In this document: positions 1 to 64,000 of the stretch, piece after piece | Position numbering within the stretch: the first letter of the stretch is position 1 | Layout: each line of letters opens with the position of its first letter | NCBI GenBank assembly: GCA_018711815.1 | Contig: DVHU01000008.1 | Coordinates: 1 to 64,000 of the forward strand | From: Candidatus Egerieimonas intestinavium | GTDB taxonomy: Bacteria; Bacillota; Clostridia; Lachnospirales; Lachnospiraceae | Direction: 5' to 3' | DNA: 64,000 nt | Notes under the pieces: generated by a model | What the model saw: only the letters and a program-made list of their open reading frames with translations | What the model was told of the DNA's origin: nothing | Database searches by the model: none | Made by a program: the position numbers and the translations under genes

Positions 1-910
1 CCCCAACGGATATTACTGCTGTTAATAAGACTACAATTCCCAGGCCTTTAAGCAAAATTTCTACAAATTGTTTTATACGCTTTTCCGTCCAATTAACCGC
101 TAATGTAGTTAATAATGGTTTAAAGGCAAAACCACTGAACAAATTTACCACAGATGCAGGCATAAACAAAATTGCATAATATGTCTGAAACTCTTTACTT
201 AAATAATCCTCCATCCGATATTTAGGAATATTGTAGAGATAGAGTAAAATAAATGAGCCTAAGAACAAGGGAAAACACGTCGCAAGCAATCCTCGGATCT
301 TATTCCACTGGAATGCAGGCCGCAGGCTCACCAATCGTCTGCTCTGTGGAATATTAAGAAGTATCAATGCAACTGTGGAGCATACTATAGTTATGCAGCA
401 CGTCAGAATAAGATTTCTTGTAATATATAGGCTTATAACAAAACTGAGCAAAGTAGTCATCAATCGAAAAAACAAGGCTCGGCCAGCTATATATAACTGA
501 TTGTGCTGCTGCAGCATTCCATGAAAAACATCTTCAAAGGCATCAAAAATCTTAATGGTACAAACCAATATTAAGATAGCCGCTTCCTCCAAAGTCGCTT
601 CATGCCACAGACCATAAACAACCGCACAAATAAACATCAAGAGACAGGTTAATATTCTTGTCGCTAGATATGTACCAAATTTAAAAAACTCTCGAATATC
701 TGTAGACTGATATCCTCTAATTTCATACTGGCCCACTGTTTGCAGCTGCTGGGCAACTGCGTACGAAAACGCAAATATCCCTCCTATATATTCCCCCATT
801 AACCTTGTTACAATCAACAAAATAAAAACAGAGAAAGCCGCACTCATTCCGCTTCCCATAGTATTCCAGAAATAATCTTTTTTCCATTGGTTATTACCGC
901 TTGATTCCAT
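1..910 (-). CDS. Polysaccharide flippase/transporter-like membrane protein (5' part, runs off window edge)
   Basis: Open minus frame from ATG at 910: MESSGNNQWKKDYFWNTMGSGMSAAFSVFILLIVTRLMGEYIGGIFAFSYAVAQQ..., typical of Wzx/oligosaccharide flippase N-termini; no stop before position 1. Confidence 0.75.
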   Translation of the reverse strand, partial: MESSGNNQWKKDYFWNTMGSGMSAAFSVFILLIVTRLMGEYIGGIFAFSYAVAQQLQTVGQYEIRGYQSTDIREFFKFGTYLATRILTCLLMFICAVVYGLWHEATLEEAAILILVCTIKIFDAFEDVFHGMLQQHNQLYIAGRALFFRLMTTLLSFVISLYITRNLILTCCITIVCSTVALILLNIPQSRRLVSLRPAFQWNKIRGLLATCFPLFLGSFILLYLYNIPKYRMEDYLSKEFQTYYAILFMPASVVNLFSGFAFKPLLTTLAVNWTEKRIKQFVEILLKGLGIVVLLTAVISVG

Positions 911-985
911 TTTATTATCACCTTGTTATATTCTCACAAAACAAATACGACATTTCTCTGCTTTCTTCAACCTTTATATATTACC

Positions 986-2587
986 TCATTTTTTCTCTAA
1001 TTGCAACACCGTGCACACGGTCTCCCCCGGCGCGTATTCAATCTTCACCGCGTCGCCCACTTCCATGGCAACCACCTGCAGGAAATCCGTGACAGGCACG
1101 TCGAAAATTTCCTCCCGGCCCTCCAGCACCAGATAAAAATGGGAGTTTCCGTCAATGACACTCTGGGCAATTCTGGAGATGGTGCCGGTGATCTCCTGGG
1201 CGTCCTCCGTATTTCCCGGGGCAATCCCTTCCTGGCCTAAGAGCTCCACGTAATTCTCCTCGCACTCCGCCACCGTATCCCCGATGGCCACGTCCTGGTA
1301 CTTCTGCACATTGACCATGGCATACTTTTTCACCAGACCCGCGTCGTCCTTCAGGGCCATAAAATAGGTGGGCTGGTTGGAGATATTTAAAAGCAGAGGA
1401 AATGCCGCATGATACTTCAGGTTCTGCACCTGGCCCTCTGCGGAGGACATGGCCGACTCTTCCTGGGCGCCGGACACGGCATAATAGCGGGTCTCCGCGG
1501 TTCGCTGATTCATCAGCACAAAGCCCACGATAGACTGGTCGCTGGTAACTGAGGTGACGCCGGTATATACCCAGACATCATCCTCCAGGGCCAGGTAATT
1601 GTAGCCGCCGGTAGTCTTCAGGCAGCCCTTCTGGCCGAAGACACTGTTGATAAATCCGTTGATCAGGGAACCGTGGTAGTCGTAGAGCTCCACCAGCAGA
1701 TCCGCCGGGTAAGCCCGATCCACCCACTGGGGGCAATCCTCGATGGCATAGTCCACGCATTCTCCCGTCTGGGCATTGCAGATCACCACCCGGCCAATGG
1801 TCTGGCCGCCGAAGAGGCCGATGTTAAACTTTTTCACCGGGCAAATCCAGTAAGGCACCCCGTCGTCGCCGATCTCAAAGCTAAGCTGATCAAAAATATA
1901 GGTGGGGTACTTAAACCGCAGGTGGCGGTAAATATTCCGGTTGAAATACTCCGCCTCAGAATAGCGGATGGGCTTATCCAGCTTCACCAGCTCCGTCTCC
2001 TGGTTGGTCATGTCAATCTGGATGTAGGCGGGAATTCCCTCGCTCTGGTTGGTGAGCCATTTGATGGGGCTGGCGTACACCAGGGGAGTCACCCGCATGG
2101 GCTTATTCTGGTAATTAATCTGGGAATACAGGCCGCTGACCTCAAACTGGGACACCATATCCACCATGCTTCCCAGCTTCCGGTTGCCCAAAAGCTCTGC
2201 GGAATCCTTGTCCAACAGAGGAATCTGGTTGAAATTAATCTGCTGAATATCCTCCGAGAAATCCCGATCCTCCGGGGTGATCAGATTGCGGTACTTCTTG
2301 GCATTTACAATGGGAGAGGATAAGACGCCTCCCACCACAAAAATCAGCACCAGAGCTCCGATGATTCCTCCGCCAATGAGAAATACCCGCTTCTCCCGGT
2401 AACCGATATCCTGCCGGCTGCGGATTCTCTTTCTGAGGGCGTAGGCCGCCAAAAGCAGCACAAAAATCCCGATAATGAAGAACCAGAAACCGGTTGAATG
2501 AATGTTGATGGCGGGCAGCTCCACATAATAATAGACCGCCGCGATCAGCAAAACAATCAGTACACTGAGCACTTTCCATTTTTTCAT
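986..2587 (-). CDS. Hypothetical membrane-anchored protein with N-terminal TM helices
   Basis: Long ORF with codon usage like its neighbours; start set at internal MKKWKV; hydrophobic N-terminus; family not recognised. Confidence 0.7.
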   Translation of the reverse strand: MKKWKVLSVLIVLLIAAVYYYVELPAINIHSTGFWFFIIGIFVLLLAAYALRKRIRSRQDIGYREKRVFLIGGGIIGALVLIFVVGGVLSSPIVNAKKYRNLITPEDRDFSEDIQQINFNQIPLLDKDSAELLGNRKLGSMVDMVSQFEVSGLYSQINYQNKPMRVTPLVYASPIKWLTNQSEGIPAYIQIDMTNQETELVKLDKPIRYSEAEYFNRNIYRHLRFKYPTYIFDQLSFEIGDDGVPYWICPVKKFNIGLFGGQTIGRVVICNAQTGECVDYAIEDCPQWVDRAYPADLLVELYDYHGSLINGFINSVFGQKGCLKTTGGYNYLALEDDVWVYTGVTSVTSDQSIVGFVLMNQRTAETRYYAVSGAQEESAMSSAEGQVQNLKYHAAFPLLLNISNQPTYFMALKDDAGLVKKYAMVNVQKYQDVAIGDTVAECEENYVELLGQEGIAPGNTEDAQEITGTISRIAQSVIDGNSHFYLVLEGREEIFDVPVTDFLQVVAMEVGDAVKIEYAPGETVCTVLQLEKK

Positions 2588-2690
2588 GATAATCTCCTCT
2601 TTTAACACAAAAAGGAGAGGGGTCTCCCCCTCTCTCTTACAGGCCGGCCCTGCGGACGCTAAAATCCATCCCCAGGGCCGCAGCCCTCAT

Positions 2691-4784
2691 TTACATCTCT
2701 TCCGCATCCGATACGGCCTTGGCTCTGGCCTCGATCTCCTTGGCCTGCACCTCCGCAGGCGCCTGCTCATAGCGGGCAAAGGCATAGGAGAAATCTCCGC
2801 TTCCGCCGGTCATGGAGCGCAGAACTGTGGAATATCCGTAGATTTCCAGCTGGGGAACATCTGCCTCAATAACAGTTATTCCCTTTCCTGCAGGATTCAT
2901 ACCCAGCACACGGCCCCGGCGCTTATTCAGATCGCCCATCACGTCGCCGGTGTACTTATCTGCCACCGTAACCTTCATGGTAACGATGGGCTCCAGAAGC
3001 ACCGGAGAGGCCTCCATAAATCCTTTCTTGAAAGCCATCATGGACGCAGTCTTAAAGGCCATCTCAGAGGAATCCACCGGATGGTAGGAACCATCGTACA
3101 GAATTCCCTTGACACCCACTACCGGGTAAGCAGCCAGGGGGCCCTTCTGAACGGCTTCCTGCAGTCCCTTTTCTACTGCCGGGAAGTAGTTCTTCGGTAC
3201 GGCACCGCCCACAACGATCTGCTCAAATACGTAGGGGGTCTCCAGATCACCGGACGGTTCAAACTTCATTTTAACATGACCATACTGTCCGTGTCCACCA
3301 GATTGTTTTTTATATTTTGCTTCCACGTCGGCAGTCTTGCGGATGGTCTCCCGGAAAGCTACCTTCGGCTTGGAAAGCTCGATGTCTACTTTATATTTCT
3401 CTTTCAGCTTGCTGACCACAATATCCAGCTGCTGATCGCCGATTCCGTAGAGCAGCGTCTGACGGTTAGCGGAATCGTTGACCGCCTTCAAGGTCTGATC
3501 CTCCTGCATCAGCTTGGAGAGAGCCTGGGCTGCCTTATCCACGTCAGCCTTGTTGGGAACTCTGTAGCGTTTGCAGGTGTAGGGAACGGAAATCTCCGGC
3601 TTGCCGTAGAGCACGGGAACTGCCTTGGTCGCCAGGGAGTCGCCGGTCTTCGTAACGCTCAGCTTGCCGATGGCGCCGATATCGCCCGCGTGAAGCTCTG
3701 ATACCTCCACAGGCTTAGCTCCCTCCAGCACATACAATTTGCCCACCTTCTCCTCTGCGTCCTGGGACACATTATAGAGCACATCGTTGGATTTAATTAC
3801 GCCGGAGCAAACCTTGATCATGGAATATTTGCCCAGGAAGGGATCTGCAATGGTCTTAAATACCGTGGCGGACTTGGAGGCGGTGAAATCATAATCCGCC
3901 ACGAAAAGCTCGCTGGTATTGCTGATGATGCCCGCCCGCTCTCTCAAGTTGGGGCTGGGGAAATAGCCGCAGATGTCATCCAGCAGATTGGCCACGCCCT
4001 GCAGCTGGATGGGTGACCCCATGCAGACAGGCACCAGGCTGCCCTCCCGAACGCACATGGCCAGAGCGGCTCCGATCTCTGCCACGGAGAACTCCTCTCC
4101 CGCAAAGTAGCGGTCCATAAATTCTTCGCTGGTCTCCGCCACTGCCTCCATAAGAATCTCCCGATATTTCTCCAGGTATTCCACAGAGTACTCAGGGATC
4201 TCACATTCTACCTTCTTGCCCTTTTCCACATAGCGGCGGCCCTTATTTTTCACAATATTAATATAGCCCACAAATTTTCCGTTCTCACGGATGGGCATAT
4301 GTAGGGGCGCGATCTGCTTGCCATACTTCTCCGTCAGATCTTCCACGATTTCCCGGTAGCTGACGTCGTCGATATCCATATCCGTGACGAAAATCATTCT
4401 GGGCAGATTATACTTCTCACAGAGATCCCAGGCTTTCTGGGTTCCCACCTGAACGCCGTCCTTGCCGGATACCACAATTACAGCCGCGTCCGCAGCCGCC
4501 ACAGCCTCCTCTACTTCCCCCACAAAGTCAAAAAAGCCCGGAGTGTCCAGCACGTTGATCTTCATTTTATCCCACTGAACGGGAACCAGCGTTGTGCTGA
4601 TGGAAAATTTTCTCTTAACCTCTTCTTTATCAAAATCACTGATTGTGTTGCCGTCCGCTACTTTGCCAAGGCGGCTGGTGATGCCGGACAAATATGCCAT
4701 CGCCTCCACCAGGCTGGTCTTGCCTGCCCCGCCATGACCCAGGATTGCTACGTTGCGAATTCGTTCAGTTCTGTACACATCCAT
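2691..4784 (-). CDS. Elongation factor G-like GTPase (EF-G paralog)
   Basis: GHGGAGKTSL P-loop, DTPGFFDF G3 motif, C-terminal EF-G domain IV/V pattern (GDVMGDLNKRRGRVLGM). Confidence 0.92.
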   Translation of the reverse strand: MDVYRTERIRNVAILGHGGAGKTSLVEAMAYLSGITSRLGKVADGNTISDFDKEEVKRKFSISTTLVPVQWDKMKINVLDTPGFFDFVGEVEEAVAAADAAVIVVSGKDGVQVGTQKAWDLCEKYNLPRMIFVTDMDIDDVSYREIVEDLTEKYGKQIAPLHMPIRENGKFVGYINIVKNKGRRYVEKGKKVECEIPEYSVEYLEKYREILMEAVAETSEEFMDRYFAGEEFSVAEIGAALAMCVREGSLVPVCMGSPIQLQGVANLLDDICGYFPSPNLRERAGIISNTSELFVADYDFTASKSATVFKTIADPFLGKYSMIKVCSGVIKSNDVLYNVSQDAEEKVGKLYVLEGAKPVEVSELHAGDIGAIGKLSVTKTGDSLATKAVPVLYGKPEISVPYTCKRYRVPNKADVDKAAQALSKLMQEDQTLKAVNDSANRQTLLYGIGDQQLDIVVSKLKEKYKVDIELSKPKVAFRETIRKTADVEAKYKKQSGGHGQYGHVKMKFEPSGDLETPYVFEQIVVGGAVPKNYFPAVEKGLQEAVQKGPLAAYPVVGVKGILYDGSYHPVDSSEMAFKTASMMAFKKGFMEASPVLLEPIVTMKVTVADKYTGDVMGDLNKRRGRVLGMNPAGKGITVIEADVPQLEIYGYSTVLRSMTGGSGDFSYAFARYEQAPAEVQAKEIEARAKAVSDAEEM

Positions 4785-4979
4785 AAGTAACTACCTCCAA
4801 ACATTTAGTATGGTTATATAATACTAAATTTTTTTGATAATTTCAAGTTATTTGTCCAATTTCAACAACAAATTTCTTCCTATTCTTTAACGCTTTAAAG
4901 TTACAAATTATTGACTTTTACCCTCATCTGAATTACAATAAACAAGTGTATTTCAGGCATTTCAGAAAGGACAAAAACT

Positions 4980-5996
4980 ATGATTATTGTAATGAAACCC
5001 CACGCGCCCCAGGAGGCGGTAAACCAGGTAACTTCCCTTATTAAGAGCCACGGGCTGGAGACCCACCTCTCCCAGGGACATCAGGTGACCATCATCGGCG
5101 TAGTAGGAGATAAAAATAAGCTCTGCTGCGACAATATCCAGCTGCTGCCCTATGTGGACAAGCTGATTCCCGTCACAGAGAGCTATAAGCTTTCCAACAA
5201 AAAATTTCACCCCGAGCCCACCAGAATCCGGGTGAAAGATCTGGAAATCGGCCCCGATACCCTGACCGTCATGGCCGGCCCCTGCGCGGTGGAGAGCGAG
5301 GAACAGCTGATGACTGTGGCCCGGGCAGTGAAAAAGGCGGGAGCCCAGATTCTCCGGGGCGGCGCCTACAAGCCCAGGACCTCTCCCTACTCCTTCCAGG
5401 GTCTGGAGGAGGAAGGGCTCAAATATATGGCTCAGGCCGGAGAAGAGACAGGCCTCGCCACCATCTGCGAGGTGATCAGTGCCCAGTCCATGGAGGCAGC
5501 CGTAAAATACGTGGATATGATTCAGATCGGCGCGCGAAATATGCAGAACTTCCAGCTGCTGCGTGAGGCAGGCCGGGCGGGACTTCCGGTCATGCTCAAA
5601 AGAGGCCTCTCCGCCACCATCGATGAGTGGCTCAATGCCGCAGAGTATATTATCTCCGAGGGAAATCCCAACGTGATCCTTTGCGAGCGGGGAATACGCA
5701 CCTACGAGACCGCCACCAGAAACACCCTGGATATCAGCGCGGTTCCCGTCATCAAATCCAAGTCCCACCTGCCTATTTTTGTGGATCCCAGCCACGCCTC
5801 GGGGGTTCAGGCTTACGTGAGTCCCCTGGCCAAGGCGGCTGTGGCCTGCGGCGCTGACGGGCTGATGATCGAGGTGCACAATGACCCGGAGCACGCCCTC
5901 TCCGACGGCCCCCAGTCCCTGACCTTCCGGATCTTTGACGAGCTTATGCAGGATCTGGGCAAATACGCGGCTCTGGCGGAAAGGAAAATGGCATGA
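4980..5996 (+). CDS. aroF: 3-deoxy-7-phosphoheptulonate synthase (DAHP synthase)
   Basis: VMAGPCAVESEEQ, GGAYKPRTSPYSFQG, FVDPSHASG motifs; adjacent tyrA and aroA. Confidence 0.95.
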   Translation: MIIVMKPHAPQEAVNQVTSLIKSHGLETHLSQGHQVTIIGVVGDKNKLCCDNIQLLPYVDKLIPVTESYKLSNKKFHPEPTRIRVKDLEIGPDTLTVMAGPCAVESEEQLMTVARAVKKAGAQILRGGAYKPRTSPYSFQGLEEEGLKYMAQAGEETGLATICEVISAQSMEAAVKYVDMIQIGARNMQNFQLLREAGRAGLPVMLKRGLSATIDEWLNAAEYIISEGNPNVILCERGIRTYETATRNTLDISAVPVIKSKSHLPIFVDPSHASGVQAYVSPLAKAAVACGADGLMIEVHNDPEHALSDGPQSLTFRIFDELMQDLGKYAALAERKMA

Positions 5997-7093
5997 TACA
6001 GGATTTACAAATTGGCTTTTTCGGCCTGGGGCTCATCGGCGGTTCCCTGGCCAAATCTCTGCGCAGAGCTCATCCCCAGTGCCAAATCTGCGCCTATGAC
6101 CCGGACGGGGAAACTCTCCGGCTGGCCCACCAAGAAGGGATTGTGGACACCGTCTGCACGGTCCAGGATCCTGCCTTTGGGGACTGCGACTATATTTTTC
6201 TCTGCGCCCCGGTGAAGGATAATATCACCTACCTGCCCTTTTTAAAGGAAACAAAAAAGGCCGGCTGCATTATTTCCGATGTAGGCAGCGTCAAGGGAGA
6301 GATGCACCGGGCTGTGACTGAGGCCGGCATGGACAGCTGCTTCGTGGGCGGTCATCCCATGGCCGGCTCAGAAAAGAGCGGTTACGCCAGCTCCACGGAT
6401 TTTCTCATGGAGAACGCGTACTATCTCATCACCCCAGGAGGTGAAGTAGACGTCATGGGCCTGGCATCATTTATGGAGCTGATCACTTCCCTCAAGGCCA
6501 TTCCCATGGTGATGACCTGGGAGGAGCACGATTTCGTCACCGCCGCTGTCAGCCACCTGCCCCACATTGTGGCGGCCTCCCTGGTAAACGCCATCAAGAA
6601 CCTGGATACCTCCGATCAGTGTATGCGGCAGATCGCCGCCGGAGGTTTCCGGGACATCACCAGAATTGCCTCCTCCTCGCCGGTGATGTGGCAGCAGATC
6701 TGTCTCTCCAACGGCCCGGCCATCTCCCGGGTTCTGGATGAGTATATTAAGCTGCTGGTTCAGGCCCGCTGCTTTGTGGATAATCAGGAAGGCGACGCCC
6801 TCTACCAGATGTTTGATTCTTCCCGGGAGTACCGGGATGCCCTGCCGGAATCCTCCAAGGGACCCCTGCAGAAGGTATTCGCCATTTACTGTGATATCTA
6901 CGACGAGGCCGGCGGAATCGCCACCATCGCCACTCTGCTGGCCATGAATAATATCAACATCAAAAACATCGGAATCGTCCACAACCGGGAATTTGAAGAG
7001 GGCGTGCTGCGCATTGAATTTTACGAGGCGGAGGCCCAGGAAAAAGCTGTCCACGTGCTGACAGAGCGAAACTACACCATCCACCAGCGGTAA
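5993..7093 (+). CDS. tyrA: Prephenate dehydrogenase
   Basis: GLGLIGGSLAKSL Rossmann motif, GGHPMAGSEKSGY, C-terminal ACT-like region. Confidence 0.93.
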   Translation: MIQDLQIGFFGLGLIGGSLAKSLRRAHPQCQICAYDPDGETLRLAHQEGIVDTVCTVQDPAFGDCDYIFLCAPVKDNITYLPFLKETKKAGCIISDVGSVKGEMHRAVTEAGMDSCFVGGHPMAGSEKSGYASSTDFLMENAYYLITPGGEVDVMGLASFMELITSLKAIPMVMTWEEHDFVTAAVSHLPHIVAASLVNAIKNLDTSDQCMRQIAAGGFRDITRIASSSPVMWQQICLSNGPAISRVLDEYIKLLVQARCFVDNQEGDALYQMFDSSREYRDALPESSKGPLQKVFAIYCDIYDEAGGIATIATLLAMNNINIKNIGIVHNREFEEGVLRIEFYEAEAQEKAVHVLTERNYTIHQR

Positions 7094-7104
7094 GGAGAAG
7101 TACT

Positions 7105-8382
7105 ATGGATTTTAAGAAATGCGGTCCCCTGCGGGGGGAAATCATGGTTCCCGGGGATAAGTCCATCTCCCACCGGGCCGTCATGTTCGGAGCCCTGGCC
7201 GAGGGAACCACGGAGATCACTGACTTTCTGCAGGGGGCGGACTGTCTGTCCACCATCTCCTGCTTTCAAAAACTGGGGATTTCCATCGAAAATACCGGCG
7301 GCGCCATCCTGGTTCACGGCCGGGGCCTTCAGGGTCTGCAGACTCCCCAGGATACCCTGGATGCCGGAAACAGCGGTACCACCACCCGGCTGATCTCAGG
7401 AATTCTGGCAGGCCAGGATTTTTCCTGCCGCCTCACCGGGGACGCCTCCATAAAGAGCCGCCCCATGGATCGGATTATCCGGCCCTTAAGTCTGATGGGG
7501 GCCTCCATCACCAGCGAGAGGGGCAATAGCTGCGCTCCCCTGCTCATCAAGGGTTCCCCCTTAAAAGGAATTGCTTACCAGTCCCCCGTGGCTTCCGCCC
7601 AGGTAAAGTCCTGTGTGCTTCTGGCGGGACTTTACGCTGAGGGCCAGACCTCCGTGACGGAGCCTGCTCTCTCCCGGGATCACACGGAGCGGATGCTCTC
7701 GGGATTTGGCGCCCGGGTGGAGAGCTTTGGAAAAACAGCCGTTATCTGGCCCAGGCCCCGACTTACCGGCCAGAAAATCCAGGTGCCCGGAGACATTTCT
7801 TCCGCCGCTTACTTCCTGGCCGCAGGCCTTCTGGTAGCCGGCTCAGAAATCCTTCTGAAAAATGTCGGCGTCAACCCTACCCGGGACGGAATTCTGCGGG
7901 TGATCGAGGCCATGGGCGGCTCCGTACAGTCCTTAAATCCCAGGATAGTCTCCGGGGAACCGGTGGCAGACCTCCTGGTGCGCCACAGCTCCCTTCGGGG
8001 CACCACGGTTCAGGGAGACTTGATTCCCACCCTCATCGACGAGATCCCGGTGATCGCCGTTCTGGCTTCCTTCGCCGAAGGCACCACGGTTATCCGCAAC
8101 GCTCAGGAATTAAAGGTGAAGGAATCCAACCGGCTGGATATTATGGTGGAGAGCCTCTCCGCCATGGGCGTGGATATCACCGGAACCGACGACGGCATGA
8201 TTATCCGGGGTGGCCGCCCCGTTCACGGAGCCCAGGTACACAGCCGCCTGGACCATCGGATCGCCATGTCCTTCGCTGTGGCCGGCCTGGCCGCCGAGGG
8301 AACTACCACTATTTTGGAGGCAGACTGCGTGAACATCTCTTATCCGGAATTCTATCGAGATCTGGAACGGCTGCAGGGGTAA
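7105..8382 (+). CDS. aroA: 3-phosphoshikimate 1-carboxyvinyltransferase (EPSP synthase)
   Basis: PGDKSISHRAVMFGALAEG, LDAGNSGTTTRL, KVKESNRL motifs. Confidence 0.96.
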   Translation: MDFKKCGPLRGEIMVPGDKSISHRAVMFGALAEGTTEITDFLQGADCLSTISCFQKLGISIENTGGAILVHGRGLQGLQTPQDTLDAGNSGTTTRLISGILAGQDFSCRLTGDASIKSRPMDRIIRPLSLMGASITSERGNSCAPLLIKGSPLKGIAYQSPVASAQVKSCVLLAGLYAEGQTSVTEPALSRDHTERMLSGFGARVESFGKTAVIWPRPRLTGQKIQVPGDISSAAYFLAAGLLVAGSEILLKNVGVNPTRDGILRVIEAMGGSVQSLNPRIVSGEPVADLLVRHSSLRGTTVQGDLIPTLIDEIPVIAVLASFAEGTTVIRNAQELKVKESNRLDIMVESLSAMGVDITGTDDGMIIRGGRPVHGAQVHSRLDHRIAMSFAVAGLAAEGTTTILEADCVNISYPEFYRDLERLQG

Positions 8383-8430
8383 TCTGCTGTCCCGGAGGTA
8401 ATTTGGAATATTAAAGAAAAATAAGGAAAT

Positions 8431-8482
8431 GGCCTGGATTCTGGAAGGAGTTTTCCCTTCAATCCAGGCTTTTCCTATTTGG
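8431..8482 (+). terminator. Intrinsic terminator after aroA
   Basis: GCCTGGATT...AATCCAGGC stem followed by TTTTCCTATTT. Confidence 0.6.
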
Positions 8483-8860
8483 GGCGGAGATTCCAAGCTG
8501 CTTTACTACGCAAGGATCTTCTTGATTGTAAAAATCAGCAATGTTTGAAGAAGCGATTTGTGAATTTCGTTTGCCGTTATAGGCGCCGTCCGCTAGCAGG
8601 AACGAACCTTCGAAAAGGTATCCTGTTGTTCCAGATAATCTCTCATGAATTGATGATCTGCATAGATGTTTTTTCATATTGACGCCCTAATCCTATAAAC
8701 AAAATCGTGAGGAATCACCTCCATGTACTCCGCGTAACTTACAGGGTTTTCATTATGTGAAAGTCTCTGTTCTAACTTACCGGATTCTAGCAATCGCTCA
8801 TCTCGATCGTTTGCTCTGAGAATTTCGGACAAAATCACAAAGACTATGTTAATGAAACCG
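8459..8860 (-). pseudogene. Decayed coding remnants, possibly transposase-derived
   Basis: Minus-strand fragment FLLADGAYNGKRNSQIASSNIADFYNQED resembles a DDE transposase ADGAYxG motif; a second fragment, FVILSEILRANDRDERLLESGKLEQRLSHNENPVSYAEYMEVIPHDFVYRI, lies upstream in a broken frame. Confidence 0.35.
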
Positions 8861-8877
8861 TAGCAAATATCTCGGAT

Positions 8878-9908
8878 ATTTCAATCTGCGCTCCCGCAAG
8901 GGGAGCGACTCTCCGGGGACGGGGAGTGCACCCTGACGGTAAACGGATTTCAATCCACGTTCCCGCGTAGGGAGCGACCGGACTAATTCGTCATAGAAAA
9001 TAATCGCTTTGCGATTTCAACCCACGCTCCCGCGTAGGGAGGACTGTAAAAGGCCAGATCCAGCTCCTTGTTGCTCAGCATTTCAATCCACGCTCCCGCG
9101 TAGGGAGCGACAGAAATCCAGCAGTACCGGGCAATCGGCACCGTGATTTCAATCCACGCTCCCGCGAGGGGAGCGACCGTGTCTGATTATATTCATGTTT
9201 TTTTAATTCCTCATTTCAATCCACGCTCCCGCGAGGGGAGCGACAGTTACGGTAGTAACCTATGCCGGCCTGGAAAATGCTATTTCAATCCACGCTCCCG
9301 CGTAGGGAGCGACGACGCCATTTGCGACGCAATAATCGAAAAATGGATTTCAATCCACGCTCCCGCGTAGGGAGCGACCTGTATGCCCATCTGCAATAAC
9401 TGGGGTAGCATGATTTCAACCCACGCTCCCGCGTAGGGAGCGACATCAGCGACGTGTACCGGCTGCTCACTCCGGCCATATTTCAACCCACGCTCCCGCG
9501 TAGGGAGCGACGGCCGACGGCGAGTTTCACACTTACACCGGCATATTTCAACCCACGCTCCCGCGTAGGGAGCGACTAACGGATACGGTCTCCTGCGGGA
9601 GGAAGGGGAAATTTCAACCCACGCTCCCGCGTAGGGAGCGACGACCGTGAATATCGCGGAAAGAAAGGAGGACGAGGATTTCAACCCACGCTCCCGCGTA
9701 GGGAGCGACTCCCCAAAGCAAAGGAGCGTAGCCGCCTGATCCTTATTTCAACCCACGCTCCCGCGTAGGGAGCGACCATGAGTGACCTATTCAGGACGGG
9801 CCCGGCACGGAATTTCAACCCACGCTCCCGCGTAGGGAGCGACGTCGTCTCAGTGGATCCTTTGCGGATCACAACGATTTCAACCCACGCTCCCGCGTAG
9901 GGAGCGAC
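8878..9908 (-). CRISPR. Type I-C CRISPR array, 16 repeats of about 32 nt and 15 spacers of 33-37 nt
   Basis: Minus-strand repeat GTCGCTCCCTACGCGGGAGCGTGGRTTGAAAT. Repeat starts (plus coordinates): 8878, 8947, 9014 (31 nt), 9080, 9146, 9213, 9282, 9347, 9413, 9480, 9545, 9611, 9678, 9745, 9812, 9877. Leader side is at high coordinates next to cas2; the 8878 repeat is degenerate (trailer end). Confidence 0.98.
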
Positions 9909-10084
9909 AGCAATTTCAACTAATTTTTCATCTCTATATTTATACCATATTACCAACATCCTTCCTTTTTCTGTCCTCTTTTTCTTCAAGCTTATCTTTT
10001 CTAAAGGGTATTTCGTTCTTTTTGTATAGTTTTTCTGGTGCGAATCGGCCTGGATTTTTCTGTCTGCTTGTGCTTCGCACCAGC
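9909..10084 (-). promoter_or_regulatory. Probable CRISPR leader between cas2 and the first repeat
   Basis: AT-rich non-coding stretch between the cas2 stop and the leader-proximal repeat; position and array polarity fit. Confidence 0.7.
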
Positions 10085-10375
10085 TTACAAAATCAAAGTC
10101 TTGTCTGCTGCAATTCCCCGGTCTACCCCCAGGTGTTCTACTTTTGTCTGGTATTGATTTCCCAGATAATAAAAGCGCAGACTGTCAACTTCCTTATCAA
10201 TAAGCTCTTCCAGAGTTGACTTCAGCATTATGCACTGGGCGTTATCCACAAGGCATTCAAAAACGGAATTTTGCACGCGGCGTCCATAATTGACACACTG
10301 TTTTGCCACCTTCCTAAGGCGCTTCCTGCCTGCTGCCGTCTCCGTATTCACATCGTACGTGATTAAAACTAACAT
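10085..10375 (-). CDS. cas2: CRISPR-associated endonuclease Cas2
   Basis: MLVLITYDVNTETAAGRKRLRKVAKQCVNYGRRVQNSVFEC, typical type I-C Cas2. Confidence 0.97.
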   Translation of the reverse strand: MLVLITYDVNTETAAGRKRLRKVAKQCVNYGRRVQNSVFECLVDNAQCIMLKSTLEELIDKEVDSLRFYYLGNQYQTKVEHLGVDRGIAADKTLIL

Positions 10376-10385
10376 TTACTGCACC

Positions 10386-11417
10386 TCATTTCCACAGAAA
10401 AACAGGATAACCGTCCAAATCTCCCCGCAGGTATCTGGCGAGAAGCATGGCCTGCACATAGGGCAGCATCCCCCATTCCACCTTTTCCTTCAAGTACGGA
10501 TGGGTTATGACCTCCTTCTTTTTATTCTGCCACTCGGTAAGCACTCTCCTGCGGGTATCATCATCCATCAGAACTGCTCCATTTTCCTTCTTTGCAAAGC
10601 TTTTCCCACTTACAATCCTTTTGTTAATAAGCGACAAAACAAAACGGTCTGCCAGAACGGCCCGAAGCTCTTCAATTAAATCCAGAGACAGGGAAGCTCT
10701 CCCGGGACGCTCCGTATGAAGATACCCCACATACGGATCCAAGCCAACCGTTTCCAGCGCGGCAGTTATGTTGCTGGTAAGCAGCGTATACACAAAGGAT
10801 AAAAGCGCATTTACAGCATCCATAGGCGGCCTTTTATTTCTCCCATGAAAAGAGAAATCCTTCTTCTGTTGTAAAATCAGCTGGTCCAATACACGGAAAT
10901 ATACCTGCGCTGCCTCGCCCTCATAGCCTCGAAGCTGTTCTTTGGATTGGCAATCCTTAATAAGAGTCAAGGAATTTTTCAAAAGCCCGGAGGCTGCCTT
11001 CACACGCTCTACATCAATCTGCATACTATGATCCCGAACTGCTCGCTCCAGAACCCATCTGGCATTATGCACCTTGCCCAAAATGCAGTTTTTCGCTATA
11101 TTCAAGCTGATTTCTTCATCCCTGCTGCTGGCATACTGCTGTTCCCTTAAAATGACATTTCCCTTTACCCTCCCGGAAACCCTTGCAAGAAATTTCCCCT
11201 GGGGTGTCAAATAACACAGAGAAATATTCCTCTCTGCGCAGGCGCCCATCAGCGCCGGGCTCGTACCTCTGTAACCAAAAGATACGATTCCCTCCAAATT
11301 GTGCAGCGGCAGCCTGCCAAGCTCATTTTTCTCCTCGAGAACAACTACATTTTCTCCGTCCAAAGCCAGATAACTGTTTTCCGATGTGACGTATAATGTA
11401 TTTAATAGCTTTCGCAT
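10386..11417 (-). CDS. cas1: CRISPR-associated integrase Cas1 (type I-C)
   Basis: MRKLLNTLYVTSENSYLALDGENVVV...; position between cas4 and cas2. Confidence 0.97.
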   Translation of the reverse strand: MRKLLNTLYVTSENSYLALDGENVVVLEEKNELGRLPLHNLEGIVSFGYRGTSPALMGACAERNISLCYLTPQGKFLARVSGRVKGNVILREQQYASSRDEEISLNIAKNCILGKVHNARWVLERAVRDHSMQIDVERVKAASGLLKNSLTLIKDCQSKEQLRGYEGEAAQVYFRVLDQLILQQKKDFSFHGRNKRPPMDAVNALLSFVYTLLTSNITAALETVGLDPYVGYLHTERPGRASLSLDLIEELRAVLADRFVLSLINKRIVSGKSFAKKENGAVLMDDDTRRRVLTEWQNKKKEVITHPYLKEKVEWGMLPYVQAMLLARYLRGDLDGYPVFLWK

Positions 11418-12079
11418 TGTTCGTCCTCCTCCAGCACCTGCTTCATATAGCTTTTCACAGAAACAGCCTTTCCCAGCTTCGGCAGACAGAGTTCCTTCAA
11501 GGAACAGGAATTACAAGCTTTTCCGTATTTCACTCGGGGTGTATATTTTCTGTCGTAATACTGATGCATTTCCCGAAACATCCTTTGTACCTCACAGCGC
11601 AGCTCCTCTGTGATTTCCACCGTTTCTCTTCTTCTGGTTTCTCCGTAGAAAAGAGCTCCCTCCGGTACGGCTGTGCAAAACATTTCCTCCAGACACATGG
11701 CCTGCGCCGCAAGCTGCAATTTATCCTCCTCCGTCAGCTTAGGTTTTCCTTTTTTATATTCAACCGGGTAAACAGAATACAGTCCCCTGTGTCCGTGGAG
11801 GGAAATTCCATCCTCGCACCTGTGAAATTCCACAATGTCGCACTCGCCACTAGCGCCAAGCTCTGCCGAGGACACCGGAAGGGCTCTGGCGATAATTGTA
11901 TCCTTTCTCTTTTCCGCCAGATACGGGTCGTGAGCCTTCTTGTGCATAAGCTCACCTGTAACCGTGTGCATATTTTCCGCCCACTGTTGCTCAATATGAA
12001 TCAGAGTCCACTGTCTCCGGCAAAACTTAAAATGCTGTATGCCCGAAATCATCAAATAATCGTCTTCCGCATACTTCAT
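11402..12079 (-). CDS. cas4: CRISPR-associated exonuclease Cas4
   Basis: MISGIQHFKFCRRQWTLIHIEQQW; C-terminal CNSCSLKELCLP cysteine cluster. Confidence 0.96.
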   Translation of the reverse strand: MKYAEDDYLMISGIQHFKFCRRQWTLIHIEQQWAENMHTVTGELMHKKAHDPYLAEKRKDTIIARALPVSSAELGASGECDIVEFHRCEDGISLHGHRGLYSVYPVEYKKGKPKLTEEDKLQLAAQAMCLEEMFCTAVPEGALFYGETRRRETVEITEELRCEVQRMFREMHQYYDRKYTPRVKYGKACNSCSLKELCLPKLGKAVSVKSYMKQVLEEDEQCESY

Positions 12080-12990
12080 TAAATCATCCTTTTCATTTCA
12101 ACCGAATCCGGAATCTGCTCCTGGTGAATCTCAACGGTATAATCCTGGTATCTTCTGGGGGCTTCAACCCCTTCGTTCTTCTTTACCTCCACAGCGTCAA
12201 ACAGTTTATATGCCGGGCAGTCTCCCAGCTCCTTGCTGTGTTTAAATACAATCAGCTCGCGGACAGCCATTTTCCCCCGCGCCGCCGAATGGTCGTGCTC
12301 GAACATGTTTATAATCGCCTCCCAGAGCAGCTCCAAATCTTCCTCTGTGAAACCCGTCACTTTGCGCGCCAGATTTGCGGAGACATAGCCCTCCGCCCGG
12401 TACAGACCATAGGGCACAATACTTTTTCGGCCCATTTCTGTCTGCTTATTTTCCGCATCCTTCTCCGTGGTGATGGCAACCCTTGTAATTGTTATTTCCT
12501 GGCTAACAACCGGGTCGATACTTCTGGCAAAGCCCAGCTGCACCGGGCCTCTCACCTGCCCGCAGTTCAGAGCCGCTTTCACAAAGGTGGTCATAACTGC
12601 TCCGAAGGTACGGATGTCGTAAAAATTCTTGCACATGTAATCCCGCAGCTTCAAATCTGCTTTCGGGTCGTTTTTCTTTAACTTCTTTATGGCCTCCGTC
12701 ACCTTCTTGTCCTCTGTCTCTTCAATCCCCAGAGCCTGACAGGCCGCCCGGTCGCTCCTGTTTAAGGGTACCTCCTCCTTAATATAAATCTGGAATCCCG
12801 CTTCCTCCTCCTTCACTGTCTCCACATAATTCCTGATTTTTCTTTTCAGGCAAACATCCGTCACAAGTCCCAGGCCGCTTTCCGGGTCAATTCTCGGCAT
12901 GTTTCCGGCGTCGGGGTCCCCGTTTGGATTTCCGTTCTCTACGTCAAACAATACCACAAATTCGTATCTGTTCTTGATTATCTCGCTCAT
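12079..12990 (-). CDS. cas7c: Type I-C Cas7 (Csd2)
   Basis: RYEFVVLFDVENGNPNGDPDAGNMPRIDPE..., Csd2 signature. Confidence 0.97.
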   Translation of the reverse strand: MSEIIKNRYEFVVLFDVENGNPNGDPDAGNMPRIDPESGLGLVTDVCLKRKIRNYVETVKEEEAGFQIYIKEEVPLNRSDRAACQALGIEETEDKKVTEAIKKLKKNDPKADLKLRDYMCKNFYDIRTFGAVMTTFVKAALNCGQVRGPVQLGFARSIDPVVSQEITITRVAITTEKDAENKQTEMGRKSIVPYGLYRAEGYVSANLARKVTGFTEEDLELLWEAIINMFEHDHSAARGKMAVRELIVFKHSKELGDCPAYKLFDAVEVKKNEGVEAPRRYQDYTVEIHQEQIPDSVEMKRMI

Positions 12991-14721
12991 TTATTTTTCC
13001 TCCTGTTTTTTATACTTTCTCTGGGTCTGCTGATAGTATCCTAAGATAAATTTACCCTGGTCCTCCAAAGACAAGCGTCTGGGAAACTCGGTCCCCAGCT
13101 TTCCTAGGATCTCTGTTAAAAGCTGCTCATAATAGGGCTTTGCCCAGCCTTTTTCCCGTTCCAATTTCTTCATGTGACTGTTTTTCAGCTTTACCAAAAC
13201 CGGAAAAACGGAAGCCGGAGTTGCACACGCTGAATTAAAATACCGGTCCCGAATCGTAGCGTTGATTGTTGGATTCGCCTCCCTTTGAATCGCCTCCAAT
13301 ACTGAAAACAGCCGTCCCAGCACATAAGCCTTGCTCTCCATCTCTTCTGTGTTTACTTCCATATAAGCTGCTCCTTTCTCCCATTTACGGTTTTGTATCA
13401 AATATGCCTTTACAATCGCTGCCCGGCCCCAGGTAACATTTCCCTGTTCCGCACGAATCCGAATAAGCGTATCTGCGTATAGTCTCTCCGGATAAGGGGC
13501 TCCCTGTAAGATAGAACGCAGTACCATGGCAGCCATATTGGGAACCGGCGATTTATCCTTGGATTTTGGATTTACCGTCTCAAACAGCATATCCCGCACG
13601 CCCAAATATTCTCTTGTCTCCCAGACCGGCCTTACAAGCTCCATTCTCTCGTAATGCCTGGACAGATTTTCCAGTATATTCCCAAATGAGCTTTCATAGA
13701 AAAAGCGAACCGACAGCCTCGCCGCATTGGGTGCCAACCCCAGAATATAAAAGCGTTGCTGCGGATTCAGTGAAATTCCCTGAATAAAAATCGGCTCTTG
13801 ATTTTTTAAATGCCCAAAAATTTCCTTTAGTTCCTCCTGATTATCAGCTCTGGAAACTACCGCCTGGAAAAAGGCATCCTGATATGCCTCCTCTCCGCCC
13901 TCCGCCCAGAACAAAATCATAGAATCTCCCAACTGAAAAACGTATTCCCGCTGGCTCAACAGATAGTTCAAAGCCGTTGTGTAGGCAAATTCCGCATATT
14001 TTCCCACCGGTGCATTGTAGCTCTGCTCCTTGCCGTAAGATTCAAAGGCCGGCGCGTTAAAGGAAATCAGCGCCGCCCCACTGGATTGGGCTCCTGGCAC
14101 TCCTTTAATGCTCTTGTGGATTCTGGCAATTTCTGACCGTTTCCCCGTCACGAGGCAAATCCCTTCTTCCGTTTTCCCGGCAACACTTCTGGCATTTTCC
14201 CAGGCCTCACGTATAGCACTGTCCTCCTGGGCATAATTCATCCCCATAGAAAAAATCAGGTTTCCGCCCGCCGTAAGCTCCTCCCAGTTTTCCTGAATCT
14301 CCGGATGGCTATTCGCCTCCAACGGATTCCATTCCTCAAAGTATCGGCAGATTGCTCTTGCCATGGGGCCTTCCACTCCCCACAAAAGGGATAAATGCCT
14401 TTCCTTTGCTGCCTGAAAACATTCCTGGGTCCGGGGATTCGTCCCATCCGCGTCGATTCCCAGCATATATTTCGCATTATCACATAAAAAGTTCGCGGAG
14501 ACTCCCGAGGAGCGGGTTACCATTTCCGGTACGGTTATCATTTGGGGAATAGATATTCTTTTCTTTTCATCTTCTCCTTTCAGAGATAGAATCCCCGTTA
14601 TCTTTCCTTCTTCGGACAAGTTAATTGCATAGGAGACCTTCGCTTGGCACCAGCCCTCTCGGGACACCTTCCCCTGCTCTGCCAGACATTCATAATAGTT
14701 TACCAACGGCTCCAACTTCAT
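12991..14721 (-). CDS. cas8c: Type I-C large subunit Cas8c (Csd1)
   Basis: MKLEPLVNYYECLAEQGKVSREGW...; Csd1-like, between cas5c and cas7c. Confidence 0.95.
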   Translation of the reverse strand: MKLEPLVNYYECLAEQGKVSREGWCQAKVSYAINLSEEGKITGILSLKGEDEKKRISIPQMITVPEMVTRSSGVSANFLCDNAKYMLGIDADGTNPRTQECFQAAKERHLSLLWGVEGPMARAICRYFEEWNPLEANSHPEIQENWEELTAGGNLIFSMGMNYAQEDSAIREAWENARSVAGKTEEGICLVTGKRSEIARIHKSIKGVPGAQSSGAALISFNAPAFESYGKEQSYNAPVGKYAEFAYTTALNYLLSQREYVFQLGDSMILFWAEGGEEAYQDAFFQAVVSRADNQEELKEIFGHLKNQEPIFIQGISLNPQQRFYILGLAPNAARLSVRFFYESSFGNILENLSRHYERMELVRPVWETREYLGVRDMLFETVNPKSKDKSPVPNMAAMVLRSILQGAPYPERLYADTLIRIRAEQGNVTWGRAAIVKAYLIQNRKWEKGAAYMEVNTEEMESKAYVLGRLFSVLEAIQREANPTINATIRDRYFNSACATPASVFPVLVKLKNSHMKKLEREKGWAKPYYEQLLTEILGKLGTEFPRRLSLEDQGKFILGYYQQTQRKYKKQEEK

Positions 14722-15377
14722 CTGACCACCTCGCAATCCCGCAGGTTCAAAATTCCTCCTCGCATAACGGCTCTGAAAAACATAGGCTGCGGATTTTCTC
14801 TGTCCGAATAATCCATGTCAAACAGCATAAATCCCAAATCCTTTTCCGGCACCTGGCTGTATACGCTCTCAACCTCATCCTCGCACAGACAGAAATGAGC
14901 GGGAAACTCCCGGCAGCCAAAATATGGCATGTGATAGCATTCTCCCTTTCTCAACCGCCTCATGACAATATCCTTGAATTTTCCGGGATTGTCTGTAGCC
15001 TTGGCCTCGCTGGTCATCTCAAAATGCGCAGATATCACGTATTCCACATCGCAAAGCAGGACGGAGGCTCTCTGCACAATGTCCGCTTTTGTACTAATAT
15101 ACAGCGGCTTGTCCGCCCCGTTATACGCCTGGAGTACACTGCTGGCCAAAACCTTGCTCTTTACCTCATTCCGGCGGACACTGGTGAACCGGATAGGCTT
15201 TACCACACAAATCTCATCGGGTACCCACTGCAGCCCTGGATGCCAAAAAATTGAGTCCAGTATCCCTCGGGCCGCCGACGGCGTTATCACATCATAGGAA
15301 TACCGTTCCGTCTTAAATTCGGGTCTGGAAAACAGCGCATAATCTCCCCAAACCCTGACCTTTACACCAAATCCCAT
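14718..15377 (-). CDS. cas5c: Type I-C Cas5 (Cas5c/Cas5d, crRNA-processing)
   Basis: VRVWGDYALFSRPEFKTERYSYDVITPSAARGILDSIFW, typical Cas5d; no cas6 present, as expected for I-C. Confidence 0.97.
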   Translation of the reverse strand: MGFGVKVRVWGDYALFSRPEFKTERYSYDVITPSAARGILDSIFWHPGLQWVPDEICVVKPIRFTSVRRNEVKSKVLASSVLQAYNGADKPLYISTKADIVQRASVLLCDVEYVISAHFEMTSEAKATDNPGKFKDIVMRRLRKGECYHMPYFGCREFPAHFCLCEDEVESVYSQVPEKDLGFMLFDMDYSDRENPQPMFFRAVMRGGILNLRDCEVVR

Positions 15378-15439
15378 GGCCTTCTCCTTTCGTTTTTGTC
15401 GTGTCTTTTGCTATACACGCTTTTATTGCTCTTAAGCCG

Positions 15440-15468
15440 AGCATAACATCTCTTGCCCCGAAAGTCAA
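15440..15468 (-). promoter_or_regulatory. Predicted sigma70-type promoter of the cas5c-cas2 operon
   Basis: Minus-strand TTGACT (15468-15463), 17-nt spacer, TATGCT (15445-15440); about 60 nt before the cas5c ATG with GAAAGGAG RBS. Confidence 0.75.
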
Positions 15469-15528
15469 TATGATGTTACGAGAATTTTATAGAAGTTATA
15501 TTTGACATTAATCTATCTTTTGATTCCA

Positions 15529-15557
15529 TTGAATTTTTATTTTAATTCTGTTATATT
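15529..15557 (+). promoter_or_regulatory. Predicted sigma70-type promoter of the candidate crRNA-like RNA
   Basis: Plus-strand TTGAAT (15529-15534), 17-nt spacer, TATATT (15552-15557); predicted start about 15564. Confidence 0.6.
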
Positions 15558-15563
15558 ATTGCT

Positions 15564-15652
15564 GTCAGGAGAACCTGCGGATTGAAATTATAATATTCAG
15601 CGTAATGGCAACGGCGGAAGGCCTGCGAAGGAATTTCTTCGCAGGCCTTCGC
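15564..15652 (+). ncRNA. Candidate CreR/CreA-like crRNA-like regulatory RNA (pseudo-repeat, pseudo-spacer, stable hairpin)
   Basis: Pseudo-repeat GTCAGGAGAACCTGCGGATTGAAAT (15564-15588) keeps the 5' GTC, a stem-loop (CAGG-AGAA-CCTG) and the 3' GGATTGAAAT of the array repeat; pseudo-spacer from 15589; 14-bp hairpin at 15617-15650. Confidence 0.6.
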
Positions 15653-15667
15653 CCTTCCGCTCTCCCA

Positions 15668-17803
15668 TTACAGAAACTGGGCTGTTCCCAATTCCACTTC
15701 CAGCTTTAACCCCAGCTCCTCCGTATACTGCTCTTTCTTTACCAATTCATAGGAATCTTCTATATTTTCCGAGACTGCTCTCACCATTCCCATACCATAC
15801 AGCTTTTCAAACTCTCTTTTATATACCTGGACACAATACTGGCTCGCCCTTCTCATTTCCGACCTTGTACATTTTTCCTCCTTCATCCTCTGCAAAAGGG
15901 AAACCGCCTCTTCATTTGCAGGAATATATATGGTCTTCGTGTCCCCCTCAATCAGCTTGAATGCTTTTGCCGCCTTTGCGAAATGATATCCACCCGCTTT
16001 AAATTCCGCCATGATTTTCTTTTTGTCCAGCCCTTCTCCCTTCAAATGATACAGAGCTTCAAAATACTCTTCTATACATTCCAGAGAAGCAATATCCTCA
16101 TACTTGTCGAACATTGGCTTCGCCACATCAATCTGCTGCCGCTGCCCCGGTACTGTCTCCCACCCTTCAAAGCGGAAAACAAACACCTTACTGTCTTCAG
16201 GGCTCCTTTTCCCTTCCCGGTTGCACCGTCCCGCTGCCTGAATAATGGAATCCACTCCTGCCAGCTGGCGATACACGGTCTCAAAATCTAAATCCACCCC
16301 TGCCTCCACCAAGCTTGTGGAAATCAGTACGCACCTTTTTCCTTCATACAACCGCTTCCTGATGGTCTCCAGAACCCTTTTTCGGTGCTTGGGATACATG
16401 GCGGTAGACAAATGATACACCCCTTCCCCTTTTACCGCCTCGTAAAGCGCCTGGGCTCTCTTTTTTGTGTTTACGATACACAGCGTCTGGAATTCTCCCT
16501 TTAGGCGTTCCGCCAGGTTCTCTTCTGTCAGCGTGTCAAGATTGTTATAGGTAACGCGCTCAAAAAAGCGAAACTGCTCCTCTACTCTGGGACAAAGCTC
16601 TGTAAATGCGGCATCCTCCCGGAAAAAGGAGGTCAGCGCAGGCTGTGTGGCCGTACACAGCACAATACTGGATCCGTAACGCTCCACCAGCTCTTCCATC
16701 ATAGCCGTACAGGGCTTCAAAAAGTCAAAGGGCAGCATTTGCGCCTCATCAAAAATAATCACGCTGTTGACGATATTATGTAATTTTCTGCACCTGGAGG
16801 ATTTATTGGAAAACAAAGACTCAAAAAACTGCACATTTGTCGTCACCACCACCGGCTTATCCCAATTTTCCGCCGCCAGCTGGAAGGGCTTCAGCTCCTC
16901 TTTTCCCTCATAATCAATATTGCTGTGATTCTCCAGCACATTTTCATCCCCCAGAATCTCCCGGAACACCCCCGCATTCTGTTCAATAATGCTGGTGTAT
17001 GGAATAACGTAGATAATCCGCTTCATTCCCTGCTTTACCGCGTGACGCAGGGCAAAGGCCAGAGAGGCAACGGTTTTTCCGCCTCCTGTGGGAACGGTAA
17101 GTCGAAATATACCCTTCCCCATCTCTCCGCAGGTCAGGCAATGATTTAAAATCTCCGTCCTTCTTCCATTGACGTTATCCGGCTCCTTTACTTCCCGCCA
17201 GCCGGCAGTATAGGCTTCCAGCTTTGCAAGAAGAATCTCCATCTCCTCGCCGCCCTCTCTTGCAGTCTGCCCCGCCGTCATAAACTGTTCCGTATCCAGA
17301 AAATCAGCATCCACCAGACAGGAATATAGCATACGGATAAATACACTTAAGGAAAAATCCTTGTTTTTTGCCTTAGCAGCCTCAAAAGGAAGGGAGTGCA
17401 GCTCCGGAATCTGAATATCCTCCTTATACGCCTGGTAATCCTCGATTTTTTTCCGTCGCCTTCCCATCAGAGTCGGCATATCCCCCGCATCCGAGGAGCC
17501 GCCCTGATCCGGAAGGCCCGCGTGATGTCCGGCAATGCAATAGCTCATGATTTCATACAGGCCGCCCTTCTCCATACAAAGCTGAACCCCCGCTGTGGAA
17601 TGATCCACGCGGATATCCTCTCCGTGAACTCTCCGCTGAAACGCCTTAGAATATTTTCCTACATCGTGCAGAAGGCCGCAGCAATATCCCCAATCGCTTT
17701 TTCCAAACGCTCCTGCAAACTCGCCCGCCAGCCGGGCAGTTCCCTCCAAATGCTCCTTTATCGTCTGTGTCCGTGTTCCTTCTATATGCGCATAGTACTC
17801 CAT
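15668..17803 (-). CDS. cas3: Cas3 nuclease-helicase (HD plus DExD/H)
   Basis: N-terminal GLLHDVGKYSKAFQ HD motif, VPTGGGKTVASLAFAL Walker A, FDEAQML, SLVEAGVDLDFETVYRQLAGVDSIIQAAGRCNREG. Confidence 0.97.
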   Translation of the reverse strand: MEYYAHIEGTRTQTIKEHLEGTARLAGEFAGAFGKSDWGYCCGLLHDVGKYSKAFQRRVHGEDIRVDHSTAGVQLCMEKGGLYEIMSYCIAGHHAGLPDQGGSSDAGDMPTLMGRRRKKIEDYQAYKEDIQIPELHSLPFEAAKAKNKDFSLSVFIRMLYSCLVDADFLDTEQFMTAGQTAREGGEEMEILLAKLEAYTAGWREVKEPDNVNGRRTEILNHCLTCGEMGKGIFRLTVPTGGGKTVASLAFALRHAVKQGMKRIIYVIPYTSIIEQNAGVFREILGDENVLENHSNIDYEGKEELKPFQLAAENWDKPVVVTTNVQFFESLFSNKSSRCRKLHNIVNSVIIFDEAQMLPFDFLKPCTAMMEELVERYGSSIVLCTATQPALTSFFREDAAFTELCPRVEEQFRFFERVTYNNLDTLTEENLAERLKGEFQTLCIVNTKKRAQALYEAVKGEGVYHLSTAMYPKHRKRVLETIRKRLYEGKRCVLISTSLVEAGVDLDFETVYRQLAGVDSIIQAAGRCNREGKRSPEDSKVFVFRFEGWETVPGQRQQIDVAKPMFDKYEDIASLECIEEYFEALYHLKGEGLDKKKIMAEFKAGGYHFAKAAKAFKLIEGDTKTIYIPANEEAVSLLQRMKEEKCTRSEMRRASQYCVQVYKREFEKLYGMGMVRAVSENIEDSYELVKKEQYTEELGLKLEVELGTAQFL

Positions 17804-17929
17804 AAAATTTCCTCCCCAGTCTCTGCCCTCTTCTAAAAAAACAACGTATTGTCTGGTTCAAAAAAACATTTACTCAGTTGCATAAATAAATTTTACACGA
17901 AAAACCGGAGCTTGTACAGCTAGCTATAA

Positions 17930-17976
17930 AAAGAGAGGCGCAGAGCTCCAATAACGGAACCTTCGCCTCTCTGATT
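17930..17976 (-). terminator. Intrinsic terminator after queA
   Basis: Minus strand AGAGAGGCG...CGCCTCTCT followed by TTTTTAT. Confidence 0.75.
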
Positions 17977-17978
17977 AC

Positions 17979-19004
17979 TTATTCAATGTACATGGCGTCC
18001 CCGAAGGAGAAAAATCTGTACCTCTCCTGCACGGCCACCTGATAGGCCTGCAGGATATGCTCCTTCCCGGCCAGAGCCGATACCAGCATCAGCAGGGTGG
18101 ACTCCGGCAGATGGAAGTTGGTGATCAGCCCGTCGATCATGTGGAACGTAAAGCCCGGATAAATGAAAATCTCTGTCCAGCCGCTGCCGGCCTTTAAGAT
18201 TCCGTCCTCCCCGGTGGCGCTCTCCAGGGTCCGGCAGCTGGTGGTGCCCACGGCGATCACCCGCCCACCGGAAGCCTTGGTCTCATTGATCAGCCGGGCC
18301 TGATCCTCCTCCACCACATAAAACTCCGAGTGCATGTGGTGCTCCAGCACGTTCTCCACCTTCACCGGCCGGAAGGTGCCCAGTCCCACATGCAGGGTCA
18401 CATGGGCAATCTTCACGCCCATCTCCTGAATCTCCCGCAGCAGCTCCTGGGTAAAATGGAGGCCGGCGGTGGGAGCCGCCGCAGAGCCGTCGTGCTTGGC
18501 GTAGACCGTCTGGTAGCGGTTCCTGTCCTTCAGCTTGTGGGTAATGTATGGAGGCAGCGGCATCTCCCCCAGCTTATCCAGGATTTCCTCGAAAATCCCC
18601 TGATAGGTAAAGCGGATCAGCCGGTTTCCCTCCTCCACCACGCCGATAATTTCCCCGGTCAGCAGCCCGTCCCCAAAGGAAATCTTCGTGCCGGGTTTCG
18701 CCTTCTTCCCGGGCTTTACCAGGATCTCCCAGACATCATCCGGCTTTCTCTTCAGAAGCAGCACCTCAATGAGGGCGTCGGTTCCCACCTTCCGGCCGTA
18801 CAGGCGGGCGGGAATCACCCGGGTGTCGTTGATCACCAGACAGTCGCCGGGCTTCAGAAACTGCTTGATATCCCGGAAATGGTGGTGAGAAATCTCCCCG
18901 GTATTTTTGTCCAGGCGCAGAAGCCTGGAGGAAGCTCTATCCTCCAGGGGATCCTGGGCAATCAACTCCTGGGGCAGGTCAAAATAAAAATCTGATGTTT
19001 TCAT
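17979..19004 (-). CDS. queA: tRNA preQ1(34) S-adenosylmethionine ribosyltransferase-isomerase
   Basis: [51 protein letters not shown]. Confidence 0.96.
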
Positions 19005-19008
19005 CGTC

Positions 19009-19620
19009 TCATTCGCCATAGGTAACGTCCTTCGCCACCAGAGTGGCCCTTCCGTCTGTAATGTCAATGATATTCACCGCGCAGTTGGGGGGCACATTTC
19101 CCCGCCAGAAGTCTGCCATGGGGCCGCCCAGCAGGTTCTGCATCAGCGCCCGGGTCACCGCCCCGTGCACCACAATCAGGAAATTCTCCTCCGATTCGCC
19201 CTCCTCTGCCAGCAGCTGCTCTAGAAAATCTCCGGTTCTCCCGCAGAAATCTGGAATGGTCTCTCCGGCGGCGTCCGGCACATAGTGCTCCGGATCCCGG
19301 AAGAATTTCTCAAAGCTGTCGGGAAGCTCCTTGCGGGCGGGATCGATGCAGCGCCCCTCCCAGTTTCCGAAGGAAATCTCCTTCAGCCGCTCGTCCAGAA
19401 TAAGCGGCGTCTGCCGTTCTCCCAAAATCAGCTTGGCCGTCACCACGGCCCGCTTTAGGGGGCTGGAAAAGGCCCGGCGAAAAGGCACTTCTGCAAGTGC
19501 CTTTCCCGTACTTTTCGCCAGCGCGATTCCTTTATCGTTTAATTCCACGTCGGTACTCCCCTGAAGCCGTCTCTCTCGGTTCCACTTGGTTTCCCCGTGT
19601 CTCACAATGTATAAGCGCAT
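19009..19620 (-). CDS. Histidine phosphatase family protein
   Basis: [32 protein letters not shown] motif; [11 protein letters not shown]. Confidence 0.92.
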
Positions 19621-19631
19621 GGTTTACTCCT

Positions 19632-22049
19632 TTACTGGCGCAGCTCAATGCCCATGCTCTCCAGACCGTTGAGGATCTTCTTCATGGCCGCGGATACCTC
19701 GGCCTCTTCCAGGGTCTTTTCCAGGGAGCGGAATACGATGGAGTAGGCCATGGATTTATAGCCCTTCTGGATCTGACTGCCCTCATAAATGTCGAACAGC
19801 TTGTAGCTCTCCAGAATCTTTCCTCCCCGCTGGGCGATCATATGCTCAATATCTCCCGCCAGAATCTCCTTGGGCACCACCATACTGATGTCCCGGTTTA
19901 CTGCCGGATACTTGGCGATACCGGTATACTTGCGGTCAAAGGTGGCAAATTCCACCACCTGGGGAATGTCAAGGACAGCCACATAGGCCTTAGTGCCGAT
20001 TCCGTAGGAAGCCGCTACCGTGGGATGAACCTCTCCCAGATATCCCACAGCCTTTCCCTCGTAACGAATTTCCGCCTGACGGCCCGGGTGAAGGAAAGGC
20101 TTTTTCTCCTTGGGATCGTACTCGGGACGCTTGTGCATACCCACCTTGTCAAAGAAATCCTCTACCACGCCCTTCATATCGTAGAAGTCGCCGTCGTCGT
20201 ACATGCCCAGGGTGAACATCATCTTCTCCTCCGGCAGCTCGGTCAGGGGCAGGCTCTTGGGCAGGTAGATATTTCCCAGCTCATAGAGGCGCACGCTCTT
20301 GTTCCGCCGGTTAAAGTTGGTAGCCAGGGAGGAGAGCATACCGTTCAGGGAAATGGTTCTCATGATGGAGAAATCCTCTCCCAGGGGGTTAGAGATAGTC
20401 ACCGCCTGGCGCAGGGGGCTGTCCGCAGGCAGCAGCAGCTTGTCAAATACCTTGGGGCTCTCGAAGGAGTAGCACATGCCCTGGGAAAATCCGCAGAACT
20501 CTGCCACGTCCCTGGCAACCTCCTCCACTCTCAGCTTAAAGGGCAGCTTTCCAGTGGTGGCCTCACCCTTGGGAAGGGTGGTGGGAATATTGTCGTAGCC
20601 GTAGAAGCGGGCAACCTCCTCCGCCAGATCCGCCGTGCGGAAAATGTCGTGGCGGAAGGTGGGAGCCACAATCTCATTGGCGGCGTCGTCGTAAATCAGC
20701 TCCACCCGCTGGAGATAGCCCAGCATCTCCTCCTTGGTCAGATCAGTACCCAGAAGATCGTTGATCTTCTCCGGCTCAAATTTTACCCGCACCGGCTCTT
20801 TTTTCTTGCTGTAGACGTCCACTATTCCGCCCACAACCTCTCCGGCGCCCAGCTCCTCCATCAGCTGGCAGGCCCGGTCAATGGCCGCCTGGGCGTTGTT
20901 GGGATCCAGTCCCTTCTCAAATTTTCCGGAGGCGTCGGTTCTGTGGCCCAGACGCTTGGAGGAGAGGCGGATGTTGGTTCCGTCGAAGCAGGCCGCCTCG
21001 AAGAGCACCGTCTTTACCTCATCGGTGATCATGGAGTTTTCTCCTCCCATGATTCCGGCAATACCCACCGGCTTCTCCGCGTCGCAGATCATCAGCACCT
21101 GATCGTCCAGATTTCTCTCCTGGCCGTCCAGGGTCACGAACTTCTCCCCGTTCTCGGCGCGGCGCACGATAATCTTGTGACCGGCGATGGTATCCAGGTC
21201 ATAGGCATGCATGGGCTGGCCGTACTCCTCCATCACGTAGTTGGTGATATCCACCAGGTTGTTGATGGGACGGATGCCGTTGGCCGCCAGGCAGCGCTGC
21301 ATCCACTTGGGGGAGGGCCCGATTTTTACATTTTTTACCACCCGGGCAGTATAGCGGGGACACAGCTCCGGCTCCTGAACCTCCACCTGGATGTAGTCGG
21401 AAGCTTTCTCATCATTTCCCGTAACTGTCACCTGGGGCGGGCAGAATTTCTTGTTGAAGGTGGCTGCCGCCTCCCGGGCGATTCCGATGACACTGTAGCA
21501 GTCCACCCGGTTGGAGGTCACCTCGTACTCAAAGACCACATCGTCCAGACCCAGGGCGTGAATGGCGCTCTCGCCCACCACCGCATCCTCCGGGAAAATG
21601 TAAATGCCGTACTCCGGGGCCTCCGGATACATGTTCCGGTCGCTTCCCAGCTCCTCGATGGAGCACATCATACCGCAGGACTCAACGCCCCTTAACTTTC
21701 CCTTCTTGATCTGAATTCCGCCGGGAGTCTTCTTCCCGTCGTGGCCTCCGGCCACCCGGCCGCCGTCCAGCACCACCGGGATCTTGTCTCCCTCCTTGAC
21801 ATTGGGAGCTCCGGTGACAATCTGTACCACCTGGTCGCCCACATTAACCTGGCAGACAATCAGCTTGTCCGCGTCGGGATGGGGCTCGATCTTCTCAATC
21901 TGGCCGATGACGATCTTATCCAGATCGGCGTCCAGCCGCTCAAAGCCCTCCACCTTAGTTCCGGACAGCGTCATGGCGTCCGTGTATTCCTGCGCCGTCA
22001 CATCCAGATCCGGCACATATCTCTTAATCCATGATAATGATGTATTCAT
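19632..22049 (-). CDS. pheT: Phenylalanine-tRNA ligase beta subunit
   Basis: MNTSLSWIKRYVPDLDV...; tRNA-binding domain GQIEKIEPHPDADKLIVCQVNVG; C-terminal anticodon-binding fold. Confidence 0.97.
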   Translation of the reverse strand: MNTSLSWIKRYVPDLDVTAQEYTDAMTLSGTKVEGFERLDADLDKIVIGQIEKIEPHPDADKLIVCQVNVGDQVVQIVTGAPNVKEGDKIPVVLDGGRVAGGHDGKKTPGGIQIKKGKLRGVESCGMMCSIEELGSDRNMYPEAPEYGIYIFPEDAVVGESAIHALGLDDVVFEYEVTSNRVDCYSVIGIAREAAATFNKKFCPPQVTVTGNDEKASDYIQVEVQEPELCPRYTARVVKNVKIGPSPKWMQRCLAANGIRPINNLVDITNYVMEEYGQPMHAYDLDTIAGHKIIVRRAENGEKFVTLDGQERNLDDQVLMICDAEKPVGIAGIMGGENSMITDEVKTVLFEAACFDGTNIRLSSKRLGHRTDASGKFEKGLDPNNAQAAIDRACQLMEELGAGEVVGGIVDVYSKKKEPVRVKFEPEKINDLLGTDLTKEEMLGYLQRVELIYDDAANEIVAPTFRHDIFRTADLAEEVARFYGYDNIPTTLPKGEATTGKLPFKLRVEEVARDVAEFCGFSQGMCYSFESPKVFDKLLLPADSPLRQAVTISNPLGEDFSIMRTISLNGMLSSLATNFNRRNKSVRLYELGNIYLPKSLPLTELPEEKMMFTLGMYDDGDFYDMKGVVEDFFDKVGMHKRPEYDPKEKKPFLHPGRQAEIRYEGKAVGYLGEVHPTVAASYGIGTKAYVAVLDIPQVVEFATFDRKYTGIAKYPAVNRDISMVVPKEILAGDIEHMIAQRGGKILESYKLFDIYEGSQIQKGYKSMAYSIVFRSLEKTLEEAEVSAAMKKILNGLESMGIELRQ

Positions 22050-22078
22050 CCTCTTCTCCTCTTTCCATCTCGTTCAAA

Positions 22079-22178
22079 TTGACCGCTCCATAAGGTATCT
22101 GCTTGACCAGTTTCATTTTTCCTTGCGGTATCTGCTTGACCGCTTACTTTACCCTTGCGGTATCTGCTTGACCGCTTC
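22079..22178. repeat. Imperfect tandem repeat, period about 32-33 bp
   Basis: GGTATCTGCTTGACC recurs at 22094, 22127 and 22159; longer shared unit CCTTGCGGTATCTGCTTGACCGCTT in the last two copies. Confidence 0.8.
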
Positions 22179-22194
22179 GCTTGTCAAGCAGCCC

Positions 22195-22266
22195 GGGCTG
22201 CCTCCCTTGCTGCGCAAGGCGGAAGCGCCTCCGCGCTTCCTCGGCTGCTTCGCAGCCGGGCAGCCC
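22195..22266. repeat. Four-way-junction (cloverleaf-like) GC-rich palindrome between pheS and pheT
   Basis: Outer stem GGGCTGCC/GGCAGCCC; internal hairpins CCTTGC-tgc-GCAAGG, GGAAGCGC-ctcc-GCGCTTCC, CGGCTGC-ttc-GCAGCCG. Confidence 0.75.
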
Positions 22267-23300
22267 TAGAACTGTTTCAAGAATCTGTAGTCGTTTTCGT
22301 AGAGCAGCCGCATGTCGTCGATCTCATACTTCAGCAGGGCGATTCGCTCCAGGCCCACGCCGAAGGCGAATCCGGTATACTCCTCGGGGTCGATGCCGCA
22401 CATCTCCAGCACGTGGGGATGCACCATACCGCAGCCCAGGATCTCAATCCAACCGGAGCCCTTGCAGAACCGGCATCCCTTGCCGCCGCACTTGAAGCAG
22501 CTCACATCCACCTCCGCGGAGGGCTCGGTGAAGGGGAAGTGGTGGGGACGGAATTTAGTCTTGGTCTCCGGCCCGAACAGCTCTCTGGCAAACTCCTCCA
22601 GAGTTCCCTTCAAATCCGCAAAGGTAATGTGCTTGTCAATAACCAGCCCCTCAATCTGATGGAAGGAGGGAGAATGGGTGGCGTCCACCTCGTCGGAGCG
22701 GAATACCCGCCCGGGGGCGATCATACGAATGGGCAGCTTGCCCTTTTCCATGGTTCTGGCCTGCACCGGGGAGGTCTGGGAACGCAGACAAATCTTATCG
22801 TCAATGAAGAAGGTGTCCTGCTCGTCCCTGGCCGGATGCCCCTCGGGAATATTCAGCTTAGTGAAGTTATAGTCCTGATATTCCACCTCAGGGCCCTCCA
22901 CTACCTCATAACCCATACCGATGAAGATGCGCTCCACCTCCTCCAGGGCGATGGTGTTGGGATGACGGTGTCCCACATCCGCCTTCTTGGCGGGAAGGGT
23001 CACGTCGATAACCTCCTCGGCCAGCTTTTTCTCCAGCAGGAGCTTCTCCATCCGGGACTTACTCTCCTCCATGAGTCCCTCCAGCTTTTCCCTGGCCTCA
23101 TTGACCAGCTGGCCCACCTTGGGCCTGTCCTCGGGAGCCACATCCTTCATTCCCTTTAACACCGCCGTCAGCTGCCCCTTCTTGCCCAGGAAATTTACCC
23201 GGACCTCATTGAGCTTCTCCAGCGCATCCGCTGCCTGAATCTTCTCTGTGGCCTCATTTAAAATGGCCTGCAGCTTTTCCCTGATGTTCACTTCACTCAT
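22266..23300 (-). CDS. pheS: Phenylalanine-tRNA ligase alpha subunit
   Basis: HPNTIALEEVERIFIGMGYEVVEGPEVE, FRSDEVDATHSPSFHQIEGLV, GVGLERIALLKY. Confidence 0.97.
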   Translation of the reverse strand: MSEVNIREKLQAILNEATEKIQAADALEKLNEVRVNFLGKKGQLTAVLKGMKDVAPEDRPKVGQLVNEAREKLEGLMEESKSRMEKLLLEKKLAEEVIDVTLPAKKADVGHRHPNTIALEEVERIFIGMGYEVVEGPEVEYQDYNFTKLNIPEGHPARDEQDTFFIDDKICLRSQTSPVQARTMEKGKLPIRMIAPGRVFRSDEVDATHSPSFHQIEGLVIDKHITFADLKGTLEEFARELFGPETKTKFRPHHFPFTEPSAEVDVSCFKCGGKGCRFCKGSGWIEILGCGMVHPHVLEMCGIDPEEYTGFAFGVGLERIALLKYEIDDMRLLYENDYRFLKQF

Positions 23301-23394
23301 TGCAATTCTCCTTTATTCTTTTACTAAAATCTCAGTACTGCCTGACAGCTCTGGCGGAGCTTCTTGCCGCACAGGAATATTTTCCTATGAAACA

Positions 23395-23640
23395 AAAAAA
23401 TCCGCCCCTCTGTCCGAGGGACGGAATAAAATTTCCGCGGTACCACCCTGATTCCCGGGCCATAAAACCCGAGCTCTCAACTTCTGTTTAACGCACAGCC
23501 ACGTCATCCCCTACTGTACCTTTCAGGGATGCAGCTCCGGTGTGAACCTCAGAAACACAAGGAGCTTAAAGAGGCTTTCAGCCGGTGACCTCTTCTCTCT
23601 GCAAGACATATGCTTCCTACCTGCACCATCACAGCTTTTT
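23395..23640 (-). promoter_or_regulatory. T-box riboswitch leader upstream of pheS
   Basis: Minus strand GGGTGGTACCGCGG (23448-23435) followed by terminator TCCGTCCCTCGGACAGAGGGGCGGATTTTTTT. Confidence 0.9.
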
Positions 23641-23687
23641 ATCTTCTAACTATTCTAAGCAAGTTTGCCTGCAAAGTCAAGCACAAT

Positions 23688-24581
23688 TTAATCATTTTCC
23701 CGGACTTTGTCCAGCAGCTCCCGGTATTCGCTCTGGAGCTTCTCCACCGCCGTCTGCTGCAGACGCCGGAATTTGTCCTCGAAATAGGCGTTGATCTCCG
23801 CGCCGATCAGCACAATATACATACAGAAATACATCCACAGCATCACCAGAATCAAGGTAGTCAGGCTCCCGTACATATTGGACATTCCGTCAAAGTAATC
23901 CAGATACAGGGAGAAACCCAGGGAAAACAAAGACCATGCCACCGCGCTGATGATCGCTCCCGGCACCTGGCTTTTAAAGGAGGCCTTTCTGTTGGGCACT
24001 ACCTTGTAGAGCATCAGGAACACCAGCGCCAGCACCAGCAGGGTAATCCCTGTACGCATGCCGATGATAAAGGCCGTAAGTCTGGCGATCATCGGCACAT
24101 ACTCCTCCAGCTTTCTCTGGATACTGTTTCCGAAGACCAGCAGCACCAGCGTGGAAGTCAGGGAAAGCAGGAATAAAAGGGTATAAAAGGCCGACCGGAT
24201 CCTGTTAAAAAGGTAGAACCTGGTCTCCTGCACATGGTAAATGCTGTTCAGCCCGTTGGACAGGGCCTGAACGCCCTTTCCCGCGGACCACAGGGTAAAA
24301 ATAGCGGAGATAGGCACCACGGCCGCCGACTTGGTATACACCTCCCGGACAATGCCGGAAATCAGCTCCCGAAACCCGCCGCTCTCCGGGACCACCTGAA
24401 AAATTCCCTGGAGCACCATTTCCTCAGTGATGGGCGTATAACGGATCAGCGTCATCAGAAGAAGCAGAAAAGGGATAAAGGACAGCAGGATAAAATATGC
24501 TCCCTGGGCCGCATAAGCCCCCACATGATCCAGCTGTATCCTTCTCAGGAAGCCGTCAATGCTTTTAAGAATCTTTTTCAT
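23688..24581 (-). CDS. YihY/virulence factor BrkB family membrane protein
   Basis: AAQGAYFILLSFIPFLLLLMTLI, WSAGKGVQALSNGLNSIY, multiple TM segments. Confidence 0.88.
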   Translation of the reverse strand: MKKILKSIDGFLRRIQLDHVGAYAAQGAYFILLSFIPFLLLLMTLIRYTPITEEMVLQGIFQVVPESGGFRELISGIVREVYTKSAAVVPISAIFTLWSAGKGVQALSNGLNSIYHVQETRFYLFNRIRSAFYTLLFLLSLTSTLVLLVFGNSIQRKLEEYVPMIARLTAFIIGMRTGITLLVLALVFLMLYKVVPNRKASFKSQVPGAIISAVAWSLFSLGFSLYLDYFDGMSNMYGSLTTLILVMLWMYFCMYIVLIGAEINAYFEDKFRRLQQTAVEKLQSEYRELLDKVREND

Positions 24582-24651
24582 AATTTCAAAATCTTCCTCT
24601 CATGTCCACACTATACCATGGATTCCCTCCCCTGACAATAGCCTTGCTCAT

Positions 24652-26112
24652 TCAGCTCCATTGGTCTGTAATCTCGATATTCTGATAAAAAAACCGGAGA
24701 ATTTCCTCCCAGCTTTTGCCCTCCTTCGCCATCTGGTTGGCCCCGTTCTGGCTCATCCCAACCCCGTGGCCGTACCCTCCGCCCTGGATGCTCCAGGAGC
24801 GGATCGCCCCGTCCTCCTCCTGGGGCTGACAGATAAAATAGGCGCTGGGCAGAAGGCTCATTTCCCCGGAAACTTCCTCCCCGTCCCGCTGCACCGGCAA
24901 ATCCCCCGGGGAGAGCCACTCCCGTATGCGGTACTCATTGGTCAGAGTCACACTTTTGGCGGAGCCCAAAAGCGTAAGCTCCTCCACCGCCCCGCCGCTG
25001 CTTCTTTTTTTCACCTGTATGGCCTGCAGGGTTCCCGCCTGAGGGTCCAGGGCAGAGAACCGGCTCTGCAGCAGCTCCGCAGGAAAAGAGATCTCCCACC
25101 GGTACCAGGTCTCCCCGGAGTCGTAGCTGGGGGCCTCAGTCTGAATAAAGGAGGCAAAAGCCTCCTCCGTCTCCAGATTCCTTTCCTCCCCCTCCAGCAG
25201 GTAAGTGCTCTTAAGATAGGGCTCTGTGGTCTCCCCGTTCCACACCTCGTCGGTGCTGGTGTGCCCGCAGGAGGTGGAAAAAAAGTAGGCACTGATCAGC
25301 TGGCCGCCGGAGATCATCACCTTCCCGGCAGTCTCCGCCACCGCCTGGTCTGTCCTTTCCTGGCTGGAAATATTGTTGTACACCTGAAAGGCTACGGTGT
25401 CGTCCACATCCCCGTAATAGGCCTCCATCCTGCCCTCCTCCAGGGCTTTGCAGGCGTAGGTTCTGGCGCAGACGGCCTGGGCCTTTAAAGCCTCCATCTG
25501 GTAGCTGGCCGGCATCTCACTGGGCACCACGTAGCGCAGATACGTCTCAATATCCACCTCGTTGATCAGCAGCAGCCCTTTATCCGTCCTACGGATTTCC
25601 AGGGTTCCCTCGTAGGCCGGATGCCCCTGGGTCCTGTTCAGGGAGAGTACCTGAAGCTTACTTCCCTCCCCGGCGGTGAGCCGCAGGATTCCATTTTCCG
25701 GAAAGGCGCTCTCCCCCGTGAGAGTAACCTCCTCCCCGGCGGCCGCCAGCTGTTCTCCGGTGTCTTCCCGCAGACAGGGGGCGGAGGCGGTCAGCACCGC
25801 CTCCTGATGGTAGTATCCCCCCTGGCTGTCATTTTCCAGCACCACCCGGATTTTCTCTTCCTGGCTGCGCTGGTCTTGCGGGGAGCTTCCCGGAGGCTTG
25901 AGGGCTTTCGTCGCCTGAGCCAGCATCTCTCTGACCCCCGCTCCCTCTTCCCCCTGGGGGCTGGTTCCCCGCGCCTGGCGAAGGAGAGCCTCCTTCATAT
26001 TCAAGAGGCCCTCCGGCAGCTTAAGCTGGCTGCGCACCGTCCAGATAAGTCCCAGAAGGATCAACAGCAGCAGAGCCAGCACCTTCCAACCAAAATAATC
26101 ATGTTTACCCAT
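24652..26112 (-). CDS. SpoIID/LytB domain-containing protein
   Basis: YLRYVVPSEMPASYQMEALKAQAVCARTYA, STSCGHTS, GYGHGVGMSQNGANQMA. Confidence 0.93.
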   Translation of the reverse strand: MGKHDYFGWKVLALLLLILLGLIWTVRSQLKLPEGLLNMKEALLRQARGTSPQGEEGAGVREMLAQATKALKPPGSSPQDQRSQEEKIRVVLENDSQGGYYHQEAVLTASAPCLREDTGEQLAAAGEEVTLTGESAFPENGILRLTAGEGSKLQVLSLNRTQGHPAYEGTLEIRRTDKGLLLINEVDIETYLRYVVPSEMPASYQMEALKAQAVCARTYACKALEEGRMEAYYGDVDDTVAFQVYNNISSQERTDQAVAETAGKVMISGGQLISAYFFSTSCGHTSTDEVWNGETTEPYLKSTYLLEGEERNLETEEAFASFIQTEAPSYDSGETWYRWEISFPAELLQSRFSALDPQAGTLQAIQVKKRSSGGAVEELTLLGSAKSVTLTNEYRIREWLSPGDLPVQRDGEEVSGEMSLLPSAYFICQPQEEDGAIRSWSIQGGGYGHGVGMSQNGANQMAKEGKSWEEILRFFYQNIEITDQWS

Positions 26113-26173
26113 ACCCCAGTATATGAATATCCGGGATATTTCATACCCTGTCCCGATGATACAGGTCTTCCCT

Positions 26174-27226
26174 TTACCTCACGAAAAACTGGTAGGCGGT
26201 CTTGCTCCGGTAGGTTTCCCCGGCCTTCAGCACCGGCGAGGGGAAAGCGGGCACATTTACTGCGTTGGGATAATACTGGGACTCAAAACAGTAGCCGCTT
26301 CTGGCCGGATAAAAAGCTCCGCCCTTGCCGGTCTCGTTCTCGATGAAGTTGCCCGCGTAAAACTGCACGCCCGGACAGTCCGTGTAGGCCTTCATATAAA
26401 TTCCGCTCTCCCGGCACCAGGCCTCCGCCATGGGGCCGTAGGTTCCCAGGGGCTTGTCCAGCACGTAATTGTGGTCGTATCCGCCGGTGGCCTTAAGCTG
26501 AGAGAAATCCGCCTCAATGTCCCGGCCGATCTCCTTCTCCTCCCGGAAATCCATGGGCGTTCCCTCCACGGAAGCGATCTCCCCTGTGGGGATGGAAGCG
26601 TTGTCCACCGGAGTATAGCTGCCGGCAAAAATCTTTACCAGCTGGTTTAAGGCCGCCCCGCTCTCATGGCCCGCCAGATTAAAATAGCTGTGATTGGTCA
26701 AATTCGCCACCGTGTCCTGGTCGCAGGAACCCTGGTAGGCAATCTCCACCTGGTTGTCCTCCGTCAGGGTGTAGGTGACAGAGATCTGGAAATTTCCCGG
26801 AAAACCGTTCTCCCCGTCGGGGCTTACCCGGGAGAATTTCACGGAATTTCCCTGCTGCTCTCCCTTCCACAGCTTCTTCTCAAAGCCCTCCGGGCCGCTG
26901 TGCAGGTTATTCTCCCCCTCGTTGGGCGTAAGCTTCACCTGCCTGTCTCCCAGCTGGAAGCAGGCCCCCTGAATGCGGTTTCCGCTTCTGCCTATGGTGC
27001 TGCCGAAGAAGCAGCCGTTTACCATATAGTCCTCCAGACGATCATAGCCCAGCACCACGTCCCTCAGCTGCCCCTCCCGGTCAAAAACCTCCAGGGAGGT
27101 TAAAATGGCGCCGTACTCAATCACCCGCATCTTCATTCCCTTTGTGTTTTCCAGATCAAAAGCGTAAACCTCTCTGCCGTCCGGCAGAACCCCAAACAGT
27201 ACTTTTCCCATTTCTCTATCCTCCAT
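26174..27226 (-). CDS. galM: Aldose 1-epimerase (galactose mutarotase)
   Basis: IEYGAILTSLEVFDREGQLRDVVLGYD, NLTNHSYFNLAGH, PGVQFYAGNF. Confidence 0.93.
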   Translation of the reverse strand: MEDREMGKVLFGVLPDGREVYAFDLENTKGMKMRVIEYGAILTSLEVFDREGQLRDVVLGYDRLEDYMVNGCFFGSTIGRSGNRIQGACFQLGDRQVKLTPNEGENNLHSGPEGFEKKLWKGEQQGNSVKFSRVSPDGENGFPGNFQISVTYTLTEDNQVEIAYQGSCDQDTVANLTNHSYFNLAGHESGAALNQLVKIFAGSYTPVDNASIPTGEIASVEGTPMDFREEKEIGRDIEADFSQLKATGGYDHNYVLDKPLGTYGPMAEAWCRESGIYMKAYTDCPGVQFYAGNFIENETGKGGAFYPARSGYCFESQYYPNAVNVPAFPSPVLKAGETYRSKTAYQFFVR

Positions 27227-27239
27227 TAATCTCTTATCG

Positions 27240-27440
27240 GCAAAAGAGGAGGAGCTAAAAGCTCCTCCTCCTGTAATCCCCGAAATGCCGTTTCCTGCTT
27301 TTTGACTCCTAACGGAGCCAAGTGGGTAACCGCAGCCGTACCGCTGTCTTCCGCTGCAATATGGCGGCCTGACATTAGCGCGGCGATGTAGGAATCCCTG
27401 TAAATAAATGTAGGTTCAAAAATGCAGGAGTGTCGCACAT
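27240..27440 (-). ncRNA. Structured ncRNA candidate, 6S (SsrS)-like
   Basis: Intergenic, non-coding in appearance. TCCTGCATTTTTGA at the 5' end pairs with TCAAAAAGCAGGA near the 3' end, giving a long closing stem; internal GAACCTACATTT and GCGGTTACCCACTTGG look conserved; 3' terminator GAGGAGCTTTTAGCTCCTCCTCTTTT. Family assignment is from memory and not searched. Confidence 0.5.
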
Positions 27441-27615
27441 CCCAGGTGAATTACCTTAAATAGATTATACTCTAGTCTATGTCAGATTTCAAGAAAAATT
27501 CTCAGTTATGTCAATCTCCAGAAACTTCCTTTTACCATTTTTTCAAGAGAAAAAACTGCCGCCGCAGTCCTGACAGTTTTTCTGTCCTTTGTCTGCGGCG
27601 ACAGCCTCCATTTTC

Positions 27616-29112
27616 TTATTTCTGAGATACTTTTAAGATCTTCTCCACGATGGCGGGCATCTCCTCCACGTCCACCACGGTATTGTGCAGCACCGGCGCT
27701 GTGCGGATCTCCTGGATGGCCTTGGGCACCGGCACGTTGGCGATTCTGGAGAGCTCCTCCACCTGGGCGAAATCTTCCATATCCGCGTATTTTCCGTCAA
27801 TGGCGGAGAGCACGCTGCGGATAAACTTGAAGGGGCTGGCGGTGGAAGCGATCAGCGTCTTAGTGGAATCCTTAGTCTCCTCCAGGTACTTGCCGTACAC
27901 CCGGGCGGCCACAGCCGTGTGGGTGTCGATCACGTACCCCGTATCCTCGTACAGCTGGCGGATCTGCTCCGCAGTCTCCTCCTCGCTGGCATAATTTCCG
28001 TAGAAATCCTCCAGCTTTTCGCGCATCTTTGCAGAGATGGCGTACGTTCCTGTGGTTCCCAGCTCCTCCATCAGCTGCCGGTTGGCCTGATCGTCTTCCC
28101 CGGCCAGGCGATAAATCAGCCGCTCCAGATTGCTGGAAATCAGAATGTCCATGGAGGGGGAGGAAGTCAGCACAAACTTCCGGTTTCTATCGTAGGTGCC
28201 CGTGCGGAAGAAATCAAAGAGCACCTTATTCTCGTTGGACGCACAGATCAGCTTGGCGATGGGCAGACCCATCTGCTTGGCGTAGTAGGCCGCCAGGATG
28301 TTTCCGAAATTGCCCGTGGGCACATCCACGTTGATCTGGTCTCCCGGGGCAACCTCCCCGTTCTTTAAGAGCCTGCTGTAAGCGTACACATAGTAAACCA
28401 CCTGGGGAATCAGCCGCCCGATATTGATGGAGTTGGCGGAGGAGAACTGATAGCCCGCGGCGGCCAGCCGCTCACCCATGGCTTTGTCGTTGAAAATCTT
28501 CTTAACCCCCGTCTGGGCGTCGTCGAAATTGCCCCGGATAGCCACCACGTAGGTGTTATCTCCCTTCTGGGTCACCATCTGCTTCTTCTGGATGGGGCTC
28601 ACGCCGTTCTCCGGGTAGAAAACAATGATCTTGGTCCCGGGCACATCCGCAAATCCAGCCAGGGCAGCTTTACCGGTATCCCCGGAGGTGGCCGTCAGAA
28701 TCACGATCTCATGCTCCGCGTGGTTCTTCCTGGCGGAGGTGGTCATCAGGTGGGGCAGGATGGACAGAGCCATATCCTTGAAGGCGATGGTGGCTCCGTG
28801 GAAGAGCTCCAGGTAATAGGCGCCCTCCGCCTTCACCAGAGGCGCTATCTCCTCCGTATCAAACTTCTCGTCATAAGCCCGGTCGATGCAGCTTTTCAGC
28901 TCCTCCTCGGTGAAATCCGTGAAGAAGCGGCTCATCACCTGGTAAGCCACCTGCTGGTAGCTCATCTGGGCCAGTTCCTCCATGGGAACCTCCATAGCCG
29001 GAATGGACTCCGGCACAAACAGGCCTCCGTCCTCAGACAGTCCCTGAAGAATCGCCTGGGAGGCGGTCACCCGCACCTCCCGGTTTCTCGTACTTGTATA
29101 ATATAATTCCAT
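27616..29112 (-). CDS. thrC: Threonine synthase
   Basis: MELYYTSTRNREVRVTASQAILQGLSEDGGLFVPE, HGATIAFKDMALS, TATSGDTGKAAL. Confidence 0.95.
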   Translation of the reverse strand: MELYYTSTRNREVRVTASQAILQGLSEDGGLFVPESIPAMEVPMEELAQMSYQQVAYQVMSRFFTDFTEEELKSCIDRAYDEKFDTEEIAPLVKAEGAYYLELFHGATIAFKDMALSILPHLMTTSARKNHAEHEIVILTATSGDTGKAALAGFADVPGTKIIVFYPENGVSPIQKKQMVTQKGDNTYVVAIRGNFDDAQTGVKKIFNDKAMGERLAAAGYQFSSANSINIGRLIPQVVYYVYAYSRLLKNGEVAPGDQINVDVPTGNFGNILAAYYAKQMGLPIAKLICASNENKVLFDFFRTGTYDRNRKFVLTSSPSMDILISSNLERLIYRLAGEDDQANRQLMEELGTTGTYAISAKMREKLEDFYGNYASEEETAEQIRQLYEDTGYVIDTHTAVAARVYGKYLEETKDSTKTLIASTASPFKFIRSVLSAIDGKYADMEDFAQVEELSRIANVPVPKAIQEIRTAPVLHNTVVDVEEMPAIVEKILKVSQK

Positions 29113-29271
29113 AACAGCTTTCCGCCTTTCTCTGCGCTCAACTTCTGCGATGATAAACACTCTGCGGCTATTATATCACAGGGGTTTTTCCGTGGCAAGC
29201 CGGTTTTCCCCGACCGGCTGCCGATATCTGCCGGCAAGGGTATTTCCCTCTGCCGGCTGCCGGTATTTCTC

Positions 29272-30927
29272 CTAGCGGTTGTTGATGGCAGTCACCAGGG
29301 CGTCGATGGCTGCATGGATAACGTCCACATGAACGCCGGCGCCCCAGGAAAGGGTTCCATCCGGTTTCTTGATGCCCACATAGGCGATAGCCCGGGAGCG
29401 GGAGCTCTGCTCCAGCGCGTGCTCCTGGTAGGTAACCAGGTCGTACTTCAGGTTGTAGGCCTTCTTCAAGGCCTGGCTCACCGCATTGAGGCGTCCATTT
29501 CCCACTGCCTCGGTGACGATCTTCTTTCCCTTGAAGGTGGAGGTCACCTGGGTCACGATGCCATCGTTCTTCTGCTGGAAATGCACCTCCACGATCTTGT
29601 AGGGCTCCGTAACGTTCTCGAAGGTCTTGGTAAACAGCTGGAAGATCTCCTCCGGCTGCAGCTCCTTGTGGCTGTGATCGGACACAGCCTTGGCCGCGTA
29701 GCCCATGGCCTCCCGCATCTTGGCCGGAAGATTCAGGCCGTACTTTGTCTCCAGGATGTAACCCACGCCGCCCTTGCCGGACTGGCTGTTGATGCGGATC
29801 ACATCCGCGTCGTAGTTGCGGCCCACGTCCTTGGGATCAATGGGAAGATAGGGCACGGTCCAGTGGTCGGGATCCTTCTCCTCCAGCCACTTCATGCCCT
29901 TGGCGATGGCATCCTGATGGGAACCGGAGAAGGCTGCGAATACCAGGGCGCCGCTGTAGGGGCTTCGCTCATCCACCTGCATGCCCGTGTACTTCTCATA
30001 CTGCTCGCAGATATCCGGCATGTCGGAGAAGTCCAGCTGGGGATCCACGCCCTGGGAGTACATATTCATGGCCAGGGTGATAATATCCACATTTCCGGTG
30101 CGCTCACCGTTTCCGAAGAGGGTTCCCTCGATCCGGTCGGCTCCCGCCAGCAGACCCATCTCAGAGTCGGCCACGCCGCAGCCCCGGTCGTTGTGGGGAT
30201 GAAGGGATACCACTACGTTCTCCCGGTATTTCAGGTTCTTGCACATATACTCCACCTGGCTGGCGTACACGTGGGGCATGGAGTGCTCCACGGTAACCGG
30301 CAGATTGATGATGGCCTTGCGGTCCGCGGTGGGCTTCCAGATATCCAGAACCGCGTTGCACACCTCCAGGGCGTACTCCGGCTCCGTGCCGGTGAAGCTC
30401 TCCGGGCTGTACTCAAAGCGGTAGTCGGCTCCCGCCTCCTCGGTCAGCTCCTTTAACAGCTTAGCTCCCTCCACAGCGATCTCCAGGATTTCCTCCTTGG
30501 ACTTTCTGAACACCTGCTCCCGCTGGGCCAGGGAGGTGGAATTGTACACATGGACAATGACGTTCTTCGCCCCCTGCACCGCCTCGAAGGTCTTGCGGAT
30601 AATGTGCTCCCGGGCCTGGGTCAGCACCTGGATAGTCACGTCGTCGGGAATCAGGTTCTTGTCGATCAGCGCCCGCAGGAACTCGTACTCGGTCTCGGAG
30701 GCCGCCGGAAATCCCACCTCGATCTCCTTGAAACCGATCTTCACCAACAGCTTAAAGAAATCAATCTTCTGCTCCAGGCTCATGGGAATCACCAGGGCCT
30801 GGTTTCCATCCCGCAGATCCACGCTGCACCATACGGGCGCCTTCTCCACATATTCTTTCTTCGCCCAGTCCATACAGGCCACCGGGGGCATAAAATACTG
30901 TCTCTTGTACTTGCCGCAATTCATCAT
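29272..30927 (-). CDS. leuA: 2-isopropylmalate synthase
   Basis: WCSVDLRDGNQALVIPM, HPHNDRGCGVADSEMGLLAGADRIEGTLFGNGERTGN. Confidence 0.96.
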   Translation of the reverse strand: MMNCGKYKRQYFMPPVACMDWAKKEYVEKAPVWCSVDLRDGNQALVIPMSLEQKIDFFKLLVKIGFKEIEVGFPAASETEYEFLRALIDKNLIPDDVTIQVLTQAREHIIRKTFEAVQGAKNVIVHVYNSTSLAQREQVFRKSKEEILEIAVEGAKLLKELTEEAGADYRFEYSPESFTGTEPEYALEVCNAVLDIWKPTADRKAIINLPVTVEHSMPHVYASQVEYMCKNLKYRENVVVSLHPHNDRGCGVADSEMGLLAGADRIEGTLFGNGERTGNVDIITLAMNMYSQGVDPQLDFSDMPDICEQYEKYTGMQVDERSPYSGALVFAAFSGSHQDAIAKGMKWLEEKDPDHWTVPYLPIDPKDVGRNYDADVIRINSQSGKGGVGYILETKYGLNLPAKMREAMGYAAKAVSDHSHKELQPEEIFQLFTKTFENVTEPYKIVEVHFQQKNDGIVTQVTSTFKGKKIVTEAVGNGRLNAVSQALKKAYNLKYDLVTYQEHALEQSSRSRAIAYVGIKKPDGTLSWGAGVHVDVIHAAIDALVTAINNR

Positions 30928-31027
30928 AACTAGATCCTCCTTCTTTCACCTTGCTGATTCGTTGAAAAGAAAGGCATCCCGCAGGGAGTATTTTCATTAA
31001 TTGGGGAAACGCTCTTTCCCCAAAACA

Positions 31028-31335
31028 AAAGCCTGCGCCTCCTGCCCTTTGGCAGGAGACGCAGGCGATAAATGCTCCGCGCGGTACCACTCCTGTTTAT
31101 GAATTAAACTCTTCATACACTCACCGGATACGAGTCATGTCTCAGACCTTATATCCTGCCCAGATAACGGCTGGGGGCCGTCTGTGTCTACTCTCGCCAG
31201 GGGCGATTTCGGACAGCTGCTCTGAGGTCAGTTCCCGTCAGCTCCCTCCGCTGCCTCACACCAGCCGACAGCTCTCTGCAGGCGGACACCCACGGTACTC
31301 TTCCTCTTCTTCGCCTTTTCTTTTCAATTAGATAG
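31028..31335 (-). promoter_or_regulatory. T-box riboswitch leader upstream of leuA
   Basis: Minus strand CAGGAGTGGTACCGCGCGG followed by terminator CGCCTGCGTCTCCTGCC...GGCAGGAGGCGCAGGCTTTTGTTTT. Confidence 0.9.
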
Positions 31336-31506
31336 GTCTACTTTATCATTTTATGGATTGACTGTCAAGAACTTTTCCTCGGTCCTTGCCACACCTTCCC
31401 TCCGCCGCAGTGCGATTCTCGCGGAGCGTTTCTTATTTCATCTTTCATAGGACCACAGTCTTCCATGAAAGAAAAAAGAGCTCTGATCTCTCAAAGCTCT
31501 TCTCAG

Positions 31507-31580
31507 TCGGGGCAACAGGATTTGAACCTGCGACCTCACGGCCCCCAGCCGTGCGCGCTACCAAGCTACGCCATACCCCG
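31507..31580 (-). tRNA. tRNA-Pro (anticodon GGG)
   Basis: Minus strand CGGGGTATGGCGTAGCTTGGTAGCGCGCACGGCTGGGGGCCGTGAGGTCGCAGGTTCAAATCCTGTTGCCCCGA; all arms fold, anticodon loop CTGGGGG. Confidence 0.95.
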
Positions 31581-31877
31581 TCGACAAGATGTAGTATATA
31601 CCATTTCCTTCCGTTTGTAAAGCCCTAATTTAAAAATTTTTCTAAAATTCATATATTCAGAAAATTCACAACAATTCTTTGCTATTCTGTAAGCAAGAAA
31701 GTGGGTTGCTATAATTAGTGAATATCGAATAATGCAGCCCCCCTTCCGCCTGCGGCAAGCTGCGCAAAGTTGCCTGCGGAACAAAAAAGCAGCCGCCCCG
31801 GGGGAAAATCTCATTGACTCACCCGGAACAGCTGCCGGTAATGAAGGTTGTCAAACCGTTACTGCCTGATTTACTGT

Positions 31878-32363
31878 CTATTTTCCGTTAATGTAATTAA
31901 TCAATCCCTCCGCCCGGATAATCTTCTGCATAAACTCCGGGAAGGCCTGTCCCTGATACTGGGTTCCCTTGGTGTGATTGTAGATCACTCCGCTGTCGAA
32001 ATCTACCTCCACCTGATCTCCGGCCTCAATCCCTTTGGCCGCCTCCGGGCACTCGATGATGGGGAGACCGATATTGATGGCGTTGCGGTAGAAAATCCGT
32101 GCGAAGGTCTCCGCGATGACACAGCTGACCCCCGCCGCCTTGATGGCGATGGGCGCATGCTCTCTGGAGGAGCCGCAGCCAAAATTTTTGTTGGCCACGA
32201 TCAGATCTCCCTTGTGCACCTGCTTGATGAAATCCTTGTCAATATCCTCCATACAGTGGGCCGCCAGCTCCGCCGGATCTGAAGAATTCAGATATCTGGC
32301 CGGAATGATCACGTCCGTATCTACGTTGTCGCCATATTTAAACACTGTTCCCTGCGCTTTCAT
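31878..32363 (-). CDS. leuD: 3-isopropylmalate dehydratase small subunit
   Basis: [35 protein letters not shown]. Confidence 0.95.
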
Positions 32364-32373
32364 CTGCTACCTC

Positions 32374-33642
32374 CTACATTCCCAGTTCTTCCGGGGAAGA
32401 AATCTTTCCTGTCACCGCGCTGGCAGCCGCCACTGCGGGGCTGGCCAGATAAACCTCTGACTTCACATGTCCCATACGTCCCACAAAGTTCCGGTTGGTG
32501 GTGGAGATACAGCGCTCTCCCTCAGCCAGGATGCCCATATATCCGCCCAGGCACGGTCCGCAGGTGGGTGTGCTCACCACTGCCCCGGCCTCGATGAATA
32601 TCTTTAAGAGCCCCTCCTCCATGGCCTGAAGGTAGATAGCCTGGGTGGCCGGAATCACGATACAGCGCAGTCCCTTTTTCACCCGGCGTCCCTTTAAGAT
32701 CTGGGCGGCCACCCGCAGGTCGTCGATGCGTCCGTTGGTACAGGAGCCGATCACCGCCTGATCCACAGCCACAGGCTCAGTGATCTCGTCAATGGTCTTG
32801 GTGTTCTCCGGCAGATGGGGGAAAGCCACCGTGGGCCGCAGCTGGCTCAGATCAATGGTGTACTCCTCATCGTAAACGGCGTCCTCATCCGCCTCATATA
32901 CTTTGTAGCTTCTCTTGGAATGTTCCGCCATATAAGCCTTGGCCTTGTCGTCCACCGGGAAAATACCGTTCTTTCCGCCGGCCTCAATGGCCATATTGGC
33001 GATGGTAAACCGGTCGTCCATGGACAGGCTGGCCACGCCCTCCCCCACAAACTCCATGGAGCGGTACAGAGCGCCGTCCACGCCGATCATACCGATAATG
33101 TGCAGGATAACGTCCTTCCCGCTGACCCACTTGGGCAGTTTCCCGATGAGGTTAAATTTGATGGCGGAGGGAACCTTAAACCAGCACTTGCCGGTGGCCA
33201 TTCCCGCAGCCATATCCGTACTTCCCACACCGGTGGAGAAGGCGCCCAGAGCGCCGTAGGTACAAGTGTGGGAATCCGCTCCGATGATCACGTCTCCCGC
33301 CACCGTCAGACCTTTCTCCGGCAGCAGGGCGTGCTCGATGCCCATCTCTCCCACGTCGAAATAATTGGTGATCTCATGCTTGCAGGCAAACTCCCGCACG
33401 CATTTGCAGTGCTCCGCGGACTTAATATCCTTGTTGGGGATAAAGTGGTCCATGACCAGAGCAATTTTATCTTTGTCAAAAACAGTATTTACGGTCATTT
33501 TATCCATTTCATGGATAGCTACCGGGGAGGTGATGTCATTTCCCAGCACCAGATCCAATTCAGCCTCAATCAGCTGTCCCGCCTCTACATGGTCCAATCC
33601 AGCGGCTGCCGCCAGGATTTTCTGTGTCATTGTCATGCCCAT
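32374..33642 (-). CDS. leuC: 3-isopropylmalate dehydratase large subunit
   Basis: [61 protein letters not shown]. Confidence 0.95.
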
Positions 33643-33759
33643 GAGATTTTCCTCCTTACTCAAGCACTTTCTGTTTGCCATTATAGCATAGTTTTTGCTA
33701 TAATAGTAATACATGTTAACTATGGTATTTATAACTTACGTTTATAGAAAAGGAGTCTT

Positions 33760-34644
33760 ATGGAACAAAACCTGTCTTTATATCACATTTTTTATACGGT
33801 GGCCAACGCCGGAACCATCTCCAAGGCGGCCAAGGAATTGTACATCAGTCAGCCGGCCATCAGCAAAGCCATCCAGAAATTGGAGCAGTCCCTCCAGGTG
33901 CCGCTTTTTACCAGAACTTCCCGCGGAGTTCACTTGACAAATGAGGGTAAAATTTTGTACACTCATGTACGTACAGCTGTAGATGCCCTCTCCTCCGGAG
34001 AGGATCAGATGCGCAGGATTCACGACCTGGGAATGGGGCAGCTTCGCATCGGCGCCAGCACTACCCTCTGCCGCTATGTGCTGCTCCCCCACCTGCAGGG
34101 CTTCGTGAAGGCTCATCCCCATATTCAGATTTCCATCGACTGCCAGCCCACCCATGAGATTCTGGGGCTGCTGGAGAGCGGAAAAATCGACGTAGGGTTG
34201 GTGGGAACCCCGGAAAGTCCCGGGAACGGCCTTTCCTTTTTATCCATGGGAAGTATCCAGGACACCTTCGTGGCCACCCCCGATTACCTGGAAAATCTGA
34301 AAATGCGTGACGCCGCTTCAGCCACCTACATGCTTCTGGATCAGGCCAATGTGTCCCGCCAGTATATCGACCCCTACCTGCAGGCCATATCCCTGCCGGT
34401 GGAGCATATCCTGGAGGTCACCACCATGGATCTGCTGATCGACTTCGCGCGAACCGGACTGGGAATCGCCTGCGTCATCCGCGAGTTTGTGGAGGAGGAT
34501 CTGCGAGCATCCAGCTTGGTGGAGGTTCCCCTGGAGGTAACCTTCCCCAGAAGGGAAGTTGGATTCTTGTACCAGGAGCACGGCGCCGCCGGCTTCGCCC
34601 TGGGAAGCTTTCTGCGCTATATGAGGGAATGTACACCAGATTAA
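33760..34644 (+). CDS. LysR family transcriptional regulator (divergent from leuCD)
   Basis: N-terminal HTH: YTVANAGTISKAAKELYISQPAISKAIQKLEQSLQVPLFTRTSRGVHLT. Confidence 0.95.
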   Translation: MEQNLSLYHIFYTVANAGTISKAAKELYISQPAISKAIQKLEQSLQVPLFTRTSRGVHLTNEGKILYTHVRTAVDALSSGEDQMRRIHDLGMGQLRIGASTTLCRYVLLPHLQGFVKAHPHIQISIDCQPTHEILGLLESGKIDVGLVGTPESPGNGLSFLSMGSIQDTFVATPDYLENLKMRDAASATYMLLDQANVSRQYIDPYLQAISLPVEHILEVTTMDLLIDFARTGLGIACVIREFVEEDLRASSLVEVPLEVTFPRREVGFLYQEHGAAGFALGSFLRYMRECTPD

Positions 34645-34663
34645 GAGAGGAGTAAAGGAAACC

Positions 34664-35317
34664 ATGAAACGATTTTTTGCCATGCTTTGTATGGCGGCCA
34701 TGGCAGTCAGCCTTCTGACGGGCTGCAAGGACAAAGGGGAAGATTCCGTACAGGAGGATCCCACCGCCACGCCTGCTCCCACCGCCGCGGAGGACGAGAC
34801 AGGCTCGGAGGATCTCCTGTCCGGCATGCACCACGCTACCATCGAGGTAGAAAATTACGGAACCATCACCCTGGAGTTGGACGCGGACACCGCCCCCATC
34901 ACCGTCACCAACTTTGTCAACCTGGCCAACGAGGGGTTTTATGACGGTCTCACCTTCCACCGGATTATGTCCGGTTTCATGATGCAGGGAGGCGATCCCC
35001 AGGCCAACGGAACCGGCGGTTCCGACGAGAAGATCAAGGGCGAATTTTCCAACAACGGGGTGGAGAACGACATTTCCCACCTGCGGGGAACCATCTCCAT
35101 GGCCCGGAGCAAAAACAATGATTCCGCCTCCAGCCAGTTCTTCATCGTCCATCAGGACAGCACCTTCCTGGATGGGGATTACGCCGCTTTCGGGAAAGTG
35201 ACGGAAGGTATGGAGGTGGTGGACACCATCTGCGCCTCCGCTAAGCCCATTGACGACAACGGAACCATCGTTCGGGATCAGCAGCCCATTATCAAGAAAA
35301 TTACCATACTGGATTAA
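34664..35317 (+). CDS. Peptidyl-prolyl cis-trans isomerase, cyclophilin type, lipoprotein
   Basis: Lipobox LLTGC; GFYDGLTFHRIMSGFMMQGGDPQANGTGG. Confidence 0.95.
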   Translation: MKRFFAMLCMAAMAVSLLTGCKDKGEDSVQEDPTATPAPTAAEDETGSEDLLSGMHHATIEVENYGTITLELDADTAPITVTNFVNLANEGFYDGLTFHRIMSGFMMQGGDPQANGTGGSDEKIKGEFSNNGVENDISHLRGTISMARSKNNDSASSQFFIVHQDSTFLDGDYAAFGKVTEGMEVVDTICASAKPIDDNGTIVRDQQPIIKKITILD

Positions 35318-35325
35318 TCAGGCAA

Positions 35326-35377
35326 AACCCGGCAGGCTATACAATGGCGTGTATTGTATAGCCTGCCGGGTTTTTAT
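35326..35377. terminator. Long symmetric intrinsic terminator
   Basis: AAAACCCGGCAGGCTATACAAT-ggcgtgt-ATTGTATAGCCTGCCGGGTTTTT. Confidence 0.85.
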
Positions 35378-35514
35378 GGGTTCTCTCTCTATTCCTATAA
35401 ATCCTGAGCAAGCTGTGCTCACAACACTACAAAAGGGAGCGCCTCCTGGGCCAGCCTATCCGGCCCATAAGGTGCTCCCCTCTCATGATCTTATTTTATT
35501 CCATAGCCGCTTTC

Positions 35515-36552
<1,038 letters not shown>

Positions 36553-36597
36553 TTAATATATGGTTAGGGAAGGTTCTCTTCTCTAGCACTCTGTTTT

Positions 36598-37095
36598 TTA
36601 GAGATAGCGCACATCTCCGCTGCCTCTGGAGAGACCGGTGATACCGGTTCTGGCAACCTCAAGGATCTCATAGCTGCCGATCAGCAGGCTCATGAAGGCC
36701 TCCAGCTTGCTCTCCGTTCCCGTGAGCTCCACAATCATGGAATCCCTGCCCACGTCTACGATCTTCGCCCGGAAAATATTCGTAAGGGAAAGCACGCTTT
36801 CCCGCATACTCTCCTCTACCCGCATCTTAACCATGATCAGCTCACGGCTGACACTCTCCTCCGGCTCCAGGACCTTGATGTCCTTCACATCCACTAATTT
36901 CCGCAGCTGTCTGGTAATCTGCTCCAGCACCACATCATCGCCGGAACATACCACAGTCATACGGGAATAGTTGGGATCTGCCGTCTCGCCTACAGTCAGA
37001 CTCTTGATATTATAGCCCCGCCTGCTGAACAGTCCTGATACTCGGCTCAGCACACCTGCTGTATTATCAACGAGAATGGATAGTACTCTCCTCAT
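36598..37095 (-). CDS. ilvN: Acetolactate synthase small subunit
   Basis: LSILVDNTAGVLSRVSGLFSRRGYNIKSLTVG ACT domain. Confidence 0.95.
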   Translation of the reverse strand: MRRVLSILVDNTAGVLSRVSGLFSRRGYNIKSLTVGETADPNYSRMTVVCSGDDVVLEQITRQLRKLVDVKDIKVLEPEESVSRELIMVKMRVEESMRESVLSLTNIFRAKIVDVGRDSMIVELTGTESKLEAFMSLLIGSYEILEVARTGITGLSRGSGDVRYL

Positions 37096-37391
37096 AACAC
37101 ATTCCCCCTTTTCCCGAATCTTCGGTACTTTTCTGCTATTTTAGCAATTCCTGCCCCCTTTGTCAACAGATTGTCCCCTCCATTTCAGCCGTGAAGCCTC
37201 TTCTGCCTATACAAAATTGGCATAGCTGCTATAACCTGCCGGCGGCCGGACAGCGCCATTGCCCATACAAAATGTCCCAAAAGCTAGGATTCCTGAGGAA
37301 AGCTTCCGCATATTTATGGGCTGCGCGAAGCAATTTTCCCCGGGCCTCCCTGCTTTTGGGACACTCTCTTTCCGCCTCCAGGCGATCTACT

Positions 37392-38780
37392 CTACGTATC
37401 GTCGCCTGCCTGGTCAGGGCTGTCCTGACCGGCATCCTCCCCCTGATCCTGGGAGTCAGCATTATCCTGCGCTCCTCCATCCCCCTGATCGCCGGAGCTG
37501 GTGGTATTCTGAGCTCCTCCCTGATCCGTGGATGTGGTATTATCCTGAGCTCCGCCGCCTGTCTGGCTAGTACTATTCTGGGCGCCGTCCGCGCTCTCAT
37601 CTGTTCCCGAGGAGGCGGCCGCCTCCAGCACCGGAGCCAGGGAGGTGTCCTGGAAGAAGGTATTGGCGTTGTACAGGTAGAGCACGTCTGTGATTCCCTC
37701 AGCGTCCACCAGCATGGACAGATCATCATAGTAATATCTGGGGTCGATGACTATGATCTCCCGATAGTAGGGGGCCAGGAAGGGCAGAAAACAGTTGGCG
37801 TAGGAATCCTTCAGCAGCAGCAGCTTGCGTCCTCCCTCCAGGGGCGTCTCCACCTTCACCTCCGGGTGGTTGCCGTCCAGGAACACCGTGTAGGCGTCAC
37901 GAATCTCCAGATTCTCCGCATTGTAGAAGGATCCGGATTTCTCCTGCTCGCTGACATAGGTGACAATGGAGCCCGGCTGATCCTCATCGGGCAGCTGAAC
38001 TTCTATCTCTTCTTCCTGGTTCATGCGAAAACCGCTCTTGGCCGAGAGGGTTCCCCGGAACTGATTGGAAACCACCATCCCATTATAGGCGGGAGCCGTC
38101 TCCACCAGGCCCATGGCCACCGCCGCCTCCGAGAAGGCCTCATAAGCCCCTCTAGTGGTCCAGTGATGGTCCGTCTGATAGTAGAGCTTGGTTCCCTTTT
38201 CATGCTGGGCCTTAAACCGCTCTCTCACGTCAATCCCAGTGACTCCGTTTTCCGCAAAGAAGGAATACATCTGATCCATCCAGGCGTTCTGATCCCCGGC
38301 AGGGGCGCCGGCGGGCAGATAATCCTCCAGAATATTCACCGCCGTGGGGGCCAGCAGGAAATACTGCTTCAGATCCGGGTACTTCTGGGAAAAGCTGTTG
38401 ATGGCCGTCTGGACCTTCTCCAGGTTAGCGGGATCCGGCTCCACAAAATTTTCCATCAGATAGCCCTTCTTCCCCCGGAAAACCCCGTTGGAATCCTGCT
38501 TGCCGCTGATGGTGTCCGCCAGGCCTTTTAAGTGTACCCAGGCGTCCCGGAATACAAACTGGTCGTTGATATAGCTCTCATAGTTGGTCTCAAACTGCCC
38601 CGACAGCAGACTGTCCACCGTCACCTCCGGCGCAGAGGCCAGCATCCGGTTCTCCGTCTCCGAAAAGCTTCTGTCCTTGTGGAAAATATTTCCCAGCACC
38701 AGGAAGGCCACCAGGCCAAAAAAGAGAATCCCCGTGATATTCAGAAAGATATTCCGCTTATTTTTCTTTCTTAGTTTCAT
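37392..38780 (-). CDS. DHHW-family (AlgX/AlgJ-like) exported protein with low-complexity Gln/Asn/Gly/Asp tail
   Basis: N-terminal TM, YYQTDHHWTTRGAYEAF motif, repetitive C-terminus GGAQDNTTSTDQGGAQNTTSSGDQGDGGAQDNADSQDQG. Confidence 0.88.
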   Translation of the reverse strand: MKLRKKNKRNIFLNITGILFFGLVAFLVLGNIFHKDRSFSETENRMLASAPEVTVDSLLSGQFETNYESYINDQFVFRDAWVHLKGLADTISGKQDSNGVFRGKKGYLMENFVEPDPANLEKVQTAINSFSQKYPDLKQYFLLAPTAVNILEDYLPAGAPAGDQNAWMDQMYSFFAENGVTGIDVRERFKAQHEKGTKLYYQTDHHWTTRGAYEAFSEAAVAMGLVETAPAYNGMVVSNQFRGTLSAKSGFRMNQEEEIEVQLPDEDQPGSIVTYVSEQEKSGSFYNAENLEIRDAYTVFLDGNHPEVKVETPLEGGRKLLLLKDSYANCFLPFLAPYYREIIVIDPRYYYDDLSMLVDAEGITDVLYLYNANTFFQDTSLAPVLEAAASSGTDESADGAQNSTSQTGGGAQDNTTSTDQGGAQNTTSSGDQGDGGAQDNADSQDQGEDAGQDSPDQAGDDT

Positions 38781-38792
38781 TTTAGTCGTCCT

Positions 38793-40190
38793 TTAAAATC
38801 TGAAATACAAAAATGGATTGTAGGAATCATATACCAGGAAAGCGATGCTCAGCAGGAGCAGCAGGCCGTTGATCACTGCCGCCGCCACAGGCCTGGTGCC
38901 GGCCACCCGCTTGTACCACTTGTAGGCCCAGGGTCTGGTGCAGATGATGCAAAACACCAGCAAAACCAGACTGCTCTTCAGGTAGTAGAAAGCGGTGGCG
39001 TTGGCGAAGCCTGCCACGCCCACACCGAAGAGGCTTCCCAGATAAGCGAGGCCGTCCTTCAGATCTGTGCAGCTGAAGAACACCCAGCCGATGATCACGA
39101 AGATCATGGTATACAGATTGCCCACCCAGCCCGGCAGCCGCTCCAGATATTTGCCCCAGATGTATTTCTCCAGCAGCAGAAACACGCCGTAGTAAACGCC
39201 CCACAGGACGAAGTTCCAGGCCGCCCCGTGCCAGAGTCCGGTCAGGGCCCAGACCACCAGAATATTTCGGATATGCTTGGGTACCGACACCCGGTTTCCG
39301 CCCAGGGGGATGTACACATACTCCCTAAACCAGGTGCCCAGGGAGATGTGCCACCTTCTCCAGAATTCCGTCACCGACCTGGAGGTGTAGGGATAGTCAA
39401 AGTTCTTCACAAACTGGAAGCCCAGCATCTTTCCCAGACCCACGGCCATATCTGAATATCCCGAGAAGTCGAAATAAATCTGCATGGTATAAAAAATAAT
39501 TCCTATCCAGGAGGTGACCACCGTCTGGTAGCCGTCGCCCAGGCCCTGGATGGAGGTGTACACCGCTCCGGCCGTGTTGGCCAGCAGAACCTTCTTGGCC
39601 AATCCCTTGATGAAATACTCCGCGCCCAGGCTGGCCTTATGCCAGGTGATGCTCCTCTCCTCCAGCTGTTCCTGAATATCGATGTACCGCACGATGGGTC
39701 CCGCGATCAGCTGGGGGAACATGGTGATATACAGGGCGAAATCCAGAATATTCTTCTGGACCCGAATCTCATCCCTGTACAGATCCAGGATGTAAGACAG
39801 GGTCTGGAAGGTATAAAAGGAAATACCCACGGGCAGCGCCAGCTCCCGGTAGGGAATATTCACCGGAAGTATGGCGTTGATGGATCCCAGCAGGAAGCCG
39901 TAATATTTGAAGAATCCCAAAATACAGAGATTTACCACCACCGTGAAGATCAGATTCGCCCTCCGGCGGGCGGGATTCTCCTTCAGCCGGTCCAGCTCCA
40001 AGCCCATGACAAAATTAAACAAAATGGATAGCAGCATCAGCACAATATACACCGGCTCCCCCCAGGCGTAAAAGATAATGCTGGCTGCCAGCAAAATAAT
40101 ATTTTTCCAGCGAAGTCCCGGAATCACATAATAAAGTGCCAGTACTATCGGCAAAAACACAAACAAAAATACAATGCTGCTGAATACCAT
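38793..40190 (-). CDS. MBOAT family O-acyltransferase (DltB/AlgI-like)
   Basis: FSGYSDMAVGLGKMLGFQFVKNFDYPYTSRSVTEFWRRWHISLGTWFREYVYIPLGGNR, ALTGLWHGAAWNF. Confidence 0.95.
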   Translation of the reverse strand: MVFSSIVFLFVFLPIVLALYYVIPGLRWKNIILLAASIIFYAWGEPVYIVLMLLSILFNFVMGLELDRLKENPARRRANLIFTVVVNLCILGFFKYYGFLLGSINAILPVNIPYRELALPVGISFYTFQTLSYILDLYRDEIRVQKNILDFALYITMFPQLIAGPIVRYIDIQEQLEERSITWHKASLGAEYFIKGLAKKVLLANTAGAVYTSIQGLGDGYQTVVTSWIGIIFYTMQIYFDFSGYSDMAVGLGKMLGFQFVKNFDYPYTSRSVTEFWRRWHISLGTWFREYVYIPLGGNRVSVPKHIRNILVVWALTGLWHGAAWNFVLWGVYYGVFLLLEKYIWGKYLERLPGWVGNLYTMIFVIIGWVFFSCTDLKDGLAYLGSLFGVGVAGFANATAFYYLKSSLVLLVFCIICTRPWAYKWYKRVAGTRPVAAAVINGLLLLLSIAFLVYDSYNPFLYFRF

Positions 40191-40220
40191 GATGGTTCTC
40201 CCCTGCGCTCCAAAACAAAT

Positions 40221-40823
40221 TTATTTGATAAAATCCACGTAACGCGTCTTCCACGCGTCCGCCTTTTCACCCACGGCCAAAAAGGCAAAATTACCCCGGG
40301 TATCAATGATCGCCTCGTTCAGCAGAGCCGTCTGCTCCGCTCCATACCCCTCAAAGCTCTTCTTCTGGTTCTCCACATGCTCCTCCAGGCTCTCCTGCAG
40401 GTCGCTCAGCTGGGACTGCTCCTTCACCTTCACGATCAGAAGCTCCTCCACAGCCATGGGGGATTCCGCCTTGTAAAAGAGGAATCCGTCGTAGGACGCC
40501 TCGTCTATGCCTATGTACCGTTTCAGATCAATGCCGCTCTTCTTCTGCAGGGCCGTCAGATCCGAATCCTGTTCCATCTCCGCCGTGATCTCCTCTATGC
40601 TGCAGTCTCTGGCCCCGTCTCCCCGGTATATGACGATCAGATAAATGAGCAGGAGCAAAACCAGTCCAACTTTCACTATCCGCATCACCAGATCCTGATT
40701 CAGCTCCAGCCCCGCTGCAGCCCTGGAATTCGCTCTGGTTCCAGAACGCGCTTCACTCCCGGAAGCCCCTTCATGTCTGAGCTTCGCCCCAGTCCTGGGA
40801 TTTCTTCTCTTTCGTGTCTCCAT
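40221..40823 (-). CDS. DUF4358-like membrane-anchored protein
   Basis: Single TM plus short extracytoplasmic domain, operonic between MBOAT and SGNH genes; family assigned tentatively. Confidence 0.6.
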   Translation of the reverse strand: METRKRRNPRTGAKLRHEGASGSEARSGTRANSRAAAGLELNQDLVMRIVKVGLVLLLLIYLIVIYRGDGARDCSIEEITAEMEQDSDLTALQKKSGIDLKRYIGIDEASYDGFLFYKAESPMAVEELLIVKVKEQSQLSDLQESLEEHVENQKKSFEGYGAEQTALLNEAIIDTRGNFAFLAVGEKADAWKTRYVDFIK

Positions 40824-40826
40824 CTC

Positions 40827-41708
40827 TTATATCCCCGCTTTTATCGCCATATTTGTCATCCAAAGAGGATAATAACTCTTGCTCATGTGGAGACCGTCCG
40901 CCTCGTGGAATTCCGGATGCTGCTCCACAATAAAGGTATTGTCAATGTAGGTGATGCCCATATCCTGACACATCTCCTCCAGCTTCTGGTTAAACTCCTC
41001 ATAGTGGGCCAGATACTGGTTCTTGGCGATGGCCGCGTCCGTCATGGGCAGGATGCTGTTGACGTAAATCTCCACCCCCGGGATTCCCTCCTTAAGGCTC
41101 TCCACATCCTCCCTGTACTTTTCGATAAAGTTCTCCGCCACGCCGTTGAAATAGCCCAGATCGTTCATGCCGAAGGCCATAAACACCTTCTGAGGCTTAC
41201 TGTTTATGGCAGTCTGGATCAGGTCGTCATTCTTGGCCACACTCTTTCCCCGGGCGTAGGCCACCACGCTGCTGTCCAGAAACTGATAGGACACCAGGCC
41301 CTCGGTGATGGAGTCTCCCAGGATCATCGACCCCTGGAAGGACTGGCGCAGGGAGGATACCTCCCGGGCGGTAAAGTTGGCCTCATCCGCCTTCTGCTGG
41401 GCCGCAGCCGCAGCCGCCCGGGCCTCAGCCTCCTTCTCCTGGAGGGTACGAAGCTCCTCCTCAGTCTCCTCCAGTCCCGCGGACGCCAGGTTCTCCAGCC
41501 GGACCACATTCTCCCGGATCACCGCCTCCTCAGCCTTGTGGGCTCTCCAGCGGAGAATTCCGAAAATCAAGCACAACAAGAAAATCCCCCCTGCAATGAG
41601 CAGTGGGATTTTCCTCCGTGATTTTATAAAATTCAATAAATCCATCAAAAAATCTTTGCCCTTGTTCACTTTTCTACTTCCGTCCCCTAATTTTCCCTTT
41701 TTCGACAA
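40827..41708 (-). CDS. Membrane-anchored SGNH/GDSL hydrolase-like protein
   Basis: SMILGDSITEGLVSYQFL (GDS block), FMAFGMNDLGYFNG (GxND block), EADGLHMSKSYYPLW (DxxH block). Confidence 0.9.
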   Translation of the reverse strand: MSKKGKLGDGSRKVNKGKDFLMDLLNFIKSRRKIPLLIAGGIFLLCLIFGILRWRAHKAEEAVIRENVVRLENLASAGLEETEEELRTLQEKEAEARAAAAAAQQKADEANFTAREVSSLRQSFQGSMILGDSITEGLVSYQFLDSSVVAYARGKSVAKNDDLIQTAINSKPQKVFMAFGMNDLGYFNGVAENFIEKYREDVESLKEGIPGVEIYVNSILPMTDAAIAKNQYLAHYEEFNQKLEEMCQDMGITYIDNTFIVEQHPEFHEADGLHMSKSYYPLWMTNMAIKAGI

Positions 41709-41795
41709 AAATTATTATACCGTCCTCAATCTAAAACTACAAGTGTAAAATCTTTACTATTCCATTAAAATATTTTACGTTCTTATGAAGGCTTC

Positions 41796-42155
41796 CTATT
41801 TGCCCAGAAGAGTCTCCCACTCCTTCTCACGAAAGCCTGTGGTCACGAAATCCTCGCCCACCAGCACCGGGCGCTTCACCAGCATGCCATCGGTAGAGAG
41901 CAGCTCCAGCTGTTCCTCCTGGCTCATGGTCAAAATCCGGTCCTTCAGCTGCAGCTCCCGGTATTTCTGCCCGCTGGTGTTAAAAAAGCGCTTTAAGGGC
42001 AGGCCGCTTTTCTCCCACCAGAGCTTAAGCTCCTCCTTGGTGGGATTCTGCTCCAGGATATGGCGGTCCTCAAACTCCACGCCTCTCTCCTCCAGCCATT
42101 TCTTCGCCTTCTGACAGGTGCTGCACTTGGGGTACTCCACAAATAATACGCTCAT
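41796..42155 (-). CDS. Arsenate reductase/Spx family protein
   Basis: VEYPKCSTCQKAKKWLEERGVEFEDRHILEQNPTKEEL. Confidence 0.93.
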   Translation of the reverse strand: MSVLFVEYPKCSTCQKAKKWLEERGVEFEDRHILEQNPTKEELKLWWEKSGLPLKRFFNTSGQKYRELQLKDRILTMSQEEQLELLSTDGMLVKRPVLVGEDFVTTGFREKEWETLLGK

Positions 42156-42907
42156 CGGTCTCCTCCTTTTTCTTTTACATATATCCACTGATTTTCTCCG
42201 GAGAGCTCAGGGCTATAGACGTATCCTCCCGAGCTAAAGGTTTTGATCTCCTCCGGTTTTCGGGTTCCCGCCTCCGCCAGCAGACGCACCATCTCTCCCC
42301 GGGCCATCTTGGCGTAGGTTCCCTTCTGCACCAGCTTTCCCCCGTGCTCCTCCAGGAAGGAACAGGTCACCAGGGACGTCTCCGGGGACAGGTGGGGAAT
42401 CACGGCCCGGGCATACTCCTGGGAGGCCAGATTCAAAATAAAATTCCCCTCCCCCTCCAGGCTTTTGGCCAGCTTGTCCCCCCAGAACTCATAGAGATTT
42501 CTGTGTCCGCCAATCTTCACTTTGGCCTGCATCTCCAGCCGGTAGGGCGTCACGCCGTCCAGGGGCCGCAGAATCCCGTAAAAGCCTGAGAGTATCCGCA
42601 GGTGCTCCTGAATGTAAGCCCAGCTCTTCTCCTCAAAGACCAGAGGGGCCATATACTGGTACTGGGTTCCCTCGTAGGCCAGAAGGGCCGGGGTCAGATT
42701 TCTCCGCAGGTCCATGGTTCTAAGCCGCTGTACGTTCTGCCGGGCAATATTGTCGCTGCATCCCCAGAGGCTCTGCAGTTCCCGGGGACTTTTTTCCCGG
42801 AGCCATTCCTTCAGCTCCTCGGCCTCCTCCAGAAACTGGGGGAGCTCCGCCGCAAAAAGATCTGTCTGCACCTTCATTTTCTTTGCCGGGGAAATAATGA
42901 TCCGCAT
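42152..42907 (-). CDS. yaaA: Peroxide stress protein YaaA
   Basis: MRIIISPAKKMK, DGVTPYRLEMQAKV, NLASQEYAR. Confidence 0.94.
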   Translation of the reverse strand: MRIIISPAKKMKVQTDLFAAELPQFLEEAEELKEWLREKSPRELQSLWGCSDNIARQNVQRLRTMDLRRNLTPALLAYEGTQYQYMAPLVFEEKSWAYIQEHLRILSGFYGILRPLDGVTPYRLEMQAKVKIGGHRNLYEFWGDKLAKSLEGEGNFILNLASQEYARAVIPHLSPETSLVTCSFLEEHGGKLVQKGTYAKMARGEMVRLLAEAGTRKPEEIKTFSSGGYVYSPELSGENQWIYVKEKGGDR

Positions 42908-42982
42908 ACGCTCTCCTTTTACCACAAGGGGACTGCTGCGCTAGCCTCTTCGCTAACCGCAGCAGTCCCTCTGATTTAACTC

Positions 42983-45900
42983 TTATTTATCGGTGATCTC
43001 GCTGTGGAACTCCTGCAGGGACTTCACGCCGATGACACCCTCCTTCTGCACTGCCTTGATGGCCGCGATAGTGGCCTTTGCGGCAGCCATGGTGGTCATG
43101 TAGGGAACTCTTCCCTTAACCGCAGCCTTGCGGATATAACTGTCGTCGGTGGCGCCCTTCTTATCCAGAGGCGTGTTGACGATCAGGTCAACGTTCTTGT
43201 TGGTGATCTTATCCAGAGCGTTGGGTCTTCCCTCGTCGATCTTGAAGATCTTCTCCGCCGGAATACCTGCGTTCACAATCATCTCATAGGTACGGCCGGT
43301 GGCAATGATCTTAAATCCGCACTCATGGAAGCCCTTTGCCACCTCCACAACCTCCGGCTTATCCCGGTCGCTGACAGAGATCAGCACAGTGCCGGAAGTG
43401 GGCAGGATGGTCTTGGTAGCCTCCTGAGCCTTATAGAAGGCCTCGCCGAAGTCGGAAGCCATGCCCAGAACCTCTCCGGTGGAGCGCATCTCCGGTCCGA
43501 GAACCGGGTCAACCTCCTGGAACATATTGAAGGGGAATACCGCTTCTTTCACGCCGTAGTGGCTGAACTTCTTCTCCTTCAGCTCCGGAACCGGGGAAGC
43601 CAGTCCGGTCAGGTGGGAGGTCATGATCTGGGTAGCCAGACGCACCATCTGGATGTTGCAGACCTTGGATACCAGGGGAACGGTACGGGATGCTCTGGGA
43701 TTTGCCTCCAGCACATAAACCTTGCCGTCCTCGATGGCGTACTGCATGTTCATCAGACCAATTACGTTCATCTCCTGGGCGATACGCTTGGTATAATCCT
43801 TAATGGTGGCCACCTGCTCCTCAGAGAGATTCATAGAGGGCAGGATGCAGGCGGAGTCGCCGGAGTGAACGCCGGCCAGCTCAATGTGCTCCATCACCGC
43901 GGGAACAAATACGTTCTCGCCGTCGCTGATGGCGTCGGCCTCACACTCGGTGGCGTGATGCAGGAACCGGTCGATGAGGATCGGACGGTCCGGAGTCACA
44001 CCCACGGCCTGCTGCATATAGAAGGTCAGCGCCTCGTCGTCATGGACAACCTCCATGCCGCGTCCGCCCAGCACATAGGAGGGACGAACCATAACGGGAT
44101 AGCCGATCTTGTTGGCGATCTCCAGGGCCTCCTCCACGTTGACTGCCATGCCGGCCTCCGGCATGGGGATCTCCAGCTTGTCCATCATAGCCCGGAACAG
44201 ATCGCGGTCCTCAGCCATGTCGATGGTCTCCGGGGTGGTTCCCAGGATGTTCACGCCGTTCTTCTTCAGATCTGCCGCCAGATTCAGGGGAGTCTGTCCG
44301 CCGAACTGAGCGATAACGCCCACCGGCTTCTCCTTCTCATAGATGCTCAGCACATCCTCCAGAGTCAGGGGCTCGAAGTACAGCTTGTCGGAGGTATCGT
44401 AGTCGGTGGAAACGGTCTCCGGGTTACAGTTTACAATAATCGTCTCAAATCCCAGGCTGTGCAGGGCCTTTGCCGCGTGAACGCAGCAGTAATCAAACTC
44501 GATACCCTGTCCGATACGGTTGGGGCCGCCGCCTAAGATCATAATCTTCTTCTTGCTGTCGCTGGCCGGGCTCTCATCCTTCACATGGTAGGTGGAGTAA
44601 TAGTAGGCCGCGTCCTTGGTTCCGCTCACGTGAACGCCCTCCCAGGCCTCCACGATTCCATTGGCCACCCGGGCCTTGCGGATATCCTCCTCGGGAACCT
44701 CCAGAATACCTGCCAGATAGCGATCTGCGAAGCCGTCCAGCTTAGCCTGTCTGAGCACGTCGGCTGCCGGAACAGCGCCCTTCATGGCTTTTAACTGCTC
44801 CTCCTCCTGCACCAGCTCCCGCATCTGCTCGATGAACCAGGTCTTAATCTTGGTGAGCTCATAGAGCTCCTCCACGGTGGCTCCCTTGCGCAGAGCCTCA
44901 TACATGATGAACTGACGCTCGCTGGTGGGCTTATGGAGCATCTTTAAGAGCTCCTTCTTGGACTTGGAAGCGAAATCCTTGGCTCCGCCCAGGCCGTAGC
45001 GGCCGGTCTCCAGGGAGCGGATAGCCTTCTGGAAGGCCTCCTTGTAGGTCTTTCCGATGCTCATAACCTCGCCCACGGCGCGCATCTGGGTTCCCAGCTC
45101 GTCCCGGGCACCCTTGAACTTCTCAAAGGCCCAGCGGGCAAACTTGATTACCACATAGTCGCCGGAGGGAACATATTTATCCAGGGTTCCGTATTTTCCG
45201 CAGGGGATCTCATCCAGAGTCAGGCCGCTGGCCAGCATGGCGGATACCAGTGCGATGGGGAATCCTGTGGCTTTACTTGCCAGTGCAGAGGAACGGGAAG
45301 TACGGGGATTGATCTCAATGATAATATCGCGGTCCGTCTTGGGATCGTGAGCCCACTGCACGTTGGTGCCTCCGATTACCTGGATGGCCTCCACGATCTT
45401 GTAGGACTTCTCCTGCAGACGCTTCTGGATGTGCTCCGGAATGGTCAGCATGGGGGCGGAACAGAAGGAATCTCCTGTGTGCACGCCCAGGGGATCGATA
45501 TTCTCGATGAAGCATACGGTGATCATGTTATTCTTGGCGTCGCGGACAACCTCCAGCTCCAGCTCCTCCCAGCCCAGAATGGACTCTTCCACGAGAACCT
45601 GGCCCACCAGAGACGCCTGCAGTCCTCTGGCGCAGACAGTCTTTAACTCCTCGGTATTGTAAACCAGTCCGCCGCCGGCGCCGCCCATGGTGTAGGCGGG
45701 ACGCAGAACCACCGGATAGCCCAGCTTGTCGGCGATAGCCAGAGCCTCGTCCACAGAGTAGGCCACCTCGCTTCTGGCCATCTCGATGCCCAGGGACTCC
45801 ATGGTGTGCTTGAACTCAATACGGTCCTCGCCCCGCTCGATGGCATCCACCTGAACGCCGATTACCTTCACATTATATTTATCAAGAACGCCGGTCTCCG

Positions 45901-46204
45901 CCAGCTCGGAGCAGAGATTCAGGCCAGACTGGCCTCCCAGGTTGGGAAGCAGCGCGTCCGGGCGCTCCTTCTCGATAATCTGAGTCAAACGCTCCACATT
46001 CAGCGGCTCAATGTAGGTCACATCGGCGGTCTCCGGATCGGTCATAATTGTCGCCGGATTGGAATTTACCAGTACGATCTGATAACCCAACTGGCGCAGA
46101 GCTTTACAAGCCTGTGTTCCGGAATAGTCAAACTCGCATGCCTGACCGATAACGATGGGGCCGGAACCAATAATCAGCACTTTGTGTATGTCTTCTCTTC
46201 TCAT
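42983..46204 (-). CDS. carB: Carbamoyl-phosphate synthase large subunit
   Basis: 1073 aa; KVLIIGSGPIVIGQACEFDYSGTQACKAL; duplicated ATP-grasp domains. Confidence 0.97.
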   Translation of the reverse strand: MRREDIHKVLIIGSGPIVIGQACEFDYSGTQACKALRQLGYQIVLVNSNPATIMTDPETADVTYIEPLNVERLTQIIEKERPDALLPNLGGQSGLNLCSELAETGVLDKYNVKVIGVQVDAIERGEDRIEFKHTMESLGIEMARSEVAYSVDEALAIADKLGYPVVLRPAYTMGGAGGGLVYNTEELKTVCARGLQASLVGQVLVEESILGWEELELEVVRDAKNNMITVCFIENIDPLGVHTGDSFCSAPMLTIPEHIQKRLQEKSYKIVEAIQVIGGTNVQWAHDPKTDRDIIIEINPRTSRSSALASKATGFPIALVSAMLASGLTLDEIPCGKYGTLDKYVPSGDYVVIKFARWAFEKFKGARDELGTQMRAVGEVMSIGKTYKEAFQKAIRSLETGRYGLGGAKDFASKSKKELLKMLHKPTSERQFIMYEALRKGATVEELYELTKIKTWFIEQMRELVQEEEQLKAMKGAVPAADVLRQAKLDGFADRYLAGILEVPEEDIRKARVANGIVEAWEGVHVSGTKDAAYYYSTYHVKDESPASDSKKKIMILGGGPNRIGQGIEFDYCCVHAAKALHSLGFETIIVNCNPETVSTDYDTSDKLYFEPLTLEDVLSIYEKEKPVGVIAQFGGQTPLNLAADLKKNGVNILGTTPETIDMAEDRDLFRAMMDKLEIPMPEAGMAVNVEEALEIANKIGYPVMVRPSYVLGGRGMEVVHDDEALTFYMQQAVGVTPDRPILIDRFLHHATECEADAISDGENVFVPAVMEHIELAGVHSGDSACILPSMNLSEEQVATIKDYTKRIAQEMNVIGLMNMQYAIEDGKVYVLEANPRASRTVPLVSKVCNIQMVRLATQIMTSHLTGLASPVPELKEKKFSHYGVKEAVFPFNMFQEVDPVLGPEMRSTGEVLGMASDFGEAFYKAQEATKTILPTSGTVLISVSDRDKPEVVEVAKGFHECGFKIIATGRTYEMIVNAGIPAEKIFKIDEGRPNALDKITNKNVDLIVNTPLDKKGATDDSYIRKAAVKGRVPYMTTMAAAKATIAAIKAVQKEGVIGVKSLQEFHSEITDK

Positions 46205-46331
46205 TCCCTATTCCCTTTCCTTCATTGCTTATTTAAATCTTTATCCCTACTATTCTAAAATACTTTTTTCCCGATGTAAACAAAAATTTATTTGAATCTG
46301 CAAAAAAGTAATTTTTCCCAAAAAATCCACC

Positions 46332-47342
46332 CTATTTCGACTGAAGATGTCCAATATTTTTAATGAGCACCGAGATGGTACCGTCGCTGTTGGTGATAAA
46401 TTCCACCTTGTCCGGATTTCCGTATGCCTCCATGGGAATTGTGATCTCAATCCCCTCCTCAGTGGTCAGATGCTGCCTCTGGAACTTCTTCACTGTCTGC
46501 TGGCTTTTGGGCTCCACCACCGACTGGGCCAGCTGGTACTTGTCCAAACGCTCGGTAAAATCCGCCTGCATCTCAGGGTTGGCAGAAAAAAGCTTCTCCG
46601 CCACCCGCTCCACCTTCAGACTGCCCTCCTCCAGCTCCTGGTAGAGAACGCTCTTCACTTCCATCTTCCGCTCCGTGTCCTCATCCCCGTAATATTTCCG
46701 GTTCACCTGATCCACGGCCCTGGTGACCAGGTCAAGCTTAACCTTCTGGGACATGGGGCCCTGGCACTCCAGGAACAGCTGAGAAAAATACTCCTTCTTC
46801 TCCCCGTTTATCTCATAGCGCTTCTCCGTCACCAATAACTCCCCGGTGGCCAGGTTGGCCGCGAAGGCCTCTGTCAGCCGCTGACTCTTGGAGGGCAGGA
46901 GGGCCTGCTGCAGCACGATGCCGTTGGTATTTCCTCCCAGGTCTGTGGCCTGGGTCTGGTGCGTGTAGGATGTCTTGTAGTTCATTTTCAAAAAGCCAAA
47001 GTACCGGGTCTCCTGGCAGCGAAACAGAAGGGCCGCCACGTCCCCGGAGGGAATATCCAGGTTGGCGTTCATCAGTTTATAGAGCTTCTGGCACAGCCGC
47101 CGGGAAATCTCCCCGAAATTCTGGCGGCCGCAGTGCTCCAGCAGCTTCCCCGCCGCCGACTCCTCCTGGAAACGGCAGTGCTTTACCTCGTCGCTCTCGG
47201 TAAATTTCTCAATATGTCCCTTGAAAAACTCGCACAGGTCGCTATCCAGCTCCAGCTCCTGATCGGAAAGCACGGGCATCCCCACCTTCCCGTCTAAAAT
47301 ATGAATCACTGCCGCCTCGATTACTATCTCATCACTTCTCAT
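46332..47342 (-). CDS. Nucleoid-associated protein (NdpA-like)
   Basis: IVIEAAVIHILDGKVGMPVLSDQELEL...; start set at internal MRSDEIVI. Confidence 0.75.
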   Translation of the reverse strand: MRSDEIVIEAAVIHILDGKVGMPVLSDQELELDSDLCEFFKGHIEKFTESDEVKHCRFQEESAAGKLLEHCGRQNFGEISRRLCQKLYKLMNANLDIPSGDVAALLFRCQETRYFGFLKMNYKTSYTHQTQATDLGGNTNGIVLQQALLPSKSQRLTEAFAANLATGELLVTEKRYEINGEKKEYFSQLFLECQGPMSQKVKLDLVTRAVDQVNRKYYGDEDTERKMEVKSVLYQELEEGSLKVERVAEKLFSANPEMQADFTERLDKYQLAQSVVEPKSQQTVKKFQRQHLTTEEGIEITIPMEAYGNPDKVEFITNSDGTISVLIKNIGHLQSK

Positions 47343-47473
47343 ACGGTCTCCTCCCTTGTCTGTACAAAATATATACGGATTCCCCAAAGCTGTCAAGAAA
47401 AAGAGAGGACGTCCGCTGGGGACGCCCTCTCTGTCATCTGTTTTTTTCATTTAGGAGATACCTGTGCTCTCTC

Positions 47474-48889
47474 TTACAGGAACATTACCATGGAAAGCAC
47501 AAACATAATTACTGTTCCGGCGATCATGGGCACTGAGGTTCTCTTTACCACCTCCAGGGGCTCACGATTCACACTTCCGGCTACGATCATGACCACCGCA
47601 GATACCGGTGATACGGCCCGCAGCAGGTTTCCGGCCAGACCCATGGGGATGGATACGGCGAATACGGAGATTCCCGCGGCGTTTGCCAGAGCCACCATCA
47701 GGGGCACCATGGCGAAGAACAGTGCCGTACCGCTGCCGCTGAGCAGTACGATCAGGGCAGTCAGGCCTACCAGCAGCAGCGGCAGGATGAAGCCCATGCC
47801 ATTTCCCTGCATGCCGGTCATGGCATCCTGCAGAGAAGTGATCAGACCGATGGATTTCAGGCCGGTAACAAAGATCGTGCCGGCCACCAGCAGAGCCACG
47901 ATGGGCATGGAACCGCCCATTCCCTTGAAGAAGGACTCCGTCTGGTTTAAGGTCTCCTTGCCCTTTCTGGTGCGGATCAGCTCACAGATCACCGCCACCA
48001 CGAAGGAGAACAGGGTAGCCACCTCCACGCTGATGTTCACAGAGAGACCGGTGATCTTCTGCAGGGCGAACACGCCGATCAGCAGCAGGATGGGCAGCAG
48101 AGGCAGAATTGCGTACACGGTGCGGAACAGGGCCCCTCCCTGAATCTCCTCCACCTGCTGTACCTTCTCCAGGTTGCTCACGGTGTCCTTGGCCTTCTTA
48201 TCACAGTGCTTCTGCCAGAAGTAATGGATTACCGCAATCAGAAGCAGGGTGGGGATAGATACAATCGCATGGTACTTAAACACATAGTCTGTGGGAGTCA
48301 TACCCGCATACTCCGCAGTGTTGGCCAGCTCCGCGGCGATGGCCACGTTGTCGCTTCCCAGAGGTGTGGGAACGATGGTGGCGGTGGTGGCGATGATACC
48401 GGCCGCCGTCAGCGTGCTCATGCCCGCCTGAATCATGATGGGATACAGGGTCGCCAGCAGGATGATCGCCAGGTTGGAAGCGCTGGGAACCACCAGGGAC
48501 AGCAGGTTGCCCAGCAGGAATACGATGGGCACCAGTATGTATACGGATTTAATCTTGGCGATAGGCTTCGTCAGAACGCTTACCGTCACATTGTTGGCCT
48601 TGATGGTATTCATATAGGCAGAGTAGCCGCCCAGAATCAGGATGATGAATCCCGCTGAAGAGATGGTATCCTTAAACTGGTTGGCGATTACACTTAAGGG
48701 ATCCAGCCACATGGCTCCGGTGGAGGCGAACTCCTCCCCGCCGATGGGATTTCCCAGACCCACGCCCACGAACATCAGGATAATACCCATTAAGAACAGG
48801 GTAATCTTAATATCCATTTTCTTGATCAGCATAACTACCACGATCGCCACGGCGATGATGGCTGCTGCGTACATGATAAAAGTTGACAT
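47474..48889 (-). CDS. DcuC-like ion-transporter-superfamily permease
   Basis: 12-TM-like protein; VPSASNLAIILLATLYPIMIQAGMS, TPLGSDNVAIAAELA, GLAGNLLRAVSPVSAVVMIVAG. Confidence 0.8.
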   Translation of the reverse strand: MSTFIMYAAAIIAVAIVVVMLIKKMDIKITLFLMGIILMFVGVGLGNPIGGEEFASTGAMWLDPLSVIANQFKDTISSAGFIILILGGYSAYMNTIKANNVTVSVLTKPIAKIKSVYILVPIVFLLGNLLSLVVPSASNLAIILLATLYPIMIQAGMSTLTAAGIIATTATIVPTPLGSDNVAIAAELANTAEYAGMTPTDYVFKYHAIVSIPTLLLIAVIHYFWQKHCDKKAKDTVSNLEKVQQVEEIQGGALFRTVYAILPLLPILLLIGVFALQKITGLSVNISVEVATLFSFVVAVICELIRTRKGKETLNQTESFFKGMGGSMPIVALLVAGTIFVTGLKSIGLITSLQDAMTGMQGNGMGFILPLLLVGLTALIVLLSGSGTALFFAMVPLMVALANAAGISVFAVSIPMGLAGNLLRAVSPVSAVVMIVAGSVNREPLEVVKRTSVPMIAGTVIMFVLSMVMFL

Positions 48890-48915
48890 CTCAACTTCCC
48901 CCTTTTATTTTTTAG

Positions 48916-49836
48916 TTAGATACATTTGGCGATGGACGCCTTGAACCACTCGCGGAATTTTTCGCCGTCAATGTCCATGCAGACCTTAGCGTTGGGCTCC
49001 TGGTGCAGATATCCCTTTAAGTCCACAACGGTGCAGCCGGCAGTCATGGTGCCGTGCAGCTCTACCCCCACGTAGGTTTCCTCCACCGTGTAGAGCTCCG
49101 GGCACAGCAGATAAGCTATGGCGCAGCTGTCGTACATCTTAAGGCCAGTCTTGAAGCTTCCGCCCCGATATTTTTTAAAGAGATGGTAAGCCATATCTCC
49201 CACCTTGCCCATGGTCTTGATCTCCTCGCTGTCCTCCGGCAGCACCAGAGCCTTCAGACCCACGTCCAGTCCTGCCATGACGATGGGCACTCCGGACTGG
49301 AATACCATCTGAGCAGCCTCCGGGTCGGTGGCAATATTGAACTCTGACATAACCCCTTTGTTGCCTCTGGTGGCGGATCCTCCCATCATAACGATCTCAC
49401 GGATATGCTCCTTCACCTCCGGATACACCGCAAAGAGCAGGGCAATGTTGGTCAAGGCTGCAATGGGCACCAGGGTAACAGGCTCCGGACTCTCCATGAT
49501 CGCCCGGTACATGGCGTTCACCGCATTCTCCTTTAACAGCAGCTCTGTCTTGGGCTCCGGGAACTCATACCCTTCCATGCCAGTCTTGCCGTGTACGTTG
49601 GAAGCATCCACGAAATCCACGATCAGGGGCTTTGCCGCTCCCTTGGCCACCGGTACGTCCTTGCCGAAGAAAGTCAGCAGGCGCAGGGTGTTTAAGGTCA
49701 CGTTCTCCAGGGACACGTTGCCCGCCACCGTGGTAATCAGACGCACATCCAGCTCATCGGAAAAGAGCGCGATAGCCAGGGCCAGGGCATCATCAATACC
49801 GGGATCCGTGTCGATGATAATCGGTCTCTTGCTCAT
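48916..49836 (-). CDS. Nucleoside hydrolase
   Basis: RPIIIDTDPGIDDALALAIAL signature. Confidence 0.95.
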   Translation of the reverse strand: MSKRPIIIDTDPGIDDALALAIALFSDELDVRLITTVAGNVSLENVTLNTLRLLTFFGKDVPVAKGAAKPLIVDFVDASNVHGKTGMEGYEFPEPKTELLLKENAVNAMYRAIMESPEPVTLVPIAALTNIALLFAVYPEVKEHIREIVMMGGSATRGNKGVMSEFNIATDPEAAQMVFQSGVPIVMAGLDVGLKALVLPEDSEEIKTMGKVGDMAYHLFKKYRGGSFKTGLKMYDSCAIAYLLCPELYTVEETYVGVELHGTMTAGCTVVDLKGYLHQEPNAKVCMDIDGEKFREWFKASIAKCI

Positions 49837-49956
49837 ACTTGTTCCTCCTCATTTTCTTGTTTTTTTCTGATATATATTGTAATATGAAAGCATCAGGAAG
49901 TCTAATTCATATTTTTCAGAAAAAACATTCCTTTTTGGAATAGTTAGGAGGCACCC

Positions 49957-50868
49957 ATGGATTTCCCGGAACTTCAGTATTTTCTGGCCATCGCCAGACA
50001 TCGAAATCTCACCAGAGCCGCCCAGGAGCTCTACATCTCCCAGCCCACCCTGACCAAATTTCTCCAGAAGCAGGAGCGGGAGCTGGGCGGAAAGCTTTTT
50101 CGCAAAAACGGTCACCAATATGATCTGACCTTCCTGGGCCAGCGCTATCTGGAATACGCCCAGAAGGTGATTGCTCTGAATCAGGATTGGAGAAAAGAGC
50201 TCTCCGACATGAGCTCTTCCTATGAGGGGGAGCTGAATATCTCCCTGCCCCCCATGCGCAGCGCCTGCCTGATCCCTCAGCTGCTTACGGAATTTCACAA
50301 GGTTCACCCCGGCGTCCACATCAATTTCTACGAGCAGGGCCACGCCATCCAGGACTCTCTTCTCACCGAAACCAAGCTGGATTTTGCCATCTTAAGCTAC
50401 TGGCAGGCCCATCCTGATTTGACCTATGAACTGATAAAGACAGAAGAAATCCTTCTGGTGCTGCACGCCGACCACCCTCTGGCCAAACACGCTGTGCCCC
50501 GGAAGTTCTGCCGCTATCCCTGGCTGGACCTGGGGTTATTGGCGGAGGAACCCTTCATTCTCCACTTCCCTGACCAGAACACCGGCCGGGAAGCCCGAAA
50601 GCTCTTTGAGCAGTACCATATTCAGCCGCCGGTGCCCTTTCTCACCCGGGACAGCCACACCTGCATCCAGCTGGCCTCCCAGGGATTGGGCGCCTGCTTT
50701 GCCCCGGAGAGTTACGTGCAGCACTCCGCCTTTTTCTGGCCCATGCAGGTATTTTCTGTGGGAGACCCGCCGGTGATCAATCATTTGGTGATCGTCCACC
50801 GAAAAAATTCCTACCTCTCCACCTACGCCCAGGACTTCATCACCATCGCCAAAGAATGTTTAAAATAG
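49957..50868 (+). CDS. LysR family transcriptional regulator
   Basis: MDFPELQYFLAIARHRNLTRAAQELYISQPTLTKFLQKQERELGGKLF. Confidence 0.95.
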   Translation: MDFPELQYFLAIARHRNLTRAAQELYISQPTLTKFLQKQERELGGKLFRKNGHQYDLTFLGQRYLEYAQKVIALNQDWRKELSDMSSSYEGELNISLPPMRSACLIPQLLTEFHKVHPGVHINFYEQGHAIQDSLLTETKLDFAILSYWQAHPDLTYELIKTEEILLVLHADHPLAKHAVPRKFCRYPWLDLGLLAEEPFILHFPDQNTGREARKLFEQYHIQPPVPFLTRDSHTCIQLASQGLGACFAPESYVQHSAFFWPMQVFSVGDPPVINHLVIVHRKNSYLSTYAQDFITIAKECLK

Positions 50869-50877
50869 CGACAAAAA

Positions 50878-51046
50878 AAGAGGCGTTTTCCGCCCGGGAT
50901 GATGTTTACGTATAGCGAAAGGTTTTGTGCTCAGCCTGCGCTGCTTCGAGCCTGTAGTCTCGAAGTCGTGCTCGGCAAATTCACACAAAACCTTTCGCTA
51001 TACAAAACTATTCTCTCCGGGCGGAAAACGCCTCTTTTTTATGTAT
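50878..51046. repeat. Nested inverted repeat: bidirectional terminator arms flanking a palindromic element
   Basis: Outer arms AGAGGCGTTTTCCGCCCGG/CCGGGCGGAAAACGCCTCT; inner arms TATAGCGAAAGGTTTTGTG/CACAAAACCTTTCGCTATA; core CTTCGAG...CTCGAAG. Confidence 0.8.
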
Positions 51047-51807
51047 TATTTTTCCTTAGAAATCAGGTGGTACGGAAGGGCAGTGAATACTATACCGCCG
51101 ATCATATTTCCCACGGTGGCTAAGAGCACGCTGTAGCAGTACTGGCCTACGGTGATTCCGCCGTTGGCTACTCCCACGCCCAGGATGCTCATGTTGGCGA
51201 TGCTGTGCTCGAAGCCGCAAATCATAAACACGAAGATACACCAGAAAATCATAATCAGTTTGCCGGACTCGGATTTCATCTTGGTGGCGCACCAAACTGC
51301 CAGACACACCAGGATATTGCACAGGATTGCCCGAATCAACAGGGGCATCGGCTCAAAGCCCACCTTGGTGGCGCTGATGCTGATAAAATACTCCCCGGTG
51401 GCGCCGGCGTCAATGCCGCTGAAGTGGAAGGCTGCCACGCAGATCAGAGAACCCACCAGGTTGCCGATCCAGCATACGATCCACAGCTTCACCGTGTCCC
51501 CCCAGGTAACTGCCTTGCGTATGGACGCCGCGCTCATCACCAGGTTGTTTCCGGTGAACAGCTCCGCACCCGCCATAACTACCAGACTCAGGGCGGAAGC
51601 AAAGGCAAAGGCCTGCAGCAGCTTAGTCAGGGCCGCCAGATCGCTGGCATTGATGATGGAGCCCAGGGTAAAGGCTACAAAGCTTCCGAAAGAAATGAAC
51701 ATTCCCGCCACCATAGCTGACACAAAATATCCCAGAGGATTATTTTTCAGCAGATTCAGTTTTCCTACCCCTCCATTACACAGCGCCTTGTACTCGTCTT
51801 TAAACAT
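51046..51807 (-). CDS. Formate/nitrite transporter family protein
   Basis: AGMFISFGSFVAFTLGS, GAELFTGNNLVMSAA, WIGNLVGSLI. Confidence 0.92.
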   Translation of the reverse strand: MFKDEYKALCNGGVGKLNLLKNNPLGYFVSAMVAGMFISFGSFVAFTLGSIINASDLAALTKLLQAFAFASALSLVVMAGAELFTGNNLVMSAASIRKAVTWGDTVKLWIVCWIGNLVGSLICVAAFHFSGIDAGATGEYFISISATKVGFEPMPLLIRAILCNILVCLAVWCATKMKSESGKLIMIFWCIFVFMICGFEHSIANMSILGVGVANGGITVGQYCYSVLLATVGNMIGGIVFTALPYHLISKEK

Positions 51808-51861
51808 AGCTATCTCCTCCTTAAAGCTTTTTTGTCAGTCCCTTTTTAACCCCTTTTCCCG

Positions 51862-51985
51862 GCGTTAAAAAAGGACAACATTTGTAAGGGTTACAAATGT
51901 TGCCCAGACGGTCGGCTTTCTCTCCAGAACTGATTCCCCTGTGGTACTCCACATCCAACTCCGTCAGTAATCAGCCCGGCCTTGT
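51862..51985 (-). promoter_or_regulatory. ZTP (pfl-motif) riboswitch-like leader upstream of the formate/nitrite transporter gene
   Basis: Minus strand CTGATTACTGACGGAGTTGGATGTGGAGTACCACAGGGGAATCAG ... CCGTCTGGGCA, then terminator ACATTTGTAA-CCC-TTACAAATGTTGTCCTTTTTTAA. Confidence 0.75.
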
Positions 51986-52066
51986 TATGAAATTAACATA
52001 CCACTTTTTTTGTCTTTTGTCAATGATTCCGGCAGTTTTTCCTTGATTTTTCGTAACAGACAGCTT

Positions 52067-54169
52067 CTAATACTTTTTCAGGGAAAATACCGCCACGGAC
52101 CTGGGCCGCATCACAAAGGTCCCGTCGATCCGCACTTCCTGCTCTTCCTCATAACAGTAACAGCCTTCGCCGTCCCCGTAGGTATTCACCCCCAGATACC
52201 AGAAACCGCTCTGACGGATGTCCGGCAGAGTTATGGTCACATTCTCCCAGTAGGCGTTCACCGCCAGATACACGGCGTCGTCCCTGCCCCTTCTCTTGTC
52301 GTAGCCCGCAAAGCAGGTGGCGAAGGTTCCCACGTTTTCCGGCAATCCTGTTTTATTTCCCCAGATATCGTAGTTGCACAGGGGCTCCATCCCACAGACC
52401 GCCTCCGGCAGCTGTTTTCGGATAATGGGGTGCCGCTGCCGGTAGCCGATCATAAAGCGGAAAAAGGCAAAAAGCTCCCGGTTCTTTTCCAGCAGGCTCC
52501 AGTCCAGCCAGGAAATCTCGTTGTCCTGACAGTACCCGTTATTATTTCCAAACTGAGTGTTGCCAAATTCATCCCCCGCCAGGAACATGGGCGTTCCCCG
52601 GCTGCACATCAGCACCGCGCAGGCGTTGCGGATCATCCGGTAGCGCAAAGCCAAAACCTCGGGATTTTCTGTCTCCCCCTCCTCCCCGCAGTTCCAGCTG
52701 CGGTTGTCGTTGGCCCCGTCCGTATTGCCCCAGCCATTGATCTCATTGTGCTTGTCATTGTAGGCGTAGAGATCATACATGGTAAATCCGTCGTGGCAGG
52801 TGAGAAAATTGACGCAGGAATCGTAACCGGCATAAGCCCCCTTTCCGTAGAGGTCTACGCTGCCGGCAATACTCTGGGCTGCCCGGGAGGCCTCCCAGAA
52901 GTCTCCTTTCAGATAGCTCCTCAAGGCGTCCCGGTATCTTCCGTTCCACTCCGCCCATCTTCTGTTGGCGGGGAAGCTGCCCACCTGGTACATCCCTCCC
53001 GCATCCCAGGCCTCCGCGATAAGCTTGACATTGCTCAGCACCGGATCGTCCGCCAGACTCTCCAGGAGAGGCGGGTTATTCATGGGGGAGCCATCCTCGT
53101 TTCTTCCCAGGATGCTGGCCAGGTCAAAGCGAAAGCCGTCCACCCGGTACTCCACCGTCCAGTACCGCAGACACTCCAGAATCATCTGCCTGACAATGGG
53201 ATGGTTGCAGTTCAGGGTGTTGCCGCAGCCGCTGAAATTGTAGTAATCCCCCTGGGGAGTCAGCATATAGTAGACCCGATTGTCAAAGCCCTTGAAGCAG
53301 AAGGAGGGACCCTGCTCATTACCCTCCGCCGTGTGGTTAAACACCACGTCCAGGATAACCTCAATGCCATTTTCATGGAGCTCCCGTATGAGCTCCTTTA
53401 AGGCCGTTCCCTCCCGGTTGTACTCGTCAGCGGCCGCGTAGCTGGTATTTGGCGAGAAAAAGCTTACCGTGTTATAGCCCCAGTAATCCAGAAGCTTCCG
53501 GCCCCCTATCTCCCGGGAGTTCATGGTCTCGTCAAACTCAAAGATGGGCATCAGCTCCACCGCGTTGACTCCCAGCTCCTTCAGATAAGGGATTTTCTCC
53601 TTAAGGCCCTCAAAGGTTCCCCCGTGCCGGACGCCGGAGGAAGGGTGGCGGGTAAATCCCCGCACATGAAGCTCATAGATCACCAGGTCGCTCATCTCCC
53701 GGGAGGACTGAGGCATATCTCCCCAGTCAAAGGTATCCCGGACCACCCTGGCGTGGTAGCAGCCCTTGTTGCGCTCTCCCCAGACACTCTGGCCGGCCAC
53801 CGCCCGGGCATAGGGATCCAGCAGGATGCTTCTCTTATCAAAGCGAAGCCCTTCCTCCGGCCGGAAGGGACCGTCCACCCGGTAGGCGTACTCGAATTCC
53901 TCCGCCTTCAGCCCAAACACAAACATGGAGTAGACGTCCCCGATTTTGTACGCCTCCGGAAAAGGCAGCACCGCATAGGGCTCCTCCTGATCCCTGTGGA
54001 ACAGCAGCAGCTGGCAGCTGGTACCCTCGTGGGTGTGTACGGTGAAATTTACGCCCATATGCAGGGCCATGGCCCCGTTAACCTGAAACATGCCGGGCCG
54101 CACCGGAAAACCTGCGATCTCCCCCCGGGGCGTAAACCAGGAGGGATCCTTCCAAGTATCTCTTTCCAT
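52067..54169 (-). CDS. glgX: Glycogen debranching enzyme / isoamylase-type GH13
   Basis: IEVILDVVFNHTAEGN, VDGFRFDLASILGR, KLIAEAWDAGG, SWNCGEEG. Confidence 0.92.
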   Translation of the reverse strand: MERDTWKDPSWFTPRGEIAGFPVRPGMFQVNGAMALHMGVNFTVHTHEGTSCQLLLFHRDQEEPYAVLPFPEAYKIGDVYSMFVFGLKAEEFEYAYRVDGPFRPEEGLRFDKRSILLDPYARAVAGQSVWGERNKGCYHARVVRDTFDWGDMPQSSREMSDLVIYELHVRGFTRHPSSGVRHGGTFEGLKEKIPYLKELGVNAVELMPIFEFDETMNSREIGGRKLLDYWGYNTVSFFSPNTSYAAADEYNREGTALKELIRELHENGIEVILDVVFNHTAEGNEQGPSFCFKGFDNRVYYMLTPQGDYYNFSGCGNTLNCNHPIVRQMILECLRYWTVEYRVDGFRFDLASILGRNEDGSPMNNPPLLESLADDPVLSNVKLIAEAWDAGGMYQVGSFPANRRWAEWNGRYRDALRSYLKGDFWEASRAAQSIAGSVDLYGKGAYAGYDSCVNFLTCHDGFTMYDLYAYNDKHNEINGWGNTDGANDNRSWNCGEEGETENPEVLALRYRMIRNACAVLMCSRGTPMFLAGDEFGNTQFGNNNGYCQDNEISWLDWSLLEKNRELFAFFRFMIGYRQRHPIIRKQLPEAVCGMEPLCNYDIWGNKTGLPENVGTFATCFAGYDKRRGRDDAVYLAVNAYWENVTITLPDIRQSGFWYLGVNTYGDGEGCYCYEEEQEVRIDGTFVMRPRSVAVFSLKKY

Positions 54170-54553
54170 AATTTCTACCCTTTCTTTATGTATAATTGCA
54201 GAGAACCGATTGCCCGATTTCTGTGCTTATTGATGGTGAAGCTTTTGACCAAATTGAGCTGCTCCATGAAGCTTTTTCTTCAGATCCATTGTTTATTTTC
54301 CCTTTCCTGTCCCCGACTTTTTTCTCCCATTCTAAAGATTTGAGGCATTTTCAAAACTTTCAGTTTGAGAAAGCTCAATGATTGTATTGTTAAAAATGAA
54401 GAGATCACTATATATAACCATTGCACCAGGTTCTTTCTCAAACGTCCGGCAACTGGTACAACCTCTCTTGGTTCCCTGGGTAAGTATATTAGCGTTGGCA
54501 AACTAGTTTATTGTTAATACACACTCTGGGGCAGCAGGCCAAGGGAAATTGTT

Positions 54554-55252
54554 TTACTGGTCAATTTTGTCTATAGACATAGAAGGGATAGTGATGGTTC
54601 CGCCCATGGTTGATTTGTAGCTAATCAGACCAAGGGACGTGCCATATACAGTAATTAAATCGTCCTCTAAAACTCTGGAAGATACAATAGAACTACTGTA
54701 TTGTCCCAAAAGAATGGTATCATAATCTTTGTTTACAGCTAAGCGGATTTGCACAGTGGAACCACCTTCAATCACTTGGACAACTTTTCCGTAAAATTTA
54801 ACCTTTTTCCCGACAAAATCATCAGGCGTCCGCGCAAGTTGGTCATACGTTATGCCTGTTTCATATCCTTTAGCTTCTTCGGCAGCACGAGCTGCTTCTG
54901 CTTCGGCAGCGGCAGCAGCGGCGGCGGCTTCCTCTTCAGCTTTCTTTTGCGCCTCAGCCTCTTCGATTGCCCGCTTTTCCTGTTCCGCTTTTGCTTTTTC
55001 AGCTTCTGCCTGAGCTGCGGTCATCTCCTCAAAAGGTTTCATTTTTTCTTTGTACGCATCATATTCGGCTTGCAAACTTCCTAAGGATTCCTCCATAGCG
55101 GAAAGTTCTTCTTTGGTGGAATCGAGTTCTTCCTGGACAGATTCCGCTTTTGCTACAACGTCATCATAATCACTTTGTTTTACGCCTCCACATCCGGATA
55201 ATGACATTACAAGTCCAGTGCTCAGTAATACAGTGATAACTTTCTTTTTCAT
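54554..55252 (-). CDS. Lipoprotein with Ala/Glu-rich coiled coil and OB-like C-terminal domain
   Basis: Lipobox LSGC; heptad-like AEAEKAKAEQEKRAIEEAEAQKKAEEEAAAAAAAAEAEAAR. Confidence 0.8.
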   Translation of the reverse strand: MKKKVITVLLSTGLVMSLSGCGGVKQSDYDDVVAKAESVQEELDSTKEELSAMEESLGSLQAEYDAYKEKMKPFEEMTAAQAEAEKAKAEQEKRAIEEAEAQKKAEEEAAAAAAAAEAEAARAAEEAKGYETGITYDQLARTPDDFVGKKVKFYGKVVQVIEGGSTVQIRLAVNKDYDTILLGQYSSSIVSSRVLEDDLITVYGTSLGLISYKSTMGGTITIPSMSIDKIDQ

Positions 55253-55402
55253 TTGTAAATCCCCCTTGTTGAATTGGTATTTATTAAATCGCCATCCATA
55301 GCGGTTTAACCGTTGACATTAAAATTTTCTCTTCAGCTCCACAACTTTACCTAAAATCTTAACGGTTTTTCCGTAATTTCTTTATTTGAGAACTCAAAGG
55401 GC

Positions 55403-55777
55403 TCATAGCTTGAGAACCGACGTCACTGTCAGCGGATTGTCCTGAGTATCACTCTCTTCGTATGTAAAAGAAATCAGATCCCCTTCTTCCAAATCCTTGA
55501 CCGCGGAAAACAACATGGGGGAAGAGCAGTCCAGCGCCAGTATCTCAGCGCTAAAAGTATCTCTGTACTCATCGGAAACCTCCACTGCTACACTGAGCTT
55601 TCTGTCCCCAACTTCCAGCACGGTGCCTTCAGCGCGCGGCCGATTTCCAGGACCGACCATCGGGAGTTCAGAAACCTCCGGGGGCACGTCATTCTCCAAA
55701 TCCTTGCAGGAGCAGGCCGTCAGTAGCGCGCTCAAAATCACGCAGGAGCAGCCTACAATTACTTTCTTCTTCGTCAC
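55403..55777 (-). CDS. Small hypothetical lipoprotein
   Basis: Signal peptide with lipobox LLTAC; GTVLEVGDRKLSVAVE. Confidence 0.75.
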   Translation of the reverse strand: MTKKKVIVGCSCVILSALLTACSCKDLENDVPPEVSELPMVGPGNRPRAEGTVLEVGDRKLSVAVEVSDEYRDTFSAEILALDCSSPMLFSAVKDLEEGDLISFTYEESDTQDNPLTVTSVLKL

Positions 55778-55910
55778 CCTCGTTTTCTCCTTGGAATATA
55801 TTCAGCAGCACTCTTTCTGCACTAAAATTTTGTTAACTATTATTGCCCACATCCATATTATAAACTAAATTTCAGCTAAAAGCCATTGATTGTAAGCACT
55901 CTTTTCACTT

Positions 55911-56778
55911 TCAACCATCTATTCTGCATCTGATTTCATAATAGGGCTCCGAGTAGGCATAATTTTCCGAGAAATAATCCGTCTCTATGGCAGTGAAACG
56001 GTCTGCGCTTTTCAGATACGGCCTAAATAGCTCCGGCGCGGCAGAGATATCGCTTTGGCTGCGTTTTAAGCAATATTGATTGCCGGCGGGAACGCAGAGG
56101 ATATTTTTTACTCTCTCTTAATGCTTCTGTGCCAGTTAAAATATCCGTTCCCACATACTGCTCCGCCCGGTTGCCCTGATATCTGGCGATCAGACTGATA
56201 TCATACCCTGTTTTGTATCCCTTGGCATATACCTCATTTAACAGCCGGATAACAATATTGCGGAAGGCCGGCTCTGTCTGGGTTCCCCTATAGGGTAAGA
56301 GATAATAGATTTTCTCCGGGAGGAAGGCGGAAACAATCCTGTCCTCCCTGCACTGCTTAGCACGGAGCATGTCCTGCTCTATGGCGTCAAAGTGTCTCAT
56401 TTTATTTTTTATGGCCTCTATTTTTGCATGTGCGGCCCTGCGGCCATGATCAATGAGGGCGGCATAGTCAATGGCGTCTCCCGAATCGGAGAAATACTGA
56501 TTGAAGTTTTTCAGCGGAATGTCCAGTTCGGCGCAGTACTGTATAGCTTCCACGACCCGGATCTGCGAAAGCGCGTAATAGCGATATCTGCTCTCCGGAT
56601 CAATATAGGCAGGTTTGAGAATTCCGATTTTGTCATAATATCTCAAGGATTGAATATGGACATTTGTTATTTTCGCCAACACCCCAATGGGAATCAATTC
56701 TTGTTTTTGCATATCTTCACCTCTTGACTCTCCTATTGTATTAGAGTTTATACTAAATGAATACGAGTAAAAATGCAA
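55911..56778 (-). pseudogene. MerR family regulator with GyrI-like C-terminal domain, interrupted by a frameshift at about 56104-56109
   Basis: N-terminal IGVLAKITNVHIQSLRYYDKIGILKPAYIDPESRYRYY. The intact frame stops at 56023, but the adjacent frame continues as NILCVPAGNQYCLKRSQSDISAAPELFRPYLKSADRFTAIETDYFSENYAYSEPYYEIRCRIDG-stop at 55911. Confidence 0.75.
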
Positions 56779-56790
56779 GGAGTACCTATA

Positions 56791-58152
56791 ATGAATTTGC
56801 TAACCGAAAAAACAAGTAAATTATTTAGAAGATATCTGATTCCGTCACTGCTGTCGGCGGCGGCCATCTCCATCTTTCAGCTTGTGGATACCATCGCCGT
56901 GGGCCAGGGAGTGGGCTCCGACGGTGTGGCAGCCTTGGCCATTGTCACGCCCCTGTTTGGCGTGTCCTCATTTCTGGGCCTTTTCATGGGGATTGGCGGA
57001 TCTATACATATGGGAATTGCCGAAGGGGAAGGGAATAGAGAAAAGTATTCTGCAAATTTTACCATTTCCCTGGTACTGATGGGAGCCTTCTCACTGCTGC
57101 TCTGGCTGAGTTTCCTCTTGCTTTCTGAACCTATTTATCTGTTTCTGGGGGCCAACGAGCGCTTGATGCCCCTGGTAAGGGAATACGGAAACTGGATCAC
57201 CGGCTGCTTTCCCCTATTCTTTTTCTCCATTTATCTCGGGTGTATTGTCCGGGCGGACGGGGCGCCGAATGTCGCCTTATGGGCAGTTATCCTCAGCGGA
57301 TTATTTAACGTCCTGGGGGATTACCTGCTGGTATTTCCCTTCAGAGTGGGAACCGGTATGGCCGGCGCTGCCATTGCGACCGTTTTGGGAAATGCTGTTC
57401 AGGTTGTCATTTACGTGGGATATCTTCTCAGCAAGAAATGCCGCCTGAGATTGACCAAGCCCCATCACTGGCTGCGGGGCTTCAGAAAAATAATTGCCGC
57501 AGGCTTCAGCGCAGGCCTCGTGGATATCGCGTATATTTCGCTGACTGTCCTGTTAAACAACCAGGTTTTACAGTACGGAAATGAAACCGTGCTGGCTGTA
57601 TTCGGCGTTGCCTACACCTGTATTTCCATTTTTCAAAGGATATATGACGGTGTGGGGCAGGCAGTCCAGCCGATTATCTCCACCAATTACGGGGGCGGTC
57701 AATATAGCCGGATAGTCGAGCTGTTCCGCTATTCTGTTGCTGCTGAAATCCTTTTAAGCCTTGTGTTTACCTTAACCGGCGTACTGTTCCCGAAACAGAT
57801 AACCATGCTTTTTATGGAGACCACGCCGGAAATATTGGAAATTGCCCCCTCCATCATCCGTCCGGTTTTCTTCTCCATTTTGTTTGCCGGAATAGGCCAT
57901 TTTGCCGTCTATTATCTGCAGTCTATCATGAAACCCATATTGGCGACGATAATCGCCATGCTGAGGGGGATCATTTTGACGGGTATACTGGTTGTGGCGC
58001 TTCCCTATATCTGGGCACTGCAGGGCATATGGGCCGGACTCATCCTTGCGGAGTTTCTCACGGTACTCGTCGCCGTGTACTGGTTTTCGGCCACGGCAAA
58101 GCAGCTGGCCCGTCAGCAGAAAAAGCGCGCGCCTCAGTCTGTAAGAAACTAA
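56791..58152 (+). CDS. MATE family efflux transporter
   Basis: MNLLTEKTSKLFRRYLIPSLLSAAAISIFQLVDTIAVGQGVG...; two-fold MATE pattern. Confidence 0.95.
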   Translation: MNLLTEKTSKLFRRYLIPSLLSAAAISIFQLVDTIAVGQGVGSDGVAALAIVTPLFGVSSFLGLFMGIGGSIHMGIAEGEGNREKYSANFTISLVLMGAFSLLLWLSFLLLSEPIYLFLGANERLMPLVREYGNWITGCFPLFFFSIYLGCIVRADGAPNVALWAVILSGLFNVLGDYLLVFPFRVGTGMAGAAIATVLGNAVQVVIYVGYLLSKKCRLRLTKPHHWLRGFRKIIAAGFSAGLVDIAYISLTVLLNNQVLQYGNETVLAVFGVAYTCISIFQRIYDGVGQAVQPIISTNYGGGQYSRIVELFRYSVAAEILLSLVFTLTGVLFPKQITMLFMETTPEILEIAPSIIRPVFFSILFAGIGHFAVYYLQSIMKPILATIIAMLRGIILTGILVVALPYIWALQGIWAGLILAEFLTVLVAVYWFSATAKQLARQQKKRAPQSVRN

Positions 58153-58287
58153 TTGGCGCTGGTTCTAAACTATTGAACCAGCGCATACTGATACGCAGAC
58201 TCCTGGGGCAGCAGGCTGTTCAGCATCCAAAGAGTCCTCCTGGACATCTCCTCCAGGGCCTCCTCCGTCTCTGCCCACACTACAACT

Positions 58288-58539
58288 TTAATACCTGTTA
58301 TATATCTCCCCGCGGTTCCCGGCATCTATAACATATACTGTCAATATGCCATGGTCTACGCTATAAACAATTCTGTAGCTTCCAACACGGAGCCGCAAAA
58401 GGTCATTATGTCCTTTTAATTTCTTTATGTCCTCGCCATTTGGTAGCTTTTCTATTTCAGACACAACTCGCCGGCGCTCATTTGCCGGAAGCTTGTCAAT
58501 AAATTTTTTTGCTTTCTTTTTGATGATAATTTTATACAT
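58288..58539 (-). CDS. RelE/ParE-superfamily toxin
   Basis: MYKIIIKKKAKKFIDKLPANERRRVVSEIEKLPNGEDIKKLKGHNDLLRLRVGSYRIVYSVDHGILTVYVIDAGNRGEIY. Confidence 0.92.
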   Translation of the reverse strand: MYKIIIKKKAKKFIDKLPANERRRVVSEIEKLPNGEDIKKLKGHNDLLRLRVGSYRIVYSVDHGILTVYVIDAGNRGEIYNRY

Positions 58540-58751
58540 CAATCAAGCCCCCATTCCTTCAGACAATCTTCTAAAGGTATTCCTTCTTTGTCTTCGTCTG
58601 GGGCATTTTCGTAGCTTTCTACCATTCTTTCACAAAAAATATCGTCCGTCTCTTCATCAGCCGCCACACCCTGAACATACGCTAGCACATAGCCCATTTT
58701 ATAATCCGGGATATTATCTAGTAACTGTATAATTTGCTCTTTGTTACTCAT
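58539..58751 (-). CDS. Small acidic protein, probable antitoxin
   Basis: 70 aa, overlaps the toxin start; MSNKEQIIQLLDNIPDYKMGYVLAYVQG. Confidence 0.75.
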   Translation of the reverse strand: MSNKEQIIQLLDNIPDYKMGYVLAYVQGVAADEETDDIFCERMVESYENAPDEDKEGIPLEDCLKEWGLD

Positions 58752-58932
58752 TTTTCAACATCTCCTTTTCTATTTTTTCATTGACTGCGGAAATAATAAA
58801 ACTATTCAGGCTTTCCGCCCCAGTAGACAAAATTTTTTCTTTGGTTCCTTTTGGAAATCTGGTCAAAATTTTATCATATCTTTCTTTTTCAAATTTTGCC
58901 GTTGCTCTCTTTTGCGCTTCTGATACCGGCAT
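58744..58932 (-). CDS. Small Arc/RHH-like protein upstream of the antitoxin
   Basis: MPVSEAQKRATAKFEKERYDKILTRFPKGTKEKILSTGAESLNSFIISAVNEKIEKEM; overlaps the next gene. Confidence 0.7.
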   Translation of the reverse strand: MPVSEAQKRATAKFEKERYDKILTRFPKGTKEKILSTGAESLNSFIISAVNEKIEKEMLKNE

Positions 58933-59302
58933 AAAAAACACCACCTTTTTCTATATCGTATCTATATATTATGATAGCGTTATATCTTGATTTTGTCAAT
59001 GATGTCTTCTATATATAGTAGCTTTATATGAATTGCATATCAAGATAAAGAAAATCGAACCACAAGAAGGAGAGAAGTAAACATTATGATAAACTGGAAC
59101 AAATGGAAATTGAATCTATAGCAGATTAGAGGAAATCAAAAAATCCCCTAATTTTCCGAGTTATGGTTGAGACAGTAAAAAAGCCTGTAAACAAGCAATT
59201 TTAAGTCACTTTTTTGTAAGTTGTTTGTGTGGGTTGTTTGTAAACTGCCGACAAAATATCATATCATTTCACCCTTTTTTCGCTCCAACTTCCGAAACTT
59301 AA

Positions 59303-59337
59303 AAAGTGCCGCAAACCCAGTGTTTACGGCACTTTTC
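59303..59337 (-). terminator. Intrinsic terminator after the GGGtGRT gene
   Basis: AAAAGTGCCGCAAACcCAGTGTTTACGGCACTTTT. Confidence 0.8.
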
Positions 59338-59359
59338 CTATCGCTTGAACAATCTTTAT

Positions 59360-60370
59360 TTAGAACTTGCCTTCCTTAGCTGCCTCCTCAATGGCTACAG
59401 CTACGGCCACGGTCATTCCAACCATGGGGTTGTTTCCTGCGCCGATCAGACCCATCATCTCTACGTGAGCCGGAACGGAGGAGGAACCTGCGAACTGAGC
59501 GTCGGAGTGCATACGTCCCAGGGTATCGGTCATTCCGTAGGAAGCCGGACCTGCCGCCATGTTGTCGGGATGCAGGGTACGTCCGGTACCGCCGCCGGAA
59601 GCAACGGAGAAGTACTTCTTACCTGCCTCGATGCGCTCCTTCTTGTAGGTACCTGCAACAGGATGCTGAAAACGGGTGGGGTTGGTGGAGTTTCCGGTGA
59701 TGGAAACGTCTACGTTCTCCTTCCACATGATGGCAACGCCCTCGCGAACGTCGTTGGCGCCGTAGCAGTTAACCTTAGCACGGGGTCCGTCGGAGTAAGC
59801 CTTGCGGAATACCTCCTTCAGCTCGCCGGTGAAGTAATCGTACTGGGTCTCCACATAGGTGAAGCCGTTGATGCGGGCGATAATCTGAGCAGCGTCCTTT
59901 CCAAGACCGTTCAGGATAACGCGCAGAGGTTTCTGACGAACCTTGTTGGCCTTCTCAGCGATACCGATGGCGCCCTCAGCGGCGGCGAAGGACTCGTGGC
60001 CTGCCAGGAATGCGAAGCAGTCGGTATCCTCCTCCAGCAGCATCTTGCCCAGGTTTCCATGGCCCAGCCCTACCTTACGCTGGTCAGCTACGGAACCGGG
60101 GATACAGAAAGCCTGAAGTCCCTCTCCGATGGCAGCGGCAGCGTCGGCAGCCTTCTTGCAGCCCTTCTTGATGGCGATGGCTGCGCCTACGATATAAGCC
60201 CAGCAGGCATTCTCAAAGCAGATGGGCTGGATGCCCTTCACCTGATCGTACACGTTCAGGCCTGCGTCCTTGGTGATCTTCTCAGCTTCTTCCAGGGAAG
60301 CAATTCCATAGCTATTTAAAACTGCATTAATTTTATCAATACGTCTCTCATAAGATTCAAATAAAGCCAT
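59360..60370 (-). CDS. GGGtGRT family protein (uncharacterised)
   Basis: Contains the eponymous GGGTGRTLHPDNMAAGPASYGMTDTLGRMHSDAQFAGSSSVPAHVEMMGLIGAGNNPMVG. Confidence 0.9.
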   Translation of the reverse strand: MALFESYERRIDKINAVLNSYGIASLEEAEKITKDAGLNVYDQVKGIQPICFENACWAYIVGAAIAIKKGCKKAADAAAAIGEGLQAFCIPGSVADQRKVGLGHGNLGKMLLEEDTDCFAFLAGHESFAAAEGAIGIAEKANKVRQKPLRVILNGLGKDAAQIIARINGFTYVETQYDYFTGELKEVFRKAYSDGPRAKVNCYGANDVREGVAIMWKENVDVSITGNSTNPTRFQHPVAGTYKKERIEAGKKYFSVASGGGTGRTLHPDNMAAGPASYGMTDTLGRMHSDAQFAGSSSVPAHVEMMGLIGAGNNPMVGMTVAVAVAIEEAAKEGKF

Positions 60371-60387
60371 TTCCCTTACCTCCTCAA

Positions 60388-61080
60388 TTACTCTTTTCTG
60401 GGATCAATGATCTTAACGGCGTCTGCAACACGGCCATACTGTCCGCTGGCCTTCTCCCATGCGGTGGTGGGATCGTCGCCCTGCTTGATAAAGTCGGTCA
60501 TCTTGCCCAGATTTACGAACTTATAACCGATGATGCAGTCGTCGGCATCCAGTGCGATTCCGGTTACATAGCCCTCTGCCATCTCCAGGTAACGGGGGCC
60601 TTTCTTCAGAGTACCGTACATAGTACCAACCTGAGAGCGCAGACCCTTGCCCAGGTCCTCCAGACCTGCGCCGATGGGCAGACCATCCTCAGAAAATGCA
60701 CTCTGGGTACGTCCGTAAACGATCTGCAGGAACAGCTCTCTCATGGCGGTATTGATGGCGTCGCAGACAAGGTCTGTATTCAGCGCCTCCAGAAGAGTTC
60801 TGCCCGGAAGGATCTCAGCTGCCATAGCTGCGGAATGAGTCATACCTGAACATCCTAAAGTCTCAACCAATGCCTCCTGGATGATACCGTCCTTCACGTT
60901 CAGCGTCAGCTTGCATGCGCCCTGCTGAGGTGCACACCAGCCCACACCGTGAGTCAGGCCGGAGATGTCCTTGATCTCTTTTGCCTGTACCCATTTTGCC
61001 TCCTCCGGAATCGGAGCTGCGCCGTGATTAACGCCTTGTGCTACAGGACACATCATTTCTACTTCATGTGAATAAATCAT
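60388..61080 (-). CDS. Iron-sulfur cluster assembly scaffold-like (NifU-type) protein
   Basis: LTLNVKDGIIQEALVETLGCSGMTHSAAMAAEILPGRTLLEAL; adjacent to GGGtGRT. Confidence 0.85.
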   Translation of the reverse strand: MIYSHEVEMMCPVAQGVNHGAAPIPEEAKWVQAKEIKDISGLTHGVGWCAPQQGACKLTLNVKDGIIQEALVETLGCSGMTHSAAMAAEILPGRTLLEALNTDLVCDAINTAMRELFLQIVYGRTQSAFSEDGLPIGAGLEDLGKGLRSQVGTMYGTLKKGPRYLEMAEGYVTGIALDADDCIIGYKFVNLGKMTDFIKQGDDPTTAWEKASGQYGRVADAVKIIDPRKE

Positions 61081-61307
61081 TGTAAGACTCCTTTCAAACA
61101 TATAATTTTTTGAGATATGTATCCCATGCGACCCTTCCTGAAAAGGATCACATATTTATTTTATTTTCTCATAAATTGCATGGTAAGTCCAGTAAAACTT
61201 TCAAATCCCGCAACTTTTAGACAGGAACTCCTCTCCCTGCGAAGTTCTGAGGAAGCTCTCCGTCAGTTCTGAAGGAGCTCTTCCGTCAGTTCTGAAAAGC
61301 TCTCCCG

Positions 61308-62900
61308 TCAGCCGTTGATCTCCATCCGGGAGAAGCTGTGGGCCCCCGCCAGCATCAGGATCACCGTCATCACGCACAGGAATATCAGCCCCGCCAGAAG
61401 GCCCGCCACAGGCCCTAGGGCCATGTTGGCGATGAGCACCGCCGGGAGGGCGGTGAACACCGCGGTGAAGGACAGCAGCATCCGCAGCAGAGTCCTGCCG
61501 TAGGAGGGAATGGTATTGCTCAGGTACGTCTCGCAGATTACATCCGCGTACAGACGCACCGCCGCCATGGCCACATACAGGGGCAGATACAGGGCTGCCA
61601 TCCACCAGGGCAGCCTGAGCACCCAGCACAGGGGCGCGATGATAATCAGGCCGTGGGCCGCGCTGACCACATGCTCCATCAGAGTGGCGTACCAAAGCTT
61701 TTTAAAGGCCAGGTCCGGTATCAGGAAAATATACGGGTTATCCCTCTCCCGGCTCCAGCGGTTCTGCTGGCCGGAAAAGACCAGGGCAAAGTACAGAAGC
61801 CCCAGGGGAATCACATAGTACCTTAAATCCCCCATGGAATTCAGCGTCTCCACCAGATTTCCCTCCTGGTAAATCAGCCAGGTGACAAAGCCGGCCACAA
61901 AAATGGCAAAAAGAGTCTGACCGCCGAAAATAAACCATCTGTTCTTTCTGGCCTCCAGATACTGCCGGTAAAACACCGCCCGGGCTCCGCCTCCCCTGTA
62001 GGTAACTTTGGCCCGGCGCAGCTTCTGCTTCTGCCCCACCCGGGCCACCTGGCCCTTCTCCGCCCGGGCCCGGGCCTCCTGGTAATCGTCGGCGAATTTC
62101 ATGGCGTCCTCATAATAAGCACCCGTGCAGCGCAGCTTCACCGCCAGCGCCAGCAGAGTCCCCAGAGCCGCCAGATACAGCAGGGCGGCCGTAATATTTA
62201 CCGGATCCGGCCCCAGGATAATCAGGCGGTACACGCCGATCTCCCAGCCCAGAAGGGGAATCATCTGTACCCAGGTGCCCGAGAGGAATTCCCGGATCAC
62301 CGCCCAGGAAAATCCCCGGCGGATAATCAGCGCCACGGCCAGCAGAAGAAAGCAGCCGATCATCAGATACATCAGGCGCCCGAAGCGCCGATTGGCCTTC
62401 TGGGAAAAGCGCTCGTTTCCATAGAGGCAGATGACCAGGCAGACCTCCAAAAGGCCGCTGAAAAAAATGTTGAACAGGCAGTACAAAAGCATGGAAACTG
62501 CCGGCACATGAAACCAGAAAATCCCCGCCAGAAACAGCAGCAGGCTTACAATCACATTGGTCATGTGGGTTCGCAGGGTAGCGTTGACCAGGGCCATCTT
62601 CGGGGAAATAGGGGCCGGGAACATCAGCTGCACGTCGCAGGGCAGAAACAGAAGCCCCTTTCTCCTGGCGTAGGCGGCATAGTTGGCCGGCGCCAGATAC
62701 AGATTGACCGCCGAGAGAAACAGCACAAAATATTCCGGACTCCCCAGGCCGGCCGTCCGTATGGAGCTGCCCAGGGAGGGCAGCACAAAGCAGGCGTAAA
62801 GAATGATGAGAACCAGCCAGATCCAGGTTCCCAGTTTCCGGACGGCCCGCCGGAGACGGTTTTTATTTCCCGTGATATGCAGATACAGGATCGCTCTCAT
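61308..62900 (-). CDS. ABC exporter membrane subunit
   Basis: Multi-TM protein immediately downstream of an ABC ATPase, overlapping start/stop; start set at MRAILYLHITGNK. Confidence 0.85.
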   Translation of the reverse strand: MRAILYLHITGNKNRLRRAVRKLGTWIWLVLIILYACFVLPSLGSSIRTAGLGSPEYFVLFLSAVNLYLAPANYAAYARRKGLLFLPCDVQLMFPAPISPKMALVNATLRTHMTNVIVSLLLFLAGIFWFHVPAVSMLLYCLFNIFFSGLLEVCLVICLYGNERFSQKANRRFGRLMYLMIGCFLLLAVALIIRRGFSWAVIREFLSGTWVQMIPLLGWEIGVYRLIILGPDPVNITAALLYLAALGTLLALAVKLRCTGAYYEDAMKFADDYQEARARAEKGQVARVGQKQKLRRAKVTYRGGGARAVFYRQYLEARKNRWFIFGGQTLFAIFVAGFVTWLIYQEGNLVETLNSMGDLRYYVIPLGLLYFALVFSGQQNRWSRERDNPYIFLIPDLAFKKLWYATLMEHVVSAAHGLIIIAPLCWVLRLPWWMAALYLPLYVAMAAVRLYADVICETYLSNTIPSYGRTLLRMLLSFTAVFTALPAVLIANMALGPVAGLLAGLIFLCVMTVILMLAGAHSFSRMEING

Positions 62901-63619
62901 GATGTCTCCTCCTCCTGATTGTCTTTTTCCTCTCTCTCCGTCACGGAGAAAAAGAGCTCGTCCAGATTCTGGTCCCCCACCTGGTCCCGGCGGTAAACGG
63001 CCAGAATCTTTCCCTTCTCCATCACGTACACGGTATCCCACAGCTCCTCCACCATCTCCAGCATGTGGGTGCTGATCAGGATGGTGGCTCCCTGGTTTTT
63101 CAGCTCCAGGACGATCTCCTTTAGCTCCTTGATGGCCTTGGGATCCAGGCCCACCATGGGCTCGTCCAGCAGCAGCACCCGGGGGCGGATCAGCAGGGCG
63201 CAGCAGATGCTCACCTTCTGCATCATTCCCTTGGAGAGCTCGCTGCCCATCTTCCCCCGCTTGTCGTCCAGCTCCAGCCGCCGCAGCAGATCGTCGATCT
63301 CCTGCTGGGTCACCTCTATCTGATAGGCCCGGCGGATGTACTCCAGATGCTCCTCCACACTCAGGGTCTGAAAGAGAGCCGGCAGCTCCGGCACGTAGCC
63401 GAAGATCCGCTTGGCCTGCATGCTTCTGGCAGGGAAGCCGTCGATGCGCACTTCTCCCTTATATTTCAGAAGCCCCGCGATACTTTTGATAACCGTGGAC
63501 TTTCCCGCCCCGTTGGGGCCCAGAAGAATTCCGATGGTTCCGTCCTCCACAGTAAAGCTCACCTGGTCCACAGCCAGATTTTGTTCATAGGATTTTGTCA
63601 GTTCTCTAATCTCCAGCAT
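62897..63619 (-). CDS. ABC transporter ATP-binding protein
   Basis: GPNGAGKSTVIKSIAGLL Walker A, LSKGMMQKVSICCALL signature, VLLLDEPMVGLDP Walker B. Confidence 0.96.
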   Translation of the reverse strand: MLEIRELTKSYEQNLAVDQVSFTVEDGTIGILLGPNGAGKSTVIKSIAGLLKYKGEVRIDGFPARSMQAKRIFGYVPELPALFQTLSVEEHLEYIRRAYQIEVTQQEIDDLLRRLELDDKRGKMGSELSKGMMQKVSICCALLIRPRVLLLDEPMVGLDPKAIKELKEIVLELKNQGATILISTHMLEMVEELWDTVYVMEKGKILAVYRRDQVGDQNLDELFFSVTEREEKDNQEEETS

Positions 63620-63859
63620 ATTTTGCTCCTCCCTCAGGGGTTTCATCATTTCTTTTATTTTATCTGGAATATTGTCAGATTACAACTTAATATTTTCTTA
63701 CTAATCAAAGAATTATCCTCTATTTTCCACAATCATTTTTTCTATATAGGTATTGCCTATATCAAACATCACAAAATCCGATTATCCACTTATAAGAAAA
63801 AATGGTATAATGAAACAGATAAGCCAGGAAATGAACGAAAAACGAAAGGAAGTAAAGGA

Positions 63860-64000
63860 ATGAGCGCAAAAAACATACTGATCCTCGGCGGCGTGGCGGC
63901 CGGAACAAAGGTCGCCGCCAAATTAATGCGTGAGAATCGCGATTTCAACGTGACCATCCTGACTGCGGGAAAGGATATTTCCTACGCAGGCTGCGGACTC
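63860..64000 (+). CDS. FAD-dependent pyridine nucleotide-disulfide oxidoreductase (5' end only)
   Basis: MSAKNILILGGVAAGTKVAAKLMRENRDFNVTILTAGKDISYAGCGL; runs off window. Confidence 0.88.
   Translation, partial: MSAKNILILGGVAAGTKVAAKLMRENRDFNVTILTAGKDISYAGCGL

Follow-up and report, generated by a model that had tools for sequence, protein, structure and literature searches.

The window analysed here, a stretch of 64 kb, has on its minus strand a complete cas operon of type I-C, cas3-cas5c-cas8c(Csd1)-cas7-cas4-cas1-cas2, together with its CRISPR array, and the question that it raises is what a solitary repeat-like sequence could be doing in the 290 bp gap between cas3 and cas5c. Type I-C ranks with the commonest CRISPR subtypes and has been put to use in gene repression and editing. 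The genes are cas3 (15668–17803), which converges on the repeat-like element from the opposite side, cas5c (14718–15377; PF09704), cas8c (12991–14736), cas7 (12079–12990), cas4 (11402–12079), cas1 (10386–11417) and cas2 (10085–10375), the last of which was assigned by position and length alone. cas5c is the first gene of the operon presumed to be repressed, and its product doubles as the nuclease that processes crRNA in type I-C. The array lies at about 8867–9908 on the same strand, with 16 repeats listed. These are of two types, GTGGGTTGAAAT closer to cas2 and GTGGATTGAAAT mostly more distant from it, and the final repeat (about 8878–8909) is degenerate.

The earlier note had proposed that the gap holds a crRNA-like RNA of the CreR or CreA type on the plus strand, and the parts that it described are all present. 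A degenerate (pseudo) CRISPR repeat, GTCAGGAGAACCTGCGGATTGAAAT, lies at 15564–15588, outside the array yet inside the cas locus, with a stem-loop of 4 bp (CAGG-AGAA-CCTG) and an 11 nt 3′ tail (15578–15588) which is the predicted 5′ handle. It is followed by a pseudo-spacer, or guide, of about 28 nt (15589–15616; beginning TATAATATTC) and by a hairpin near the 3′ end of cas3 (15617–15650), which would end the RNA and which we measure at 14–15 bp, 14 bp having been claimed. Hairpins like this one are found 17–35 nt past the handle in many related elements. The hairpin has no T tract after it and is thus not a classical terminator, though it could possibly serve as a two-way terminator. The whole element is antiparallel to all seven cas genes and to the array, as had been stated. 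One detail of the comparison with the array holds only in part: the repeat tail given, TGGATTGAAAT, occurs in six repeats, and most of the others carry TGGGTTGAAAT.

Upstream of the pseudo-repeat is a putative promoter, TTGAAT-N17-TATATT (15529–15557, plus strand; TTGAAT at 15529–15534 and TATATT at 15552–15557), from which transcription is predicted to start at about 15564. A promoter scan recovered the same site, a 9/12 match that is weak alone (three sites versus 1.0 ± 1.0 expected), and a TATAAT-like box is present at a comparable distance upstream of most of 33 related elements. The sequence of the pseudo-repeat is by itself weak evidence, because YGGATTGAAAY occurs 12 times in the 2.88 Mb genome, six of them within the array, and because the full 25-mer (allowing up to three mismatches) has no match in 396 other genomes of the family. 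Searching Rfam with the element returned no family, the best hit being unrelated (E value 0.27).

The earlier note gave no target for the guide; one was found in the present analysis. Guide positions 1–5 and 7–10 match the minus-strand sequence TATAAAATTC (15491–15482), position 6 being mismatched. This is the seed of a 35 nt protospacer (15491–15457) which adjoins a TTC PAM (15494–15492) and overlaps the −35 box of the predicted promoter of cas5c-cas8c-cas7-cas4-cas1-cas2 (TTGACT-N17-TATGCT, 15468–15440, minus strand; 9/12 consensus match, with TG before the −10 box). This promoter and that of the element are both predictions based on weak consensus matches. The complementarity is limited and of seed type, and is directed at a PAM-flanked site in a predicted cas promoter. 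TTC with a full 9/9 seed match occurs at one site only in the whole window, and when the gap, without the element, was shuffled by dinucleotides, 3 of 8000 shuffles produced a match of equal quality.

A cas5c search, taking one genome per species, provided 53 related loci, mostly from Lachnospiraceae. Conservation in related I-C cas3–cas5c gaps had been set beforehand as a point on which the proposal should be judged; a pseudo-repeat is present in 16 other such gaps, antisense to cas5c in every one, with spacers that differ among them. When the best match to spacer nucleotides 1–11 was sought anywhere in the same gap, ignoring the PAM in the search, it adjoined TTC in 17 of 17 gaps (window included). 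The own-gap matches score 9–10 out of 10, compared with a mean of 5.9 out of 10 for the same spacers at the TTC sites of other loci's gaps, and guide and target thus change together between related loci. A repeat-like match in a further locus, L044, was counted initially and was dropped for want of a seed target. Taken together, the antisense pseudo-repeats and the TTC-flanked seed targets that accompany them in the 16 other gaps support a CreR/CreA-type RNA for type I-C.

The stems of the pseudo-repeats vary (CAGG/CCTG, CAGA/TCTG, CTGG/CCAG, CCCC/GGGG, CCGT/ACGG and longer ones) over a constant GGRTWGAAAH tail, and four elements are without a simple stem. For the elements combined, stem pairing gives a P value of 3e-14, which is generous given the free choice of stem and the kinship of the loci. 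Each stem is weak singly, that of the window having just 4 bp and being equalled in 60 of 500 shuffles, and stem pairing was dropped as proof of an element. What raises the element above chance is the PAM-plus-seed target, together with the fact that it comes back in altered sequence at related loci; the element is recognizable by anatomy and target and not by sequence.

Extending the same rule to whole loci revealed thirteen further elements and a looser rule three more, most of which precede a pair of genes described below. In L041 and L045 cas3 and cas5c almost touch, and the element is placed before cas3, at a greater distance upstream. Another 23 loci, drawn separately as a second set, yielded two new elements, in L070 and L073, plus one matching that of L025. 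Three of the new loci lack the gene pair and have a gap of at least about 200 bp: L070, L073 and L071, the last of which has no element. The long gaps of L006, L007, L026 and L071 hold none by the criteria applied, and the same is true of about 20 of the 53 related loci. Nor did the same test find one in seven distant plasmid-borne I-C loci (from Nitratidesulfovibrio, Leptolinea, Streptomyces, Thermus, Rhizobium, Deinococcus and Bacillus). Given these loci and the roughly 20 others, the element is not general to I-C. In L031 the space between cas3 and cas5c holds a CRISPR array with six or more repeats, about 71–406 bp upstream of cas5c and in the cas direction.

Guide–target pairing was counted position by position in 32 elements (L036 is near-identical to L034, so that the two count as one and L036 was left out). 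Positions 1–5 match in 32/32, position 6 in 8/32, position 7 in 31/32 and positions 7–10 as a whole in 30–32/32. Further on, position 11 matches in 26/32, position 12 in 3/32, positions 13–17 in 21–27/32 and position 18 in 6/32, after which matching falls to background. Positions 6, 12 and 18 were unused in site finding. The difference between positions 12 and 13 has a Fisher P value of 2e-6, which treats the loci as independent and is hence generous. We also note that the 3/32 at position 12 lies below the chance expectation of roughly 25–30% (P 0.005–0.03); a mismatch there may be favored. With 9 nt paired, the window falls among the shorter members of the family, and its position 11 is mismatched versus paired in 26/32 elements. 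Base flipping in Cascade imposes a period of six on pairing, as is established for type I effectors, and on the sequence comparison the pattern seen here is that base-flipping signature. For comparison, haloarchaeal CreA requires positions 1–5 and 7–11, positions 6 and 12 being dispensable, and uses TTC as its PAM; the creA of H. hispanica has a single repeat and ends in a terminator (PMC8501985).

The anatomy, the target, the covariation of guide with target and the Cascade-like mismatch pattern are observed features of these loci, and in our view it is highly probable that 15564–15650 on the plus strand gives rise to a short crRNA-like transcript of the CreR kind which serves type I-C by repressing the cas operon. 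From these features we infer how the RNA would be transcribed, processed, loaded and used for repression, and what its physiological role may be. Transcription would begin near the pseudo-repeat, at about 15564, and Cas5c would cleave after the stem, at 15577/15578, to leave the 11 nt handle. The product would load into type I-C Cascade. In I-C one repeat plus one spacer works as well as repeat–spacer–repeat (PMC10865793), and an RNA with a single repeat should thus be sufficient in principle. The complex would bind the TTC-flanked minus-strand site at 15494–15457, pairing at positions 1–5 and 7–10 only, which would be long enough for binding and too short for destruction by Cas3; Cascade would therefore cover the −35 box upstream of cas5c and so repress cas5c-cas8c-cas7-cas4-cas1-cas2. 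Type I-C Cascade without Cas3 does repress promoters at TTC sites (PMC10865793). The outcome would be negative feedback, lifted if Cascade were scarce, engaged by other crRNAs or blocked.

The alternative that survives best is that the RNA is the CreA of a CreTA-type addiction module, which would repress a nearby toxin (protein or RNA) and not the cas genes. Its appeal comes from 17 sister loci in which a DUF3990 gene (PF13151, E value 4.5e-52; 155 residues) and an overlapping partner of 150 residues lie between cas3 and cas5c (L012:3108–3999, and the equivalent place in L009–L011, L013, L014, L016, L017, L019, L021, L023, L024, L028–L030, L032 and L052). The two genes match the PADLOC candidate-defence models PDC-M10A and PDC-M10B; Roseburia porci and Blautia massiliensis are among the carriers of the pair. 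In 13 of the 17 loci an antisense element, alike in stem and seed pattern and with its own TTC seed target, precedes the pair, which is downstream of that target, and a creTA of type I-F sits in a cas3–csy1 gap (PMC10097628). In L011 the element (924) is separated from the DUF3990 gene (3083) by a transposase-like ORF (1524–2888). The predicted structure of the DUF3990 protein has a mean pLDDT of 61.6 and no significant fold match. The window, however, has neither a DUF3990 gene nor its partner, no ORF of annotated size is confined to its gap on the repressed strand, and the predicted promoter overlapped by the target leads directly into cas5c by way of a leader some 60 nt long, within which a small RNA toxin is possible. 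With a target that overlaps the probable cas5c operon promoter, and with no toxin gene, the window is better suited by CreR than by CreA on the sequence evidence, and we regard a CreA in the window as unlikely.

For the sister loci with the DUF3990 pair a CreA-like use of the element seems likely, and pair and element may form a CRISPR-repressed toxin–antitoxin in I-C. L025 has kept the partner gene alone (3523–3972) and retains a crRNA-like element, and L026 has a fragment of the partner alone (2969–3274); the two suggest that loss of the DUF3990 pair is under way. These same loci lend something to a second alternative, that the window element is an inert relic without function in this genome, left behind either by a CRISPR unit or by a DUF3990 module that has been lost. 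The pairing in the window is among the shorter ones and its stem is minimal, as a relic would allow. Seed positions 1–5 and 7–10, the PAM, the repeat tail, the −10 spacing and the hairpin have nevertheless been kept while the remainder diverged, which is unexpected for a relic, and we give this explanation very little weight. Least probable of all is that the crRNA-like RNA is functional but has its main target at another place in the genome, where another gene would be regulated: TTCTATAANATT is present at three further genome sites and Cas9 is known for regulating other genes in the scaRNA-like manner, but for every related gap the best target is found within that gap itself, beside TTC, and one target per gap with guide and target changing together favors a local target.

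Returning to a CreR-kind repressor in the window, we can tentatively suggest, while thinking it somewhat less probable than its converse, how it might relate to the sister loci. All would belong to one family of I-C guide RNAs with a single repeat, which in the sister group would silence the DUF3990 pair in one operon with cas5c-cas8c-cas7, such that loss of Cascade would release the toxin-like pair and new Cascade jointly. The window element would be the form that remained after loss of the pair and was kept for pure autoregulation.

PMC12737573 poses as an open question whether other CRISPR types have CRISPR-repressed toxins that are not of the FtsZ-targeting kind, and the DUF3990 sister loci bear on it. 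An I-C CreR, if true, would account for the way in which I-C loci keep self-damage in check, and could sense attack by anti-CRISPRs; a hidden repressor may then also travel with I-C operons that are moved between hosts. Autoregulation of I-C becomes testable in cultured gut bacteria; cultured strains that carry the element include Fusicatenibacter saccharivorans D41t1, Clostridium transplantifaecale and Lachnoclostridium sp. An131.

Among known systems, Shmakov et al. (2023) reportedly predicted standalone repeats and mini-arrays, mostly of type I, as crRNA-like elements which resemble the window element in being aimed at cas promoters. A literature search for I-C together with CreR found no I-C CreR; the window element may thus be a CreR-type RNA in a subtype for which the searched literature names none, bearing in mind that the 2023 predictions may include I-C. 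The phage RNA anti-CRISPRs (Racr, including RacrIC1) are likewise solitary repeat mimics with their own promoter, but they are carried on mobile elements and block Cas assembly (PMC10651486), whereas the window element is in a host cas locus and belongs to a family with a conserved guide–target match. Identity with Racr was rejected, as the element lies between cas3 and cas5c and not on a phage or mobile element away from cas genes. Haloarchaeal I-B CreA shares with the I-C elements the seed at 1–5 and 7–11, the disregard of positions 6 and 12 and the TTC PAM, and its one-repeat form with a terminator resembles the single repeat and hairpin of the window (PMC8501985). The CreA of Acinetobacter I-F is placed comparably, in a cas3–csy1 gap (PMC10097628). 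CreA represses a toxin, in contrast to the window, where no toxin was found and the target overlaps the predicted promoter of cas5c. CrePA, the CRISPR-repressed protein toxin system of Shu et al. (2025), follows the same logic as the sister loci, with an element before a protein gene pair; known CreP typically has a KilA-N domain, whereas the sister loci have DUF3990 and its partner in I-C, a pair absent from the window (PMC12737573). CreR (Liu et al., 2023, PMID 37659410) is cited in PMC13131331 as repressing the cas genes of I-B, I-E and V-A, and a review speaks of cas autorepression by CreR for type I and V-A generally (PMC12737573). As described there, CreR is like the window element a degenerate-repeat crRNA-like RNA near cas genes, with limited complementarity to a cas promoter and no need of a toxin; compared with it, the window element belongs to I-C, with predicted processing by Cas5c, has just a single repeat and is oriented divergently from cas5c within the cas3–cas5c gap.
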